From Polaribacter sp. SA4-10 (GTDB taxonomy: Bacteria > Bacteroidota > Bacteroidia > Flavobacteriales > Flavobacteriaceae), in contig NZ_CP019331.1 of NCBI RefSeq assembly GCF_002163835.1, positions 1,426,001 through 1,490,000 on the forward strand: a stretch of DNA of 64,000 nucleotides, read 5' to 3'. How positions within the stretch are numbered: position 1 is the stretch's first letter; each line of letters begins with the position of its first letter. Position numbers and translations under genes: made by a program. Of the stretch, positions 1 to 64,000 are shown one piece after another. The notes under the pieces are model-generated. The model was not told the DNA's origin. It worked only from the letters and a program-made list of their open reading frames with translations, and searched no databases.

Positions 1-2326
1 TGATTATAAAAAAAACACACTTTTTGCTAAAGGAATAAAAGATAGTACAGGTTATACTCAACGACCAATTTTTAAACAAGGCAGTGAAGAGTCTGAACAG
101 GATTCTATGATCTATAACTTTAAAAGTAAACGTGCTTTAATTTATGGCCTAAAAACCAAACAAGGTGAAATGTTTACCTATGGAGAAAAGACAAAACGTG
201 TTAATGATTCTACTATTTTTATCAGAAAAATACGTTTTACAACTTCTGAGAAAGATAATCCCGATTATTATATCACTACAGATAAGGCAAAACTAGTTCC
301 AGGAAAAAAAATTATAGTAGGTGTAAGTAATTTAGTTTTAGCAGATGTTCCTACTCCATTATTTTTACCTTTTGCTTATTTCCCTATGACAGAAACTAGT
401 GTTTCTGGTTTTTTAATTCCTGCTTTTGATACAGGAAGTAGTCGCAGAGGAATTGGTTTTCAAAATGGAGGTTATTATTTTGCAATTAGTGATTATCTGG
501 ATTTAACACTACAAGGAGATATCTACTCCAATGGAAGTTGGGGTATTAGAACCTCATCAAAATACAATAAAAGGTATAAGTTTAGTGGTGGCGTTAGTTT
601 TAATTTTGAAAACAACATTAGCGGAATTAGAGGTTTTGATTCCTATAGTAAATCTAACAATTATAATATTAGGTGGTCTCATAGTCAAGATTCTAAAGCC
701 AGTCCCAACTCAAGATTTTCGGCTTCTGTAAACTTAGGTAGTAGTAAGTTTTTTAGAGAATCTTTAAATCAGCAAAATGTTTCTCAGACTCAAACAAATA
801 CGTTAAGTTCTTCTGTTAATTATAGTAAAACTTTTGTTGGTACACCTTTTAATATGAGTTTAACAGCAACTCATCAACAAAATACAAATACAGAAAAAAT
901 CACCATGACTTTACCTTCTTTAACGGTAAACATGAATAGAATATATCCGTTTACAGGAAAAGGTGGTATTAAGAAAACTCCCCTTCAAAAAATGGGATTT
1001 AATTACACATTACAAGGTCAGTATTTAGTTAATACAGATGATGATGAGTTTTTTACAAAAAAAATGTTTGAAACTGCAAGAGCTGGAATGCTACACAGAA
1101 CAGGAACCAATACCAACATTAAACTCTTTAAGTTTTTTACGTTATCACCAAGTGCTAGTTATGAAGAAACTTGGCAGTTTGATTACATTCAAAAAAAGTA
1201 TGATGTTACAGACAATGTTGTTGTTACAGATACTTTAAGAGGATTTAAAAGTTACAGAGAATATAATACAGGTATGAGTCTGTCTACTAATATATATGGT
1301 ACTTTTAATTTTAAAAAAGGAAGATTAAAAGCGATAAGACATACTTTTAGGCCTTCTATTTCTTATTCCTACAGACCCGATTTTAAAGATAAATATATTA
1401 AAGAAGTACAACAAAGCACAGACCCTTTAGACTTGGCTGAATATACTGTCTTTGACCAAGGGATTTATGGCACCCCTTCTTCTGGAATAAGTAATTCTAT
1501 AGGAATTTCACTAAACAATGTTTTAGAAGCCAAGGTTGCTCCTAAAGATCCTGACAGTGATGAAGAGGAGGAAAAAATAACAATTTTAAACAATTTAAAT
1601 TTTAATAGTTCTTATAATATTGCAGCTGATAGTTTAAGGTGGTCTCCAGTAAGTTTTTCTACAGGAACAAGATTGTTTAAAGATAAATTAGCAGTTAATT
1701 TAAGTGGTTCTTTTGACCCTTATCAAGTAAATGAAAGTGGATCTAGAATTAATAAATTTAACCCTAATGTTTTAAGGTTAACAAATGCTAGTTTAACGGC
1801 AAATTATTCTATTTCTAGTACTGATTTTGGTGAAGATAAAGACAAAGAAAAAAACAAGAACGGAAATGGGGCGCAAAATAATGTTGATGTAATTGGCGCA
1901 GATATAAATCCTACAGATAGATCTGGAGGAAGAAACAATGTTAATTCTAGTAAGGATAATAAAGATAAAAAAGAAGAATTATATAATGCTAAAATACCTT
2001 GGTCTGTAAACTTAGCCTATTCTACTAATTATAGAAATAATGGAGTTGATGGTGGTGAAATTGGTATACATAGTCTTATGTTTAGTGGTAATGTAGAATT
2101 ATCTCCAAAATGGAAAATGGGTTATTCTTCTGGTTATGATATTAAAGATGGCGCATTTACCTTTTCTAGGTTTAATTTTACAAGAGACTTAGATAGTTGG
2201 CAATTTAACTTTAACTGGGTTCCTTTTGGAACAAACTCTTCCTACACCTTTTTTATTGGTGTAAAATCTTCTGTTTTAAGTGATTTAAAATGGGACAAAA
2301 ACAAACCTGCAGATAGATTGTTTTAA
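1..2326 (+). CDS. lptD: LPS assembly outer membrane protein LptD (5' end outside window)
   Basis: The reading frame is open from base 2, so the start lies upstream of the window and 774 codons plus the stop are visible. LptD is the outer membrane beta-barrel that inserts lipopolysaccharide into the outer leaflet. The visible part begins within the periplasmic OstA-like region. The LptD family stretch with the words YGEKTKRV, KARLVPGKK-like TDKAKLVPGKK and LPFAYFPM lies at about bases 180-390. After it come long alternating beta strands rich in N, S, Y and F typical of a barrel. An acidic/low-complexity insert (DEEEEK, then N/K/D-rich) falls at about 1555-1975, probably in loops. Assignment rests on the conserved N-terminal part; the barrel is poorly conserved in Bacteroidota. 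Confidence 0.85.
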   Translation, partial: DYKKNTLFAKGIKDSTGYTQRPIFKQGSEESEQDSMIYNFKSKRALIYGLKTKQGEMFTYGEKTKRVNDSTIFIRKIRFTTSEKDNPDYYITTDKAKLVPGKKIIVGVSNLVLADVPTPLFLPFAYFPMTETSVSGFLIPAFDTGSSRRGIGFQNGGYYFAISDYLDLTLQGDIYSNGSWGIRTSSKYNKRYKFSGGVSFNFENNISGIRGFDSYSKSNNYNIRWSHSQDSKASPNSRFSASVNLGSSKFFRESLNQQNVSQTQTNTLSSSVNYSKTFVGTPFNMSLTATHQQNTNTEKITMTLPSLTVNMNRIYPFTGKGGIKKTPLQKMGFNYTLQGQYLVNTDDDEFFTKKMFETARAGMLHRTGTNTNIKLFKFFTLSPSASYEETWQFDYIQKKYDVTDNVVVTDTLRGFKSYREYNTGMSLSTNIYGTFNFKKGRLKAIRHTFRPSISYSYRPDFKDKYIKEVQQSTDPLDLAEYTVFDQGIYGTPSSGISNSIGISLNNVLEAKVAPKDPDSDEEEEKITILNNLNFNSSYNIAADSLRWSPVSFSTGTRLFKDKLAVNLSGSFDPYQVNESGSRINKFNPNVLRLTNASLTANYSISSTDFGEDKDKEKNKNGNGAQNNVDVIGADINPTDRSGGRNNVNSSKDNKDKKEELYNAKIPWSVNLAYSTNYRNNGVDGGEIGIHSLMFSGNVELSPKWKMGYSSGYDIKDGAFTFSRFNFTRDLDSWQFNFNWVPFGTNSSYTFFIGVKSSVLSDLKWDKNKPADRLF

Positions 2327-2327
2327 A

Positions 2328-2360
2328 TTAGCAGTTAGCAGTTAGCAGTTAGCAGTTAGC
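2328..2360. repeat. Heptanucleotide tandem repeat (unit agttagc)
   Basis: Directly after the lptD stop codon there are four perfect copies of the 7-bp unit agttagc preceded by a partial copy (ttagc). The tract is intergenic and lies about 40 bp before the ridA start. A second 7-bp repeat array occurs at 62584-62639, so heptamer arrays recur in this genome. No function is evident. Confidence 0.9.
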
Positions 2361-2398
2361 AAAAATGAAAAATTTTCAACTTTGAAACTTATAAAAAC

Positions 2399-2782
2399 AT
2401 GAAAAAAATAATAACAACAAGTAAAGCACCTGCTCCAATAGGGCCTTATAATCAAGCTGTATTAAGTGGGAATACGCTATATACTTCTGGCCAAATTGCT
2501 ATAAACCCAACAACTGGAGAGTTGGTTTTAGATTCGATCAAAGAAGAAACGAAACAAGTAATGGAGAATTTAAAAGAAGTTTTAGCTGCAGCAGAGATGA
2601 CTTTTGAAAACGTCATTAAAACATCAATATTTATATCAGACATGAATAACTTTACTGAAATAAATGCAGTTTATGGAACTTATTTTAATGAAGAAACTGC
2701 GCCTGCTAGAGAAACAGTTGAGGTAGCTAACTTACCTAAGTTTGTAAATGTTGAAATTAGTGCAATAGCAGTTAAATACTAG
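2399..2782 (+). CDS. ridA: RidA family enamine/imine deaminase
   Basis: This 127-residue protein covers the whole YjgF/YER057c/UK114 (RidA) family. RidA hydrolyses reactive 2-aminoacrylate and related imines made by PLP enzymes. Family words are visible: APAPIGPYNQAV near the N-terminus, YTSGQIAI, and the C-terminal PARETVEVANLPK, which holds the conserved arginine that binds the substrate carboxylate. Length is normal. It is a short monocistron between lptD and a bidirectional terminator. The protein is probably a cytosolic trimer, inferred from the family. Confidence 0.93.
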   Translation: MKKIITTSKAPAPIGPYNQAVLSGNTLYTSGQIAINPTTGELVLDSIKEETKQVMENLKEVLAAAEMTFENVIKTSIFISDMNNFTEINAVYGTYFNEETAPARETVEVANLPKFVNVEISAIAVKY

Positions 2783-2821
2783 GTAATTATTAATAAACAA
2801 AATAGTATTTAATAAAAAGTA

Positions 2822-2857
2822 AAAACCCTGTTAGTTTTAAAACTAGCAGGGTTTTTT
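2822..2857. terminator. Bidirectional rho-independent terminator between ridA and gapA
   Basis: An inverted repeat with arms aaaaccctgttag and ctagcagggtttt (one G-T pair) has an A-run on the left and a T-run on the right. It sits between the convergent ridA and gapA genes and can stop transcription on either strand. Confidence 0.8.
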
Positions 2858-2875
2858 ATATCTAAATTCTTTATA

Positions 2876-3892
<1,017 letters not shown>

Positions 3893-3901
3893 TTAATTAC
3901 T

Positions 3902-4885
3902 TTAAGTTGTTATAATATCAGAAATTCTTAAAAGCTCATAGTTAATTGTATGTCCTCCAGAAATTGCTTCCTTTATATCTGTACTAATTATTTCAGTATC
4001 TTTTAAACCTACCATTAAATTAGTTTGCCCATCTAATAGTAACTCTACTGCTTTTACTCCTAATCTGCTTGCTAAAACTCTGTCGAAACAAGAAGGGGAA
4101 CCTCCTCTTTGCATATGACCAAGAATAGAAACTCTTACATCATATTCTGGCAAGTTTTCTTCAACGTATTTAGCTAATTCATATACGTTTTTTCCAGATT
4201 TATCACCTTCTGCCACTACAACAATACTTGACGACTTCCCTGCTCTTCTACTTCTTTCTAAAGACTCTAACATTCTATCTAATCCTAAGTCTTCTTCAGG
4301 AATTAAGATTTCTTCTGCTCCTGCTCCAACACCTGCATTTAAAGCGATAAAACCAGCATCTCTCCCCATAACCTCAACAAAAAATAATCTATTGTGTGAA
4401 GATGCTGTATCTCTAATTTTATCAATTGCTTCAACAGCTGTATTAAGCGCTGTGTCATACCCTAAAGTGTGAGAAGTACCAAAAATATCATTATCAATAG
4501 TACCTGGTATTCCAATTACTGGAAAGCCGAATTCTTCATTGAAGATTACTGCTCCTGTAAATGAACCATCACCGCCAATTACAACCATTGCATCTACCTC
4601 ACGTTCTACTAAGTTATCATAGGCTTTTTGCCTTCCTTCTTTCGTTCTAAATTCAGTTGATCTAGCAGATTTTAATATGGTTCCTCCTTTGTTAATAATG
4701 TTATGAACACTTCTTGCATTCAGTTCTATAAGATCGTCTTCAATTAGACCTTCATACCCCCTATATATACCTACACAACTCAAGCTATAATAGGCACAAG
4801 ACCTAACTACTGCTCTAATTGCGGCATTCATTCCTGGAGCATCTCCTCCAGAAGTCATAACTGCTATTTTTTTTATTTTCTTCAT
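3902..4885 (-). CDS. pfkA: ATP-dependent 6-phosphofructokinase
   Basis: This 327-residue group I phosphofructokinase makes fructose-1,6-bisphosphate. Visible motifs are TSGGDAPGMNAAIRA (ATP binding), VIGGDGSFTGA, GIPGTIDNDIFGT with the catalytic aspartate of the IDND type, and MGRDAGFIAL. Length matches bacterial PfkA. It is the first gene of a pfkA-gapA unit. The 215-bp upstream region contains a possible -7 box at 4994-5001 and three AAATCG direct repeats. Confidence 0.97.
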   Translation of the reverse strand: MKKIKKIAVMTSGGDAPGMNAAIRAVVRSCAYYSLSCVGIYRGYEGLIEDDLIELNARSVHNIINKGGTILKSARSTEFRTKEGRQKAYDNLVEREVDAMVVIGGDGSFTGAVIFNEEFGFPVIGIPGTIDNDIFGTSHTLGYDTALNTAVEAIDKIRDTASSHNRLFFVEVMGRDAGFIALNAGVGAGAEEILIPEEDLGLDRMLESLERSRRAGKSSSIVVVAEGDKSGKNVYELAKYVEENLPEYDVRVSILGHMQRGGSPSCFDRVLASRLGVKAVELLLDGQTNLMVGLKDTEIISTDIKEAISGGHTINYELLRISDIITT

Positions 4886-4911
4886 ATTTATGATGTAAAA
4901 TTAATGCTTTA

Positions 4912-4977
4912 AAATCGTTTAAAATAAAATACTTACGAAATCGTTTTAGAGTAATTCTTATTATTTTGAAATCGAAA
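4912..4977. repeat. Three AAATCG direct repeats upstream of pfkA (possible operator)
   Basis: The word AAATCGTTT occurs at 4912-4920 and 4938-4946, and a shorter AAATCG at 4969-4974. Starts are 26 and 31 bp apart, close to 2.5 and 3 helical turns. All lie in the leader of the pfkA-gapA unit. A regulatory role is inference only; the region is AT-rich and chance is possible. Confidence 0.3.
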
Positions 4978-4993
4978 AACAGCTCATTTTTAA

Positions 4994-5001
4994 CAAATTT
5001 A
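4994..5001 (-). promoter_or_regulatory. Possible -7 promoter box for pfkA-gapA
   Basis: On the minus strand this reads TAAATTTG, matching the Bacteroidota -7 consensus TAnnTTTG. No clear -33 TTG lies at the usual distance, and the predicted leader is about 100 nt. It is the best match in the 215-bp gap between tamB and pfkA. Confidence 0.35.
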
Positions 5002-5100
5002 TATAATAGTTAATTAATTTTATGTTAATTTTCTTGAAGCTTAAATTTGACGATGAAGTAGAAAGTAATAAAAAATAGTTTAATTAAAAAAGAAAGCTAT

Positions 5101-8100
5101 TTAATTTCCTTCAAAATTATCTAAATCGTTTTTTACCTTTTTTAAGGTATCTTTTTTAAAAGTGGGTCTCGCTATTTTGTGAAGACCAATTTTCTTTAAT
5201 AAACCCAATAAAGTATTAAAGTTAACTTGGTAAGAAAGCCCAACTCCTTGAGTATAGCCTTCTTCTTCTGTTGAATATTGAATTTCATTTTGGCGATTAA
5301 AAATTACTCCTCTAAAGTTTCCTTCTTTATTTAGCAATACCTCAACTTTTACTTCTCCAACAACACTAGATTGTGTTTTTGTACCAACAGGAACTCCAAC
5401 TTTTCCATTAATGATTACTCGATCACTTACCTGTGTACTTACAGAAACATCTACCTGATTATCTGTATTTAACCTATCTATGTCATTATTACTTTGACCT
5501 TGTTGATAATCTACTCCTAATTTAAATTTACTATCAGGACTATTTAATAAACTTGAAAAAGCGGATGCAACAGCACTTGAAGCTGTTCCGGTAAGTGTTG
5601 CATTTGCATCAAAATTTACTTTGTCTAAGTTCGCAAAATTACCAAAAGCTAATAATGATATAAATTGCGTTGTTTTCTCATTAACATTATTATCATTTAA
5701 AATAAATTCCAATTCACTTGCAATTGAGGGGTCTACATTTGGTAACTGAATATCTAAGTCTTGTTTAGAACTAAACAATCCACCAGTAATTCTTGTTACT
5801 AAATCTATTTCTATATTTCTATTTGAGTTGAAATTTTCTAATAAAACTCCGGGATTTGCTTTCGTTTTATAAATTGCTGTAACATCTAAATTTGCTTCAT
5901 AAGGATTTCCGTTCCAAGAAACTGCTCCTCCTTTTTGAATAACAAATGGTCTACTAACTATACCTCCATATTTAAAATCATAAACTCCTTTATCTAAAGT
6001 ATAATCTCCAAACATATTAAATTTACCTCGTGTATTTATTTCAATTCGAAGGTTTCCTGTTCCATTCCCACTTAACTGACTTCCAGAAACCTCATCTATA
6101 ACAACTTGTGCAGTTGCATCTTTTGTAACATCTAAATTTATATTTAAAGACAACCCTTTTAAAGCTTCTATTGCAATCTCCTTTTGCGCTCTGTTAACAA
6201 GAGTTTCCTTTGATTTAAAATGGATTAAACCGTAATTATCTACAGTTTCTACATCTTTTAAAGGAACTACAAAAACAGTACCTGGTTGCGTTTTAGCATT
6301 TATTTCTATTGTTAATCGATCTGTTAATCCTGATATGCTTGCTGTACCATCTATAAAAGCAGCTCCATAATACATTGCTTCTTCAGTATTTTTTGTATTT
6401 AAGACTAACAAGTTATCGCTCTCAATTTCTATACCTAAAAACCATTGATTAAAGTTTAAATGAGAAATATTCCCACTTAACTTACCGCTAGTTTTATGCT
6501 TTGTATCTAAGAGCTTAAAGTCTTCCAAAATAAAAGATTGCTCTTGTAACAAAATAATAGATTCTCCTTCAAAATCATAATTTACATTTAAATAAGGGAA
6601 CTTTAAACCCGCATTTCTTAGCCTTAAGATTCCTTCCATTTCTGGGTTACTTAAAAACCCACGTAAAGTAAAATCTCCAGAAGCGGTTCCTCTTATAGAT
6701 GATAAAACATCTTTACCTAAAGGACTAAATGCATTTAAACCAAACTCCTCCAAATAAACATCTAAATCTATTAAAGGCCTTTTTGCAGAAAAATCTAAAG
6801 ACCCCGTAGCTGCAATACTTTTTACTTTTTCATTATTAATTGATAAATCTACTAAGTATTTTTCATAAGAATTATCTCCTTTAATATTTATAAACAAATC
6901 ACCTTGTTTAAAGTTATTTATTTCAAAATCTTTTACAACCATTAAGCCTTCAGGGCTATAAACTCCTTCTTTTTGGACAAAGTCTAGATTTCCAGACAGC
7001 CTTCCTTTTAAAGCTAAACTATCTATTTTGGGTAAGAAACTACCTAATTTAACTTTGGTGAAATCTGCCAATAAAATTTTTTCTGTTTCACCTTTTAAAC
7101 TTCCATTAAATTCTATTTCTTGTTCTCCAGAAATTAATTTAAACTGACTAAATTTGAAATCGTTTGTTTTTAAATTAAATGTGATTTTATCACTATTTAA
7201 ATTTTCTGGATTAATTTTCCAAATATTTTCTTTAAGTTTAAATGATGATTTTTCAAAACCAACAACCGATTTTCCTTCTGGATTAAATGTGTAGAAAAAA
7301 TCTAAATTAAAGTCTTCATTATTATCCTTACCCCCTTTAAAAATTGACTTAAAATACAATGTATCATTCTGAGTCCTATTTAATAGATTCAATTTAGTTA
7401 CGTTATAATATTTTGTATTTACTTCTGAGGCTGTTAAATGTGAATTATAAAGCGGATTTTGATTATCCGTTCTTAATAAAATATCTTTTATCTCATTACC
7501 ATAAATAGCTATTCTTGGTGATGAAAAAGTAAGTTTCAGTTGGTTTTTATTAGATTTTATTTTCCCCTTAATTAAAGTATTATCATCTATAGAAATATCA
7601 GGAAAAAAAACCGTTATAATTTGATTGTAAATAGTGAAATTAAAATCTAAAAATTGATTATTCTCAACCTTATAAGGTGTATAGTTTGCATATATGCTTC
7701 CTAGTGCATTTTGCGCAACTGGCAACAATTCTAAAAACGAAAACTTACCAGTAAGATACCCTTTTGCAATATCTTCTGAAACAACCTCTATTGTTTTAAT
7801 ACTATCTTTTAATGAAGAGTATACATTAAATTCTTTAAAAATAAATTCTTCTTTTTGGTTGGTATATAAAACATTGTTAAAAGTTGCTTTTCCTGTAATA
7901 TCATCAAATGTATTTCCTTCTACATCTAAATCTATAGCCCCTTTTAAGACAGCAATACTATCTCTTGTAAAAAGGTTCGTTTCTTTTAAGTTTAAATACT
8001 CAATATCAGATTTAAAATCAAACTTATGAACCTCTGAAGACAAATCAGCCAAACCATTAAAGTTCATTTTAAAATTTTGATCATCAATAACGATATCTCC

Positions 8101-9501
8101 ATCAAATTTATTGTTTTGATACTGCCCATTTGCCACAATCTTTTTATAAGAATAACCTTTAAAATTAAGCTCAGAAATAGCACCGATAAAAGAGGTATTT
8201 ATATTAGCTAATCTAAAGCCGCTTCCATTAACTTTACCATCTAAAGATGTTTTACCAAATATTGGGTTGTTAAAAAACACACCAACATCAAAATTTTTTA
8301 AAGCAATTTCTCCACTATATTTAGCAAAATCAATATCATCTATATTTGTTATCTGAAGATCTGAAACTGCAGAACCTATTTCAGATCGCACATTTATATT
8401 TGCCAACATTTGATTTGGAGTAACCTTTATTTTACCCGCTAATACAAACTTCCCTAATTTGTCAAACTCTGCTGGAAGGGTTTTCCCTAACACATTTGGA
8501 AGTATGTCTTTTAATTCTCTATAGGTTGCTGTTAAATTTTTTAAATCGCTTTCAAAAACAAAACCCTTTTCAGGATTAATAGCATTTACAAATGATAAGT
8601 TTCCAATAATTCTTATCCCTTTACCAGATGATAAATTAAGATTTTTTAAGTCGAAATTATTTAGTTTTCCGTTTAGATTTCCAGAAAGTTTTATAAAATC
8701 ATTACCACTTAATTCATTATAATATTTCTTTAAATCTAAAACAGCAATTTTACTTTTATCAAAAGTGGCTTTAATATTTACCTTGTTGTTAAAGTCTACT
8801 AAATCTTCTCTTTTGTACGTAAAATCAATATTAGCATAGATGTCTGATTTTTTTGTTTGCAACCTAGTCTTCTTAAAATGCATTGCAGTTTTAGAATAGG
8901 TAAAATCTGTAGTTAAATTTGTTACTTCTAAATTATGATTATCAGTAAAATATAGTCCTCTAATATTTGAAGAAAAATCTGGTCCAACAATTGATAAATC
9001 TTGTAAATTACCTCCTGTATGTAATGCAGAAAATAATATTGAATCTTTCTTATTTACATTAATTAATTTAAAATCTAAATCACTAACATATACATTAGAA
9101 GCTCTTAAAACAAAAGGAGTTGCAAGTGAGTCTTTAGGTTTTCGTTTTTGAAACTGATCAATAAAAATAGCCATATTATCCTGACTTTCACCTTTATATG
9201 TTTTCATATAAAAATAAGCACCTTCTAAAGAAATATTTTTTAGTAACACCTTGCTATCTAGAATTTTTTTAACACTTAATAACGATGTAGTCAGATTATT
9301 AGCGAAAATTAGAGTATCCTTATGATGGTCTCTAATTTCAACACCTTTTAATTGTACGCTTCCTAAAAATGATAAATCTATTTTTTTTATTGTTAGATTA
9401 ACATCAAAATCTTCATTAATTTTATTGGTTGCAAATGCACCAATTTTAGTTTGTACAGCTGGTATAGAAAGTAGAATACTAATCAACAACAAAAAGAGCA
9501 C
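5101..9501 (-). CDS. tamB: Translocation and assembly module protein TamB
   Basis: This very large AsmA/TamB-type protein (1466 residues from the GTG at 9501) is predicted to be anchored in the inner membrane and to span the periplasm, helping outer membrane protein or lipid transport. The C-terminal TamB (DUF490) domain fills about the last 450 residues, ending in the conserved region with QKGGAVSWNG and FILNDN. Repetitive beta-rich segments occupy the middle. The start is uncertain. Upstream of the GTG the frame stays open to a stop at 9553-9555 and adds a basic stretch (KKSGKKTLKSIG) and more of the membrane helix. A non-ATG start further upstream, such as ATT at 9552, would therefore restore a proper anchor. 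Confidence 0.88.
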   Translation of the reverse strand: MLFLLLISILLSIPAVQTKIGAFATNKINEDFDVNLTIKKIDLSFLGSVQLKGVEIRDHHKDTLIFANNLTTSLLSVKKILDSKVLLKNISLEGAYFYMKTYKGESQDNMAIFIDQFQKRKPKDSLATPFVLRASNVYVSDLDFKLINVNKKDSILFSALHTGGNLQDLSIVGPDFSSNIRGLYFTDNHNLEVTNLTTDFTYSKTAMHFKKTRLQTKKSDIYANIDFTYKREDLVDFNNKVNIKATFDKSKIAVLDLKKYYNELSGNDFIKLSGNLNGKLNNFDLKNLNLSSGKGIRIIGNLSFVNAINPEKGFVFESDLKNLTATYRELKDILPNVLGKTLPAEFDKLGKFVLAGKIKVTPNQMLANINVRSEIGSAVSDLQITNIDDIDFAKYSGEIALKNFDVGVFFNNPIFGKTSLDGKVNGSGFRLANINTSFIGAISELNFKGYSYKKIVANGQYQNNKFDGDIVIDDQNFKMNFNGLADLSSEVHKFDFKSDIEYLNLKETNLFTRDSIAVLKGAIDLDVEGNTFDDITGKATFNNVLYTNQKEEFIFKEFNVYSSLKDSIKTIEVVSEDIAKGYLTGKFSFLELLPVAQNALGSIYANYTPYKVENNQFLDFNFTIYNQIITVFFPDISIDDNTLIKGKIKSNKNQLKLTFSSPRIAIYGNEIKDILLRTDNQNPLYNSHLTASEVNTKYYNVTKLNLLNRTQNDTLYFKSIFKGGKDNNEDFNLDFFYTFNPEGKSVVGFEKSSFKLKENIWKINPENLNSDKITFNLKTNDFKFSQFKLISGEQEIEFNGSLKGETEKILLADFTKVKLGSFLPKIDSLALKGRLSGNLDFVQKEGVYSPEGLMVVKDFEINNFKQGDLFINIKGDNSYEKYLVDLSINNEKVKSIAATGSLDFSAKRPLIDLDVYLEEFGLNAFSPLGKDVLSSIRGTASGDFTLRGFLSNPEMEGILRLRNAGLKFPYLNVNYDFEGESIILLQEQSFILEDFKLLDTKHKTSGKLSGNISHLNFNQWFLGIEIESDNLLVLNTKNTEEAMYYGAAFIDGTASISGLTDRLTIEINAKTQPGTVFVVPLKDVETVDNYGLIHFKSKETLVNRAQKEIAIEALKGLSLNINLDVTKDATAQVVIDEVSGSQLSGNGTGNLRIEINTRGKFNMFGDYTLDKGVYDFKYGGIVSRPFVIQKGGAVSWNGNPYEANLDVTAIYKTKANPGVLLENFNSNRNIEIDLVTRITGGLFSSKQDLDIQLPNVDPSIASELEFILNDNNVNEKTTQFISLLAFGNFANLDKVNFDANATLTGTASSAVASAFSSLLNSPDSKFKLGVDYQQGQSNNDIDRLNTDNQVDVSVSTQVSDRVIINGKVGVPVGTKTQSSVVGEVKVEVLLNKEGNFRGVIFNRQNEIQYSTEEEGYTQGVGLSYQVNFNTLLGLLKKIGLHKIARPTFKKDTLKKVKNDLDNFEGN

Positions 9502-9591
9502 AATGTACCCTATACTTTTTAGTGTTTTTTTTCCAGATTTTTTGATAACAATTTATTTTTAAAGAGAGTACAATGTGCTACGATTTTTATT

Positions 9592-9631
9592 CAAAAATAA
9601 TGCCAATTCATACAAAGAACGTGCAAATTTA
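9592..9631 (-). promoter_or_regulatory. Candidate tamB promoter region (two -7 boxes)
   Basis: Two minus-strand matches to TAnnTTTG occur: TATTTTTG at 9599-9592 and TAAATTTG at 9631-9624. Neither has a TTG at the ideal 17-23 bp upstream. The region lies between the divergent tamB and tsaD genes. Confidence 0.4.
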
Positions 9632-9685
9632 ACAAACAATTAAATTTCTATTCCTAAAAAAGTATCGCTAAGATAAAATTATACT

Positions 9686-9693
9686 TAATTTTG
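9686..9693 (+). promoter_or_regulatory. -7 box of tsaD promoter
   Basis: TAATTTTG fits TAnnTTTG exactly. It ends 6 bp before the first ATG (9700) and 18 bp before the second (9712). Transcription would begin near 9700, which favours the second ATG as the start. Confidence 0.5.
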
Positions 9694-9711
9694 CATTAAA
9701 TGAACTTTTTA

Positions 9712-10737
9712 ATGGAAAAACCAGTTTACATATTAGCGATAGAATCTTCTTGCGATGACACAAGTGCATCTGTAATTTGTGATGCAAAAGTATTAAGTAA
9801 TGTGGTTGCAAACCAAGATGTACACTCAAAATATGGAGGTGTCGTTCCAGAACTAGCTTCAAGAGCTCATCAACAAAACATTGTACCTGTTGTACAACAA
9901 GCTATAGAACAGGCTAATATTAAAAAAGAAGATTTATCTGCAATTGCTTTTACTAGAGGACCAGGATTAATGGGCTCTTTATTGGTAGGAACCTCTTTTG
10001 CAAAATCGTTGGCTTTAGGCTTACAAGTTCCGTTGATTGATGTTAACCATATGCAAGCTCATATATTAGCACATTTTATAGATGAAGAAGGAACTAAAAA
10101 ACCTCCTTTTCCTTTTATTTGTTTAACAATTAGTGGAGGTCATACACAAATAGTAAAAATTTCCAATCATTTTGAAATGGAAATTTTAGGTGAAACTATA
10201 GATGATGCTGTTGGTGAAGCTTTTGATAAGTCGGCAAAAATTTTAGGCTTACCTTATCCCGGAGGTCCTTTAATTGATAAAAACGCAAAACTAGGAAACC
10301 CAAAAGCATATTCTTTTACAAAACCAAAAGTAGGTGATTTAGACTTTAGTTTTAGCGGTTTAAAAACCGGAATTTTATATTTTATTCAGAAACAACAAAG
10401 AATAAACCCTAACTTTATAGAAGAAAATCTAAACGATATTTGTGCGTCTATTCAATATACAATTGTAGAAATTTTAATGGATAAATTAAAAAATGCTGTT
10501 AAACAAACGGGTATAAAACATATTGCAATTGCTGGTGGAGTTTCTGCAAATTCAGAAATTAGAAATCGTTTACTATTAGCAGAAAAACATTTTGGGTGGA
10601 CAACTTATATTCCAAAATTTGAATACACAACAGACAATGCAGCTATGATTGCCATTACGGGGTATTTGAAATATCTAAATAATGAGTATTCAGATATTTC
10701 TGTAACAGCAAAAGCACGATTAAAAGTTACAGAATAA
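9712..10737 (+). CDS. tsaD: tRNA N6-adenosine threonylcarbamoyltransferase
   Basis: TsaD moves the threonylcarbamoyl group from threonylcarbamoyl-AMP onto A37 of ANN-decoding tRNAs, working with TsaB, TsaC and TsaE. The 341-residue protein starts EKPVYILAIESSCDDTS, the family's N-terminal signature. It has the metal-binding HMQAH word, the SGGHTQ loop, and the C-terminal IAGGVSANSEIR and TDNAAM motifs. An ATG at 9700 would add four residues (MNFL) not usual in the family, and it overlaps the predicted transcription start, so 9712 is preferred. The next gene begins 4 bp after the stop. Confidence 0.97.
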   Translation: MEKPVYILAIESSCDDTSASVICDAKVLSNVVANQDVHSKYGGVVPELASRAHQQNIVPVVQQAIEQANIKKEDLSAIAFTRGPGLMGSLLVGTSFAKSLALGLQVPLIDVNHMQAHILAHFIDEEGTKKPPFPFICLTISGGHTQIVKISNHFEMEILGETIDDAVGEAFDKSAKILGLPYPGGPLIDKNAKLGNPKAYSFTKPKVGDLDFSFSGLKTGILYFIQKQQRINPNFIEENLNDICASIQYTIVEILMDKLKNAVKQTGIKHIAIAGGVSANSEIRNRLLLAEKHFGWTTYIPKFEYTTDNAAMIAITGYLKYLNNEYSDISVTAKARLKVTE

Positions 10738-10741
10738 ACGT

Positions 10742-12598
10742 ATGAAAAATTTTAAAAACCGACTTTTATTTAATCTTAACTATTTCCTTTTATGGATTGG
10801 TTATTTTGTTTTTGCGCGTCTCTTTTTTTTACTTTTTTATTTTGATAAAACTCAAGAGTTAAGCATTACAACTATTCTAAAAACTTTTTTATACGGTTTC
10901 CGTTTAGATAGTTCTTTTGCTGCTTATTTATGTTTTATTCCGTTTTTATTAATGATTTTTACTGTGTTTTTTTTATCAAAAAATATTGGTAAAATTATAA
11001 AATGGTACACTTTTCTAATTATTATATTTATTAATATATTATTAATTATTGACGCTGGCTTATATCAATCTTGGGGAATTCGTTTAGATGCAACCTTACT
11101 TACTTATCTTAATACTCCTGAAATTATGGTAGCTTCTACCACTACTTTTCAAATGATTTCTGGTGGTATTTTTTTATTGATAAGTTCTTCTATTTTTATT
11201 AAATTGTTTAACAGCACCATTAACAAGAAAATAGAAAAAGTAACAATAGGGAGTTGGTTACAAGCACCTTTATTTTTAGTAATTGCGGCTACTTTAATTA
11301 TTCCTGTTCGAGGTGGTTTTCAGACCATTCCTGTAAACCAGAGTAATGTTTATTTTTCTGATAAAATGTTTGCAAATCATGCTTCGATCAATTTTATATG
11401 GAACTTTTCTAATGCTTTAACTCACAGAAGAGATGGTAAAAATCCTTATAAAAATTTTGAGACAAAAGTTGCTAAAAAAATTATAAACAAAACTAGAAGT
11501 GAACTTTTAATTTCATCAACAGATCCTATTTTAAATACTGATAAACCAAATGTAATTTTAATCATATGGGAAAGTTTAACAGCTAAAGTTGTTGGCGCTT
11601 TGGGTGGAGAACCTAATGTAACAGAAAATTTAAATAGACTTTCTAAAGAAGGAATTCTGTTTACCAATTTTTATGCAAACGGAGATAGAACAGATAAAGG
11701 AATTCCTGCTATTTTAAGTGGCTATTATCCACAGCCAAATACAAGCGTTATGAAAATGCCTAACAAAACCAGAAGTTTACCAATGTTACCTAAAAAAATG
11801 ATTGATTTAGGCTACAAAACTTCTTTTTATTATGGTGGTGATTTAAATTTTGGTAATATGAATACCTATTTAAGAAATGCTGGAATTACAGATATTATAG
11901 ACGGAAGTGAATTTGAAGAAAAAGATTGGAATTCTAAATGGGGAGCGCATGACCACGTTTTCATGGAACGTTTTACCAAAGATTTATCAGAAAAGCAAAA
12001 AGAGCCTTTCTTTAAAATTGCATTAACACTTTCAAGTCATGAACCTTTTGAGTTTCCAAAAGAATATAAATTTGGTAAAGATTCTGAGATAAATAAATTT
12101 AGAAGTGCTCATGCATATACAGATAAAACGATTGGCAATTTTATAGAAAACGCAAAAAAACAACCTTGGTATAAAAATACTTTAATTGTTATTCTTTCAG
12201 ATCACGGACACAGGTCTCCAAAACATGAAGGAGCCTTTAACTCTCCAAAAAAATTTAAAATACCAATGTTATGGTTAGGTGGTGCTTTACATAAAAAAGG
12301 AATTAAAATTAATACTATTGCTAGCCAAGTAGATTTCTCTTACACTTTGTTAGATTTACTAAAAGGAGATAATAAGGAGTTTATTTTTAGTAAAAACATT
12401 TTTAACACATCTAAAAATCAATACGCACATTATATTTTTAATAAAGGGTTTGGTACACTTACAGAAAACAGTCTTTTTGTTTTTGATTACATAAATAACA
12501 AACCTATTTTAAAAATAGGTAAAAATGCTACAAAATTAGATTCTTTAGGCAAAGCCATCACACAAAATGCTTTTCAAGATTTTTTGGATAGAAAATAG
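10742..12598 (+). CDS. LtaS-like membrane sulfatase (alkaline phosphatase superfamily)
   Basis: This 618-residue protein has about five N-terminal membrane helices (roughly residues 10-200) followed by an extracytoplasmic sulfatase-fold domain. The domain shows metal-site words of the LtaS family: IIWESL with the conserved glutamate, DRTDKGIPA with the probable threonine nucleophile, and SDHGHRSP with the metal-binding Asp-His pair. In Firmicutes such enzymes polymerise glycerol phosphate. Gram-negative Bacteroidota do not make lipoteichoic acid, so a phosphoglycerol or phosphoethanolamine transferase acting on a surface glycan or lipid is more likely. It is probably co-transcribed with tsaD (4-bp gap), which says little about function. 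Confidence 0.85.
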   Translation: MKNFKNRLLFNLNYFLLWIGYFVFARLFFLLFYFDKTQELSITTILKTFLYGFRLDSSFAAYLCFIPFLLMIFTVFFLSKNIGKIIKWYTFLIIIFINILLIIDAGLYQSWGIRLDATLLTYLNTPEIMVASTTTFQMISGGIFLLISSSIFIKLFNSTINKKIEKVTIGSWLQAPLFLVIAATLIIPVRGGFQTIPVNQSNVYFSDKMFANHASINFIWNFSNALTHRRDGKNPYKNFETKVAKKIINKTRSELLISSTDPILNTDKPNVILIIWESLTAKVVGALGGEPNVTENLNRLSKEGILFTNFYANGDRTDKGIPAILSGYYPQPNTSVMKMPNKTRSLPMLPKKMIDLGYKTSFYYGGDLNFGNMNTYLRNAGITDIIDGSEFEEKDWNSKWGAHDHVFMERFTKDLSEKQKEPFFKIALTLSSHEPFEFPKEYKFGKDSEINKFRSAHAYTDKTIGNFIENAKKQPWYKNTLIVILSDHGHRSPKHEGAFNSPKKFKIPMLWLGGALHKKGIKINTIASQVDFSYTLLDLLKGDNKEFIFSKNIFNTSKNQYAHYIFNKGFGTLTENSLFVFDYINNKPILKIGKNATKLDSLGKAITQNAFQDFLDRK

Positions 12599-12685
12599 AT
12601 AGGTGAAATTATAATCTTTATTATTTTTAACATTTTTATATAATAAAAAGAACTCACTTACTATCGTTTTTATTGGTTTTATCCG

Positions 12686-12693
12686 TATTTTTG
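12686..12693 (+). promoter_or_regulatory. -7 box of ccsBA promoter
   Basis: TATTTTTG matches TAnnTTTG and lies 27 bp before the ATG at 12721. It falls inside the longer reading frame that could start at a TTG at 12673, which argues against that longer start. No good -33 TTG is seen. Confidence 0.5.
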
Positions 12694-12720
12694 CAAGACT
12701 TTAAAAAGAACCAAATTCGG

Positions 12721-15700
12721 ATGAAAAATATTCTTAATATCCTCTATTCTACTCGTTTAACTGCATTTTTATTTATTTTATTTGCTACAGCAATGGGAGT
12801 TGCTACTTTTATTGAAAATGACTTTGGAACACAAACCTCTAAAGCGTTAGTCTATAACTCTTGGTGGTTTGAAGGAATTATGATTTTCTTCGTCATTAAT
12901 TTTTTTGGAAACATATTTAGATATCGTTTATACAAAAAAGAAAAGTGGCCTGTTTTTATGTTTCATGCAGCATTTTTATTGATCCTTATTGGTGCAGGAG
13001 TTACCCGTTATATTGGTTACGAAGGAATTATGTTGATAGAAGAAGGAGAAACTACCAATACCTTTTTATCAGAAACTACGTATGTAAATCTTATTGTAGA
13101 CAACAATAAAGAACAAAAAACAACTCATAATAAAATACTTTTATCTGCTTGGGGAAAAAATTCTTGGTCTTTTTCTGATGATTTTAGAGGCACAAATTAT
13201 AGTGCGAATCTTGTTGATTATGTTCCTTGGGCTGAAAAAAAATTAGTTGAAGATGAAAATGGTGTTGAACATTTATTTTTTGTTGAATCTTCAGAAGGAT
13301 CGCGTCATGAGCATTGGATTAAAAAAGGAACTTTACAAAATATACATGGAATTTTAGTTGGTTTTGATACTGAAGACAATACTGCTTCTATCAACTTTAA
13401 AAATGAAAATGGAAATTTAAAAATGATTTCTAAGGCTGATGGAGATTGGTTTAGAATGGCAGATCAAAAAAGAGGAAAAGTAGCAAAAGATTCTGCTCAG
13501 AATTTTCAATACTTAACCCTTCATACAATTGCTGGTTTGCAATTTGTTATTCCTAGACCTGCTGAAAAAGGAATTATGAAAACCATTAGCGGACCAAAAG
13601 ATGATAAAAAACTTGATGTAATATTTTTGGATATTACAGCTAACAACGAAACGAAACGTGTAGAACTTACAGGTGGAAAATATAGCAATAGTGATAATGC
13701 AAAAGAAATTAGCATTGGTGATTTAAACTTTAGAATGTGGTATGGAGCAAAAGTTCTTGAAAGTCCATTTAGTATAAAATTAAATGATTTTCAATTAGAA
13801 AAATATCCTGGTTCTGAAAGTGCTGCTTCTTATGCGAGTGAAGTAACTGTAATTGATGGCGAAGAAAAATTTGATTTTAGAATTTTCATGAATCACATTT
13901 TAGATCATAAAGGATATAAATTCTTTCAATCTAGTTATGATTTATCAGGAGAAAGAGAAGAGACTCACTTATCTGTAAATCATGATTTTTGGGGTACTTT
14001 TATTACCTACTTAGGATACTCACTTCTTTACACCGGTTTAATTTGCATTTTATTTGCAAAAAACACCCGCTTTGATTATTTAAAAAATTCGTTAAAAAAG
14101 ATTAGAAAAAAGAAAATTACAATGTCTATCGTTGCAACTATCTTTTTATCTAGTTTCAGTTTCTCTCAACATGAAACAAATCATGAACCTAACAGAATAA
14201 CAAACAATCAGATAGATTCTATTTTACAGGCAAATTTAGTCGCTGTTTCTCATGCAGAAAGCTTTAACAAATTGGTAATTCAAGATGCTGGAGGTAGAAT
14301 GAAACCAGCACATACTTTTGCTTCTGAATTGGTTAGAAAAGTAAGTAAGACAGAAACATTTAATGGTATGCAACCTAGTCAGGTTTTATTATCTATTATA
14401 GAAAACCCAAGATTATGGTTTGAAGTTCCTGTTATTTATTTAGAAAGAGGAAATACTAAAATTCGTGAAATTTTAAGTTTACCAGCAGTTGCAAAATATG
14501 CAAGATTATCAGATTTTATAACACCAATGGGTGTTTATAGAATAAAAGAGCTCGTTGCAGAAGCACAAAAGAAAAATGTTCAAAATAAATTTGAAAAAGA
14601 CTTAATTAAAATTGACAGACGTGTAGGTTTATTATATAGTGCAATTGGTGGTGGTATTTTAAGAATTTACCCAATTCCTAATGATGAAAACAATAAATGG
14701 GTTTCACAACCAGAAACCTCTACCGCTGGTTTTAAAGCAACAGATTCAGTTTTTGTACGCCAATCTATGCCTGTTTATATTCAGCTTTTACAAGAAGCAA
14801 AAAAAACAAAAGATTACACAAAAGCAAATCAGATTTTAAACGGAATTAAAAAGTTTCAGAAAAAATACGGCGCTTCAGTTCATCCTTCAGAAAAGAAAAT
14901 TGATTTAGAGATTTCTTATAATAAAATTCAACCTTTTGTTAAACTTTCTAAATATTATGGTTTTGCAAGTTTGCTGTTAATTGTATTTGTAATCGTTCAA
15001 ATTTTTAACAATAAAAAATGGATAAATTTAGTTGTAAAAGGATTAATTGCTTTTGTAATTGTCTTATTCATTTTTCATACAATGGGATTAGGTTCTCGTT
15101 GGTTTATTAGTGGTAATGCACCTTGGAGCAACGCTTATGAATCTATCATTTATGTTGCTTGGGCAACAATGTTATTTGGTTTATTCTTTGGAAGAAAATC
15201 TTCATTAACAATAACCGCAACTACTTTTTTAACTGCAATTATTTTAGCATTTGCACACCAAAATTGGTTAGACCCAGAGATTGCAAACTTACAACCTGTT
15301 TTAAATTCTTGGTGGCTATTAGTACACGTTTCTATTATTGTTGCAAGTTACGGACCTTTTTCATTGGCAATGATTCTTGGAATTTTCGCTTTATTCCTAA
15401 TGATTTTTACGAATGAAAAGAATAAAGAAAAAATTGAATTAAACATTAAAGAAATTACCGTTATAAACGAAATGGCAGTTACTGTTGGTTTAATTATGCT
15501 AACAATTGGTAATTTTCTTGGCGGAATGTGGGCAAATGAAAGTTGGGGTCGTTATTGGGGTTGGGATCCAAAAGAAACTTGGGCATTAATTTCTATTATG
15601 ATTTACGCCTTTGTTTTACACATGCGTTTAATACCAGGTTTACGTGGTCGATTTACATTTAATTTGTGGTCTATTATTGCCTATTTCTCTATAATGATGA

Positions 15701-15855
15701 CCTATTTTGGAGTTAATTTCTACTTATCTGGCTTGCATTCTTACGCAAGTGGAGATAGAGTAATTACACCAACTGCTGTGTTCTATTCACTAGGGTTTGT
15801 TACTATTCTGGGAACTTTAGCTTGGTTAAAATATAGAAAATATTATAAAAAGTAA
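12721..15855 (+). CDS. ccsBA: Cytochrome c biogenesis protein CcsBA (CcsB/ResB-CcsA/ResC fusion)
   Basis: This 1044-residue system II cytochrome c synthase exports heme and attaches it to apocytochromes c on the periplasmic side. The N-terminal third is ResB/CcsB-like, with several membrane helices and a large periplasmic part. A hydrophobic segment near residues 465-485 (IVATIFLSSFSF) is followed by a second periplasmic part. The C-terminal third is CcsA-like, with the heme-binding WWD signature in WGRYWGWDPKETW and the histidines of LLVHVSI and SGLHSYASGD. Fusion of the two halves is usual in Bacteroidota. The ATG at 12721 is chosen because the promoter box lies just upstream and MKNILNIL starts a normal membrane segment. 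Confidence 0.95.
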   Translation: MKNILNILYSTRLTAFLFILFATAMGVATFIENDFGTQTSKALVYNSWWFEGIMIFFVINFFGNIFRYRLYKKEKWPVFMFHAAFLLILIGAGVTRYIGYEGIMLIEEGETTNTFLSETTYVNLIVDNNKEQKTTHNKILLSAWGKNSWSFSDDFRGTNYSANLVDYVPWAEKKLVEDENGVEHLFFVESSEGSRHEHWIKKGTLQNIHGILVGFDTEDNTASINFKNENGNLKMISKADGDWFRMADQKRGKVAKDSAQNFQYLTLHTIAGLQFVIPRPAEKGIMKTISGPKDDKKLDVIFLDITANNETKRVELTGGKYSNSDNAKEISIGDLNFRMWYGAKVLESPFSIKLNDFQLEKYPGSESAASYASEVTVIDGEEKFDFRIFMNHILDHKGYKFFQSSYDLSGEREETHLSVNHDFWGTFITYLGYSLLYTGLICILFAKNTRFDYLKNSLKKIRKKKITMSIVATIFLSSFSFSQHETNHEPNRITNNQIDSILQANLVAVSHAESFNKLVIQDAGGRMKPAHTFASELVRKVSKTETFNGMQPSQVLLSIIENPRLWFEVPVIYLERGNTKIREILSLPAVAKYARLSDFITPMGVYRIKELVAEAQKKNVQNKFEKDLIKIDRRVGLLYSAIGGGILRIYPIPNDENNKWVSQPETSTAGFKATDSVFVRQSMPVYIQLLQEAKKTKDYTKANQILNGIKKFQKKYGASVHPSEKKIDLEISYNKIQPFVKLSKYYGFASLLLIVFVIVQIFNNKKWINLVVKGLIAFVIVLFIFHTMGLGSRWFISGNAPWSNAYESIIYVAWATMLFGLFFGRKSSLTITATTFLTAIILAFAHQNWLDPEIANLQPVLNSWWLLVHVSIIVASYGPFSLAMILGIFALFLMIFTNEKNKEKIELNIKEITVINEMAVTVGLIMLTIGNFLGGMWANESWGRYWGWDPKETWALISIMIYAFVLHMRLIPGLRGRFTFNLWSIIAYFSIMMTYFGVNFYLSGLHSYASGDRVITPTAVFYSLGFVTILGTLAWLKYRKYYKK

Positions 15856-15879
15856 ACGGATTAGTTTCACAAGAAAATG

Positions 15880-15887
15880 TATTTTTG
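15880..15887 (+). promoter_or_regulatory. -7 box upstream of the small membrane protein gene
   Basis: TATTTTTG matches TAnnTTTG and is followed by C, as in the other boxes of this window. It lies 35 bp before the ATG at 15923. No clear -33 element is seen. Confidence 0.5.
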
Positions 15888-15922
15888 CATCTCATTAAAA
15901 TTAAAAATAACGAATAAACAAT

Positions 15923-16438
15923 ATGTTTCATAAAAATATAAAATTAATTTTAGCAGGTTTAATCACCGTTTGGGCTATTTATCAATTTAGTCAAGTAAAT
16001 ATTATGAACGGAATTTCTATCTTATTATTAGCTGGAATTTTTGTTTTACTCTATTTTAAAAATGAATTTATCTTATTAGCTTTTTTACAATTACGTAAGC
16101 AAAATTTTGAAGGAACAAAGAAATGGTTAGATTATATAAAGAATCCTGAAACTGCTTTAATTACAAAACAACAAGGTTATTATAATTATTTACAAGGTAT
16201 TATGTTAAGTCAAACAAACATAACACAAGCGGAAAAATTCTTAAGAAAAGCTGTAAAATTAGGTTTGTCTATGAATCATGATTTAGCAATGGCTAAATTA
16301 CAATTAGCAGGAATTGCAATGACTAAAAGACGTAAACGTGAAGCAACTAATCTAATGGCGGAAGCTAAGAAATTAGACAAACAAGGCATGTTAAAAGAGC
16401 AAATAAAGATGATGAAAGATCAAATGAAAAAGATCTAA
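15923..16438 (+). CDS. Two-helix membrane protein with TPR-like C-terminal part (DUF2892-like)
   Basis: A 171-residue protein. Residues about 7-25 and 29-48 are hydrophobic and form a probable membrane hairpin. The rest is helical and basic. The stretch from about 85 to 125 (YNYLQGIMLSQ, AEKFLRKAVKLGL, DLAMAKLQLAGIA) has the spacing of one or two TPR-like helix pairs. I place it tentatively with the Flavobacteriia proteins often labelled DUF2892; no function is known. It has its own -7 box and ends at a strong terminator, so it is probably a single-gene unit. Confidence 0.75.
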   Translation: MFHKNIKLILAGLITVWAIYQFSQVNIMNGISILLLAGIFVLLYFKNEFILLAFLQLRKQNFEGTKKWLDYIKNPETALITKQQGYYNYLQGIMLSQTNITQAEKFLRKAVKLGLSMNHDLAMAKLQLAGIAMTKRRKREATNLMAEAKKLDKQGMLKEQIKMMKDQMKKI

Positions 16439-16457
16439 TTCATGTAGTATTCAATAT

Positions 16458-16486
16458 AAAAAAATCCGCTTTCTAGCGGATTTTTT
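16458..16486. terminator. Bidirectional rho-independent terminator
   Basis: A perfect stem of aaaatccgc against gcggatttt with a 6-nt loop has an A-run before and a T-run after it. It lies between the convergent small membrane protein gene and the LysM lipoprotein gene and can serve both. Confidence 0.9.
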
Positions 16487-16552
16487 AGTTTTATATCTGC
16501 TTACTTAAGTAGCTTACTAATTGAAATTCTTTTTTTATAAGAGTTAACAACC

Positions 16553-18145
16553 TTATTTTAATCTAGAAAGGCTTAAATCATCATTGTATTGTAGAATGAA
16601 TAAACCCTTATTCTCTGTTGTTTTAAAAAGTTTGTTATTATAATCAAACTTACTTTCAACTCTAAAAGAAGCTCCATCTTTAAAAGTAGCTTTTAAATCT
16701 TTACCTGAAGCTAAACGCATTAAAATATCATACGTAATATCAAAACCTTTAGTCGCATAAAAAGAAGGCAACGCGTTGTTTTTAGCATAATATTGCTTGT
16801 TAAATAACTTTGTTGAAAAGGATGCTTCATCAACATACTCATCACTTACATATGTAAAACCAATTTTAGCTAGTTTTAAGTTATCTATTTTATCAAAAAC
16901 TTTCCCTTTATCAAAAGCAAGCACCTTAACACTTGTAGAATCTGGCAAGCTTATTAAACTATTAATAGCATCTGCAACAATAACATTATCGTTAGTTGTC
17001 ATAACAACCCAGTTTTTCATATTTGGTTTTAAGATATCTAAAAAAAGCTCTTTTGCAATATATCCATCTTTAGGTTTTAAAACATGTACTTCAGAAATTG
17101 AATCATGTATTTCTAAGGAGTTTTTAACAAGAGTACTTATTCTATTAGAGCTTGTTTCTCCATCTCCAACTACGATTAGATTTCCACTATTAAAGTTATC
17201 TTTTATATACGTTACTAATTCTTCTCTAAATACTTTCTTCTCTGGTGATGTTTTAATTAATTTCGACGATGAAAATTTAGATTGATTTTTAGAATGTACA
17301 GGAAAAACAACTGGAATATTCACTTCATTCGCAACTATTTCTGCCTCTTCAGAATATAAAGGACCTATAATAACATCATTCTCATTTAAATCATTCTCAG
17401 ATAAAATAGTTCTAATTTCTGAGCCATTCTTCTGTGTATCAAAAACATTTAACTCAATATTTATTCCTTGATGTCTTAATGAGTCTATAGCAATTTCTGA
17501 ACCTAGATAAAAATCTGTTACAATATTTGCTAATTTGCTTTTAATAAAAATATCTTTAGAAGAAATTGTATCGTTTTCATTTGTTTTAAAAGGCAATAAT
17601 AATGCAACTTTTAAAGAAACATCACTTTCTATAACATCTTCATAAATATGATTTTCTGACTCCTTCCCTTCTACAATTGGTTTTATTTTTATGATTTGAC
17701 CAACTTTTAACCCTTCAAATAATTCTGGATTTAAATAAATTAGTTCTTCTTGAGTAACATTGTAAAAACGGGTTAGACTATAAAAAGCATCTCCTTTTTT
17801 AACCTCATAGACAACAAAATTCTTTTTTAGTTCTTCTAAAGCTGCATTTTTTATCTCATCTTCATTTGTAACATTTACAACCTCATCAGCAATAGTTTCT
17901 CCAACCTTTTCTTTTACATTTACCCTCTTTTTATAAGGAATGATAATCACAGTATTTGCATCTGGTTTTCTTGTTATATCAGGATTTAAACGTAATAAAT
18001 CTCTAGTTTTCATATCCAAATTATTGGCTATTGTACGCATAGATTCCCCTTCCTTTACTTTATACTCAACGTATTTTTTTTGTTGACCACAAGAAACGGT
18101 AAACGTTAAAATACACAGAAAAACAAAAAATTTTAAATGCTTCAT
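16553..18145 (-). CDS. PBP1-like and LysM domain lipoprotein
   Basis: A 530-residue exported lipoprotein. The signal peptide ends in a lipobox-like TVSCGQQ, so it should be lipidated. Two LysM domains follow (YKVKEGESMRTIANNL and YEVKKGDAFYSLTRFY), which bind peptidoglycan. The remaining 350 residues resemble a type I periplasmic binding protein (Leu/Ile/Val-binding fold), with words such as IIGPLYSEEAEIVANEVNIPVVFPVH trimmed here to GPLYSEEAEIVA. Similar architectures are common in Bacteroidota but uncharacterised. An ATG at 18160 would overlap guaA; the ATG at 18145 starts a normal signal peptide and sits 5 bp after the guaA stop. It is probably co-transcribed with guaA. Confidence 0.85.
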   Translation of the reverse strand: MKHLKFFVFLCILTFTVSCGQQKKYVEYKVKEGESMRTIANNLDMKTRDLLRLNPDITRKPDANTVIIIPYKKRVNVKEKVGETIADEVVNVTNEDEIKNAALEELKKNFVVYEVKKGDAFYSLTRFYNVTQEELIYLNPELFEGLKVGQIIKIKPIVEGKESENHIYEDVIESDVSLKVALLLPFKTNENDTISSKDIFIKSKLANIVTDFYLGSEIAIDSLRHQGINIELNVFDTQKNGSEIRTILSENDLNENDVIIGPLYSEEAEIVANEVNIPVVFPVHSKNQSKFSSSKLIKTSPEKKVFREELVTYIKDNFNSGNLIVVGDGETSSNRISTLVKNSLEIHDSISEVHVLKPKDGYIAKELFLDILKPNMKNWVVMTTNDNVIVADAINSLISLPDSTSVKVLAFDKGKVFDKIDNLKLAKIGFTYVSDEYVDEASFSTKLFNKQYYAKNNALPSFYATKGFDITYDILMRLASGKDLKATFKDGASFRVESKFDYNNKLFKTTENKGLFILQYNDDLSLSRLK

Positions 18146-18150
18146 ATGTT

Positions 18151-19686
18151 CTACTCCCATTCTATTGTTGCAGGTGGTTTAGAGCTAATATCATAAACAA
18201 CTCTATTTACACCTTTTACTTGATTTATAATTTTATTAGATATTTTCTGCAAAAATTCATAAGGTAAATTTACCCAATCTGCAGTCATTCCATCTGTACT
18301 CTCTACAGCCCTTAAAGCTACCACTTTTTCATATGTTCTTTCATCTCCCATTACTCCAACAGAATTTACTGGAAGTAACATTGCACCTGCTTGCCAAACT
18401 TTATCATACAAGCCATCTTCTTTTAAACCGTTTATAAAGATCGCATCTACTTCTTGTAAAACGCGCACTTTCTCTGCTGTAATATCTCCTAAAATACGTA
18501 TTCCTAAACCTGGACCAGGGAAAGGATGACGCCCTAATAACTCAGGATCAATTCCCATAGAAGCTCCTACTCTTCTTACTTCATCTTTAAAAATCATTTT
18601 TAAAGGTTCAACAATTTTTAACTTCATAAAATCTGGTAACCCCCCCACATTATGATGACTTTTAATAGTTGCCGATGGACCTCCATTTACAGAAACAGAC
18701 TCAATTACATCAGGATAAATTGTTCCTTGTGCTAACCAAGTTACATCTGTTATTTTATGTGCTTCATCATCAAAAACTTCAATAAAAGAGTTCCCAATTG
18801 CTTTTCTTTTCTTCTCAGGATCTGTTAATCCCTCTAAGGCATTCAAAAAACGTGCCGATGCATCTACACCTTTAACGTTTAATCCCATGCCTTCGTATCT
18901 TGCCAATACAGTTTCGAACTCATTTTTACGTAAAAGCCCATTATTAACAAAAATACAATATAGATTTTCACCAATTGCTTTATTTAATAAAACTGCTGCT
19001 ACTGAAGAATCTACACCTCCAGAAAGACCTAAAACAACTTTATCTTTACCCACTTTTTCTCTAATTGCTGCTACTGTACTTTCTACAAAAGAATCTGGAG
19101 TCCAAGTTTGTGCTACTCCTGCAATTTTAACTAAAAAGTTTTCTAATAATTGTTTTCCATCTTTTGTGTGATATACTTCTGGATGAAATTGAATTGCATA
19201 GGTTTCTTCACCTTCAATTTTATAAGCAGCATTTTTAACATCTGTTGTGCTGGCTAATAATTTTCCATTGGTTGGTAATTCTTTAATAGTATCTGAATGA
19301 CTCATCCAAACTTGACTTCCTTCAGAAATATTTTCAAAGAATGTTTCATCACTTTTTACAAATGATAAATTTGCTCTACCATATTCTCTTGTATCAGAAG
19401 GTGCTACTTGCCCGCCAGAAAAATGTGCTAAATATTGAGCGCCATAACAAACCGCTAAAACAGGTTTTTTACCTCTGATTTCTAATAAATTTGGATGTAA
19501 AACATTTTCTCCTCTTACAGAGTTTGGACTACCTGATAAGATAACCGCTTTAAATTCTGCTTGATTTTTTGGTGGATGGTTATAAGGGTGAATTTCACAG
19601 TAAATGTTTAACTCTCTTACTCTTCTCGCGATTAGTTGTGTGTATTGCGATCCGAAATCTAAAATAAGTACGTTGTGTTGTTGCAT
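18151..19686 (-). CDS. guaA: GMP synthase (glutamine-hydrolysing)
   Basis: GuaA converts XMP to GMP using ATP and glutamine. The 511-residue protein has an N-terminal class I amidotransferase domain with [10 protein letters not shown] (catalytic cysteine) and the QFHPEVYHT histidine-glutamate pair. The ATP pyrophosphatase P-loop [14 protein letters not shown] follows. The C-terminal dimerisation domain ends [14 protein letters not shown]. The ATG at 19686 gives the usual [17 protein letters not shown] start; a TTG at 19692 would add only two residues. A -7 box ends three bases before this ATG. Confidence 0.98.
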
Positions 19687-19689
19687 GCG

Positions 19690-19697
19690 CAAAAATA
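19690..19697 (-). promoter_or_regulatory. -7 box abutting the guaA start codon
   Basis: On the minus strand TATTTTTG is followed by cgc and then the guaA ATG. Transcription from such a box would begin at or within a few bases of the start codon, giving a leaderless mRNA. No strong -33 TTG is seen. Confidence 0.5.
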
Positions 19698-19785
19698 CTA
19701 TTTCAGATTAAGTTTTAATACTGAAAATCATATTTTTTATCACGAATTAATATTCGTTAATAATTAACCCTAAAATATTGAAGAT

Positions 19786-20853
19786 TTAGTACTTATAAAC
19801 AACCGCATTCACATTCATTCCTGCTCCTACAGAGGCAAGAATAATTACATCGCCTTTATTAAGTTGTTGATTTTCTATCTTTCCTTTTAAAACGAGGTCT
19901 AATAATGTAGGTACTGTTGCAACAGAGCTATTTCCTAATTTATGAATACTCATAGGCATAACCCCTTCTGGCACTGGTTTTTTATACAATCTATAGAAAC
20001 GTTTTATAATCGCTTCATCCATTTTTTCATTTGCTTGATGGAGAAATATTTTCTTAACATCCTCTATTTCTACGCCACTTTTATCTAAAGCCGTTTTCAT
20101 ACCTGAAGGAACAGCAGTTAAAGCAAACTCGTAGATTTTTCTACCTAGCATTTTTATATAACGCGTATCTTTGTCTGCTTCTGAGTTAAACGATTTTCCG
20201 TAATATAAATAATAAGCTTCCTCATTTGCAAAAGTTTGGGTTGCATGGCCCAAAATTTTTGAAGAATCATCTTCTGTCGCTTCAATAATACAAGCTCCTG
20301 CACCATCACTAAAAATCATAGCATCTCTATCATACTTATCTACAACTCTAGAGAGTGTTTCTGCACCAATTACTAAACATTTTGCTGCAATTCCTGCTTT
20401 TATAAATGCTTGTGCCTGTATAACGCCTTCAATCCAACCTGGACAGCCAAAAAGAAGGTCATAAGCAACACAATTAGGGTTTTTAATACCTAACTTATGT
20501 TTAACTCTTGTTGCTAAACTAGGTAAAAGATCACTTTGAATTTTCCCTTCTTTTACGTCTCCAAAATTATGAGCTAAAATGATATAACTCAATTCTTCTG
20601 GATTTACATTTGCATCTTCAATTGCTTTTTGAGCTGCAAAATAGGCCAAATCAGAAGAGGTATATGCTGGTTTTGCATACCGTCTTTCTTCAATCCCTGT
20701 AATTGCTTTAAACTTTTGAATAATAACATCATTTTCTGATGAAAAATCAGTTCCATCTTCATTTAAAAACTTTTCATTTAAAAAATCTTTATTTTCTTTT
20801 TTTATTGATGGAATAAAAGCCCCTGTGCCTGTGATCTTAGAAGAAATCATCAT
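19786..20853 (-). CDS. 3-oxoacyl-ACP synthase III family protein (FabH-like)
   Basis: A 355-residue thiolase-fold condensing enzyme. The catalytic triad expected for FabH-type enzymes is present: Cys137 in LLFGCPGW, His272 in FLHQANEKM and Asn308 in LGNSSVAT. The glycine-rich C-terminus (ASVGAGMNVNAVVY) is also typical. It would condense an acyl-CoA with malonyl-ACP, starting fatty acid or a related chain. It is longer than FabH proper and lies away from other fab genes, so it may have a specialised acyl substrate. A 144-bp gap with no clear promoter separates it from the hemoglobin gene upstream. The ATG at 20850 is an equal alternative. Confidence 0.88.
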   Translation of the reverse strand: MMISSKITGTGAFIPSIKKENKDFLNEKFLNEDGTDFSSENDVIIQKFKAITGIEERRYAKPAYTSSDLAYFAAQKAIEDANVNPEELSYIILAHNFGDVKEGKIQSDLLPSLATRVKHKLGIKNPNCVAYDLLFGCPGWIEGVIQAQAFIKAGIAAKCLVIGAETLSRVVDKYDRDAMIFSDGAGACIIEATEDDSSKILGHATQTFANEEAYYLYYGKSFNSEADKDTRYIKMLGRKIYEFALTAVPSGMKTALDKSGVEIEDVKKIFLHQANEKMDEAIIKRFYRLYKKPVPEGVMPMSIHKLGNSSVATVPTLLDLVLKGKIENQQLNKGDVIILASVGAGMNVNAVVYKY

Positions 20854-20997
20854 TTGTAAATTTTAAAAAAACATCCGTTTACTAATCGTTTTTAAATTTA
20901 CAATAAATAATAATTTATAGTTCTACGAATTTGATAATAAAACGAAATTCAACAACAATAAGAAAACAAAAAAAAAGAGGTATTAAGAATCTATTTT

Positions 20998-21375
20998 TTA
21001 GTACAACTCCATCTTAAGCTGCATAACAGTGGCTATTGAGGTTGCTCTATTCTTCATGTTTTGAGCTAAGACTCCATCAAAATAAGTATCAATTGTATGA
21101 AAAAAATACGATGTCCAAATGGTAAAATGTTCTTTTTTAAATGCTACAAAAACATTTTTATCCACATGTTTTTTCATCACATTATTAGAATAGGTATTTG
21201 TGTCAAAAAGAATGTCATTCCAAAAATCTGAAATGACATCTAAATGGTGTTCTAAAGTATTACTTACAACAATATCCTCGAAAAAAGGAAGCATTTTTTC
21301 ATCAATTAATAATTGAGCATAAAATTTTGTAATGATAAGCTTGATGTCTTTACGAGAAGAAATATCTGGTTTCAT
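20998..21375 (-). CDS. Group III truncated hemoglobin
   Basis: A 125-residue globin of the truncated group III type. Visible family features are the early FYAQLLIDEKMLPFFEDI helix region, HHLDVISDFWNDIL, and the probable proximal histidine in KKEHFTIWTSYF. It probably binds O2, NO or peroxide in the cytosol. It begins 2 bp after the cytidine deaminase stop, so the two are translationally close. The functional link is unclear. Confidence 0.9.
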   Translation of the reverse strand: MKPDISSRKDIKLIITKFYAQLLIDEKMLPFFEDIVVSNTLEHHLDVISDFWNDILFDTNTYSNNVMKKHVDKNVFVAFKKEHFTIWTSYFFHTIDTYFDGVLAQNMKNRATSIATVMQLKMELY

Positions 21376-21377
21376 TT

Positions 21378-21860
21378 TTACAAATAAGAACTATCAAAAG
21401 AAAAAGGCAGTAAAGAAAGTAGCGAATTAGTTTTTACAACTTCTCCAACTTCTCCCATAAAAAACACTTCCATTGGTTCTTTTTGATTAATTTCATATTC
21501 AGACAATGTTTGTCTACAGGCTCCACAAGGACCAATAGGTTTATCAACCTTAGAAATAGATGAACTTGCAGAAATTGCTAATTTTTTAATTTTTACTCCC
21601 GGAAAATCGGAACCCGCTTTCCAAATAGCAACTCTTTCTGCACACATACCAGAAGGATATGCTGCACTTTCTTGGTTATTTCCTAATATAATTTTATCAT
21701 TTTCTAACAACAAAGCAGCTCCTACACTAAACTTAGAGTATGGCGCGTATGCTTTTTTTCTTGCTTCAATGGCTTTATCCATCAACAACTTATCATCTAC
21801 AGATAATTCTGAAATATTATTAAAAATTGTTACTGATGTTGTTACTTCAATTTTTCTCAT
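21378..21860 (-). CDS. cdd: Cytidine deaminase
   Basis: A 160-residue zinc enzyme converting cytidine and deoxycytidine to the uridine forms in pyrimidine salvage. Zinc ligands and the catalytic glutamate are in GMCAERVAIW and PCGACRQTL. The N-terminal AYAPYSKFSVGAAL is characteristic. The ATG at 21860 (MRKIEVTTS) is preferred over an alternative start at 21878, which would add MTKIVF from within the upstream terminator region. It heads a cdd-hemoglobin pair. Confidence 0.95.
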   Translation of the reverse strand: MRKIEVTTSVTIFNNISELSVDDKLLMDKAIEARKKAYAPYSKFSVGAALLLENDKIILGNNQESAAYPSGMCAERVAIWKAGSDFPGVKIKKLAISASSSISKVDKPIGPCGACRQTLSEYEINQKEPMEVFFMGEVGEVVKTNSLLSLLPFSFDSSYL

Positions 21861-21877
21861 AAAAACTATTTTAGTCA

Positions 21878-21905
21878 AAAAAAAAGCAGCCTATTTGACT
21901 GCTTT
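21878..21905 (-). terminator. Rho-independent terminator after porV
   Basis: A stem aaagcag / ctgcttt with a 9-nt loop is followed, on the minus strand, by a run of nine T residues. It lies between porV and cdd and should end the porU-porV transcript. Confidence 0.75.
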
Positions 21906-21941
21906 AAATAGTATGATAAACTTACTAAAAATTAATGACTT

Positions 21942-23054
21942 TTAATAATCGTCAAAAACTTCCCCTAAATCAAATGATAAAGAAAAACGTAATGAATTTT
22001 CTAATGGATTATTTACATCTGATGAATTAATTAAATAGGATAAGTCTATATTTAATGCATTGGTTTTAAAACCACCACCTAACGTAAAGTATTGTCTATT
22101 TCCTTTGTCTTGGCTTTCATGAAAATAACCTGTTCTTAAAGCAAAAGCATTATTGTATAAATACTCTGCACCAAATGCATATGTAAATTCTTTTATTTCT
22201 TCGCTAAAACCTCCTGGGGCATCTCCAAAAGAACTAAAAATTCCTTCTACCCAACCTTTATCTTGATCAGAACCATCTTCTTGTGGCGTTGGAACTAATA
22301 ACTTTGTAAATTCTACATTGGTAGAAATAATATTATAATCATCTAAAATAAAATCAAATCCTCCCCCTAATTTTAAATTTGAAGGAATAAAATCTTCTTC
22401 ACCTGGTGTGTAAGAAACTTTAGGACCAATATTGGTGAAATTAAATCCTATCCTATAACGTCCATTAAAATTACCATAGTTTTCTTCTAAAGACTGATAA
22501 TAACCAGAAACATCTACTGCAAATGAATTAATTGGCTGTAAAGAATTACCTGCTGTACCATTAAATGCTAAATTAGAACGTATGTATTTTAAAGAAACAC
22601 CCATAGAAAAAGTTTCACTTAATTTTAATGCGTAAGACCCCGTAAACACAAGTTCATTAGGGTTTATAGAACCATTTGCATTTCCATTACTATCTGTTAA
22701 GTCTATCTGACCTAAAGAAAAGTATTTAAATTCTGCTCCCCAAGCTGCATTTTCACTAAATCTATTCAAATAGGAGGCACTTCCTACAAAAATATCATCT
22801 GTTAAATTACGTAACCAAGGAGAATAGGTGATTCCTGTTTTTATTTGTCTATTACTAAACGTCATTTTTGCTGGGTTATGAAAAAGAGAAAAAGCATCTG
22901 CAGATGTTGCAACTCCCATGTCTCCCATTCCACCCGCTCTTGCATCTGGCACAATTAATAAAAATGGTGCTGCAGTAGTAATTGCATTTTCTTGCGCTTG
23001 TGTTTTAAACACAAATAAGGCACAAATAATTAAACATAATCCTAATTTCTTCAT
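21942..23054 (-). CDS. porV: Type IX secretion outer membrane shuttle protein PorV
   Basis: A 370-residue FadL-like outer membrane beta-barrel that carries type IX secretion cargo from the translocon to PorU. The signal peptide ends at about QAQ (residues 18-20). The PorV signature PFLLIVPDARAGGMGDMGVA follows directly, then SLFHNPAKM. The rest is a barrel ending in a phenylalanine-rich strand. It lies 38 bp downstream of porU on the same strand, the conserved Flavobacteriia order. Confidence 0.96.
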   Translation of the reverse strand: MKKLGLCLIICALFVFKTQAQENAITTAAPFLLIVPDARAGGMGDMGVATSADAFSLFHNPAKMTFSNRQIKTGITYSPWLRNLTDDIFVGSASYLNRFSENAAWGAEFKYFSLGQIDLTDSNGNANGSINPNELVFTGSYALKLSETFSMGVSLKYIRSNLAFNGTAGNSLQPINSFAVDVSGYYQSLEENYGNFNGRYRIGFNFTNIGPKVSYTPGEEDFIPSNLKLGGGFDFILDDYNIISTNVEFTKLLVPTPQEDGSDQDKGWVEGIFSSFGDAPGGFSEEIKEFTYAFGAEYLYNNAFALRTGYFHESQDKGNRQYFTLGGGFKTNALNIDLSYLINSSDVNNPLENSLRFSLSFDLGEVFDDY

Positions 23055-23092
23055 ATTGTGATTCTATTATTAGTTACGCAAATATCTAATTT

Positions 23093-26000
23093 TTATTGAA
23101 GTATTACTAATTTTTCGTACTTCTCTGAAACTAGATTGCTAATTGTTGATTTTACTTTTAATTTATAGATGTAGACTCCTTTACCAATTTTATTACCAAA
23201 ATCATCTAAACCATTCCATGTAATACTTCTTGCTAAGTTACCATTAGTTTGTACATTTTGGTTTATCGTTTTTACTAATTTCCCTGAAACGGTAAACACC
23301 TGAACTTGTACCTCTAATAATTCATTTGGTTTATTGTGATTAAACCAAAATTCTGTATAATTGACAAACGGATTTGGGTAATTTAAAACATTTTCTAAAT
23401 TTAAAATAGTATTACTTATAACCACGAAGTTCAACGTTACTTCCGATGAATTATTGTAAGTATCCCATGCTTTTAATTTTAAAGCATGAGGGCCAACTTC
23501 TAAATCTCTTAATTTGTAGGTAACTTTTCCTTTTGAAAAATCATTTAATTCCGTTTCATAGAAATCATTTAAAATAATAGGATTTGTAGTGTCTCCGTCT
23601 AAGACTCCAATAATATCATGATCTACAGCTGTTATTGATGTATTAATTCCGCTAAAATCAGATAAAACAGCAATCAAATTTGGTGATTCATTTGTATTGC
23701 CTCCATCAATAAATGACTCATCATTCATAAATAAGTTTATTTCTGGTCCCGCTGTATCTTCTGCTGCATTTTCATTTATTCCACCTACAACAACATCGAA
23801 ATTATAACCCGCTTTATCTATTTTGCCATTTTCTGCATAAAAACTTAACTTTCCTTTTCCGTAAGCAATTTTAATATCTTTAGGTACAATAAACTCGAAA
23901 TTAAAAACGCCATTTTCTACTGTAGATTTCCCCCTAAAAAGCTTACTATCCTGAGTATCAAAGGTCATATTAACTCCAAACCCATCATTATCTAAGGTTG
24001 TTTTATTTATCGATTTATCAAAAACAGTAGTTGATAATGTACCATTAAAATTATCTACAATACCGTCAGAATCATCTACAATGATACCTTCAAAATTCAC
24101 TTTAGACAATGCCTTAAGCGTATCTATAGATTGCGTAATGTCTATACCGTTCATTTTTGTAATACGAACATTTGGTTTAGGCACAGCTAACTTCATTGCT
24201 GGATCTCCAAAAGAATAGATAAAGAATTTTTGTGAATTTGAAAACTCATTTTTCGCTTTTGTAAGCGATTCAGAAATTGATAAATCTTCATTATTAAACT
24301 CTAATAAAATTCTAATTAAACCTTCATTAAACCTTTGCCCAACAGAGATATACACTTCTCTTGTTGTTGTAATCATACTTGCCGCTCCTCCATCAGCATT
24401 TAATAAAGTAAGCTCACCTGCTGTAACTCTGGCTGGATTATCAAATTTAGAAAAATCACAAGTAACCGTAATTAATAATGGTAATGTATTGGGGTTTGTA
24501 AACTCTTGAATTTGTGATTTCCCTAAAATTCTTTCTGAAGCAAAACCATCTTCACCTCCATGACCAAAATAATCAAAAACTAATGTGCCTTTTTCAATCG
24601 CATTTGTAATTGCTGTATTTACTGCTGAATAACGCTCTCCTCCTGAAGAATTTTCTTGCACATAAGCATCTAAATAAATTTTATTAATATTAAAAATAGG
24701 CTTGCTATCTCTTATTTCATCAGCAATAGATTCTACTCCTTGTTGTAAAACTTCTTCGCCTGAAGCATCTATATCATCTGCTAAAAGTGTAATTGTATTG
24801 CGCCAATCTCCTATTGCACTTACATTGTAATAGTTTAAAATTTTATCAACAACACTTTTAGCTTGTGCTATTGTTGAAACAGGAATTCTACTTGAAGCCA
24901 CTTCTAAAGTGTGTGAAGAAAACATGTTTCCTTCATTATCATCTAGCATTACAAAAAAATCATCCGTTACATAAGAATTTGCTAAATTAAAGCTAGCAAA
25001 AGATAGTTTTACAGGAACAATATTATTATTGTTAGAAATTCTGTCTTTATAATCGTAGGAAGAATCACCAAAAAAGCAAACATATTTCAACTTTTTATCT
25101 TCAGTTGAATTTGTATCATACAAATGTTTAATAAAATCCCTAATTCCTGTTATGTCTTTTGACCCAGAAGAAAACTCATTATAAATTTGATCTAAATTCA
25201 CAACTTTTGTTGTTAAGTTAGAGTTCATTTGATGATAATCTGCCAACCTTTGTGCTTGTAAAGAAAGTTCTGAATTAGTTATAACAAGATAATTTATATC
25301 TTTTAACGCATGTAAATTTTGATTTACAACCTTTGCATTCTGGATTGTTTTGGGAATATAGAAATCGGTTTGACTTAAAACTATATATTCTTTTAAAACA
25401 CCTGTATTATCTTTAAAACTGAAATCTGTTCCATTATTTTCATTTATAATATTTGTAGGATTTATTGAATTTGTTACATCCCAAACTTGAAAAATATTAT
25501 TTTTATTTTGTATTTTATATTCTAAAGTCCCTGTAGTATTTGCTTGATCAAAACTTCTAAATGAGAACTGATTACCATCTGCAATTAATTCTTTTTTACC
25601 TACAATTTCTATAAAATCTAAATATGCTTGAGCTGATGGATTTCCAGAGTTATCATAGGTGATTGAAACATCTATTAAATTTGAAGAGTTACTAATATTT
25701 GAAGTTTTCTCTGATGTATATGCCTTGGTTAAAGAACCACTATTTACTGCTGGATACCTAATTATATAAAGGTCTTGATTGTTAACTTTTACACTCATAG
25801 TTGAAGAAACTACAGAATTAGAAACACCTCTAACTCTAACACTTATCTCTTCATTTACTAAAGCATTTGGAAAAGTGATTTTAAAATTCTGTGTATTTTC
25901 AACATTAAAATCCTCATTAAAAAACCATTGTGTACCAACTGTTAAAAGGTTTTTTTCTTCTTTTTCATAAAAAGTAAAATCATCAAAAGTTGTTATCTCA

Positions 26001-26488
26001 CTTGTAGCAACACTTGTTATTGGGGCTTTCTGGTTAATTCTTTGACCATCTGTATTATTAACAGTTATAAAATAATAGGCTTCATCAGAAAAAATATTTT
26101 GCCTGTGTTTTGCTGTACTATTTGTAGAATTTGTTTCCCAGTCATGAGGGCCTTTAGCATAAAAGAGAATAAAATCACTATTGTCAAAACTAGCATCTTC
26201 TTCACCTTCTATATAAATAGCATTTTCTTGTAAATCAGTATGCCTGAAATCGCTATTAAGAACTGGTAAGAGAACACCTCCATTACCATAAATGTGAATT
26301 TTTTTTGGGTTTAAATCATTTGTAGAAACACCAATTTGTTGCAGTAAGTTCTTATCAATTTTAAAAACACCCGTTGTATCTACTGAAAACTTATACCAAT
26401 CTCCATTAGAAAGCACAGAATTACTTACTTGAGAGACTATTATTTGAGTCAAAAAACTAAAAAAAAATAATAAAAAAGGTCTTTTCAT
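23093..26488 (-). CDS. porU: Type IX secretion signal peptidase/sortase PorU
   Basis: A 1131-residue gingipain-fold (C25) cysteine protease that removes C-terminal signals from type IX cargo and attaches it to the cell surface. The start at 26488 gives a clear signal peptide (MKRPFLLFFFSFL). The catalytic pair is visible: His643 in DYFGHGGEDG and Cys677 in TVTCDFSKF. The last 90 residues form a FlgD-like, por-secretion-tail type domain (NYPNPFVNYTEF, KGVYIYKLK), which PorU keeps. A start at 26539 would put 17 basic residues before the signal peptide and is less likely. gldJ is divergent from it, porV follows. Confidence 0.96.
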   Translation of the reverse strand: MKRPFLLFFFSFLTQIIVSQVSNSVLSNGDWYKFSVDTTGVFKIDKNLLQQIGVSTNDLNPKKIHIYGNGGVLLPVLNSDFRHTDLQENAIYIEGEEDASFDNSDFILFYAKGPHDWETNSTNSTAKHRQNIFSDEAYYFITVNNTDGQRINQKAPITSVATSEITTFDDFTFYEKEEKNLLTVGTQWFFNEDFNVENTQNFKITFPNALVNEEISVRVRGVSNSVVSSTMSVKVNNQDLYIIRYPAVNSGSLTKAYTSEKTSNISNSSNLIDVSITYDNSGNPSAQAYLDFIEIVGKKELIADGNQFSFRSFDQANTTGTLEYKIQNKNNIFQVWDVTNSINPTNIINENNGTDFSFKDNTGVLKEYIVLSQTDFYIPKTIQNAKVVNQNLHALKDINYLVITNSELSLQAQRLADYHQMNSNLTTKVVNLDQIYNEFSSGSKDITGIRDFIKHLYDTNSTEDKKLKYVCFFGDSSYDYKDRISNNNNIVPVKLSFASFNLANSYVTDDFFVMLDDNEGNMFSSHTLEVASSRIPVSTIAQAKSVVDKILNYYNVSAIGDWRNTITLLADDIDASGEEVLQQGVESIADEIRDSKPIFNINKIYLDAYVQENSSGGERYSAVNTAITNAIEKGTLVFDYFGHGGEDGFASERILGKSQIQEFTNPNTLPLLITVTCDFSKFDNPARVTAGELTLLNADGGAASMITTTREVYISVGQRFNEGLIRILLEFNNEDLSISESLTKAKNEFSNSQKFFIYSFGDPAMKLAVPKPNVRITKMNGIDITQSIDTLKALSKVNFEGIIVDDSDGIVDNFNGTLSTTVFDKSINKTTLDNDGFGVNMTFDTQDSKLFRGKSTVENGVFNFEFIVPKDIKIAYGKGKLSFYAENGKIDKAGYNFDVVVGGINENAAEDTAGPEINLFMNDESFIDGGNTNESPNLIAVLSDFSGINTSITAVDHDIIGVLDGDTTNPIILNDFYETELNDFSKGKVTYKLRDLEVGPHALKLKAWDTYNNSSEVTLNFVVISNTILNLENVLNYPNPFVNYTEFWFNHNKPNELLEVQVQVFTVSGKLVKTINQNVQTNGNLARSITWNGLDDFGNKIGKGVYIYKLKVKSTISNLVSEKYEKLVILQ

Positions 26489-26689
26489 AATTGTATTCAA
26501 ATAACGCACATATTTTAAAGATATTTTAGTTCTTATCAAGATTAATTATACTAAATTTAAAAAGCTTTCGTTTTATAAAAAATGAATGATTTTATGATGC
26601 GTTAAAATTTACTAAATACTTGCATAAAAGTATAATTATTGTAAATTGCATCGCTATAATAAAAACCCTAACAATTTTCAATTTAGGAA

Positions 26690-28354
26690 ATGAGAAACAT
26701 ATTAAAAACATCTATAGTTGTACTAACTACATTGCTTTTAGCAAACTGTAATAGATCTACAACTGGTAAATCTACACTAACAGGTTTAAATTTTAATGAC
26801 CCTAAAAACGGTAATTATATTAGAAGTACTTCTTTTGAAGGACAAAAACCACCTTTAGGAATGGTTGCTGTAGAAGGAGGCTCTTTTACTATGGGCCAAG
26901 TTCAAGATGACGTAATGTTTGACTGGAATACAACACCTAAAAAAATGCATATTCGTTCATTTTTCATGGATGAATCTGAAGTTACAAATTCTGAATATTT
27001 TTTATATGTTCAATACATAAAAGATGTTTTTCCTCCTTCAGAAGAAAAATACAAACATGTTTACAATGCCGTTTTACCAGATACTTTAGTTTGGAGAAAA
27101 AGTTTAGGAAACACAGATATTTTATCTGATAATTATCTACGCCATCCTGCTTATGCAGATTACCCTGTAGTGGGTGTAAGTTGGTTACAAGCAAATGAAT
27201 ACTGTAAATGGAGAACAAATGCAGTAAACTTAAAAACATTGATTGACAAAGGTCATATAAAAAATATTTTTGAGTCAGACACAATAAGAAACTTCTTTGA
27301 TACTGAAGTTTTCTTAGCCGATTCAGATAAATTATTTGAAGGTGATACAACTATTTATAAGAGAGGAATAAGAACGAGAGGAAGAGCAACAAGTGGCTCT
27401 TTTCAAGGAAGAAAGATTACAAGAGCAGATGGTGTTTTAAGTCAGAAATTTAGATTACCAACTGAAGCTGAATGGGAATTTGCTGCAAAAGCGAATATAG
27501 AAAACAGAGAATATAACAACATTAGAGGTAGAAAAAAATATGCTTGGAATGGTAAATACTCTAGAGATGAAAGCAAACGATTTAAAGGAGATCAATTAGC
27601 CAATTTTAAACAAGGAAAAGGAAATTACAGTGGCTTATCTGGCTGGAGTACTGATGGCTCAGACATCCCTATTAAAGTAAGATCTTACCCACCAAATGGA
27701 TTTGGGTTATATGACATGTCTGGCAATGTTGCAGAATGGGTTGCAGATGTTTATAGACCTATTATAGATAATGAGGCTAATGATTTTAATTATTTTAGAG
27801 GTAATATTTTTACTAAAAAAATGATTAATAAAGACGGAAAAGTTGTGATAACAGGAACACCTGATGGTATTGAGGTTGAATATGATACTTTACCAAATGG
27901 AAAAATTGTACCAAAACAATTACCCGGATCTATAAAATATATTCCAATTACAAAAGATGATACTAGTTTAAGAAGAAACTTTACAGTTTATAACAATTCT
28001 AATATTGGTGATGGAGAATTAAATTCTACAAGATTCTATGAGGATGATGAAGAACAATTTAGCTCTAGACCAAGTATGTATAATTCACCTAAAAAACCTA
28101 CTAGAGTATTTGATTCAATTAAAAACAGAACTATACCAACTTACGATGCTAAAAAAAGAAGAACTTTAATCAGCAATAATACAAGAGTTTATAAAGGCGG
28201 TTCTTGGTCTGACAGAGAATATTGGTTAGATCCTGCACAAAGAAGATACTTGCCAGAGTATATGGCTACAAATTATATTGGTTTTAGATGTGTTACTGAT
28301 AAGGTAGGACCAATGACTTATAAAAAAAGAAAAGCTAAGAATACTAGCAGATAA
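26690..28354 (+). CDS. gldJ: Gliding motility lipoprotein GldJ
   Basis: A 554-residue lipoprotein of the formylglycine-generating-enzyme fold that stabilises the gliding/type IX secretion machinery. The signal peptide ends in a lipobox (LLLANCNRS). SUMF-type words are present: GGSFTMGQ, DESEVTNSEY, GVSWLQANEYCKW, RLPTEAEWEFAA, MSGNVAEWVADVY and YKGGSWSDREYW. The order porV-porU / gldJ / murF is the conserved Flavobacteriia arrangement and supports GldJ over GldK. A strong terminator follows. Confidence 0.96.
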   Translation: MRNILKTSIVVLTTLLLANCNRSTTGKSTLTGLNFNDPKNGNYIRSTSFEGQKPPLGMVAVEGGSFTMGQVQDDVMFDWNTTPKKMHIRSFFMDESEVTNSEYFLYVQYIKDVFPPSEEKYKHVYNAVLPDTLVWRKSLGNTDILSDNYLRHPAYADYPVVGVSWLQANEYCKWRTNAVNLKTLIDKGHIKNIFESDTIRNFFDTEVFLADSDKLFEGDTTIYKRGIRTRGRATSGSFQGRKITRADGVLSQKFRLPTEAEWEFAAKANIENREYNNIRGRKKYAWNGKYSRDESKRFKGDQLANFKQGKGNYSGLSGWSTDGSDIPIKVRSYPPNGFGLYDMSGNVAEWVADVYRPIIDNEANDFNYFRGNIFTKKMINKDGKVVITGTPDGIEVEYDTLPNGKIVPKQLPGSIKYIPITKDDTSLRRNFTVYNNSNIGDGELNSTRFYEDDEEQFSSRPSMYNSPKKPTRVFDSIKNRTIPTYDAKKRRTLISNNTRVYKGGSWSDREYWLDPAQRRYLPEYMATNYIGFRCVTDKVGPMTYKKRKAKNTSR

Positions 28355-28375
28355 AATTGATTCATAAAACTATAT

Positions 28376-28411
28376 AGCCTCATTGTTTTTATTTACAATG
28401 AGGTTTTTTTT
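28376..28411 (+). terminator. Rho-independent terminator after gldJ
   Basis: A perfect 9-bp stem (cctcattgt / acaatgagg) with an 8-nt loop is followed by a T-run at 28404-28411. It lies 22 bp after gldJ and just before murF. Confidence 0.9.
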
Positions 28412-28422
28412 ATATTTAATAA

Positions 28423-29682
28423 ATGAAAATAACTGATATTTACGTACTTTATTCTAAATATTATCTTGTAGACACAGATACAAGAAGCATTAGAACAAAC
28501 ACAATTTTCTTTGCCTTAAAAGGCGATAATTTTAACGGCAATAATTTTGCAGAAGAGGCTTTAAATATAGGAGCAGATTATAGTATTGTTGATGAAAAGA
28601 AATATCAAACAAATTCTAAAATTATACTAGTTAAAAACGTTTTAGAAACCTTGCAGGAATTAGCAAATTATCATAGAAAACAATTAAATATTCCTATTAT
28701 TAGTTTAACAGGAAGTAATGGCAAAACAACTACTAAAGAATTAATAAATGCTGTTTTAAGTGAGAAATTTATTACTTCTGCAACCAAAGGAAATTTAAAC
28801 AACCATATAGGTGTACCTCTGACCCTACTTTCTATGACTCCAAAAACAGAAATTGGAATTGTAGAAATGGGCGCAAATCATCAAAAAGAAATCGAGTTTC
28901 TTTGTACAATTTGTGAACCCGATTTTGGTTACATCACCAACTTTGGAAAAGCACACTTAGAGGGTTTTGGGGGGGTTAAAGGAGTCATAAAGGGTAAATG
29001 CGAACTTTATGAGTATTTAGAAGCTAATAATAAAATTGCTTTTGTAAATCCTGATGATGCAATTCAAGTTAAAAAAACTAAAAAAATTAATTCAACCTTT
29101 TTTAATACTGATAACTTGCAGTTTATAGAAATTAATCCTTTTGTAAAACTCATCTTTAATTCTAAAAATATACAAAGTAATTTAATTGGTAAATACAATT
29201 ACACCAATATTGCTGCCGCTATAACTATTGGAAATTACTTTAAGGTTGATGAAAAAAATATAAAAAATGCTATTGAGAACTATGCACCAACCAACAATCG
29301 TTCTCAGATTATTGAAAAAGAATCTAATAAAATACTATTGGATGCGTACAATGCAAATCCATCTAGTATGAGAGCTGCTCTAGAAAACTTCTCTTCAATA
29401 AAAGAAGACGCAAAGGTGGCAATACTTGGAGACATGTTTGAAATAGGTGAAACAAGCCTAAAAGAACATCAAGAAATTACAGATTTAGCTACTAGTTTCG
29501 ATTTTGATGAAATCCTTTTTGTTGGAGAAAACTTTTATCAGTCGAAAACAAAAAAACATCAATTTAAAAATTTTGATGCTTTAATGAAATACGTTATAAA
29601 AAATCCTTTTAACAAACAATATATCCTTATTAAAGGCTCTAGAGGAATGCGTTTAGAAAGACTTTTAGAATTTATAGATTAA
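28423..29682 (+). CDS. murF: UDP-N-acetylmuramoyl-tripeptide--D-alanyl-D-alanine ligase
   Basis: MurF adds D-Ala-D-Ala to UDP-MurNAc-tripeptide in the cytosol, the last soluble step of peptidoglycan precursor synthesis. The 419-residue protein has the ATP-binding SLTGSNGKTTTKELI, EMGANHQKEIEFL, and NNRSQI...LLDAYNANP-type words of the Mur ligase central and C-terminal domains. It starts only about 12 bp after the gldJ terminator T-run; how it is transcribed is unclear. Its 3' end overlaps the convergent kinase gene by 11 bp. Confidence 0.96.
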   Translation: MKITDIYVLYSKYYLVDTDTRSIRTNTIFFALKGDNFNGNNFAEEALNIGADYSIVDEKKYQTNSKIILVKNVLETLQELANYHRKQLNIPIISLTGSNGKTTTKELINAVLSEKFITSATKGNLNNHIGVPLTLLSMTPKTEIGIVEMGANHQKEIEFLCTICEPDFGYITNFGKAHLEGFGGVKGVIKGKCELYEYLEANNKIAFVNPDDAIQVKKTKKINSTFFNTDNLQFIEINPFVKLIFNSKNIQSNLIGKYNYTNIAAAITIGNYFKVDEKNIKNAIENYAPTNNRSQIIEKESNKILLDAYNANPSSMRAALENFSSIKEDAKVAILGDMFEIGETSLKEHQEITDLATSFDFDEILFVGENFYQSKTKKHQFKNFDALMKYVIKNPFNKQYILIKGSRGMRLERLLEFID

Positions 29683-30526
29683 TATTTTTTTTATGATACG
29701 TTAATAAATTGTCAATTGGCCTTTGAATTACACCAGTAATTTGTAGGTTATTCTTTTTTGCAACTTTCTCTAAAATATCTCTAAAGTAATGTGCAATTGA
29801 CCCTATAAAATATATTGGTGTTTCATTGGTCTTATTATAAGGAAGAACTCTGTATTTAAAGAACACTTGAAAACCTTTTTTTATAATTTTCTTAATATAC
29901 TTATCATCTTTAAAGTCAAACATAAATTTAGCAAAAGAAGCTAAGTACATGTTTGGGTTTGACTCTCTATAAATATTCCTTTTAATATAGTCTGCATCTA
30001 AATTAAATTCCTCTTCAAATTTTTCAGCAATTCTTTTTGGCATTTGATTGTAAAAATAATCGATCAATAATTTTTTACCAAAATAATTACCACTTGCTTC
30101 GTCCATTAAAATATACCCTAAAGAAGGAACTAAGGTTTCAATATTTTCACCATCAAAATAGCAGCTATTAGATCCAGTACCTAAAATACAAACTAACGCA
30201 GGTTTACTTTCTGAAGCAGCATAAACAGCAGCTAATAAATCTTCTGAAACAACAACTTTAGCATTTACAAAAATAGACTCTAAAATATTCTTTAAAATTT
30301 CAGTAGGTTTTGGTGTACCACAACCAGCTCCATAGAAATGAATCTCTTCTACTTCATCCTTTATATTAATAAGCTGAAACATATTAATAATTCTGTTGTA
30401 CAATTCTTCTTGAGGAACAACAGCTGGGTTTAAGCCTAAAGTTCTTTCTCTAAAGACTTCATTTTTATCACCATCAATTGCAATCCAATCTGCTTTGGTA
30501 GAACCACCATCTGCTATTAAAATCAT
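29672..30526 (-). CDS. N-acetylglucosamine kinase-like protein (BadF/BadG/BcrA/BcrD ATPase family)
   Basis: A 284-residue sugar kinase of the ASKHA fold. The first phosphate loop reads ADGGSTKADWIAID and the second CILGTGSNSCYFDG; EASGNYFGKKLL matches the N-acetylglucosamine kinase group. A likely role is phosphorylating GlcNAc or a related amino sugar released by cell wall turnover, feeding GlcNAc-6-P; this is inferred from the family and from the neighbouring murF. It has a good promoter of its own at 30544-30574 and ends 11 bp inside the convergent murF. Confidence 0.85.
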   Translation of the reverse strand: MILIADGGSTKADWIAIDGDKNEVFRERTLGLNPAVVPQEELYNRIINMFQLINIKDEVEEIHFYGAGCGTPKPTEILKNILESIFVNAKVVVSEDLLAAVYAASESKPALVCILGTGSNSCYFDGENIETLVPSLGYILMDEASGNYFGKKLLIDYFYNQMPKRIAEKFEEEFNLDADYIKRNIYRESNPNMYLASFAKFMFDFKDDKYIKKIIKKGFQVFFKYRVLPYNKTNETPIYFIGSIAHYFRDILEKVAKKNNLQITGVIQRPIDNLLTYHKKNINL

Positions 30527-30543
30527 AATTATATTATTTTAAC

Positions 30544-30574
30544 CAAATATATTACAAGTAAATTGCATACACAA
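30544..30574 (-). promoter_or_regulatory. Promoter of the N-acetylglucosamine kinase-like gene
   Basis: On the minus strand a TTG at 30574-30572 is separated by 20 bp from TATATTTG at 30551-30544, matching the Bacteroidota TTG-N17-23-TAnnTTTG pattern. The predicted leader is about 12 nt. Confidence 0.65.
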
Positions 30575-30658
30575 TAGACTTTTGAACTTCAATCGTTTTC
30601 GTAAATGTTAATTTATTTTGAAGATTGAAATGGGGTTACTTTTGAGGTTAAAAAATTG

Positions 30659-30666
30659 TAGATTTG
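30659..30666 (+). promoter_or_regulatory. -7 box of the CpsB-like phosphatase gene
   Basis: TAGATTTG fits TAnnTTTG and lies 16 bp before the ATG at 30683. A TTTG at 30641-30644 could be a -33 element, but the 14-bp spacing is shorter than usual. Confidence 0.5.
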
Positions 30667-30682
30667 CAGCAAAATACTCCAA

Positions 30683-31420
30683 ATGATTTTTTTTAAGAAA
30701 AAGGAAATACCCCTTATAGATTTTTTTCCAGAAGGTTTTGTAGACATACATTCTCATTTACTTCCTGGAATTGATGATGGTGCAAAAAACTTAAATGATT
30801 CGATAGAATTAATCACAAAAATGCGCTCTTATGGAATAAAAAACTTCATAACAACTCCTCATGTTTTAGGTAATGTGTACCCAAACTCTAGTGAAACAAT
30901 AAAAAATAAATTAGAAGAAGTAAAAAAAGAGTTGCTTAAAAGAAATATTAATGATATTTCAATAAGAGCTGCAGCTGAATACATGATGGATGAGCAATTT
31001 TCTGAACGTTTAGAAAAAGAGGATATCCTTACTTTAAAAGACAACTATATTCTTGTAGAAATGTCTTACTTTAATGCTCCTATAAATTTATATGAGCTTT
31101 TATTTGAAATCCAACTAAAAGGCTACAAACCTGTTTTAGCACACCCAGAGCGTTATAACTTTTACCACAATGATTATGAGAACTATTATAAGTTAAAAAA
31201 ACATGGATGCTTATTTCAGTTAAATTTATTATCATTAACAGAACAATATGGAAAAGGTGTACAGCAAATTTCTAAAAAACTTTTAAAAGAAAATATATAT
31301 GATTTTGTTGGTACTGACACCCATCATCATAATCATTTAGCTCTTTTAAACAAGGTTGGAACTAAAAAGAATTTAGAAAAAATTAACCACCTCTTAGATA
31401 ATAATAAAAAGTTCATATAA
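30683..31420 (+). CDS. CpsB/CapC-type PHP-domain tyrosine-protein phosphatase
   Basis: A 245-residue metal-dependent phosphatase of the PHP fold (YwqE/CpsB/Wzb-equivalent). Metal-binding words are DIHSHLLPGIDDG near the N-terminus, TTPHVLG, LAHPERY and GTDTHHHNH. Such enzymes dephosphorylate the C-terminal tyrosine cluster of Wzc-type kinases and so control capsule chain length and export. It faces wzc tail to tail across a shared terminator, which fits this partnership. Confidence 0.92.
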   Translation: MIFFKKKEIPLIDFFPEGFVDIHSHLLPGIDDGAKNLNDSIELITKMRSYGIKNFITTPHVLGNVYPNSSETIKNKLEEVKKELLKRNINDISIRAAAEYMMDEQFSERLEKEDILTLKDNYILVEMSYFNAPINLYELLFEIQLKGYKPVLAHPERYNFYHNDYENYYKLKKHGCLFQLNLLSLTEQYGKGVQQISKKLLKENIYDFVGTDTHHHNHLALLNKVGTKKNLEKINHLLDNNKKFI

Positions 31421-31450
31421 AATAAAAGCATCCATTTGGATGCTTTTATT
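31421..31450. terminator. Bidirectional terminator between cpsB-like gene and wzc
   Basis: A perfect 13-bp stem (aataaaagcatcc / ggatgcttttatt) closes a 4-nt loop (attt). It fills the whole 30-bp gap between the two convergent stop codons and ends the long polysaccharide locus. Confidence 0.9.
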
Positions 31451-33844
31451 TTAACTTAAAATTCTTTTATACCATGGTTTTTTAACCTCATCTATGTAGC
31501 CATTTCCATAGCCATAGCCATAGCCATAGCCATAGCCATAGCCATAGCCATAACCATAACCTTTTGTCGTGTCAGTATCATTCAAAACAATAGCAATATT
31601 TGGTAATTTTTTCTCATCATATAATGTTTGAACAACATTTAACATCCGTTTATCCAAATAATTGGCTCTTGTAACATACACAAACATATCTGCATACTTA
31701 GCTATTAACAAAGTATCGGTAACTAAGTTTACAGGTGCAGTATCAACGATAATAAAATCATATTCCTTTTTTACTTCATCAAATAACTCTTTAATTTTAA
31801 CGCTCAATAATAACTCTGCAGGATTTGGAGGAATAACACCAGATGCAATAATATCTAATCCTTTAATCTCAGGAATCGAAAATTTAACATCATTCAAAGA
31901 AATATTTTCATTGGTTATAAAATTTGTGATTCCTTTTCGTTCAGGAATACCTAAATATTCAGTAACCTTTGGAGCTCTAAGATCCATACCTAATAATAAA
32001 ACTTTTTTGTTAGATAAAGAAAGAGCTGCGGCAAGGTTAATTGAGGTAAATGATTTCCCTTCCCCACTTGTAGTAGAGGTAATAAATATTGTCTTACCTA
32101 AATCATTATTAGGTAACATAAAATCTAAGTTAGTTCTTATTAAACGAAAAGCCTCTGCAGTACCTGTTCTAGAATCGCCTCCAATAATAACTTTATCATT
32201 TCCTTCAGAATGCGGTATATCTCCTATAAAAGGTATTGTTGTTAAATCTTCAATATCTTTTCTAGAATGAATTTTGGTATCTAAAAGGTTTTTAAGATAA
32301 ATAATAATAAAAGGAATTAATAGCCCAATTAATAGTGCCCCTACATAAACCATTTTCTTTTTGGGCGATATTGCCCCCCCTGAACTGTAAGCGAAATCTA
32401 TAATTTTTGCATTTGGCACTGTAATGGCCAAAGAAATAGCCGTTTCTTCTTTCTTCTTTAAAAGATATGAATAGAGACCAGATATAATTTCTTGTTGCCT
32501 AGCAATATCAATAAAACCTCTTTCTAAAATTGGTATTAATGAAACCTTAGAAGATACTTTAGATGCTTCTTCTTTTAATTGACTCAACTGAGATTTTAAT
32601 GAGTACCCTAAATTTGAAATACTTCTTTTCAGGTTTTCTTTTACTGAAATTATTTCCCTTGTATATTCAAGTAATAAAGGGTTTTTATTTCCAGCACTTA
32701 AACTTAATCTATTCTTTTTATTTACTAAATCATTGTATATTGCTATAGATTGAGAAATCGCTTCATCTGAAAACCCTAAATTTTGTGGAAGAATTTCATA
32801 TTTTTCATACTGCTTATTAAGACTCTCACCAATCCAATTAATTAAATTTAATTGCGTCTCTAATTCAAGGATCTTTTCATTATTAATTGAAGCTTTTGCC
32901 AAAGCTAACTCGCCTTCAATAGATAAACCAGTAATATTATTCTTGTTTTTATAATTTTTAACATCATCTTGAATTTTTTCTAAATCCAAACCAATTTTAA
33001 CAAGCCTATCATCAATAAATTCTTTTGTCTTTTTAGAAACCTCACTCTTATCATTAATCGCATCAATATTATATTGCCTAACTAATTCATTCAAGATATC
33101 TTCTGCTTTTTCTCTTACAGGATGATTTATAGACAATCTTAAAACACTCGATTGTTTACTAACAGCACTAATATTAATATCCGAATACCTAGATATTGTA
33201 TTCGATTTATTTGCTATATTAACAAAAATAGTAAAGTTATTCTTTTCATTAAAATGTTTAGTTTTAACAACTTTAAAAACGCCCACATTTGATGTTAACA
33301 ACTCATCAAAATTATAGGCCGTTATAAACTCATTATTAAAATTTTTAATTTCAAATTTATCCTTCGAAAGGAAAGACACTACAAAAGAAGTATCCTTATT
33401 TTGCTGAATTAAATTTCTTGAGATAAAATTAATTTTTATAGGGTTGTCTTTATATATTTCTGTTTTTTTTACTCTGCCCTCAACAGAATAGGTAGTAAAT
33501 AAATCTAATGCATCTACAACTGCACCAATTATTTTTCTTGATTTTATGATTTCAATTTCATTATCTGGATTATTACTAGAACTTCCACCTATTATTCCTA
33601 AATCCTTAAAAGCTTCTAATTCTTTAGAAATCCCAGACTTTTGGTTATCCTTAATCATAATAGTAGTCGTTGCACTATATTGAGGAGTCGTATACCTTAA
33701 ATAGGTATAGGCAACAATTAATGCCAATATTATTCCTAATAAAAACCATTTCCTGTATAAAAGATACTTTTCAACCTCTTCTCTAATATTTAGAGCATCG
33801 TTATCCATTCTATTTGTAACACTATTTTCTTTGTTCATTTGCAT
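31451..33844 (-). CDS. wzc: Wzc-like polysaccharide copolymerase / tyrosine autokinase
   Basis: A 797-residue inner membrane protein controlling capsule polymerisation and export. It has an N-terminal Wzz domain with a first membrane helix at about residues 33-50, and a long coiled-coil periplasmic region at about 240-450. A second helix at about 508-530 is followed by a cytosolic BY-kinase domain: Walker A STTSGEGKSFTSINLA, A' LLLGMDLRAP and B DFIIVDTAP. The C-terminal tyrosine cluster is unusual: nine Gly-Tyr pairs plus GNGY at residues 762-783, encoded by a hexanucleotide repeat. A start two codons later is possible. It begins 3 bp after wza. Confidence 0.95.
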   Translation of the reverse strand: MQMNKENSVTNRMDNDALNIREEVEKYLLYRKWFLLGIILALIVAYTYLRYTTPQYSATTTIMIKDNQKSGISKELEAFKDLGIIGGSSSNNPDNEIEIIKSRKIIGAVVDALDLFTTYSVEGRVKKTEIYKDNPIKINFISRNLIQQNKDTSFVVSFLSKDKFEIKNFNNEFITAYNFDELLTSNVGVFKVVKTKHFNEKNNFTIFVNIANKSNTISRYSDINISAVSKQSSVLRLSINHPVREKAEDILNELVRQYNIDAINDKSEVSKKTKEFIDDRLVKIGLDLEKIQDDVKNYKNKNNITGLSIEGELALAKASINNEKILELETQLNLINWIGESLNKQYEKYEILPQNLGFSDEAISQSIAIYNDLVNKKNRLSLSAGNKNPLLLEYTREIISVKENLKRSISNLGYSLKSQLSQLKEEASKVSSKVSLIPILERGFIDIARQQEIISGLYSYLLKKKEETAISLAITVPNAKIIDFAYSSGGAISPKKKMVYVGALLIGLLIPFIIIYLKNLLDTKIHSRKDIEDLTTIPFIGDIPHSEGNDKVIIGGDSRTGTAEAFRLIRTNLDFMLPNNDLGKTIFITSTTSGEGKSFTSINLAAALSLSNKKVLLLGMDLRAPKVTEYLGIPERKGITNFITNENISLNDVKFSIPEIKGLDIIASGVIPPNPAELLLSVKIKELFDEVKKEYDFIIVDTAPVNLVTDTLLIAKYADMFVYVTRANYLDKRMLNVVQTLYDEKKLPNIAIVLNDTDTTKGYGYGYGYGYGYGYGYGYGNGYIDEVKKPWYKRILS
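31508..31561 (-). repeat. In-frame hexanucleotide repeat encoding the Wzc tyrosine cluster
   Basis: On the plus strand there are seven perfect copies of atagcc followed by two copies of ataacc, 54 bp in all. On the coding strand each unit is a Gly-Tyr codon pair. Gain or loss of units by slippage would keep the frame and change only the number of tyrosines. Confidence 0.97.
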
Positions 33845-33847
33845 ATC

Positions 33848-34606
33848 TTATCTTACTATAATAGCAATTAATCCAATTAATATTCCCGTAACCGAAATAA
33901 CCAAACCTGTATTTGAATTACTAGAAGCTGACTGTATTTTTGCATAATTTTGTTCTACATAAATGACATCATTCTGCTGTAAATAAAAAACGGGTGAAGT
34001 ATTAATGCTATTAGATAGTAAATCAACTCTATATTGTGTTTTCTTTTTATTTTCTTCTCGCTGTACCAAAACATTATTTCTTTGCGCTGAGAGATTTAAA
34101 TCTCCTGCTAGTGCGATAGCATCTAGTATAGATATTCTTTCATTAGGAATGGTATAACTTCCTGGCTTAAGAACATCACCCAAAATAGATATTTTAAAAT
34201 TAGCAATTGTTATAATTACTCTTGGTTTTTTCACATAATCAGGATCTAAACTCCTCTTAAACAAGGCTATTGCTTCATCTCTAGATAAACCGCCTATTTT
34301 TATTTTCCCAAGGATAGGAAAATCAATTTCTCCTTTATTATCGATTAAATAACTTTGTTGCTGACCAGTACCATCAAATAAAGCGGTAGATAAATTAAAA
34401 TCTTTAACGGCTTCAATCTCTTTTGCTGAAATAGTAATATTCAATAAATCATCTGGCTTAAAGACCGTTTTATAACTATTTGAAACTTTTTCTTGATTGA
34501 TTTCATCATTTTGAAAATAGATGATGTCTTTCTTTGAAACACAAGAGTTAGATAATAATATAAATAGTATACCAAGTATAGTAATACCTAAATGATTTTC
34601 TTTCAT
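33848..34606 (-). CDS. wza: Wza-like polysaccharide export lipoprotein
   Basis: A 252-residue outer membrane export protein. The signal peptide ends in a lipobox (LLSNSCVSKK). The Poly_export domain runs from about residue 45 to 130 (FKPDDLLNITIS, NKGEIDFPILG), then one SLBB-type domain (ISILGDVLKPGSYTIP). A hydrophobic C-terminal helix (VISVTGILIGLIAIIV) may cross the outer membrane, as in Wza. It is upstream of wzc by 3 bp. A possible -7 box and a 13-bp A-run (coding strand) lie directly before its start. Confidence 0.92.
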   Translation of the reverse strand: MKENHLGITILGILFILLSNSCVSKKDIIYFQNDEINQEKVSNSYKTVFKPDDLLNITISAKEIEAVKDFNLSTALFDGTGQQQSYLIDNKGEIDFPILGKIKIGGLSRDEAIALFKRSLDPDYVKKPRVIITIANFKISILGDVLKPGSYTIPNERISILDAIALAGDLNLSAQRNNVLVQREENKKKTQYRVDLLSNSINTSPVFYLQQNDVIYVEQNYAKIQSASSNSNTGLVISVTGILIGLIAIIVR

Positions 34607-34609
34607 TAG

Positions 34610-34622
34610 TTTTTTTTTTTTT
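34610..34622. repeat. 13-bp homopolymer tract before wza
   Basis: Thirteen T residues on the plus strand (A on the coding strand) lie between the putative -7 box and the wza ATG, three bases before the start codon. Its length could vary by slippage and affect the 5' leader. Confidence 0.9.
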
Positions 34623-34623
34623 G

Positions 34624-34631
34624 CAAAAGTA
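34624..34631 (-). promoter_or_regulatory. Possible -7 box for wza-wzc
   Basis: On the minus strand TACTTTTG fits TAnnTTTG and is followed by C and the A13 tract. No -33 TTG is found at 17-23 bp. If real, wza-wzc can be transcribed apart from the rest of the locus. Confidence 0.4.
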
Positions 34632-34651
34632 GTAATTTAATTTATAAGCCT

Positions 34652-36544
34652 TTAATTAATATCTAATTTTTCAAAAACTGAATTATTTGAGATATATTCT
34701 GGAACAAGCTTCTTTATCTGTTGTACAATTTCATTGCTAGACAAATCTAGATCAATTACATTGAGCTGATTTATTTTATTTTGAACAAATAAATCATCTA
34801 TATTTTGAGACTTAGCAATCATAATTTTTTCATGATATGTTTTAATCGTATTCTCTCCACTTGCAAGTAGCTCTTCATATAGCTTCTCACCGGGTCTTAA
34901 TCCTGTTATTTTTATATTAATATCTTCTGGGTATTTCAATCCTGAAAGAGAAATCATTCTTTTTGCCATATTAAAAATCTTTACTGATTTCCCCATATCA
35001 AAAATATAGATTTCACCACCAACGCCCATAGTACCAGCCTCCAATACTAAACTACATGCTTCAGGAATCGTCATAAAATATCTAGTGATATCTTTATGTG
35101 TTACTGTTAAGGGCCCACCTTTTTCAATCTGTTTTTTAAATAACGGAATTACAGAACCATTAGATCCTAGTACATTTCCAAATCTAGTAATTGTAAACTT
35201 CGTATTATTTGTATCTTTACTTAAACAACTTATATACATTTCGGCAACTCTTTTAGTTGCTCCCATTACATTTGTTGGGTTCACAGCTTTATCTGTAGAA
35301 ACCATTACAAATCTTTCTACATGATAAGCTACTGATAAATCAGCAATATTTTTTGTTCCCAAAACATTAATTTTAACGGCTTCATAAGGGCTCTCTTCCA
35401 TTAAAGGAACATGTTTATACGCAGCAGCATGAAAGACTTTTTGAGGCTTGTATTTTTCAAAAATTGCTGTCATTCGCTTTTTATCTCTAACATCTGCAAT
35501 AATTGCAACAAAATTATCCTTATCATTCTGAATTAACTCTTGTTGTAAATCATATAAGGGTGATTCTGCCTGATCAATTAAAACCAATAGCTTTATGTTA
35601 TAGGAAACTAATTGCCTAGAAATTTCACTCCCAATAGACCCCGCAGCTCCAGTAACAAATATAACTTTGTCTATAACTTCTCTTTCAACTATTGGGTTTG
35701 CTATAGAAATTTGATTCCTATCCAATAAATCATCAATATTTATTTGTTTTATTTGATTTGCTTTTAAATCGCCGCCCATCCACTTCGTTAGTGGTGGCAC
35801 TATTTTTACTTCCACATCTAACTTTAATAGTGTATCTGTTATTTCTAAAAGTCTGTTTGGTTTAATATTTTGTATCGATATTATAACTTCATCAATATTA
35901 TTTTTCGATATAAACTCTTTATCTATTTTTGATGAATCATAAATTTTAATCCGATCTATTTTTTTATTTATTTTGCTTGGGTTGTCATCAATAAATCCAT
36001 AGATCTCATAACTATTATTTGTATCTCTATTTAATGCTCCATATGTAATTATTCCTGAATCTCCTGCACCATATATTAATGCATTTGTAATTGTTTTTAA
36101 ATCTGTAAAGATTACTTCATAAAAAGCTTTAAACAAAAACCTACTAAAGATTAATAATAGTGCATTCAGTAAATAATGTATTAATATAATAGATATTGGA
36201 ATCGTAAATAATTCAGATACTTTAAATACCCTATTTAGTAAAACGATTAAGATGCTTAACCCTGCTAAAAGTGTTGAAGCCAAAAAAACATTAAAAGCAT
36301 CCCTGGTTCCGGTGTGTCTAATAATCCCCTTATAAGAACCAACTATTAAAAAACTAACTAATGAAATTACTATTAATACGGGTATTTGATTCAACAATCT
36401 TTCCGAATCAAAATTTAAAGATAAATTAAATCGAATTAAATAAGCAAATACAAATGAAACAAGCACTAAACATACATCTATAAACAGAACAAGCCATTTA
36501 GAGGTATATTTATTGAAGTTTTCTAAAAAAAATCTTTTAAACAT
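34652..36544 (-). CDS. Membrane-bound nucleotide-sugar 4,6-dehydratase (WbpM/CapD/FlaA1 type)
   Basis: A 630-residue protein with four N-terminal membrane helices (about residues 15-145), a CoA-binding-like Rossmann region (GAGDSGIITYG) and a C-terminal SDR dehydratase domain starting VTGAAGSIGSEISRQL. As in the long-form enzymes, the usual YxxxK tyrosine is replaced (STDKAVNPTNVMGATKR). It most likely converts UDP-GlcNAc to UDP-4-keto-6-deoxy-GlcNAc at the membrane. Together with the WbpL-like transferase and the SDR reductase downstream in this window it could supply the first sugar of the repeat unit as a 6-deoxy-HexNAc. Confidence 0.92.
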   Translation of the reverse strand: MFKRFFLENFNKYTSKWLVLFIDVCLVLVSFVFAYLIRFNLSLNFDSERLLNQIPVLIVISLVSFLIVGSYKGIIRHTGTRDAFNVFLASTLLAGLSILIVLLNRVFKVSELFTIPISIILIHYLLNALLLIFSRFLFKAFYEVIFTDLKTITNALIYGAGDSGIITYGALNRDTNNSYEIYGFIDDNPSKINKKIDRIKIYDSSKIDKEFISKNNIDEVIISIQNIKPNRLLEITDTLLKLDVEVKIVPPLTKWMGGDLKANQIKQINIDDLLDRNQISIANPIVEREVIDKVIFVTGAAGSIGSEISRQLVSYNIKLLVLIDQAESPLYDLQQELIQNDKDNFVAIIADVRDKKRMTAIFEKYKPQKVFHAAAYKHVPLMEESPYEAVKINVLGTKNIADLSVAYHVERFVMVSTDKAVNPTNVMGATKRVAEMYISCLSKDTNNTKFTITRFGNVLGSNGSVIPLFKKQIEKGGPLTVTHKDITRYFMTIPEACSLVLEAGTMGVGGEIYIFDMGKSVKIFNMAKRMISLSGLKYPEDINIKITGLRPGEKLYEELLASGENTIKTYHEKIMIAKSQNIDDLFVQNKINQLNVIDLDLSSNEIVQQIKKLVPEYISNNSVFEKLDIN

Positions 36545-36569
36545 ATATTAAAAAATATAGAAAGGCAAT

Positions 36570-37670
36570 TTACAACAATTTATTTACTGAACCCTTAATT
36601 CTTTCTTTATCATAATCCGTTAAATTAGATCCTGACGGTAAACATAATCCTTTTTCAAATAAATTTTCAGAAACAGATTCGCCATAATAACTACAACCTC
36701 TAAAGACAGGCTGTAAATGCATTGGTTTCCAAAGCTGTCTTGATTCTATATTATCTTTAAGCAATTGCAATCTCAGATTTTCACAAGAAAACCTCACTAA
36801 TTCTTCATTTATTAAAACACAAGTGAACCAATGGTTAGAAAAGTAGTCTTGATTTGGTTCTTTATGAAGCGTAATACCTTCTATATTTTTAAACAGTTCT
36901 GAATAAAACAAATGAATTTGTCGTCGACAAAAAATATATTTTTCTATATTTTTTAACTCAGATAAACCAACAGAAGCTGATAGTTTACTCATCCTATAAT
37001 TATACCCAATTTCGGAATGTTGATAATAAGTGTATTCTTCTTTTGCTTGAGTTGCTAAGTATATTGCGCTATTTTTCTCTTCTTCACTTTTACAAATTAA
37101 AACACCACCACCAAATGTGGTTAAAATTTTATTTTCGTTAAATGAGATAATACCAAAATCTCCAAAAGTGCCACATTTTTGTTTTTTGTAAGTAGAACCT
37201 AAAGCACTTGCAGCATCTTCAATTAACTTTATATCATAAAACTTGGCAATAGAGACAATAGCTTCTATCTTAGAAGGCATTCCGTAATTACTATTTATAA
37301 CGATTGCTTTTGGCTTCTTTCTTTGAGAAATACAGTTTTTAATAGCTTGCTCTAACAATAATGGGCACATACTCCATGTATCATTTTCACTATCAATAAA
37401 AATAGGTTTTGCTCCTTGATATAAAATTGGGTTTGCTGTTGCTACAAAAGTAAAACTTTGGCAAATAACTACATCCTCTTTTTGCACTCCTGCTAAAATT
37501 AATGCTAAATGGATTGCAGCTGTTCCAGAATTTAATGCTACTACTTTTTTGTTAAAACCAATATATTTCTCTAAAGCAACTTCAAAATTTAAAACGCTAT
37601 TCTCATTAAAAGAAACAGTATCTAATACTTCCTCTAAATCTGGTTTTGATAAATAGATCTTAGCTCTCAA
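36570..37670 (-). CDS. DegT/DnrJ/EryC1/StrS-family PLP aminotransferase
   Basis: A 366-residue nucleotide-sugar aminotransferase. The family's substrate loop (LNSGTAAIHLAL), the EDAASALGS aspartate that contacts the pyridoxal ring, and the probable Schiff-base lysine in SFNENKILTT are visible. It resembles PglE/PseC-like enzymes that aminate C4 of a 4-keto-6-deoxy sugar. It lies between the dehydratase, whose product would be a suitable substrate, and the initiating transferase, 5 bp from the latter. The exact substrate is not clear. Confidence 0.9.
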   Translation of the reverse strand: MRAKIYLSKPDLEEVLDTVSFNENSVLNFEVALEKYIGFNKKVVALNSGTAAIHLALILAGVQKEDVVICQSFTFVATANPILYQGAKPIFIDSENDTWSMCPLLLEQAIKNCISQRKKPKAIVINSNYGMPSKIEAIVSIAKFYDIKLIEDAASALGSTYKKQKCGTFGDFGIISFNENKILTTFGGGVLICKSEEEKNSAIYLATQAKEEYTYYQHSEIGYNYRMSKLSASVGLSELKNIEKYIFCRRQIHLFYSELFKNIEGITLHKEPNQDYFSNHWFTCVLINEELVRFSCENLRLQLLKDNIESRQLWKPMHLQPVFRGCSYYGESVSENLFEKGLCLPSGSNLTDYDKERIKGSVNKLL

Positions 37671-37675
37671 AATAT

Positions 37676-38626
37676 TTAATTTCTTACTTTTAACTTTTGA
37701 AATATAAATATATACAACAGAATGAAAAAAGAAATAATAGTTATTAAAATTAAAAATTGAGTTTGCAATTCTAATTGATATGTTTTATAGAGAATCGCAT
37801 TCATTAATAACTGAATTATAGTGTAAATAAGTGACACTTTTAAATGCGACATCTTTTTGATATCTACTAATTTTTGATAGATATGATGTCTATGAGCATC
37901 AAAAACACTTTCATTTGTATAAAATATTCGATATAACAGTGTGTTTCCGCCATCTGCACCGTAAACGATAATAGCTAAAATAATTAATGGTGATTTTAAT
38001 ACTACAGCAAAATATAAGCCTATAAAAAAGACCAGAACACCAAGGGCAACACTACCAATATCTCCTGCAAAAAAAATGGCTTTTTTTCTGAAATTATAAA
38101 AACCAAAGACAATGAGTGAAATTAAACTATAAACAATCAAATCTGGATTTATAATTTCTTCATTTAAATTTATAAAATAAAAAACGAATAGCACTGCAAT
38201 AGAATACAAACCAGTAATTCCGTTGACGCCATCCATAAAATTAAATAAATTGATCGTCCCAATACCTAAAATTAAGTAAAACAAAGACAACGCTTCAATG
38301 GGAACACCTACTTGATACAAAACCAGTACCACAGCTAATAATTGAAAAGGAAATCTAACTTTAGAAGTTAATGTATACATATCATCTAAAAAACTAATAA
38401 CAGAAATTAAAAAAACACCTAAAACAAAATATGTATATTGATAATCATTAAAAAAAAAGAATAACAAAATAGCGATAGGGAAAATAATACCTCCGCCTCT
38501 AACTGTAATTTTAGTATGTGAGCTTCTTTCATTGGGTTTGTCTATTATTTTAAATTTTATAGCTAACTTTAAATATAAAAAAGAAAGAACAGCCAAAATA
38601 ATTGAAACAATAATATAAATTTTCAT
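37676..38626 (-). CDS. WecA/WbpL-like undecaprenyl-phosphate sugar-1-phosphate transferase
   Basis: A 316-residue polyprenol-phosphate sugar-phosphate transferase with about ten membrane helices. Family motifs on the cytosolic loops are SFLDDMYTL, NLFNFMDGVNGI, FFAGDIGSVALG and the histidine-rich DAHRHHIYQKL. It should start the lipid-linked repeat unit by transferring a HexNAc-1-phosphate to undecaprenyl phosphate. It is adjacent to an SDR gene (3-bp gap), the same pairing as WbpL/WbpV-type systems. Confidence 0.93.
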   Translation of the reverse strand: MKIYIIVSIILAVLSFLYLKLAIKFKIIDKPNERSSHTKITVRGGGIIFPIAILLFFFFNDYQYTYFVLGVFLISVISFLDDMYTLTSKVRFPFQLLAVVLVLYQVGVPIEALSLFYLILGIGTINLFNFMDGVNGITGLYSIAVLFVFYFINLNEEIINPDLIVYSLISLIVFGFYNFRKKAIFFAGDIGSVALGVLVFFIGLYFAVVLKSPLIILAIIVYGADGGNTLLYRIFYTNESVFDAHRHHIYQKLVDIKKMSHLKVSLIYTIIQLLMNAILYKTYQLELQTQFLILITIISFFILLYIFIFQKLKVRN

Positions 38627-38629
38627 AGT

Positions 38630-39553
38630 TTAAAATGATGAAATTGTTTTTTCAATTCCTTTTTTTGCTGATAAAGGTAAATCTTTTTGAATCGCTTTTT
38701 TGATTTTATGATTAGAAACCTCATAGCTTTCTACTAACTTCTGTACTCTTTCTGAATTGATTGGTAAAGGCAGAAAATCTCCAATTTCAGCAAACAAATT
38801 GACTAAAAATTTTGGAATGTTTACTATTTTAGAGGGCTTATTAATCGTTTCACCAATGATCGTAACTAATTCTTTAGTAGATACACTTTCATCATCTGCA
38901 ATATTATAAACTCCAGATTCAATTTTAGAATTATCAATTAATTCATTGATGATAAAGCATAAGTTCTCTACAGAAACATAAGATCTTTTATTCTCGTACT
39001 TACCAAATGGATAAGGTATTCCTTTAGAAATAAAACGATATAAAAGATTTAAATTCCCTTTATTTTTTGGACCATGAATCATACAAGGCCTTAATATATA
39101 TACTCTTTTAGTACTAGGAATTACTTTTGATAAAATATAATTTTCTGCTGCTAATTTAGATTTTCCATAAACACTTACTGGATTCGGAGTAACCTCTTCA
39201 GTTAAAACGCCTTCTACGACATCTGCAGCTGCCTTTACAGAACTCATATAAATAAAAACTTCACAATCACTTTTTAAAAACTGATCAAAAAGTTTTTTTG
39301 TGAGTTCAGTATTTACCTCAAAGTATGCTGCGTCTTCTGAAGTTTTCTTTAAATCGTGTGCTTTACCTGCTAAATGAATACAACTTTTTGATTGATTTAG
39401 CTTTTCTAGATTTAAAGCTTCATAACTCAACTCATCTAAAATTGGAGTTCTAGAAACACCGATGGTATTCTTACCACTTTGGTTTAAATAACTAATAAGG
39501 TTTATACCTACAAACCCCTTATTTCCTGTAATTACATGTAAGTTATTATTCAA
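38630..39553 (-). CDS. NAD-dependent epimerase/dehydratase, WbpV-like 4-keto reductase candidate
   Basis: A 307-residue extended SDR. The nucleotide loop is atypical (ITGNKGFVGINLISYL) and the catalytic YxxxK is in SVYGKSKLAAENY. Others of this group next to WecA/WbpL-like transferases act as reductases giving UDP-FucNAc or UDP-QuiNAc from the 4-keto product of WbpM-like enzymes. That role here is inferred from the neighbours; a 4-epimerase is the alternative. One base separates it from the GT2 gene upstream. Confidence 0.82.
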   Translation of the reverse strand: MNNNLHVITGNKGFVGINLISYLNQSGKNTIGVSRTPILDELSYEALNLEKLNQSKSCIHLAGKAHDLKKTSEDAAYFEVNTELTKKLFDQFLKSDCEVFIYMSSVKAAADVVEGVLTEEVTPNPVSVYGKSKLAAENYILSKVIPSTKRVYILRPCMIHGPKNKGNLNLLYRFISKGIPYPFGKYENKRSYVSVENLCFIINELIDNSKIESGVYNIADDESVSTKELVTIIGETINKPSKIVNIPKFLVNLFAEIGDFLPLPINSERVQKLVESYEVSNHKIKKAIQKDLPLSAKKGIEKTISSF

Positions 39554-39554
39554 A

Positions 39555-40301
39555 CTACTTTTTGTTTAAAAATCCTATTATTTTCCAAAACCCTCTTAAT
39601 TGTACTTTTAAATAATTAAATCTTATATTATTTCTAGTTAATGCTTTTTTAATTTCTTTAGAAATTAATTGATAACTACTAATTCCAGAACTACTTAAAC
39701 CACCAATTAGCATCGAAGTTGTTGTAATATTAGAGAATTTCCATGAAATATTATGTTTCAAGAAAAAACGCGTTATTAGCTCGTAGTCTGCACCAATTGT
39801 AAAGTCTAATTGATAATCTCCAAATTTATTAAATAATTCTTTTTTGAAAAAAATTGCAGGATGCGCAGGCATAAAACCTATTTTTAATTTTTCTGGATTC
39901 CAGTTTTTTGCAGAATATTTCCTGACAGTTTTACCTTCTTCATTAAATTGTATAATGTTACCTACAGAAGCATCTATATTATTCTCTAAATGAAAATTCG
40001 CTACATTTTCTAAAACAGTATTATCTGTAAAAATATCGTCTGAATTTAAAATACCTATAAGATCTCCTGTAGCTAATTTAATTCCTTTATTCATGGCATC
40101 ATACAAACCTTTGTCAGGTTCGGAAATAAATACTGAGATAATACTTTTATACTTTTCGATTAATTCAAGAGTGCCATCAGTAGACCCCCCATCTATAACC
40201 AGATACTCAATATTGTTATGTGACTGTCTTTTTATAGATTTAAAGGTATTTTCAATAGTTTTTGAACTATTAAAGCACACAGTTATTATAGATACTTTCA
40301 T
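39555..40301 (-). CDS. Glycosyltransferase family 2
   Basis: A 248-residue GT-A fold glycosyltransferase. The N-terminal part has VSIITVCFNSSKTI, DGGSTDGTLELI and the metal-binding LNSDDIF. It is a cytosolic, peripheral enzyme probably adding one sugar to the lipid-linked unit; donor and acceptor cannot be read. Its start codon shares one base with the carbamoyltransferase stop, so the two are translationally coupled. Confidence 0.92.
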   Translation of the reverse strand: MKVSIITVCFNSSKTIENTFKSIKRQSHNNIEYLVIDGGSTDGTLELIEKYKSIISVFISEPDKGLYDAMNKGIKLATGDLIGILNSDDIFTDNTVLENVANFHLENNIDASVGNIIQFNEEGKTVRKYSAKNWNPEKLKIGFMPAHPAIFFKKELFNKFGDYQLDFTIGADYELITRFFLKHNISWKFSNITTTSMLIGGLSSSGISSYQLISKEIKKALTRNNIRFNYLKVQLRGFWKIIGFLNKK

Positions 40302-42016
40302 TATTTTTCTAAAACATAATTACCTAAAACTAACATATCCATATCAGTCCTCAAATAACAATCTATTGCTTCCTCTGGAATATTTACTACTGGTTCATTT
40401 TCATTAAAAGAAGTGTTAATTAAGATTGGTATACCTGTTATCTCATAAAATTCTTTTATCAATCTATAGTACCTTGGTCTTAACTCTTCTTTTACAGACT
40501 GAAGTCTACCGCTACCATCAACATGAGTAACCGCTGGAATAAGTTTCTGTTTTTCTTTTCTAATTGGAAGAACTCTCTCCATAAAGGGAGTAAATTGGTA
40601 ATTTTCAAAATATTCTTCTCCGAACTCTTCAAGTATACTAGGTGCAAAAGGTCTAAAAGACTCTCTTTTTTTAATTTTTTCGTTTAGAAGTTGTTGTGCT
40701 TTAGAATTCCTTGGATCTGCTAATATAGACCTACTACCCAATGCCCTTGGTCCAAATTCGGCTTTTCCATCAAAAAACCCAATTACATTATTATTAGAAA
40801 TTGATTTTGCTATGTATTTAAAAAGTGTATTGTCTTCTAAATATTTATATTTTAAATCTAACTTCTCAATTATTTCTTTAATTTCTTCATTAGAAAAAGA
40901 GATTCCAAGATTAGCATTATATAAAGGTGCTATTCTTTTACTATCCAAATTATGAAAATAATGATATTGTGAGGCACCCATTGAAATTCCCGCATCGTGT
41001 CCTGCACTAGGTATGTATATTTCTTTAATAGATGTATTATTTAGTATTTTACCGTTAGCAACGCTATTTTGCGCTACACCTCCAGCAATACATAAGTTAG
41101 AAATACTTGTTTGTTTAAAAGCTCTTTCAATAACTTCAAAAATCAACTCCTCAGTTCTCCTCTGAAGGCTTGAAGCGATGTTTTTGTGTCTTTGATTAAT
41201 TTCTTCATTTTTTGACCTTTTTTTTCCAAATAATTTTTCAAAATTAGTTTCATCAAATAACTGACTAACATTAGGATTATTATCACTGTACGATAAAGTA
41301 CCACTGTTTAAGTTGAAAAAACTTGAATTCCATTCCAAAATATTTTTATCTCCACTCCACATTACAGACCTCATTTCTTCCAGATACTCCGGGGATCCGT
41401 AAGGAGACAATCCCATAACTTTGTATTCATCACCATAATATGGAAAACCTAAAAATTGAGTAAAGGCACTATAAAACAAACCAATACTAATAGGGAAATC
41501 TTGAGATTCTATGATTTCAATTTTATTACCAATACCTTTCCCTATCATAATAGTAGAAAAGTCACCAGAACCATCAATTGATATTAAAGTAGCTTCTTCG
41601 AAAGGACTTGAAAAAAATGCTGATGCTAAGTGAGCTCTATGATGTTCAATAAACTCTATTTTAGGACAGAATCCAAAATGATTTTTTATATTTTCCTCCA
41701 AGGAATTTAAATCTGATCGATTGGCAAATCTTTGTTTTAGCATAGAAATAGATGGCTTAATGTTTTTTGCCATGTACCTCATTTTATTAAAAATCTTAGC
41801 TTTAGGATCTCTTCCAACACAAATACTTGATATGTCGCTCATTTTTAAATCTTGCGATTGCAAACAAAACTCTATCGATTTTAGTGGTAAACCAGCCCAA
41901 TGTTTTTGTCTGGTGAATCTCTCTTCTTCTGTGGCACATATAACTTCTCCGTTAATTAATAGTGCGGCTGAGCTATCAGCATGATATGCATTTATACCTA
42001 ATGTGAATTTTTTCAT
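40301..42016 (-). CDS. NodU/CmcH-type carbamoyltransferase
   Basis: A 571-residue O-carbamoyltransferase. The N-terminal ASKHA domain starts LGINAYHADSSAALLI and has EHHRAHLASAFFSSPFEEA (conserved histidines) and IAGGVAQNSVANG. The C-terminal carbamoyltransferase domain has the FGPRALGSRSILADPR signature. It uses carbamoyl phosphate and ATP to decorate a sugar hydroxyl, so the polysaccharide probably carries an O-carbamoyl group. A well-matched promoter lies just upstream although the gene is inside the long locus. Confidence 0.93.
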   Translation of the reverse strand: MKKFTLGINAYHADSSAALLINGEVICATEEERFTRQKHWAGLPLKSIEFCLQSQDLKMSDISSICVGRDPKAKIFNKMRYMAKNIKPSISMLKQRFANRSDLNSLEENIKNHFGFCPKIEFIEHHRAHLASAFFSSPFEEATLISIDGSGDFSTIMIGKGIGNKIEIIESQDFPISIGLFYSAFTQFLGFPYYGDEYKVMGLSPYGSPEYLEEMRSVMWSGDKNILEWNSSFFNLNSGTLSYSDNNPNVSQLFDETNFEKLFGKKRSKNEEINQRHKNIASSLQRRTEELIFEVIERAFKQTSISNLCIAGGVAQNSVANGKILNNTSIKEIYIPSAGHDAGISMGASQYHYFHNLDSKRIAPLYNANLGISFSNEEIKEIIEKLDLKYKYLEDNTLFKYIAKSISNNNVIGFFDGKAEFGPRALGSRSILADPRNSKAQQLLNEKIKKRESFRPFAPSILEEFGEEYFENYQFTPFMERVLPIRKEKQKLIPAVTHVDGSGRLQSVKEELRPRYYRLIKEFYEITGIPILINTSFNENEPVVNIPEEAIDCYLRTDMDMLVLGNYVLEK

Positions 42017-42046
42017 TTTTTAAATAGAATTTATTAATATGATTTG

Positions 42047-42076
42047 CAAACTTAAATAAGTTCCATAGGCTTACAA
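42047..42076 (-). promoter_or_regulatory. Internal promoter before the carbamoyltransferase gene
   Basis: On the minus strand a TTG at 42076-42074 (within TTTTG) is followed after 19 bp by TAAGTTTG at 42054-42047, a full match to TTG-N19-TAnnTTTG. The predicted leader is about 25-30 nt. Confidence 0.65.
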
Positions 42077-42106
42077 AATTATGTTTTTTTGACTTTATAG
42101 ATACTA

Positions 42107-43042
42107 CTAGATAACCTTTTTAAAATATGAAATTGTTTTAATAAGCCCCTCTTCTAGGTGAGTTTTAGGTTGCCAGCAATTCAATTCTTTAAAAGCCAGT
42201 TCTATGACCGGTTTTCTTTGGGTTGGATCGTCCTGTGGCAATGGTAAATATATTATTTTCGAAGAGGAATTAGTTAATTTAATTACTAGTTCAGCCAATT
42301 CTAACATCGTAAATTCTACTGGATTACCAATATTGACAGGGCCCAAAAATTCATCTCTACTGTTCATCATACGGACCATTCCTTCTACCAAATCATCAAC
42401 ATATTGAAAACTTCTTGTTTGACTCCCATCTCCAAAAATAGTAATATCTTCTCCTTTTAAAGCTTGCACAATAAAATTAGATACTACACGACCATCTTCT
42501 GGGTTCATATTGGGGCCATAGGTATTAAAAATTCGTATAATTTTAATTTTTACTCCATTTTGATTGTGATAATCCATAAACAAAGTTTCTGCACAACGTT
42601 TTCCTTCATCATAACAAGACCTAATCCCTATCGGGTTTACGTGACCCCAATAACTTTCTGGTTGCGGATGTACCAATGGATCTCCATAGACTTCACTTGT
42701 GGATGCTTGTAATATTTTCGCATTGACTCTTTTAGCCAAACCAAGCATATTAATAGCCCCCATTACACTGGTTTTAATAGTTTTTATAGGGTTGTGTTGA
42801 TAATGCACCGGAGATGCAGGACACGCTAAATTATAAATCTCATCAACCTCACCCATATAAGGCTCAGTTACATCATGACGAACCAATTCAAAATAAGGAT
42901 TGTCTAATAAGTGTACAATATTTTCTTTACTTCCTGTAAAATAATTATCCAAGCAAATTACTTCATTTCCTTCTTTTAACAAACGTTCACATAAATGAGA
43001 ACCCACAAAACCTGCTCCACCGGTTACTAATATTTTTTTCAT
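42107..43042 (-). CDS. uxs: UDP-glucuronate decarboxylase (UDP-xylose synthase)
   Basis: A 311-residue extended SDR. It starts [14 protein letters not shown], and has the UXS-type words [22 protein letters not shown], the catalytic [11 protein letters not shown] (YxxxK) and [10 protein letters not shown]. It oxidises and decarboxylates UDP-GlcA to UDP-xylose. The UDP-GlcA would come from the ugd gene at 60010-61410 in the same locus. About 90 bp separate it from the genes on either side. Confidence 0.93.
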
Positions 43043-43134
43043 ATTTTATTTATTAATTTATACCGACTAAAGGAATAATCTTTATCTGATTTGAAACTGA
43101 TAGTATACATTTAATAGCTTATTATTATTTATGA

Positions 43135-44283
43135 TTAATTAAACAGATTCCTATTTGCATCAATAACCTCTTTATTATTACAGAATTCCTTTGCAAAATT
43201 AAATGCATTCCATGAACATTGTTCGTAGTCTTCTTCATTCATTTTAGCAAAAGATTCAATGGCAAAGATAAAATCTTCTGGCTTATCCAAAGGAATGTCA
43301 TACCCTATTTTCTTATTATGTAAATCAAGCCATGGGGTTTGATTGGATAAAATCACCGGGCATCCTGCTTGAAAGGCTTCCAATATAACATGTCCAAAAT
43401 TTTCATGAAACGTAGGCAACAACATTACATGTTGATGTTTTAATATTGCAGGCAATTTTAAATTAGGAATGGCGCCTAAATAATTTACAGTAATATGTTT
43501 GGGTAATTTTTTAATTAACAATTCACATTCTTCCCAATACCCCGGTGCACCAATAGGGCCAATAATAGAAAAATTAACTTGATAACACTCCTTAACTTCG
43601 TTCAAATAACGCAATGCTCCAATTAAATTTTTCTTTTCGGAAATTCTTGATAAAAAAAATAAATTTAAGGTAGCTGTCTCTTTTTGCTTGGTAACTAAAG
43701 ATTCAGACATTTTAGCTGAAAGGTTTGCTGCCAATTTCACCTGCATTTTCTCTCCAAAGCACTTTTTAATTTCTAGTATTTCAGTACTTGCTGTTCCCTG
43801 CCAAATAATTTTATTCGGAATCCCTGACATTTTTAAAAACAAAAGTACCAACTGTTTTTTTCTTTTACTCAACTTTAAGGCTCCTGCTCCTAACATTCCT
43901 CTGGGTGCTAATACCACGCGCATTTTATAACGCACGGCAAACCATAAAGGAAGTAAGGCAAAATAAACGGAAAATAATGAATTAAAATATACCGTATTAT
44001 AGGACTCTTCTTTCAACAAGAAACGATAGTTCGAAATATTCAAATGCTGTTTGTCAACATATTTAATTCTATAATTATCTCGTATTATCCAAACATTCGA
44101 ATCAATAGCATCATAGGGTTCAGTAGCACCTAAATCTTTATTGGACGTCACAATAGAAATATCAAATATAGCTCCAAAATGATTTACAAAATTGGAGATG
44201 GACTGTATAGGACCTCCTGCTTTATAACCTGGTAGAAACCAATCGATAAAAATCAATAATTTAGCTTTTTTCATTACTTTCAT
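43135..44283 (-). CDS. Glycosyltransferase family 4
   Basis: A 382-residue GT-B fold enzyme. The N-terminal domain holds GYKAGGPIQSISNFV, and the C-terminal domain has LSRISEKKNLIGAL and the donor-binding HENFGHVILEAFQAGCPV (E-x7-E). Sugar specificity is unknown. The start overlaps the Wzy-like gene by 23 bp, or 14 bp if the ATG at 44274 is used, so it is translationally coupled to it. Confidence 0.9.
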   Translation of the reverse strand: MKVMKKAKLLIFIDWFLPGYKAGGPIQSISNFVNHFGAIFDISIVTSNKDLGATEPYDAIDSNVWIIRDNYRIKYVDKQHLNISNYRFLLKEESYNTVYFNSLFSVYFALLPLWFAVRYKMRVVLAPRGMLGAGALKLSKRKKQLVLLFLKMSGIPNKIIWQGTASTEILEIKKCFGEKMQVKLAANLSAKMSESLVTKQKETATLNLFFLSRISEKKNLIGALRYLNEVKECYQVNFSIIGPIGAPGYWEECELLIKKLPKHITVNYLGAIPNLKLPAILKHQHVMLLPTFHENFGHVILEAFQAGCPVILSNQTPWLDLHNKKIGYDIPLDKPEDFIFAIESFAKMNEEDYEQCSWNAFNFAKEFCNNKEVIDANRNLFN

Positions 44284-45553
44284 AAGGTGTTTTTTGTATT
44301 AAATAAGCTAAATAAAATTTATTTATAATATAAAAAAGTATGTATGCTTTAATCAAATGATTTAAAACCATATAAAACTCATTTCCTGGCCTTATTAAAT
44401 AAGAAAAAAAATATGGTAACCAAATTAAATTAAGATGGTTTTTAAAAACATAGTGTTTATAAAAAAGTAATAAAAGCCTTGATATAATATGACCAAAAAT
44501 AAAAAGTGCTATAAAGGAACCTAAAAAACCAAAATTTAGATAAAAATCTCCTAAAATCCCAAAAGTCATAGCTGTCCCCTCTCTTAGACTATAACCTGTG
44601 AAATGATTGAATCTTTTATAGTCATTAACAATTCTTTTATCCGGCCACACAAATCGAGGTAATATTGCAGATATAATATCATTTAAAAAATCCGATCCAT
44701 ATTGATAGTCCACAACAGTGGGAACATGGTTTAAGACCATAGAAGTGTGCCATCCCTGGTTTAATCTACTCATTGTAACATGTACAGATTCATTTTTAAA
44801 AAAATCCGTACTAAATATTGAGTTAAAAGAATCTTTATCAAGAAGATTTGATAGTAAATTTAACTTAGAGTTAAATCCTTGATTAGTGTTGCTTTCCCAA
44901 GTATTCCTTCTGTATTCGTGTTTCACACTTTGATATACCAGTAAAAAGATAAAATTAGAGAAAATAATAAAATATTTAACCTTATTGGTTATTTTATAAC
45001 GTAGAGCGAAAAATATTGAGAAAAATATTGAAAAAATAATAAACTCTATTAAGAGTGCATTTAGAATTGAACTCAAAGCTATTTCTAAAAAAAATATGAT
45101 TACAATAATTTTATCACTTTTCCTTTTTGAAAAAATTAAACTGTATATTCCAATTGTCTTGAATAGAATGAAAAAATTAGCAATAGAGCCCAGAGAACCT
45201 GGTAAGAAAAGCATTAAAACACCTGCTAAAACACCTATAAATAAAAGAGCCCTACCTAATTTTGAAGCAATCCTACTTGAAATAGTAACTTTAGTTAATT
45301 TAAATTGATTTTTTACCGAAAATAAACCAATAATAAAACAAGCACAAGAAATAATAGCATAGTTTAAATATTCGTCTTTGTTCATTGGCATTGAATTTTC
45401 ATTACTATAATTATAAACATACATCGGAGCAATACAATATTGCAAAAGATATAAAACTGTAATTAACTCAAACAATGGAAACGATTTCCCTATATTTTTA
45501 ACCAAACGATAACTAGAAAAAACAAATAATAAAATTATTAAATTATCAATCAT
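44261..45553 (-). CDS. Wzy-like repeat-unit polymerase (candidate)
   Basis: A 430-residue membrane protein with about eleven or twelve hydrophobic segments and a larger loop at about residues 220-300 (with NESVHVTMSRLNQGW and PTVVDYQYGSDFL). Such size and topology, with position between glycosyltransferases in a locus that has Wzx and Wzc, fit the polymerase that joins repeat units in the periplasm. Wzy proteins share little sequence, so the call rests on topology and context. It is the only such protein in the window. It overlaps both neighbouring glycosyltransferase genes. Confidence 0.75.
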   Translation of the reverse strand: MIDNLIILLFVFSSYRLVKNIGKSFPLFELITVLYLLQYCIAPMYVYNYSNENSMPMNKDEYLNYAIISCACFIIGLFSVKNQFKLTKVTISSRIASKLGRALLFIGVLAGVLMLFLPGSLGSIANFFILFKTIGIYSLIFSKRKSDKIIVIIFFLEIALSSILNALLIEFIIFSIFFSIFFALRYKITNKVKYFIIFSNFIFLLVYQSVKHEYRRNTWESNTNQGFNSKLNLLSNLLDKDSFNSIFSTDFFKNESVHVTMSRLNQGWHTSMVLNHVPTVVDYQYGSDFLNDIISAILPRFVWPDKRIVNDYKRFNHFTGYSLREGTAMTFGILGDFYLNFGFLGSFIALFIFGHIISRLLLLFYKHYVFKNHLNLIWLPYFFSYLIRPGNEFYMVLNHLIKAYILFYIINKFYLAYLIQKTPYESNEKS

Positions 45554-46691
45554 TCTTTATTTTTTTTAAAAAAATTTCATGCTTTAATTTAAAAGTATCA
45601 TATGAAAAATATTTATGTGCAATTCTCACTGCGGCTTTAGATTTTTTTTTGAATTGAACATCATTCTTTATTACTGATAGTAACGCGTTTTCATGGTTAT
45701 CGTAATCAAAGGGTGAAATACAAAAACCATTTTCATTATTAAATATTGCTTCTTGTGAACCATCTTGATTGCCCACAATAATAGGTGATCCACAAGCCAT
45801 TGCTTCTAGAGGAGTCAATGGGATACCTTCTCCTCTGCCAACTCCCCTGTCAGATACTAAAGAAAAAATTCTTGAAGCTCTATAAAACTTTGCTAAATCA
45901 TCTTCATGAACCATTCCTGAAAAAAAGACACGATCTGATATATTTAAATTACTCGCTAATTCTTTCAAAAATTCAATCATATCTCCTTTACCTGCAAAAA
46001 CCAACACAGCATTTTCATCTTTCAATGCCACTTTTGAGAACACTTCTAACAATCTCTCATATCCTTTATGCGAAGCAGCATAAGACAATCTACCCAATGT
46101 TAAAATCCAAGGATAAATGCTTGGGTCTGGCAAATTATACTTTTTATAAAAATCGTCTTCATCATCTGCAATAACTTCATTAAACTTATCAAAATCAACA
46201 CAATCCCAAATAACATCAATAGAATCGGAGCTCCTAAATCCCTCATTTATAGCGTAATTAGATGTAAAATGACAATCTGAAATTACGTGTGTAACCCTTT
46301 TAAATCCCTTTTCCACATCAGGTCTTAAACCACTCCAAATTTCAAGGCCATAAATATTTAAAACACTTTTAACTTTATTGATTAGTTTAAACTTTATTAA
46401 AATTTCAGTAAGGTTAATATGCCCTAGCCAAACAATATCTGGCTTCCAAAAAAAGATATTAAATAAAACCTTAAAAGTAAAAACTAATTTACTTGATAAT
46501 GAAGCGCCCCACCCATTCCAAGACACTTTAAACTCCTCCTCAAAATCACCTAATTGAGGTCCTAATAATGAAAAAACTTTTACGTTTTGCTCCCCCACTA
46601 ATTCTCTTAAACAACGTATTTGATAGCGGTTATATCTACTAATTCCACCTTTATCAAAACACCCAGTTGTTAAATATAAAATTTTTTTCAT
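45546..46691 (-). CDS. Glycosyltransferase family 4
   Basis: A 381-residue GT-B fold enzyme starting ILYLTTGCFDKGGISRY. The C-terminal donor site reads LGRLSYAASHKGYERLLE and GEGIPLTPLEAMACGSP (E-x7-E type). It probably adds one sugar to the repeat unit; specificity cannot be read. Its stop overlaps the Wzy-like start by 8 bp. Confidence 0.92.
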   Translation of the reverse strand: MKKILYLTTGCFDKGGISRYNRYQIRCLRELVGEQNVKVFSLLGPQLGDFEEEFKVSWNGWGASLSSKLVFTFKVLFNIFFWKPDIVWLGHINLTEILIKFKLINKVKSVLNIYGLEIWSGLRPDVEKGFKRVTHVISDCHFTSNYAINEGFRSSDSIDVIWDCVDFDKFNEVIADDEDDFYKKYNLPDPSIYPWILTLGRLSYAASHKGYERLLEVFSKVALKDENAVLVFAGKGDMIEFLKELASNLNISDRVFFSGMVHEDDLAKFYRASRIFSLVSDRGVGRGEGIPLTPLEAMACGSPIIVGNQDGSQEAIFNNENGFCISPFDYDNHENALLSVIKNDVQFKKKSKAAVRIAHKYFSYDTFKLKHEIFLKKIKND

Positions 46692-46697
46692 TTAAAA

Positions 46698-47333
46698 TTA
46701 TTTTATTGATGATAAGATTGTATTTGGTTTTACTTTTTCACCACTTATTAAACTCAATACCCCTAACCAAGTTCCGTTTGGTATCTCAGTTCCAGGCAAT
46801 ACAACAGAATTTAACCCTATAGCTGCATTCTTTCCTATAATAACATTGCCTACAATAAGAAATTGATCTTCACTTTTAGCCATTGAAGAAAAAGAATATC
46901 GTTTTTCATCCTCTGGTGTATTTAAATTTCTATAATGATGAGATAAACTATAAATTTTAGCTCCTGATGCCACCGTAACATTTTCTCCAATTCTCACACC
47001 TCCATGAGCTTGTATTAATGAAAATGGGGCTATATGCACTCCATCAGAAATAAGTAATTCACCCCAAGGTATTTTCTTTTCCCCTTTTACATGGTAATTT
47101 CTATTTTTTGAGTTAAAAGCTCCCCCTATTAAAATCGTGTTTTTATCAAACCAAATATTACTCCCTAACGAAATGTTTTTTAAATTTTCAAAAAAGACAC
47201 CTTCATCAATTACTATATTTTTACCGCAAGTTTTAAATTGTCTATTGTAATAGAAAAACCTTATTCTACGTCCAATAGAACCGCTAATATTTCTAATTAA
47301 GGACTCTACTATTTTTTTTAAATGATTAATCAT
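46698..47333 (-). CDS. Hexapeptide-repeat acyltransferase
   Basis: A 211-residue left-handed beta-helix protein with hexapeptide repeats from about residue 35 to 190 (IVIDEGVFF, ISLGSNIWF, VRIGENVTVASGAKI, VIIGKNAAIGLNSVVLPG). The probable catalytic histidine is in YSLSHHYRN, as in O-acetyltransferases of the WbbJ/LacA kind. It overlaps the aminotransferase gene by 8 bp, so N-acetylation of an amino sugar made by that enzyme is possible; O-acetylation of the polysaccharide is the alternative. Confidence 0.88.
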   Translation of the reverse strand: MINHLKKIVESLIRNISGSIGRRIRFFYYNRQFKTCGKNIVIDEGVFFENLKNISLGSNIWFDKNTILIGGAFNSKNRNYHVKGEKKIPWGELLISDGVHIAPFSLIQAHGGVRIGENVTVASGAKIYSLSHHYRNLNTPEDEKRYSFSSMAKSEDQFLIVGNVIIGKNAAIGLNSVVLPGTEIPNGTWLGVLSLISGEKVKPNTILSSIK

Positions 47334-48423
47334 TCAACAATTGTGTTATTACTTTACAAATAAATTTTACTTGTTCCTCTTTTAAATCAAAATAAGTAGG
47401 TAAATTAATTCCTTGTTGATATACAATATCTGTAACAGGTGTATGAACAGATTCATTTATATATGGCATTTGTGACATTGGATAAAAAAACGGTCTAGAA
47501 TCAACTCCTCTTTTCTTTAACTCTGTCATAAACTCATCTCTACTTTCCAGATTCCATTCAATATTGTTAAGACAAATTAACCAATAAGCATTGGTTGCCC
47601 AAGTATCTGTCTTATTTAAACTTACACCTTCTTTTTTAACAAGGTATTTTTTGTACCAAGCAAATATAGTTTGGCGTTTATCCATAAAATCTTGAACTCT
47701 CTCTAACTGAGCACATCCCAGGGCGGCTTGAATATTTGTCATTCGATAATTAAAACCCGGAGCGGTATGCCAATAACGTTTCTCCTTACTCATTGCATGA
47801 TCTCTCAAATGTTTACATCGATTGTAAAAATCTTCATCATCAGTGGTTATCATCCCACCTTCGCCTGTTGTTAAATTCTTATTTCCATAAAAACTAAAAG
47901 TACCACAATGCCCCCATGAGCCTACTCTTTTCCCTTTTACTGTTGCACCATGTGCTTCAGCGGCATCTTCTATAACCCAAAGACCATGTTTATTTGCTAT
48001 TTCGAGTATTTTGTCCATTTGTGCAGGATGACCATATAGATGCACTGGCATTATTGCTTTCGTTTTAGGCGTGATTAAACTCTCTATTACATTTGGATCT
48101 ATACATAGATTATTAGCATCAACATCTGCAAAAACAGGTGTTGCACCACAATGTAATGTAGCATTTGCGGTAGCAATAAAAGACAAATTAGGCATGATTA
48201 CCTCATCACCTTTGCCAATGCCATTCGCTGTTAATGCCAATTGAATTGCAACTGTACCGTTACTAACACATATAGCGTAGCGTGTTCCACAGAAATCTGC
48301 AAACTCTGCTTCAAATCTATCAATATATTTTCCTAAACTTGAAATCCAAGTAGAACGGACTGCATCTGTAACATAATCTATTTCTTTTTGAGTGATAGAT
48401 GGTTGTGAAATGGGTATAAACAT
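47326..48423 (-). CDS. Perosamine synthetase-like aminotransferase (DegT/DnrJ/EryC1/StrS)
   Basis: A 365-residue PLP-dependent sugar aminotransferase. It starts IPISQPSITQKEIDYV, and has VSNGTVAIQLAL, PNLSFIATANA, IEDAAEAHGA and the Schiff-base lysine in FSFYGNKNLTTGEGG. The pattern is close to GDP-perosamine synthetase (Per/RfbE), which aminates GDP-4-keto-6-deoxymannose, the product of gmd in this locus. Substrate is inferred; related enzymes act on other 4-keto sugars. Confidence 0.9.
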   Translation of the reverse strand: MFIPISQPSITQKEIDYVTDAVRSTWISSLGKYIDRFEAEFADFCGTRYAICVSNGTVAIQLALTANGIGKGDEVIMPNLSFIATANATLHCGATPVFADVDANNLCIDPNVIESLITPKTKAIMPVHLYGHPAQMDKILEIANKHGLWVIEDAAEAHGATVKGKRVGSWGHCGTFSFYGNKNLTTGEGGMITTDDEDFYNRCKHLRDHAMSKEKRYWHTAPGFNYRMTNIQAALGCAQLERVQDFMDKRQTIFAWYKKYLVKKEGVSLNKTDTWATNAYWLICLNNIEWNLESRDEFMTELKKRGVDSRPFFYPMSQMPYINESVHTPVTDIVYQQGINLPTYFDLKEEQVKFICKVITQLLND

Positions 48424-49476
48424 TTATGTGTTTTTTAAATACGTTAATAATTCTTGTGTTCTTGCGGCATAACTATATCCTTGAGAAACACTCTTTTTCC
48501 TTGCATTTTTTCTAATAATAGATGCTTCTTCAAAACTTAAATTCAAAACATAAGTCACTTTGGAAACCAAATCATTAAAATTACTATATATAAAACAATC
48601 CTCGTTATTCTTAAAGAAGATTTCGTGTTCAAGACTTTTCGGAGCAAGCATTATTCCTCCAATGGCAGGAACTTCAAAAGTTCGCATATTATGTGAATTA
48701 ATATTATGAGGCCTAAAAATATTTATCTGAACTCTATATTTCCCAAGAGTCTCCCAATAAGCATCACCATTAACTTGAGGATATACTTCTATATAAGAGC
48801 TTGTTTTTAAAAATTTATTCCAATTTTCACCAAAAACTACAATTTGAATCTCTTTGTCCGCTAAGCCATTAATAATCTCTGCTCTATTAGAATCTGGATT
48901 TCCAACAAAACATGCCTTTACCACCTCATTATTTTTATCCTTTAATTTTAATTCTTCAAATTTAGACTCCTCTAATTCATATCCAAATGGTAAATAGAGA
49001 GCTTTTATTTTATAGGTTTCCAACAATTGCTTTTGAATTTCTTTACTATATGTAATATGCTTGTCATAAAATGGGATTGCATTTCTAACAAATTTGTTTC
49101 CACTTCCTTTACTAAAATATTCAAACGGATGATCCAAGTTATAATTCAATAACTTAATTCCTTTATCTTTTATAATTTTTAAAGAGTCCAAAGATATTTC
49201 TGAACCTTTAAAAACAACAATATAATTTGGAGAAAATTCAGCTACCTGCCTTACAAAATTTTTATTGTTTCTTTTTATCAAAAAACGCGGAAAAAAATGA
49301 AATAATAATCTGTAAATAAAGCTTTTTCTAAGTTTATTATTGTGAATATCATGAAACTTCAATTTTTCAACAATAACATTTTCACTATTGCATAAATGAT
49401 TGTAGTAATAATTACCCAATACATTAGAGTTGAGTTTAGAACCAGAAATTAATATCCTAGTAGGATTATTTTTCAT
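48424..49476 (-). CDS. CgeB-like glycosyltransferase
   Basis: A 350-residue protein of the CgeB/Glyco_trans_1_2 kind. The C-terminal part has the group's NMRTFEVPAIGGIMLA word and a preceding CFVGNPDSNRAEII region. The N-terminal half is divergent. It probably adds a sugar to the repeat unit. It stops exactly at the aminotransferase start and overlaps the upstream GT4 gene by 11 bp. Confidence 0.82.
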   Translation of the reverse strand: MKNNPTRILISGSKLNSNVLGNYYYNHLCNSENVIVEKLKFHDIHNNKLRKSFIYRLLFHFFPRFLIKRNNKNFVRQVAEFSPNYIVVFKGSEISLDSLKIIKDKGIKLLNYNLDHPFEYFSKGSGNKFVRNAIPFYDKHITYSKEIQKQLLETYKIKALYLPFGYELEESKFEELKLKDKNNEVVKACFVGNPDSNRAEIINGLADKEIQIVVFGENWNKFLKTSSYIEVYPQVNGDAYWETLGKYRVQINIFRPHNINSHNMRTFEVPAIGGIMLAPKSLEHEIFFKNNEDCFIYSNFNDLVSKVTYVLNLSFEEASIIRKNARKKSVSQGYSYAARTQELLTYLKNT

Positions 49477-50638
49477 TTTTTATGATTTTTAAAAAAATGT
49501 TTAATTGTTTATTTATTCCAAAATTTTCTTGTGAATACAAACTTATCGATTCTCTATCTAATAAACCGTTATTATAATCAAAACAACTTTTCTCTATTAA
49601 AGTTTGAAGTTTGCTAAGGTGATTATTATGATTAAACTTGTAAAAATAATCTTTTGAGAAAAACTCATTTTGAGCACCTATATCCGAGACTATTACCCTA
49701 TTGCCACAAGCCATTGCTTCTGGAACAACTCTTCCATATTGTTCCACCCATTTATTAGTAGGTATAGAGGCTAACACCGAAATATCTGTAGCATTCATAT
49801 AATCAGCAATTTCAGTATGATTTGCTTTAAAAAAAATAGTTTTGGTTTTAATTTTGGATTTTAGTATTTTTTCCTCTATCACATTTTGATAATCGTTCTT
49901 ATATCCCGAAAATTCATCTATTAAAAAAACCCAATTATCAACCTTTAAATTATTAAGAGCATCAATTAAAATATGGACTCCCTTCTCAAAAACAAGTCGA
50001 CCAAAATAAGAAATAACAATTGTATCTTTCGAAATATTCAATCTAGACCTTACCCTTTTTCTAGCATCTAAATTAAGTTTAAAAATTGATTCATTGAAAC
50101 CTAAAGGTATTTTAGTCACCTTCTTAAACCCAATCCTTTTAAAACATTTTAAACCATCATTATTAATTACTAATAAATCATCAATTTTAGACCTTGACAA
50201 TCTTATTAACAAATATTTTAGTAAAGAGTTATGAAGTTGACCAATTCCTTCCCTTTTTATTACATCAAATGGTCTTTGCGATAAATTTTCGCATGAAAGA
50301 GCTATAAACTTAGAATGACTTCGTCTAGCCATAAAACCTAAATATACTGACATTATGCTTCCTGGATCCCCTTCATAATAGATTACATCAGGTCGAAATT
50401 CATTTACTACCTTTTTTATTCCCTTTAAATAGTATAATCTTTGATGATAGTTGGATGGTGTTAAGAAAGCAATATCTGGATCTTCATTAGCTATAATATC
50501 AGCAGGTTTAGCTCCTTTTCCAAAATCCCAAGATTCCGGCACAATTAATTTTAAATTAATCCCGTTAAGACTTAACCTTCTGTAAAACTCTCTGTTATTA
50601 GAATTCCAAGAACTTGTAGATATTGCTAAAACTCTCAT
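49466..50638 (-). CDS. Glycosyltransferase family 4
   Basis: A 390-residue GT-B fold enzyme. It starts VLAISTSSWNSNNREFYRRL; the C-terminal domain has SYFGRLVFEKGVHILIDAL and the donor-site EQYGRVVPEAMACGNRV. Sugar specificity is unknown. It sits 5 bp after the SDR gene of the CDP-sugar branch and may transfer that sugar, but this is only positional. Confidence 0.92.
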   Translation of the reverse strand: MRVLAISTSSWNSNNREFYRRLSLNGINLKLIVPESWDFGKGAKPADIIANEDPDIAFLTPSNYHQRLYYLKGIKKVVNEFRPDVIYYEGDPGSIMSVYLGFMARRSHSKFIALSCENLSQRPFDVIKREGIGQLHNSLLKYLLIRLSRSKIDDLLVINNDGLKCFKRIGFKKVTKIPLGFNESIFKLNLDARKRVRSRLNISKDTIVISYFGRLVFEKGVHILIDALNNLKVDNWVFLIDEFSGYKNDYQNVIEEKILKSKIKTKTIFFKANHTEIADYMNATDISVLASIPTNKWVEQYGRVVPEAMACGNRVIVSDIGAQNEFFSKDYFYKFNHNNHLSKLQTLIEKSCFDYNNGLLDRESISLYSQENFGINKQLNIFLKIIKNEK

Positions 50639-50643
50639 TTATT

Positions 50644-51585
50644 TTAATAATTTTTAAAAAAATCTAACGTCTTTTCAATTTCAAGTTTATCGTATTCGGT
50701 ATTTGGACTCCATCCAATATTCTTAAGCTTTTCATTCGAAAGATTTAAAGGTTCTATTTTTTCACTTTTATTAACCTTATATTCAAACTCAATAGTTTCA
50801 TTTAAGTAATCTTCAGCGATACCCTTTACCCAGAGACCAACAGAAAGCAATGTTTTACTTTCAGAGCTACAAACATTAAAAATCCTATTATCTGTTTTAA
50901 CAAAATCATAATCAATTAAAGCGTCTACAGCGGAACAAACATTTTTTAATGAAATAAAGTCACGCTCCTGCAAACTATTAGAATAAATCTGAAATTTTCT
51001 TTTATTTACTATATTTCTACAAATATCATTAATTAACAAAGTCCACCTATTTGCCGTTGAGAATGCCGGGTAGCCAAATGAATTAGAAAGCCGCACCACA
51101 CTTGAATTTAAATTATGTTCATAAAAATAAGAAAGAACATAATCTTCAGCCGCTTTATGTGTTATAGAATATGGATGCACAGGAAAAGCATTAGACTCTT
51201 CATTAAATCTTCCCACTAATGGTTTCGCATAAACATGCGCTGTAGAAAAGTAAATAAATTGCTTTACTTGATTCTTATGCGCCCAAATTAACCATTCTAC
51301 GGTCCCTTTTATATTTACATCTATTGCTTCCTGAGGTAAATTAACACAATCATGCTCATTCATCGCTGCTAAATGGATGATAAGATCTATTTTTACACCA
51401 TCTAGTTTTCCTTCTTTTAACACATCATTATTCGTATAAACAATAATGTTTTCGGTCTTATTTTCTAAGCTTTTATTTCTGCTTAGAGCATAAACTAAAT
51501 ACTCTTTTTTATTCCCAAAATGTGCTGTTAATCTGCCGCCAACATACCCTAATCCACCTGTAATAAGTACTCTTTTCTTTTTCAT
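50644..51585 (-). CDS. SDR-family nucleotide-sugar epimerase/reductase, probable CDP-sugar enzyme
   Basis: A 313-residue extended SDR with VLITGGLGYVGGRL (NAD(P) binding), STAHVYAKP and the catalytic HPYSITHKAAEDY (YxxxK). It is translationally coupled to a RmlC-like cupin gene and follows rfbF-rfbG, so it is likely the final reductase or epimerase of a CDP-6-deoxyhexose. The substrate is inferred from this overlap chain only. Confidence 0.82.
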   Translation of the reverse strand: MKKKRVLITGGLGYVGGRLTAHFGNKKEYLVYALSRNKSLENKTENIIVYTNNDVLKEGKLDGVKIDLIIHLAAMNEHDCVNLPQEAIDVNIKGTVEWLIWAHKNQVKQFIYFSTAHVYAKPLVGRFNEESNAFPVHPYSITHKAAEDYVLSYFYEHNLNSSVVRLSNSFGYPAFSTANRWTLLINDICRNIVNKRKFQIYSNSLQERDFISLKNVCSAVDALIDYDFVKTDNRIFNVCSSESKTLLSVGLWVKGIAEDYLNETIEFEYKVNKSEKIEPLNLSNEKLKNIGWSPNTEYDKLEIEKTLDFFKNY

Positions 51586-52037
51586 TAAAAATTAAATTTT
51601 ATTTTAGAGGTACTCACTGGGTCAACCACACTTTCTAAAGGGTCATGTGGAATGCTTGCTATATTATTTAATAGATTCAAATCTTCAGAAGCCCCTTGAA
51701 AAGCCATCCAAATACCTGGTTGAACTGTTAAGCGTTGATAGTTAGTAACGGAAAGTACAACTTCGCAAAAGGAATCAGAGGTAGCACTACCTTCTCTGTC
51801 ATCGTAAAAAACAAATTTAACAGCACCAACAGGTACTATTAAATTCGACACCATTCTTTTATGTTTCTTCCAACCTTTTACATCATTAAATACTACCGTT
51901 GAAAAATAAGATTCACCAAAAGATTCAAAATTAACATCCGTACATTTAAGCGCATGCATCACATTCCCTTTTTCTCCCTCAATTACCTTTAAAGGAGTAA
52001 GTTCTATGCCATGAAATAAATCAACTATTTTGCCCAT
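51585..52037 (-). CDS. RmlC-like cupin, candidate CDP-4-keto-6-deoxyglucose 3,5-epimerase
   Basis: A 150-residue protein of the dTDP-4-dehydrorhamnose 3,5-epimerase family fold, shorter than RmlC (about 180). The histidine of KGWKKHKRMVSN (His59) aligns with the catalytic histidine of RmlC, and LIVPVGAVKFVFYDDR and VQPGIWMAFQG match its strand pattern. Since it overlaps rfbG by 13 bp and the next SDR by one base, the substrate is probably the CDP-sugar rather than a dTDP-sugar. Confidence 0.8.
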   Translation of the reverse strand: MGKIVDLFHGIELTPLKVIEGEKGNVMHALKCTDVNFESFGESYFSTVVFNDVKGWKKHKRMVSNLIVPVGAVKFVFYDDREGSATSDSFCEVVLSVTNYQRLTVQPGIWMAFQGASEDLNLLNNIASIPHDPLESVVDPVSTSKIKFNF

Positions 52038-53128
52038 TCGTTATTTCTATTTTTTGCATTTGTTACATACTCAATAATTTGTTTGTTTGTAAACGCAAGC
52101 ATTTCTATAGCTGTATTATTATAATAATTATTATACCAGGTAGCGGTAAAAGCTACCGTTTCATCAAAATGAAGGGTGGGTTTCCAATTAAAATGTTGCA
52201 ACGCTCTATCACAATTTAGTTTTAAAAGTCCTGCTTCATGAAAAGAATTATTTTCTTGTAGTTCATACATATCAGCACCCTTTTGAACTTCCCAATATTT
52301 AGCAATTTCTTCTAGCAATTCTAAAACTGTTTTATTCTGATCTGAGTTTGGACCAAAATTATACGCATATCCGTTGTATTTTTTATCTAAATATAGCTCT
52401 TGGCCACATTTAAGATAGCCACTCAATGGTTCTAGCACATGCTGCCAAGGTCTTGTAGAATGGGGGCTTCTTATAGGTACTGTTTCTCCTAATGACCAAG
52501 CTCTAAACATATCTGGCACCAACCTGTTTGCCGCCCAATCTGCGCCACCAATTACATTACCTGCTCTTACAGAAGCTATTTTTATCTGAGAATCTGAATC
52601 TTTAAAAAAAGATTCATAATAACTTTTAATTATGATCTCTGCGGCTCCTTTAGAAGCACTGTAAGGATCTTTTCCTCCTAAATGATCTGTTTCTTTATAT
52701 CCCCATTCCCATTCAACATTTTCATAACATTTATCACTTGTAATCATAATAGCAGTGCACGGAAATTTAGCAACACGTAAAGCCTCTAACACATTCGCTG
52801 TTCCCATAATATTTGAAGACATAGTGTCTATTGGATCATCATAAGAAAGTTTTACAATGGGTTGCGCAGCCAAATGAAACACAAAATCAGGTTCTATTTC
52901 ATGAATCAATTCTTTTATTTTATTCAAATCACGAATATCAGCAAACGTATGCTTTACCAACGATTCCATTTTTGTGATTTCGAATAGTGAAGGACTACTA
53001 GGTATATCTTTAGAGACCCCATACACTTCTGCTCCCAACTGTTTTAACCACAAACTTAACCAAGCGCCTTTAAAACCAGTATTACCTGTAATTAATACTT
53101 TTTTATTATTGTAAACGTTCCCAAACAT
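52025..53128 (-). CDS. rfbG: CDP-glucose 4,6-dehydratase
   Basis: A 367-residue SDR converting CDP-glucose to CDP-4-keto-6-deoxyglucose. Characteristic words are KVLITGNTGFKGAWLSLWL, FHLAAQPIVKLSYDDP, ITSDKCYEN, DPYSASKGAAE (YxxxK) and RSPHSTRPWQHVLEPLSGY. It follows rfbF by 8 bp and overlaps the cupin gene, forming a tight four-gene CDP-sugar block. Confidence 0.96.
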   Translation of the reverse strand: MFGNVYNNKKVLITGNTGFKGAWLSLWLKQLGAEVYGVSKDIPSSPSLFEITKMESLVKHTFADIRDLNKIKELIHEIEPDFVFHLAAQPIVKLSYDDPIDTMSSNIMGTANVLEALRVAKFPCTAIMITSDKCYENVEWEWGYKETDHLGGKDPYSASKGAAEIIIKSYYESFFKDSDSQIKIASVRAGNVIGGADWAANRLVPDMFRAWSLGETVPIRSPHSTRPWQHVLEPLSGYLKCGQELYLDKKYNGYAYNFGPNSDQNKTVLELLEEIAKYWEVQKGADMYELQENNSFHEAGLLKLNCDRALQHFNWKPTLHFDETVAFTATWYNNYYNNTAIEMLAFTNKQIIEYVTNAKNRNNEWAK

Positions 53129-53136
53129 AATTTTAT

Positions 53137-53910
53137 TTATTTTAAGTTAATCCAAGGAGCTTTATCAGTATCCCAAAGTTCATTCAAATAATTTTTATCG
53201 CGCAAGGTATCCATACATTGCCAAAAACCATAATGCTTATATGTATATAATTCTCCTTTTTTTGCTAATTTTTCAAGTGGTTCTTTTTCAAAGACAGTTG
53301 AATCACCATCAATATAATCCATAACCTCTGGTTGGCAAATAAAAAAGCCGCCATTAATCCAGTTCCCATCTCCATTTGGCTTTTCTATAAAAGAGGTAAC
53401 ACTATTGTCATCTTTAATATCTAATGCTCCAAACCTACCTGCTGGTTGCACAGAAGTCATTGTTATTAACTTTGAGTGCTTTTTATGAAACTTAATAGAT
53501 TCTGAGATATTAACATCAGAAACTCCATCTCCATATGTTAACAAAAATGGTTCATTTCCAACATATTTAGCAGCTCTTTTAATTCTTCCTCCGGTCATTG
53601 TATTTGCTCCAGTATCTATTAGCGTAACTTTCCATGGCTCAGAAGAATTATTATGCACTTCCATACTATTTGAAGTCATATCTATTGTAACATCACTTTG
53701 GTGTAAAAAATAATTGGAAAAATATTCTTTAATTACATATCCTTTATACCCTAAAAGTATTACAAAATCATTTAGTCCATGTTCAGAGTACATTTTCATA
53801 ATGTGCCAAAGTATTGGTTTTCCGCCAATTTCTATCATTGGCTTTGGTTTTAAATCGGTTTCTTCACTTATTCTAGATCCAAATCCTCCTGCTAATATTA
53901 GTGTTTTCAT
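53137..53910 (-). CDS. rfbF: Glucose-1-phosphate cytidylyltransferase
   Basis: A 257-residue nucleotidyltransferase making CDP-glucose from CTP and glucose-1-phosphate. The N-terminal signature is ILAGGFGSRISEETDLKPKP, followed by MIEIGGKPILWHIMK. Also present are LTYGDGVSDVNI and the C-terminal YKHYGFWQCMDTLRDK, both typical of RfbF. It starts the CDP-sugar block; directly upstream lies a decayed gene remnant. Confidence 0.96.
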   Translation of the reverse strand: MKTLILAGGFGSRISEETDLKPKPMIEIGGKPILWHIMKMYSEHGLNDFVILLGYKGYVIKEYFSNYFLHQSDVTIDMTSNSMEVHNNSSEPWKVTLIDTGANTMTGGRIKRAAKYVGNEPFLLTYGDGVSDVNISESIKFHKKHSKLITMTSVQPAGRFGALDIKDDNSVTSFIEKPNGDGNWINGGFFICQPEVMDYIDGDSTVFEKEPLEKLAKKGELYTYKHYGFWQCMDTLRDKNYLNELWDTDKAPWINLK

Positions 53911-53921
53911 ATTTTAATTTT

Positions 53922-54200
53922 TTATACTATTTCCATTTTTTTTGCTATCTGTTCTGCACCAAAACTATTTAAATTCCCGTTATTATAAAAGTCTTCTTTA
54001 TAATAAATCATTTCATTCTTAATATAATCTAGAACTTTCATATTTAACTTTACTCCTAATTCGTTAATAGCATCTATTAATCAATCATAATTTAAAAAGA
54101 AGCTACTTCCATTTATATGCATTGGCATAATTACTGAAATAGGTTCAACACCTTTTTTATTCCATTTAAACCTTTAAAGTAAATGTTTTGTACCATTTTT
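53922..54200 (-). pseudogene. Remnant of an SGNH-like protein gene (C-terminal part, with in-frame stop)
   Basis: In the 292-bp gap between wecB and rfbF one minus-strand frame reads as protein from about 54173 to 53922, broken only by TGA at 54083-54081. After the stop it reads LIDAINELGV, DYIKNEMIYYKEDFY and NNGNLNSFGAEQIAKKM, ending in TAA. The last word resembles the C-terminal block of SGNH/DltD-like proteins, where a histidine near 'HLNSKGA' is catalytic; here that position is asparagine. Before the stop it reads EPISVIMPMHINGSSFF. Further upstream the sense continues in another frame (MVQNIYFKGLNG from 54200). At least one stop and probably one frameshift mark it as decayed. Confidence 0.6.
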
Positions 54201-54202
54201 AT

Positions 54203-55306
54203 TTATTTACTAATGAGATGCCTAATTATTTTAGAACTACTAAATCCGTCACCATAAGGATTTTTTGTAAAAACAGGAGGATTCATTTTTAAATCATTAT
54301 ATTTTTTTACTATTTTTTCACAATCTGAGCCTACTAAAAACGCAACTCCCTCGGTAACTCCTTCTGGTCGTTCTGTAGTCTCTCTTAATACTAAAACAGG
54401 TGTATTGAAAGAAGGAGCCTCTTCTTGTATACCCCCCGAATCTGAAATTGCGCAAAATGAAATATTTAACATTTTCAGCAAGTCTAAATACTCTAGCGGT
54501 TTTACCAAAATTACATTATCTAGCTTACTTAATTTAGAGTCTAGTACTTTACCTCTTACATTTGGGTTTGGGTGCAATGTCCAAACATATACTGTGTCTT
54601 TATTTGACATTGCTAATTCATGTACAGCCTCAATTATATTTGATAAATTATCTCCATGATTCTCTCGCCTATGACAGGTAATTAATACTTTTTTAGCGTA
54701 ATTTTCTGTTTTATCTAAATCTAAATTCAACCATTTTAAATTCTTAAAATTATCATTGTTAACAACTAAATTCAAAGAATCTACAACGGTATTTCCTATT
54801 ACGAATATTTTATTTGCATCAATTCCTTCATTTAAAAGATTTGTTTTTGAAACTTCCGTAGGGCAAAAATGCATTTCCGCCGCAATTGAAGCTATTCTTC
54901 TATTCATTTCCTCAGGGAAAGGATTGTCAAAATCAAAGCTTCTAAGTCCTGCTTCTAAATGAGCAAACTTAATTTTATTATAAAAACTAACCAATGAAGC
55001 AGCCATAACTGTAGTAGTGTCACCTTGTGCTAAAATAATAGTTGGTTTAACCGCTACAGTATCAATATAAGATTGAATTGCATTAATTGCTCTTTCTGTA
55101 AGGGAAGATAAACTTTGGCCTGCAACCATTACATCTAAAACGATGGTTGGTTCAATACCAAATGTATCCCAATATGGATCTAATAAATCTTTATGTTGTG
55201 CAGTATTCACAATATCAAAATCAACCTTATGTTTTTTTAATTCTAATATTACAGGAGCTACTTTAATTAGCTCTGGCCTTGTACCAATTATAAAGGTTAT
55301 TTTCAT
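54203..55306 (-). CDS. wecB: UDP-N-acetylglucosamine 2-epimerase (non-hydrolysing)
   Basis: A 367-residue GT-B-like epimerase interconverting UDP-GlcNAc and UDP-ManNAc. Family words are IIGTRPELIKVAPVI, QGDTTTVMAASLV, HLEAGLRSFD, TCHRREN and ISDSGGIQEEAPSF. No obvious UDP-ManNAc dehydrogenase is present in the window, so ManNAc itself, or a product made with genes outside the window, may enter the polysaccharide. It is 4 bp after a glycosyltransferase gene. Confidence 0.96.
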   Translation of the reverse strand: MKITFIIGTRPELIKVAPVILELKKHKVDFDIVNTAQHKDLLDPYWDTFGIEPTIVLDVMVAGQSLSSLTERAINAIQSYIDTVAVKPTIILAQGDTTTVMAASLVSFYNKIKFAHLEAGLRSFDFDNPFPEEMNRRIASIAAEMHFCPTEVSKTNLLNEGIDANKIFVIGNTVVDSLNLVVNNDNFKNLKWLNLDLDKTENYAKKVLITCHRRENHGDNLSNIIEAVHELAMSNKDTVYVWTLHPNPNVRGKVLDSKLSKLDNVILVKPLEYLDLLKMLNISFCAISDSGGIQEEAPSFNTPVLVLRETTERPEGVTEGVAFLVGSDCEKIVKKYNDLKMNPPVFTKNPYGDGFSSSKIIRHLISK

Positions 55307-55310
55307 ATTA

Positions 55311-56435
55311 CTATATTTTTAAATTTTCTTTTAATTCATTTGTAAAAACATCTAAATGATAGGTTGAATCAAAAAGTGTTTTTATTTGTTGAGACTTTTC
55401 TTTACTACGCAGTCCTAATTGTTCAAATGCCAAACATATTTGATCTGAGGCATTCATATCAACTAACATACCTAAGTCTTTACTAATAAAAACGGATTCC
55501 AAACCTGGTAATTTATCACCTAAAACGGGAATACCATATGACCAATATTCATAAAGTTTATTGGGAGCACAAAATCTATGATTTAAAGAGATGTCTTTAT
55601 ATAAAATTACTCCAATATCTGTACTTAAATAAATAGCTGCTAATTTCTCATGAGCTATTTGTCCTGTAAGTACAATATTTTGTAAGTGAGCATTTTCTAT
55701 TAATTTAAAAACTTCAGAATCTAACAATCCAACAAACCAAAATTCATAATCTTCTATAGGCAATTGTTTAATCGCTTTTAAATAATTTGATATGTGATGA
55801 TTAGTCCCTACTGCACCAATATGAGTAACCCTTATTTTTTTACTTTCTTTATGTATATTGATATTACCTGAATTATTATTTGTGTTTGGTAAGATCATAA
55901 ATTGACCATCTTCATAGGCTTTTAAAAGACTTTTAAAATATTCCATTCTATTATATTCTGGAAAAATAGCAATATCAATTTTATGAAAATTGTGGCTTAT
56001 TCTTGATAATAAGAAAGCATCAAATTTACTTTGCTTTCCCTCTTCTATCATTTCAAATTGATGATAAATTATTTTGATATTATTCAACTTAAGAAGCATA
56101 CTTAAGTAAATAGTATAAATATCAAAACTATAAACTATGATTTCCTTTTTTTTTATATAATTTTTAACAATCGTCAAAAATAAAAAAAATGTAAGTTTTA
56201 AATATTTAAAAATCTTTTGTAGTACTGACTGATTGTTAAAATCTTTACTAGAATTATAATGATGAATTATATATCTATTATTTGCTGTTTTTAAAAAATC
56301 AGTAAAACCATTAAATGTATTTTGTATTGTAGTTATTTCCCCATACTCCTTTAAAAAGTTATGCAACTGCTTTACTGGAGGAAGCCCAGTGAAAGACCCT
56401 ATTGTAGCTAAAATAAAGACACTTTTAGTTTTCAT
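55311..56435 (-). CDS. Glycosyltransferase, GT4-like
   Basis: A 374-residue protein of GT-B type. The N-terminal half is poorly conserved but has a short amphipathic, basic segment near residue 85. The C-terminal half has HIGAVGTNHHISNYLKAI, TDIGVILYKDISLNHR and PNKLYEYWSYGIPVLG, the donor-site region of GT4-like enzymes. Specificity is unknown. It overlaps the upstream GT4 gene by 11 bp. Confidence 0.85.
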   Translation of the reverse strand: MKTKSVFILATIGSFTGLPPVKQLHNFLKEYGEITTIQNTFNGFTDFLKTANNRYIIHHYNSSKDFNNQSVLQKIFKYLKLTFFLFLTIVKNYIKKKEIIVYSFDIYTIYLSMLLKLNNIKIIYHQFEMIEEGKQSKFDAFLLSRISHNFHKIDIAIFPEYNRMEYFKSLLKAYEDGQFMILPNTNNNSGNINIHKESKKIRVTHIGAVGTNHHISNYLKAIKQLPIEDYEFWFVGLLDSEVFKLIENAHLQNIVLTGQIAHEKLAAIYLSTDIGVILYKDISLNHRFCAPNKLYEYWSYGIPVLGDKLPGLESVFISKDLGMLVDMNASDQICLAFEQLGLRSKEKSQQIKTLFDSTYHLDVFTNELKENLKI

Positions 56436-57582
56436 CTATATGCTGAATTTTATTTAAATTATTTACATACCTATCTCCATAATCATCCCAAGAAAAACCC
56501 TTAGCAACTCTGTTTTTAGCAGCCTCACCCATTTTTTTTGTTTTTTCTGGGTTCTCATAAAGAAATAACAACTTTTCTTTTAATGCTTCAACACCCCTAA
56601 TTGGAATAACATAACCTTCTTTGCCATTTTCTGTAATGAGATCTTCTCCTCCAGTATTATCACTACAAATCAAAGGCAACCCACAGGCCATTGCCTGTAA
56701 TTGCACCATTGCCATGCCTTCCTGAATAGACATCATTACAAATACACTACCTTGAGAATAAAATTTGTATAAGCTAGATTGTTCTTGATGTCCCATAAAT
56801 TTTATCTTGTCACAACTATATTTATCAATTAATTCATTCGTTTCATCATTAATTTTTCCTAGATGAATTAATTCACTATTTGGTAAATTTAATTCATAAA
56901 AAGCTTTTAATAAGTACTGAACTCCTTTCTGAAGAGTAAAACCACCCGCATAAACTACTCTAAAAACATTATCTTCTTTAGGAATTTGTTTAAAAGAAGT
57001 TAAATCAACTCCGTAAGGATTCAATAATAGTTTTGATTTAGGAAATCCGTATTCTAAAAAGGTTCTTTCTACAAAACTGGAAGGTATTGAGATATAATCA
57101 GCCAATTCATACTCTAATAATTCGCGTTGCCAAGTTTTATAATCAGGCTTAAAAGGTTTTCCAAACAGAGTAAATTCTTCATCTAGAATTTTCATTTGAT
57201 ATGAAAAATGGCTACTTCCTCTTTCTAGAATTGTAATTATGTTTTTATTTTTCTTAGCTTCTACAAAAGCCTCCAAACTTGTACCACTCCATCCTATAAG
57301 GATATCCGTTGTCTTTAAATCTTTAATATTGCTCTTAGCCTGTTTAACCTTTACGTATATATTTATTTTTGATTTAAAACTAAATGGAACATGTTTTTGA
57401 ACAAATCGATTTAAGAATTCTAAAAAATAATTACTTCGAATCTTTGCTTTATCAATTCCCCAGCGTTTCACTATAAATTTCGGATAGGTGGTATTTAATA
57501 AATTTAAAACATTGTTCCTTTGCAATTGTTTTGCCAAATCAAAAGCGTGGAAACGTCCAACAACTGATATATTAACTTTCAT
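56425..57582 (-). CDS. Glycosyltransferase family 4
   Basis: A 385-residue GT-B fold enzyme. The C-terminal domain has VVYAGGFTLQKGVQYLLKAF, then SIQEGMAMVQLQAMACGLP. In the usual E-x7-E donor motif the second glutamate position reads Q, a variant seen in some GT4 subgroups. A flexible N-terminal half starts VNISVVGRFHAFDLAKQL. It adds one sugar to the repeat unit; identity unknown. Confidence 0.9.
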   Translation of the reverse strand: MKVNISVVGRFHAFDLAKQLQRNNVLNLLNTTYPKFIVKRWGIDKAKIRSNYFLEFLNRFVQKHVPFSFKSKINIYVKVKQAKSNIKDLKTTDILIGWSGTSLEAFVEAKKNKNIITILERGSSHFSYQMKILDEEFTLFGKPFKPDYKTWQRELLEYELADYISIPSSFVERTFLEYGFPKSKLLLNPYGVDLTSFKQIPKEDNVFRVVYAGGFTLQKGVQYLLKAFYELNLPNSELIHLGKINDETNELIDKYSCDKIKFMGHQEQSSLYKFYSQGSVFVMMSIQEGMAMVQLQAMACGLPLICSDNTGGEDLITENGKEGYVIPIRGVEALKEKLLFLYENPEKTKKMGEAAKNRVAKGFSWDDYGDRYVNNLNKIQHIDEN

Positions 57583-57587
57583 AGAAA

Positions 57588-58562
57588 TTATATTTTTAAA
57601 TTAATTTTATTAATACCATTTCTAATAACCAACGCATTTTTAAAGCCTATCATATTAGCAAGTTTCTTAAATCTATATCCCCCAACTGGCCACATTTTTT
57701 TAAAGCCCAAACTGTAAAAATTATCTTCTGAACTCTTTAATAACTTAGGAAACAGTGGATAAAATTCATATATAAAATTCATATAATTATTTGCTAAACC
57801 TTTTTTCAATCTATTACTATCTATATAATCCTTACAATTTGATTCGTATAAATTATAAGAATGCAATAACGAAATTGCCTTAAACTCACCAAAATTATTT
57901 TTACGGGTTATACTATTTAAATTACCAGACCTATAATATACTTTTGCTCCTTCACAAAATTTAATAGCTTTTGCATTTAATAACACTCTAGAAAAAAATT
58001 CTCCGTCTTGATTAATTAATAATTTCTCATTCCAAGGTCCAGAACTCTCTATTAAGCGACTAGTTGTTAACCAAATAGAGGTTTGCCCCATTCCATTTCC
58101 ATTCCAACTATCAATTAACCAATTTACAGGGGCGTCATAATTCTTATTTATTACTTGATTTCCCCACTTTACAGTATCAATAGTATTATAAAAACGCCCC
58201 CAATAACCACTTACTATAATCTCATCTCCAAATTGTTCAAATAATTGAAGTTGATTTTCAATTTTTGAAGGATGCAATATATCATCTGCATCTAAATATT
58301 GAATATAATCTCCTGTACTCAGTTCAAAACCATAATTTCTTGCCGCACAAGCACCTTTTCTCTTGTTTTTAAATATTCTAATCAAATCTGGATGCTTATC
58401 CTTACAACTTTTAATTATATCCCAAGTATTGTCTTTAGAATCGTCATCAATAATAATAATTTCTATATTTTTATGTAGCTGCTGCATCGCTGAATCTATA
58501 GTTTCAACTATAAATTTTGAAGCATCAAACGCAGGTATTATTATGGACACTTTATCTTTCAT
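57588..58562 (-). CDS. Glycosyltransferase family 2
   Basis: A 324-residue GT-A enzyme from the ATG at 58562 (MKDKVSIIIPAFD). Motifs are IIIPAFDASKFI, IIDDDSKDNTWDII, GACAARNYGFELS and the metal-binding YLDADDIL. An alternative ATG two codons upstream (58568) is possible. It lies between the flippase and a GT4 gene and is probably one of the first transferases after the initiating enzyme. Confidence 0.92.
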   Translation of the reverse strand: MKDKVSIIIPAFDASKFIVETIDSAMQQLHKNIEIIIIDDDSKDNTWDIIKSCKDKHPDLIRIFKNKRKGACAARNYGFELSTGDYIQYLDADDILHPSKIENQLQLFEQFGDEIIVSGYWGRFYNTIDTVKWGNQVINKNYDAPVNWLIDSWNGNGMGQTSIWLTTSRLIESSGPWNEKLLINQDGEFFSRVLLNAKAIKFCEGAKVYYRSGNLNSITRKNNFGEFKAISLLHSYNLYESNCKDYIDSNRLKKGLANNYMNFIYEFYPLFPKLLKSSEDNFYSLGFKKMWPVGGYRFKKLANMIGFKNALVIRNGINKINLKI

Positions 58563-58571
58563 AATCATTAT

Positions 58572-60008
58572 TTATTTTGATTTAAAATTATGGTAAAGTT
58601 TTACAAAAGGAAAAATTACTTGATTTCTAAAAATAAAAAATGATAAAAAAAATGAAAGCAAAAGAACAATTAGTTTTAAACTTTTCTCATTGTAACCAAT
58701 TATGTGAAGTAAGAATAGGCTAACACCAGGTATAACTAGTATTTTAAAAGATTTAACATGATACATCATTAAATTGATTAATGATTTTTTTAATGATAAA
58801 ATCATTATATATGATTTTAAAAAAAAATTAATAAATAAAGCTACATTAACCATTATTGCAACATAATATAATTCGCCTAAATAAACACCTATAACCAAAC
58901 ATATTATAGTTATCGGTTTTTCATAAAATGTAATAAAATTTAAATATTTAGCCTTTCCTATTGACTTAACAACACTATCAATTAGAATGTTAAATGGTAA
59001 TACAACAATCCCTAATGACATAATCTTAAAAATGGGAATCATCTCTACCCATTTAGAACCAAAAACCAAATTAACAATATCACTTCCAAAAATATAAAAA
59101 ATAATTGCACAAGGAAAAATGACACTTGAAACTCCTAAAAGAAATTGACAATAAATATTAAATATTCTTTGAGTATCATTTTGAATTTTAGAAAAAACAG
59201 GATAAATAACTCTACCAATCGCAGACATAATTGTATTTACAGGCATTCGGACTGTTGATAACGATTTAGAATAAATACCTAAATTTAAATCTCCTAAATT
59301 ACGACCAATTAAGACTTTATCAATAACAGAAGCAATAGTACCAAAAACTCCATTAATAAAAATAGCGAAACTAAACTTTAGAAGTTTCCTTATTGAAGCG
59401 AAACTAAATATAAATGAAGGAAGCCATTTAGAAAACCACCAAATTACAACAGCATATATAAGAGGCTTTAATAGATGCAGTATTACAAGTGACCAAACAC
59501 CATAACCAATAGACGCAAAAAATATTGCAAAACTGAAACTTATGAAAGAACTTAGAATTTCTGAAATTCCAATTTCTTTAAAACGCATTTCTTTTTCTAA
59601 TTTAATTTTTTGAACCATCCCAATACTATTAATTAGGACAATAAAACTCATTACTTTTGCAAAAGGAATGAGTTTCACATTTTTATAAAACTCGGCAATA
59701 AAATTCGCGGAAAAATAAATTGAAACAGTAATTATTACAGATATAATAATATTATACCAGAAAATAGTAGAATAATCCTTATCCTGAATGTTTTCTTTTT
59801 GGATAAGAGCCTCACCAAACCCAAAGTCTAAAAAAAGTCTACTAAAACCTGTTATTACAAGTACCATTCCAATAATTCCATATGCTTCAGGTCCTAAAAC
59901 TCTAGCTAAATATATACCTAATGTAAAATTAATTATTACAGCACCTAAATTAGATGTTGCCGTCCATAAAACACCTTTAATAAATTGGTTTTTTAGATTT
60001 GCAGACAT
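58572..60008 (-). CDS. Wzx-type lipid-linked oligosaccharide flippase (WzxC-like)
   Basis: A 478-residue membrane protein of the MOP/polysaccharide biosynthesis family with about twelve to fourteen hydrophobic helices. The N-terminal FIKGVLWTATSNLGAVIINF, then YLARVLGPEAYGIIGMV and FLDFGFGEALIQKE are typical of WzxC-like exporters. It would flip the undecaprenyl-linked repeat unit to the periplasm for the Wzy-like polymerase at 44261-45553. It begins one base after the ugd stop codon. Confidence 0.93.
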   Translation of the reverse strand: MSANLKNQFIKGVLWTATSNLGAVIINFTLGIYLARVLGPEAYGIIGMVLVITGFSRLFLDFGFGEALIQKENIQDKDYSTIFWYNIIISVIITVSIYFSANFIAEFYKNVKLIPFAKVMSFIVLINSIGMVQKIKLEKEMRFKEIGISEILSSFISFSFAIFFASIGYGVWSLVILHLLKPLIYAVVIWWFSKWLPSFIFSFASIRKLLKFSFAIFINGVFGTIASVIDKVLIGRNLGDLNLGIYSKSLSTVRMPVNTIMSAIGRVIYPVFSKIQNDTQRIFNIYCQFLLGVSSVIFPCAIIFYIFGSDIVNLVFGSKWVEMIPIFKIMSLGIVVLPFNILIDSVVKSIGKAKYLNFITFYEKPITIICLVIGVYLGELYYVAIMVNVALFINFFLKSYIMILSLKKSLINLMMYHVKSFKILVIPGVSLFLLHIIGYNEKSLKLIVLLLSFFLSFFIFRNQVIFPFVKLYHNFKSK

Positions 60009-60009
60009 A

Positions 60010-61410
60010 TTATTTACTTTTCCCTAAACTATATATTTTAAAACCAATTTTTTCAAATTTTTCTTTGTCTAGAATTTTACGGCCGTCAAAAATAAAGGCC
60101 GGTTTTAACATACTGTCGTAAATACGCTGCCAATCATAGGTTACAAACTCATCCCAATCCGTTAAAACAGCAATCGCATGGGCATCTTTAGCCGCTTCAT
60201 ACGGGTCATTTACAACGTTTAATAATTCTTTGTTTTTGATGTCATCCCTCGTATTTAAATATGCTAGATCTGCATATACTTGATACTCTTGTACCTTAGG
60301 ATCATATACATGAACATTTGCATGTTCTTCTAACAAACCATCTGCCACATAAATGGCAGCAGATTCTCGTGTGTCATTGGTGTCTTTTTTAAAGGCCCAG
60401 CCTAAAAACGCTATTTTTTTTCCAGAGACCGTATTGAATAAGGTCTTGATAATATTATCAGAAAATCGTTTTTTTTGATGGTCATTCATAATAATGACTT
60501 GCTCCCAATAGTCAGCAACAGCATCCAATCCGTAAGATTTTGCGATATATACCAAGTTTAAAATATCTTTTTGAAAACAAGAACCTCCAAAACCAACAGA
60601 AGCCTGTAAAAATTTGGGTCCAATTCTACTATCCATACCAATGGCTTTTGATAATTCGTTGACATCAGCTCCTGTTACTTCGCACAATTCAGAAATTGAG
60701 TTAATTGAAGAAACACGTTGCGCCAAGAAAGCATTTGCGGTGAGTTTAGACAACTCTGAGGACCATACATTAGTAGTTAAAATTTGAGCGCTGGGTATCC
60801 AGTTTGCATACACTGCTACCAGTGCCTCCATCGCCTCTTTTCCTGCTACTGTTTGATCCCCACCAATTAACACCCTATCTGGGTTGTATAGATCTTGCAC
60901 TGCAGTACCCTCTGCTAAAAATTCAGGATTGGATAATATTTGAAAATTCACCCCATTTCCTGTATTGTCTAAGATCGTTTTTATAGCTTCAGCCGTTCTT
61001 ACGGGTAAAGTAGATTTCTCTACTATTATTTTATCAGTTTTAGCAACGCGCGCTATTTGACGCGCACACAATTCAATAAATTTTAAATCTGCCGCCATTC
61101 CTTTTCCTTTTCCATAGGTTTTGGTAGGCGTATTTACAGAAATAAAAATCATATCTGCTTTTTCAATAGCATCATCAACATCGGTAGTGAAAAATAAATT
61201 TCTATTTCTTGCCACTTTTACAACAGCATCTAAGCCAGGTTCATAAATTGGCAATTTACTTAAATCAGCATCATTCCAATCTGCGATGCGTTGTTCATTT
61301 AAATCTACAACTTCAACATTAATATGTGGACATTTTTCAGCAATTATAGCCATGGTTGGCCCACCAACATAACCAGCACCAATACAACAAATATTTTTAA
61401 TAATTTTCAT
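60010..61410 (-). CDS. ugd: UDP-glucose 6-dehydrogenase
   Basis: A 466-residue NAD-dependent dehydrogenase, of the longer form similar to animal UGDH. It starts [17 protein letters not shown] and has [18 protein letters not shown], the catalytic cysteine in [14 protein letters not shown], and [17 protein letters not shown]. It makes UDP-glucuronate, the substrate of the UDP-xylose synthase at 42107-43042. Glucuronate itself may also be a residue in the polysaccharide, which would make it acidic. Confidence 0.97.
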
Positions 61411-61454
61411 CTTACTTTTTTTTATTCAAATTATTTAATCTAAATAACATCAAT

Positions 61455-62582
61455 TTACTCAGCTTGTTTCAAGATTTCATGACCCGCTTTTAATAAAACA
61501 ACATCCTTGTTCATTAACGAGACATCACTTTTCATCATATCTTTTACTAAGGAAGCCAAATCATGTTCTGGAACCCATCCTAGTTTTGTTTTAGCTTTTG
61601 TTGGGTCTCCAATTAACAAATCTACTTCCGTTGGACGGAAATAAGACGGATCTACAGACAACACTTCTTTACCTATTTCTATTTGAAAATCTTTATGATT
61701 ACAAGCAACAACATACGCTTTTTCGTCTACACCTTCTCCTTTAAATTCAACCTCTATACCAACTTCAAGAAAAGCAAAACGTACAAAGTCTCTTACTGTT
61801 GTAGTAACACCTGTTGCAATTACCCAATCTTCTGGTTTGTCTGCTTGTAAGATCATCCACATCATACGCACATAATCTTTGGCATGACCCCAATCACGTT
61901 TTGCTTCTAAATTACCTAAAAATACTTTTTCTTGTAAACCTAAAGCAATTTTAGCTACTGCACGCGTAATTTTCCTTGTTACAAATGTTTCACCTCTTCT
62001 TGGTGATTCATGGTTGAATAAAATACCATTACACGCAAACATATCATACGCTTCGCGATAATTCTTAGTGATCCAAAATCCGTATATCTTAGCTACTCCA
62101 TAAGGTGATCTCGGATAAAATGGAGAAAGTTCATCATAAAAACCTTTGTCATTTTTATTTTCTGGCATCCCCCCATACAATTCTGAAGTAGAAGCCTGAT
62201 AAATTCTTGTTTTCTTTTCTAGTCCTAAAATTCGTACCGCTTCTAAGATTCTTAAAGTACCTAATCCATCAACATTACCCACATATTCTGGAGTATCAAA
62301 AGAAACCGCAACATGAGACATCGCTCCTAAATTATAAATCTCATCTGGCTGACATTCTTGGATGATACGCGTCAGATTCATTGCATCCGTTAAATCTCCG
62401 TAATGTAATTTTAGTCTTAAATCTGGAGCATGAGGATCTTGATATAAATGATCTATTCGATCTGTATTAAACAAAGAAGACCTCCTCTTAATACCATGTA
62501 CCATATAGCCTTTCTCTAATAGCAATTCTGCTAAATAAGACCCATCTTGTCCTGTAATTCCTGTAATTAATGCTACTTTCAT
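61455..62582 (-). CDS. gmd: GDP-mannose 4,6-dehydratase
   Basis: A 375-residue SDR converting GDP-mannose to GDP-4-keto-6-deoxymannose. The N-terminus reads [20 protein letters not shown] with the NADP-binding [14 protein letters not shown]. Catalytic words are [10 protein letters not shown] and [13 protein letters not shown] (YxxxK). Its product feeds Fcl for GDP-L-fucose and could feed the Per-like aminotransferase at 47326-48423. The heptamer repeat array reaches to within one base of its start codon and forms its 5' leader. Confidence 0.97.
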
Positions 62583-62583
62583 T

Positions 62584-62639
62584 GTTCGTTGTTCGTTGTT
62601 CGTTACTCGTTGTTCGTTGCTCGTTGTTCGTTGTTCGTT
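62584..62639. repeat. Heptanucleotide tandem array (unit gttcgtt) before gmd
   Basis: Eight 7-bp units follow one another: six gttcgtt, one actcgtt and one gctcgtt. The array directly precedes the gmd start codon on the minus strand. A shorter, degenerate version lies at 63030-63051 on the other side of the four-helix bundle gene. Confidence 0.93.
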
Positions 62640-62647
62640 AAACGATT

Positions 62648-62675
62648 GACGGTGGACGACAAACGATAATCGTTT
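62648..62675. repeat. Left copy of composite repeat flanking the four-helix bundle gene
   Basis: It contains gacggtggacga (62648-62659), identical to 63053-63064, followed by an odd palindrome aaacgat-a-atcgttt (62661-62675). With the neighbouring heptamers it forms a composite unit that is repeated, in the same orientation, on the other side of the gene. Confidence 0.85.
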
Positions 62676-62678
62676 TTT

Positions 62679-63023
62679 TTACTTTAGTGATTTTATTAAT
62701 TTATACAACATCATTTTAATTCTTGTACATAATTCAAATAATTTCACATATTCTTCATTAGAAATATACGCTAAATCTTTTGCTAAAAACAATTGATAAT
62801 TTGCTTCTTCCAAAGACCCTTTTGCAATATATAAAAATTGTATAAACTCTTTTTTATACTGTCTTCCTTGACCTTCTATTATATTTGTTGGAACACTACT
62901 AGCACTTCTTCTTATTTGATTGGTTAACCCATATTTTTCTGAAGAAGGAAAGTGTTTTGAAACTAGGTATACATCAAGAGTTAATTGATGGGCTAATTTC
63001 CAAACCTGTAGTTTACATTCCAT
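62679..63023 (-). CDS. Four-helix bundle protein (23S rRNA intervening-sequence protein / Avd-like)
   Basis: A 114-residue all-helical protein of the S23/IVP four-helix bundle family, related to the Avd accessory proteins of diversity-generating retroelements. Family words are WKLAHQLTLDVYLV, FPSSEKYGLTNQIRRSASSVPTNIIEG in part (YGLTNQIRRSASSVPTNI) and GSLEEANYQLFLAKDL. Molecular function is unknown; members bind nucleic acid in some settings. It sits between fcl and gmd, which are usually adjacent, and is bracketed by direct copies of a composite repeat, suggesting insertion as a small cassette. No reverse transcriptase or variable-repeat gene is visible. Confidence 0.9.
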   Translation of the reverse strand: MECKLQVWKLAHQLTLDVYLVSKHFPSSEKYGLTNQIRRSASSVPTNIIEGQGRQYKKEFIQFLYIAKGSLEEANYQLFLAKDLAYISNEEYVKLFELCTRIKMMLYKLIKSLK

Positions 63024-63029
63024 TTTTTT

Positions 63030-63070
63030 GTTCGTTGTTACGTTGATCGTTGGACGGTGGACGAGAATCG
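63030..63070. repeat. Right copy of composite repeat flanking the four-helix bundle gene
   Basis: Degenerate heptamers (gttcgtt, gttacgtt, gatcgtt) at 63030-63051 are followed by gacggtggacga (63053-63064) and then gaatcg, paralleling the left copy. The identical 12-mers are 405 bp apart start to start. This copy lies between the fcl stop codon and the four-helix bundle start. Confidence 0.85.
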
Positions 63071-63073
63071 ATT

Positions 63074-64000
63074 TTACATTTTCACTTCTTTAATACTTTC
63101 TATATTCTCCAAAAACCAAGTATACGTTTTCTCGATCCCTTCTTCTAATTCTGTTGAATATTGCCAACCTAATTCTTTCATCTTAGAAACATCCATTAAT
63201 TTTCTTGATGTACCATCTGGTTTTTCAGCATCCCAAACAATTTGACCTGTATGACCTGTGATTTTTTGGATTGTCTCTGCTAATTCTTTTATGGTAATGT
63301 CTTTACCTGATCCTACATTGTACAAATATTCAGGTAATTCATTTTCCAAAGCATACACAACAGCTTCTGCCATATCATCTACAAATAAAAACTCACGCAT
63401 TGGAGTACCACTTCCCCATAAAACAACTTCTGAATTGTTATTGTTTTTTGCCTCATGAAACTTACGAAGCATTGCAGGTAATACATGAGAAGATTTTAAA
63501 TCAAAATTATCATGAGTACCATATAGATTCGTTGGCATTAAGCTTACATAGTCTTTACTAAATTGCTTTCTAATAGCTTGACATGACTTAACTCCTGTGA
63601 TTTTAGCGATTGCATACCACTCATTTGTAGGCTCTAGAGAATCTGTTAATAAATATTCTTCTTTTAAAGGCTGTGGTGCAAATTTCGGATAAATACAAGA
63701 ACTTCCTAAAAATATAAATTTATTAACCCCTGATTTTAATGCGCCATCAATTAAATTATTCTGAATTTGCATGTTCTCCATTAAAAAGGGATAGGGAAAA
63801 TCATTATTTGCTAAAATACCACCAACCTTAGCTGCAGCATCAATTACAATTACTGGTTTTTCAGTTGTATAAAAATCTTTAACAGCTTCTTGATTTCTTA
63901 AATCTAATTCTTTACTGGTTCTACCTAATAAATTAGTATACCCTTTTTTTTCTAAAGCTCTCCATACTGCCGAACCGACCATACCTCTATGACCAGCAAT
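63074..64000 (-). CDS. fcl: GDP-L-fucose synthase (5' end outside window)
   Basis: Fcl epimerises and reduces GDP-4-keto-6-deoxymannose to GDP-L-fucose. The frame is open to the right edge (IAGHRG before MVGSAVWRAL), so the start lies just beyond the window; an internal ATG at 63982 is not the true start. About 308 residues are visible. Typical words are MVGSAVWRALEKKGY, FLGSSCIYPKFA, EWYAIAKITGVK (YxxxK), PTNLYGTHDNFD and WGSGTPMREFLFVDD. It lies upstream of gmd in transcription, separated from it by the four-helix bundle cassette. Confidence 0.96.
   Translation of the reverse strand: MAGHRGMVGSAVWRALEKKGYTNLLGRTSKELDLRNQEAVKDFYTTEKPVIVIDAAAKVGGILANNDFPYPFLMENMQIQNNLIDGALKSGVNKFIFLGSSCIYPKFAPQPLKEEYLLTDSLEPTNEWYAIAKITGVKSCQAIRKQFSKDYVSLMPTNLYGTHDNFDLKSSHVLPAMLRKFHEAKNNNNSEVVLWGSGTPMREFLFVDDMAEAVVYALENELPEYLYNVGSGKDITIKELAETIQKITGHTGQIVWDAEKPDGTSRKLMDVSKMKELGWQYSTELEEGIEKTYTWFLENIESIKEVKM

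Follow-up and report, generated by a model that had tools for sequence, protein, structure and literature searches.

An S23-family gene between heptamer repeat arms splits fcl and gmd in Polaribacter: a probable operon-borne element of the 23S rRNA intervening-sequence type

ORFs of unknown function in odd inserts of rRNA genes have been known to encode S23 proteins since the 1990s. One such insert is the intervening sequence (IVS) in the 23S rRNA gene of Coxiella, which, according to the available excerpts of its description, carries an S23 ORF, is bounded by terminal inverted repeats and is excised by RNase III, with two or three heptamers, depending on the strain, directly upstream of the S23 start codon (PMC4990558). 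The operon S23 cassettes analyzed here resemble the IVS portrayed in those excerpts in that an S23-family ORF resides in a short insert with complementary ends and heptamers before the start codon (PMC4990558). Unlike the Coxiella IVS, which is located in rRNA, the insert that is our main subject lies between the protein-coding genes fcl and gmd, and its arms are direct and unpaired across the gene.

Several other described systems share some of these features. The rRNA insertions of CPR encompass LAGLIDADG, GIY-YIG and 23S_rRNA_IVP ORFs, with IVP and homing-nuclease ORFs sharing insertion sites and shorter, ORF-less versions present at some sites; in contrast to the operon cassettes, these insertions are in rRNA genes, and arms are not among the traits described in the available part of that paper (PMC11270868). 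The TAACTGA heptamers analyzed by MacGregor in 2015 form direct intergenic arrays, and in some Bacteroidetes, a close relative lacks the array at the corresponding junction; the accessible portion of the article handles them as direct repeats that may be regulatory, draws no link to S23, and contains no mention of the terms S23, four-helix and intervening (PMC4679880). S23 genes outside rRNA have been reported as well: 18 23S_rRNA_IVP genes were listed in cas loci, where they lie between operon genes such as cmr3 and cmr2 of Pleurocapsa, but the excerpts of that study present them as a function within cas loci and do not mention arms (PMC3936711).

We analyzed a window of 64,000 nucleotides from Polaribacter sp. 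SA4-10, in which a gene encoding a 114-aa S23/IVP four-helix-bundle protein splits a pair of genes that we take to be fcl (GDP-L-fucose synthase) and gmd (GDP-mannose 4,6-dehydratase), all three on the minus strand (Table 1). The protein belongs fully to the S23/IVP family, with highly significant profile matches to PF05635 (E = 4.7e-41; 139.7 bits against a cut-off of 33.8) and TIGR02436 (E = 4.5e-40; 136.3 bits against a cut-off of 24), sequence kinship to the solved structures 2gsc and 2rld, and nearest named relatives in Polaribacter. The profile search returned no match of this protein to a transposase or nuclease family. No rRNA match was detected at window positions 60000-64000, and the S23 gene is thus sited outside any rRNA gene. 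The ORFs, profiles and repeat search confirmed the original prediction of a 114-codon gene placed between heptamer repeats and two 12-mers and splitting fcl from gmd, and the proposed kinship with IVS proteins held in the form of the two family matches and the anatomy of the Coxiella IVS.

Table 1. Features of the fcl-gmd locus (window positions)
Feature	Positions	Strand	Basis
gmd (GDP-mannose 4,6-dehydratase), downstream neighbor	61455..62582	-	ORF; relatives
Downstream arm (gene sense): degenerate heptamers, TCGTTTA-type then AACGAAC-type, up to the gmd start codon	62583..62678	-	
Composite direct repeat, copy 1, including the 12-mer at 62648-62659	62636..62667	.	
S23/IVP four-helix-bundle gene, 114 aa	62679..63023	-	ORF, profile matches, PDB sequence relatives 2gsc and 2rld
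Upstream arm (gene sense): shorter heptamer array of the same flavor, from the fcl stop codon	63024..63073	-	
Composite direct repeat, copy 2, including the 12-mer at 63053-63064; 81% like copy 1	63041..63072	.	
fcl (GDP-L-fucose synthase), upstream neighbor; continues past the window end	63074..64000	-	ORF

Avd proteins of diversity-generating retroelements belong to a related family: the Avd models NF033474 and PF22296 match the S23 protein below their cut-offs (28.6 bits against 80 for the Avd equivalog). Avd is typically accompanied by a neighboring reverse transcriptase, whereas the fcl-gmd S23 gene is not; the sole RVT_1 match in the genome, at 2758873, is about 1.27 Mb away, beside the Avd-like gene L009. 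That locus (about 2758873-2760155 of contig C1 of G000) appears to be a diversity-generating retroelement, with a reverse transcriptase, the Avd-like gene and, as read by eye, an asparagine-codon-rich repeat downstream.

Both flanks of the S23 gene consist, by reading, mostly of a degenerate array of NCGNNNN heptamers, of which the 12-mer GACGGTGGACGA, with its two copies 405 bp apart, is a part and not a separate motif. The genome-wide search for this 12-mer, allowing up to one mismatch, returned only these two copies in the 3,435,762 bases (3.44 Mb). A GTTCGTT probe, at up to three mismatches, gave eight overlapping matches in the array (window 62577-62644) and hit one other place in the genome, at three mismatches. 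The direct-repeat likeness of the two flanks exceeds chance: the direct score of the upstream flank against the downstream flank is 31, the highest among 35 downstream flanks, with 22 for the runner-up (the broken gene L007/L008 was used in this comparison only). The inverted z-score is 1.8 or 2.6 in two runs, the z-score of the RNA duplex is about -0.5, and the fold z-scores of the two arms are 0.35 and -0.22; the predicted fold contains 0 pairs between the upstream and downstream arms across the gene, the downstream arm pairing locally instead. The arrays fill the entire space from stop codon to start codon, with no target-site duplication recognizable by eye. We infer that this unit, from the fcl stop to the gmd start, is probably an operon-borne element of the 23S rRNA IVS type, namely, an S23 ORF in sense orientation between two degenerate heptamer arms. 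As in the Coxiella IVS, a heptamer array is found upstream of the S23 start; the observations behind this assignment are that, at one junction, the whole unit is present in some genomes and missing from others, that array-only versions exist and that the arms share a locus-specific flavor.

To compare this junction among relatives, we searched 58 genus genomes for gmd and read 30 loci, 21 of which have fcl directly upstream (the nine without fcl in that position were excluded). An S23 gene is present in eight of the 21 junctions, belonging to the same subfamily and flanked by CG-type heptamers in four, to a subfamily with about 41% identity flanked by GAC-type arrays in three, and to a third type with GTTTAG-type arrays in one. 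Four junctions (L142, L143, L149 and L152) contain only an array, in a gene-less spacer of 77-103 nt with fold z-scores of -1.4, -1.5, -1.3 and -3.2, and the remaining nine are array-free, with gaps of 5-19 nt in eight and 46 nt in one. In the nearest relative among the 58 genomes (L140; gmd 97% identical), fcl and gmd are adjacent, separated by an array-free gap of 16 nt, and therefore, as predicted, the S23 gene is an insertion, unless it was lost in that relative. On a tree of fcl and gmd, the five junction states require 11 changes, compared to a mean of 11.1 for shuffled labels; thus, the junction switches state often and does not follow the tree. Among the sister pairs, our locus with its gene is joined by the empty L140, and the gene-bearing L141 by the array-only L142. 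The last 120 nt of fcl are 96% alike in the gene-bearing L141 and L144, each of which is 88-89% like the array-only L142, but in the three preceding windows, L141 is closer to L142 than to L144, and further out it is not, a mixed signal that provides a hint of co-conversion beside the cassette at this one site.

The four gene-less, single-array junctions are also what would be expected if intergenic heptamer arrays, born by slippage, came first and served as landing sites for S23 genes that inserted later and split the array. We consider this order of events unlikely: eight of the 21 junctions, that of the nearest relative among them, are 5-19 nt long and array-free. The corresponding part of the original prediction, that the repeats are landing sites, is not supported, given these array-free empty sites, and hence array and S23 gene look like one unit.

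The genome of SA4-10 contains eight S23-like loci: the fcl-gmd one, four further open genes, a gene interrupted by a single stop, a broken gene and a weak match beside the reverse transcriptase. Across the genus, S23 matches were found in 49 of the 58 genomes, from 0 to at least 16 per genome among the matches listed. For the comparison of flanks, loci L010-L098 were assembled from the best match of each genome, taken automatically, and 60 rows picked from the listed matches, nearly all without internal stops, a sample that over-represents intact, high-scoring genes; 94 of loci L001-L098 were analyzed, with L007/L008 (one broken gene), L009 (the retroelement Avd) and L029 (contig end) omitted. 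The control set comprised 650 ORFs from 864 kb of the SA4-10 genome and was not purged of S23 or GxxExxY genes.

In these 94 loci, representing 33 sites, the upstream flank matches the reverse complement of the downstream flank far better than it does after permutation (16.6 vs 10.8; z = 20.8), and the direct score is elevated as well (14.2 vs 10.9; z = 11.6); the RNA duplex energy is lower than in permutations (-29.8 vs -20.8 kcal/mol; z = 17.3). Individually, 59 of the 94 S23 loci show an inverted z-score above 2, compared to 19 of the 650 control ORFs; duplex energy separates the two sets less well than sequence (z < -2 in 29 of 94 vs 22 of 650). SA4-10 itself is not the best example of this pattern: among its six scored loci, the inverted z-score reaches 2 only in L001 and L005, the others being at 1.9, 1.2, 1.4 and -0.5. 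In predicted folds of whole cassettes, the median number of pairs between the two arms is 20 for the 33 genus sites, 24 for a phylum-wide set and 28 for the GxxExxY loci discussed below, compared to 8 in 118 control genes, 30 of which also show 15 or more such pairs. Both neighbors are on the strand of the S23 gene in 93 of the 94 loci. S23 genes are found, among other places, between groES and groEL, at several junctions of the suf operon, between leuC and leuD, between ddl and coaD, and ahead of hemE; we take the neighbors to be these genes from their protein sequences.

The flavor of the arms varies by site (CAAAGT, TTAGTATT, GTGTAATTG, AGCTTTTAGC, CAGTTTTCAG and more). The mean arm score is 10.5 between sites and 16.6 within a site, and arms of the same site match within a strain better than across strains (20 of 20,000 permutations were as good; 287 when duplex energy was used). 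Arm flavor does not appear to be inherited with the S23 subfamily across sites: the likeness rises only where protein similarity exceeds 0.5, and a Mantel test of 37 representatives was negative, with 1377 of 2000 permutations as high.

These features bear on the possibility that the unit is transposon-like, with the arms acting as terminal repeats that a trans-acting transposase or recombinase recognizes as DNA or DNA hairpins. The inverted arms, the presence or absence at one site, the range from 0 to at least 16 listed matches per genome and the resemblance of the array-only versions to miniature elements would all fit. Yet, known transposases act on terminal repeats that are alike between copies, unlike the site-varying S23 arms, and the strong sense-orientation bias also runs against such a unit, so that we regard it as quite unlikely. 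REP/RAYT and MITE elements resemble the S23 cassettes in that hairpin-type repeats surround a small gene and gene-less copies exist; the S23 cassette differs from them in that S23 matches no transposase family and the arms are not conserved between sites.

The S23 ORF is under purifying selection (median dN/dS of 0.18 over 206 same-site pairs), and therefore, the protein does something. Together with the sense orientation and the extension of the array to the gmd start codon, this would also suit an ordinary gene that is stable in a polysaccharide operon, with repeat-rich spacers that regulate translation, a role suggested for heptamers upstream of start codons in the available part of MacGregor's article (PMC4679880). 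Such a gene is hardly to be expected, however, to be absent from 13 of 21 fcl-gmd junctions and to recur in the same arrangement in other phyla and at further junctions, among them groES-groEL, suf, leuC-leuD and hemE, and we consider this explanation very improbable.

The arms are not confined to the genus. Among 29 phylum loci, 19 have an inverted z-score above 2, and 22 have neighbors on the same strand. We further fetched 80 of 319 named S23 relatives, many from metagenome bins, and used 78 (L266 and L295 were omitted), 56 of which show an inverted z-score above 2, compared to 13 of 113 neighboring genes (22 with either kind of arm), some of these controls being S23 genes themselves. All 25 named loci of the fcl-gmd subfamily exceed a z-score of 2 in one orientation or the other (direct in 22, inverted in 12), and so do 47 of the 53 more distant loci, 44 of them with inverted arms. 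Direct repeats, as originally predicted for this gene, are accordingly the rule in its subfamily, but most other S23 genes carry inverted arms. By record title, the distant loci span Bacteroidota, CPR, Nitrospirae, Atribacterota, Acidobacteriota, Dehalococcoidia, Bipolaricaulota, an ANME-1 archaeon and others. Neighbors are on the same strand in 44 of these 53 and in 21 of the 25 subfamily loci. Among lags 4 to 12, a period of 7 is the best in all 50 arms of the subfamily loci, 78 of 106 distant arms, 37 of 66 genus arms and 30 of 58 phylum arms, and each of the four S23 sets peaks at lag 7. An S23 gene also precedes gmd in an epsilonproteobacterial (L258) and an ignavibacterial (L294) record, as judged from the downstream start. 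Location in rRNA was considered for other S23 loci as well and rejected, with 0 rRNA matches in 40 scanned loci of other groups.

Thus, most of the sampled S23 genes lie in sense orientation between operon genes and between degenerate heptamer arms that are usually inverted and have a site-specific flavor; the fcl-gmd locus, with its direct arms, is a special case of this general pattern. This pattern suggests a widespread, barely described class of tiny selfish elements; we found no description of heptamer arms on operon S23 genes in the open-licence literature. If S23 genes normally reside in heptamer-armed cassettes between core genes, culturable flavobacteria would allow tests of where S23 comes from, how it spreads and what it does, and the cassettes would be a possible origin of intergenic heptamer arrays.

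Array-like spacers were apparent at the groES-groEL junction, where, in 30 loci, five gaps match S23, one is 44 nt long and 24 span 71-130 nt (solo, mid and long denote gap-length classes here and before hemE, where most long gaps look like other genes; array types, remnants and gene names were read by eye). Of the 30 spacers (L368-L397), 29 are at least 71 nt long, those with S23 included, and many are array-like, of differing flavor; they might have an effect on how groEL is expressed. A lag-7 z-score above 2 was obtained for 13 of the 24 gaps of 71-130 nt, compared to 5 of 87 control gaps; only this signal stands out, the hairpin strength of the gaps not being special (mean fold z of -1.26 vs -1.54 in the controls). 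The enrichment of arrays without a gene would also agree with arrays that precede the S23 insertions, and heptamer arrays not tied to any gene family are described, in the portion of that article available, for Beggiatoaceae, cyanobacteria and some Bacteroidetes (PMC4679880). Against this order, two groES-groEL S23 genes between arms, L369 (197 nt) and L382 (158 nt), have large internal deletions and fit decay toward the array-only state; also, gene-less arrays are few in 864 kb of the SA4-10 genome according to a k-mer scan, a weak detector that missed the known S23 arrays too and was replaced by the gene-wise comparison of flanks. These observations suggest a series from the full cassette, through a deleted ORF, to an array, and in this genus, S23 cassettes may explain the changing array-like spacers of core operons such as groES-groEL.

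How elements of the IVS type would persist in operons can be outlined as follows. The co-transcript might fold at the arms and be cleaved there, RNase III being the published cutter of IVSs, which would let the host operon tolerate the insert. The arms could grow by slippage and stay alike through copying from one hairpin-forming DNA strand to the other; the S23 protein would bind the arms and help the unit to spread or persist, and the spread from strain to strain could occur by recombination through the flanking genes. Excision and the role of the S23 protein are conjectural parts of this outline, and movement to new sites is presumed from the distribution alone. Maintenance of arm complementarity at the RNA level was considered but rejected, given that no set shows a clear excess of G.U over A.C mismatches (172 vs 197). 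With the fcl-gmd arms unpaired and no such excess, an RNA stem is unlikely to keep the arms complementary, and DNA hairpin-strand copying and slippage probably do so. By virtue of the anatomy that the operon cassettes share with the Coxiella IVS, the simplest reading appears to be that they form one element class.

The original prediction was of a mobile or recombining module that uses the heptamers as landing sites and is moved in trans, with the gene family linked to mobility or reverse transcription. Presence or absence at the junction and the gene-less arrays partly support the module itself, but not the landing sites or reverse transcription supplied in trans by the host genome: RVT_1 is absent from the single-contig genomes G028 and G020, which contain at least 13 and at least 9 S23 matches, respectively. 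Altogether, RVT_1 was detected in 26 of the 58 genus genomes, several S23-rich complete genomes being without it, and a resident RVT_1 reverse transcriptase is not needed.

The top small-gene outlier in the control set encodes a GxxExxY protein (PF13366, PD-(D/E)XK). We fetched 30 genus loci of this family and used 29 (L198 was omitted), in which the inverted z-score exceeds 2 in 22 cases, the inverted or direct one in 25, and the neighbors are on the same strand in 27; 28 of the 58 arms have a best period of 9 or 10, and one has a best period of 7. The GxxExxY gene lies before hemE in six of these 29 loci, and S23 occupies the same junction in three cases, with neighbors that are 82-95% identical, and a separate reading of 30 hemE loci, not all from the same genomes, again yielded six and three. 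That S23 shares a junction with a gene of nuclease type links IVSs with homing-like elements. In L136 (12178-12555; G000 about 3280178-3280555), the GxxExxY gene upstream of hemE lies between CGCAAAG-type arrays of about 100 nt, which repeat one another in direct orientation (direct z of 23) and look palindromic.

Small GIY-YIG genes of the genus were represented by 30 fetched loci (L308-L337), of which 26 were used and four short ones omitted. With 140-nt flanks, a length at which there is no control, 22 of the 26 have repeat flanks with z above 2 and longer palindromic units. In L311, L319 and L335, for example, the gene lies between repeats such as TCGAGCGCAGTCGAGAGG and TCATTGCGAGGAACGAAGCAATC; gene-less copies of repeats of this type were noticed by eye before hemE (L355, L362, L364 and L365) and groEL (L375 and L391). 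The repeats around GIY-YIG genes may have been described already. Among the short ORFs beside the named loci, thirteen pass the arm cut-off: seven belong to S23, GxxExxY and GIY-YIG account for one each, and four are of other kinds, including an ORF inside an array (families were assigned by reading).

The GxxExxY and GIY-YIG families thus have a layout similar to that of S23, with other repeat units. We tentatively raise the possibility, short of favoring it, that S23, GxxExxY (PD-(D/E)XK) and GIY-YIG are interchangeable cargoes of a single class of tiny selfish cassettes homing into core-operon junctions of bacteria and some archaea. The repeat unit would depend on the cargo (7 nt with S23, about 9-10 nt with GxxExxY and longer palindromes with GIY-YIG), rRNA IVSs would be only the best-known branch, and loss of the ORF would leave the array as a new 5' spacer, as at groEL and hemE, so that the class would keep rewriting the untranslated regions of core operons.

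Two further arrays in the SA4-10 genome, at window positions 2301-2400 and in L121 (1911-2070), consist of (CAGTTAGC)n, each followed by the same AAAAATGAAAAATTTT stretch, which might be the beginning of an S23 gene that has since been lost. At window positions 31461-31600, an (AGCCAT)n hexamer run lies within an ORF.
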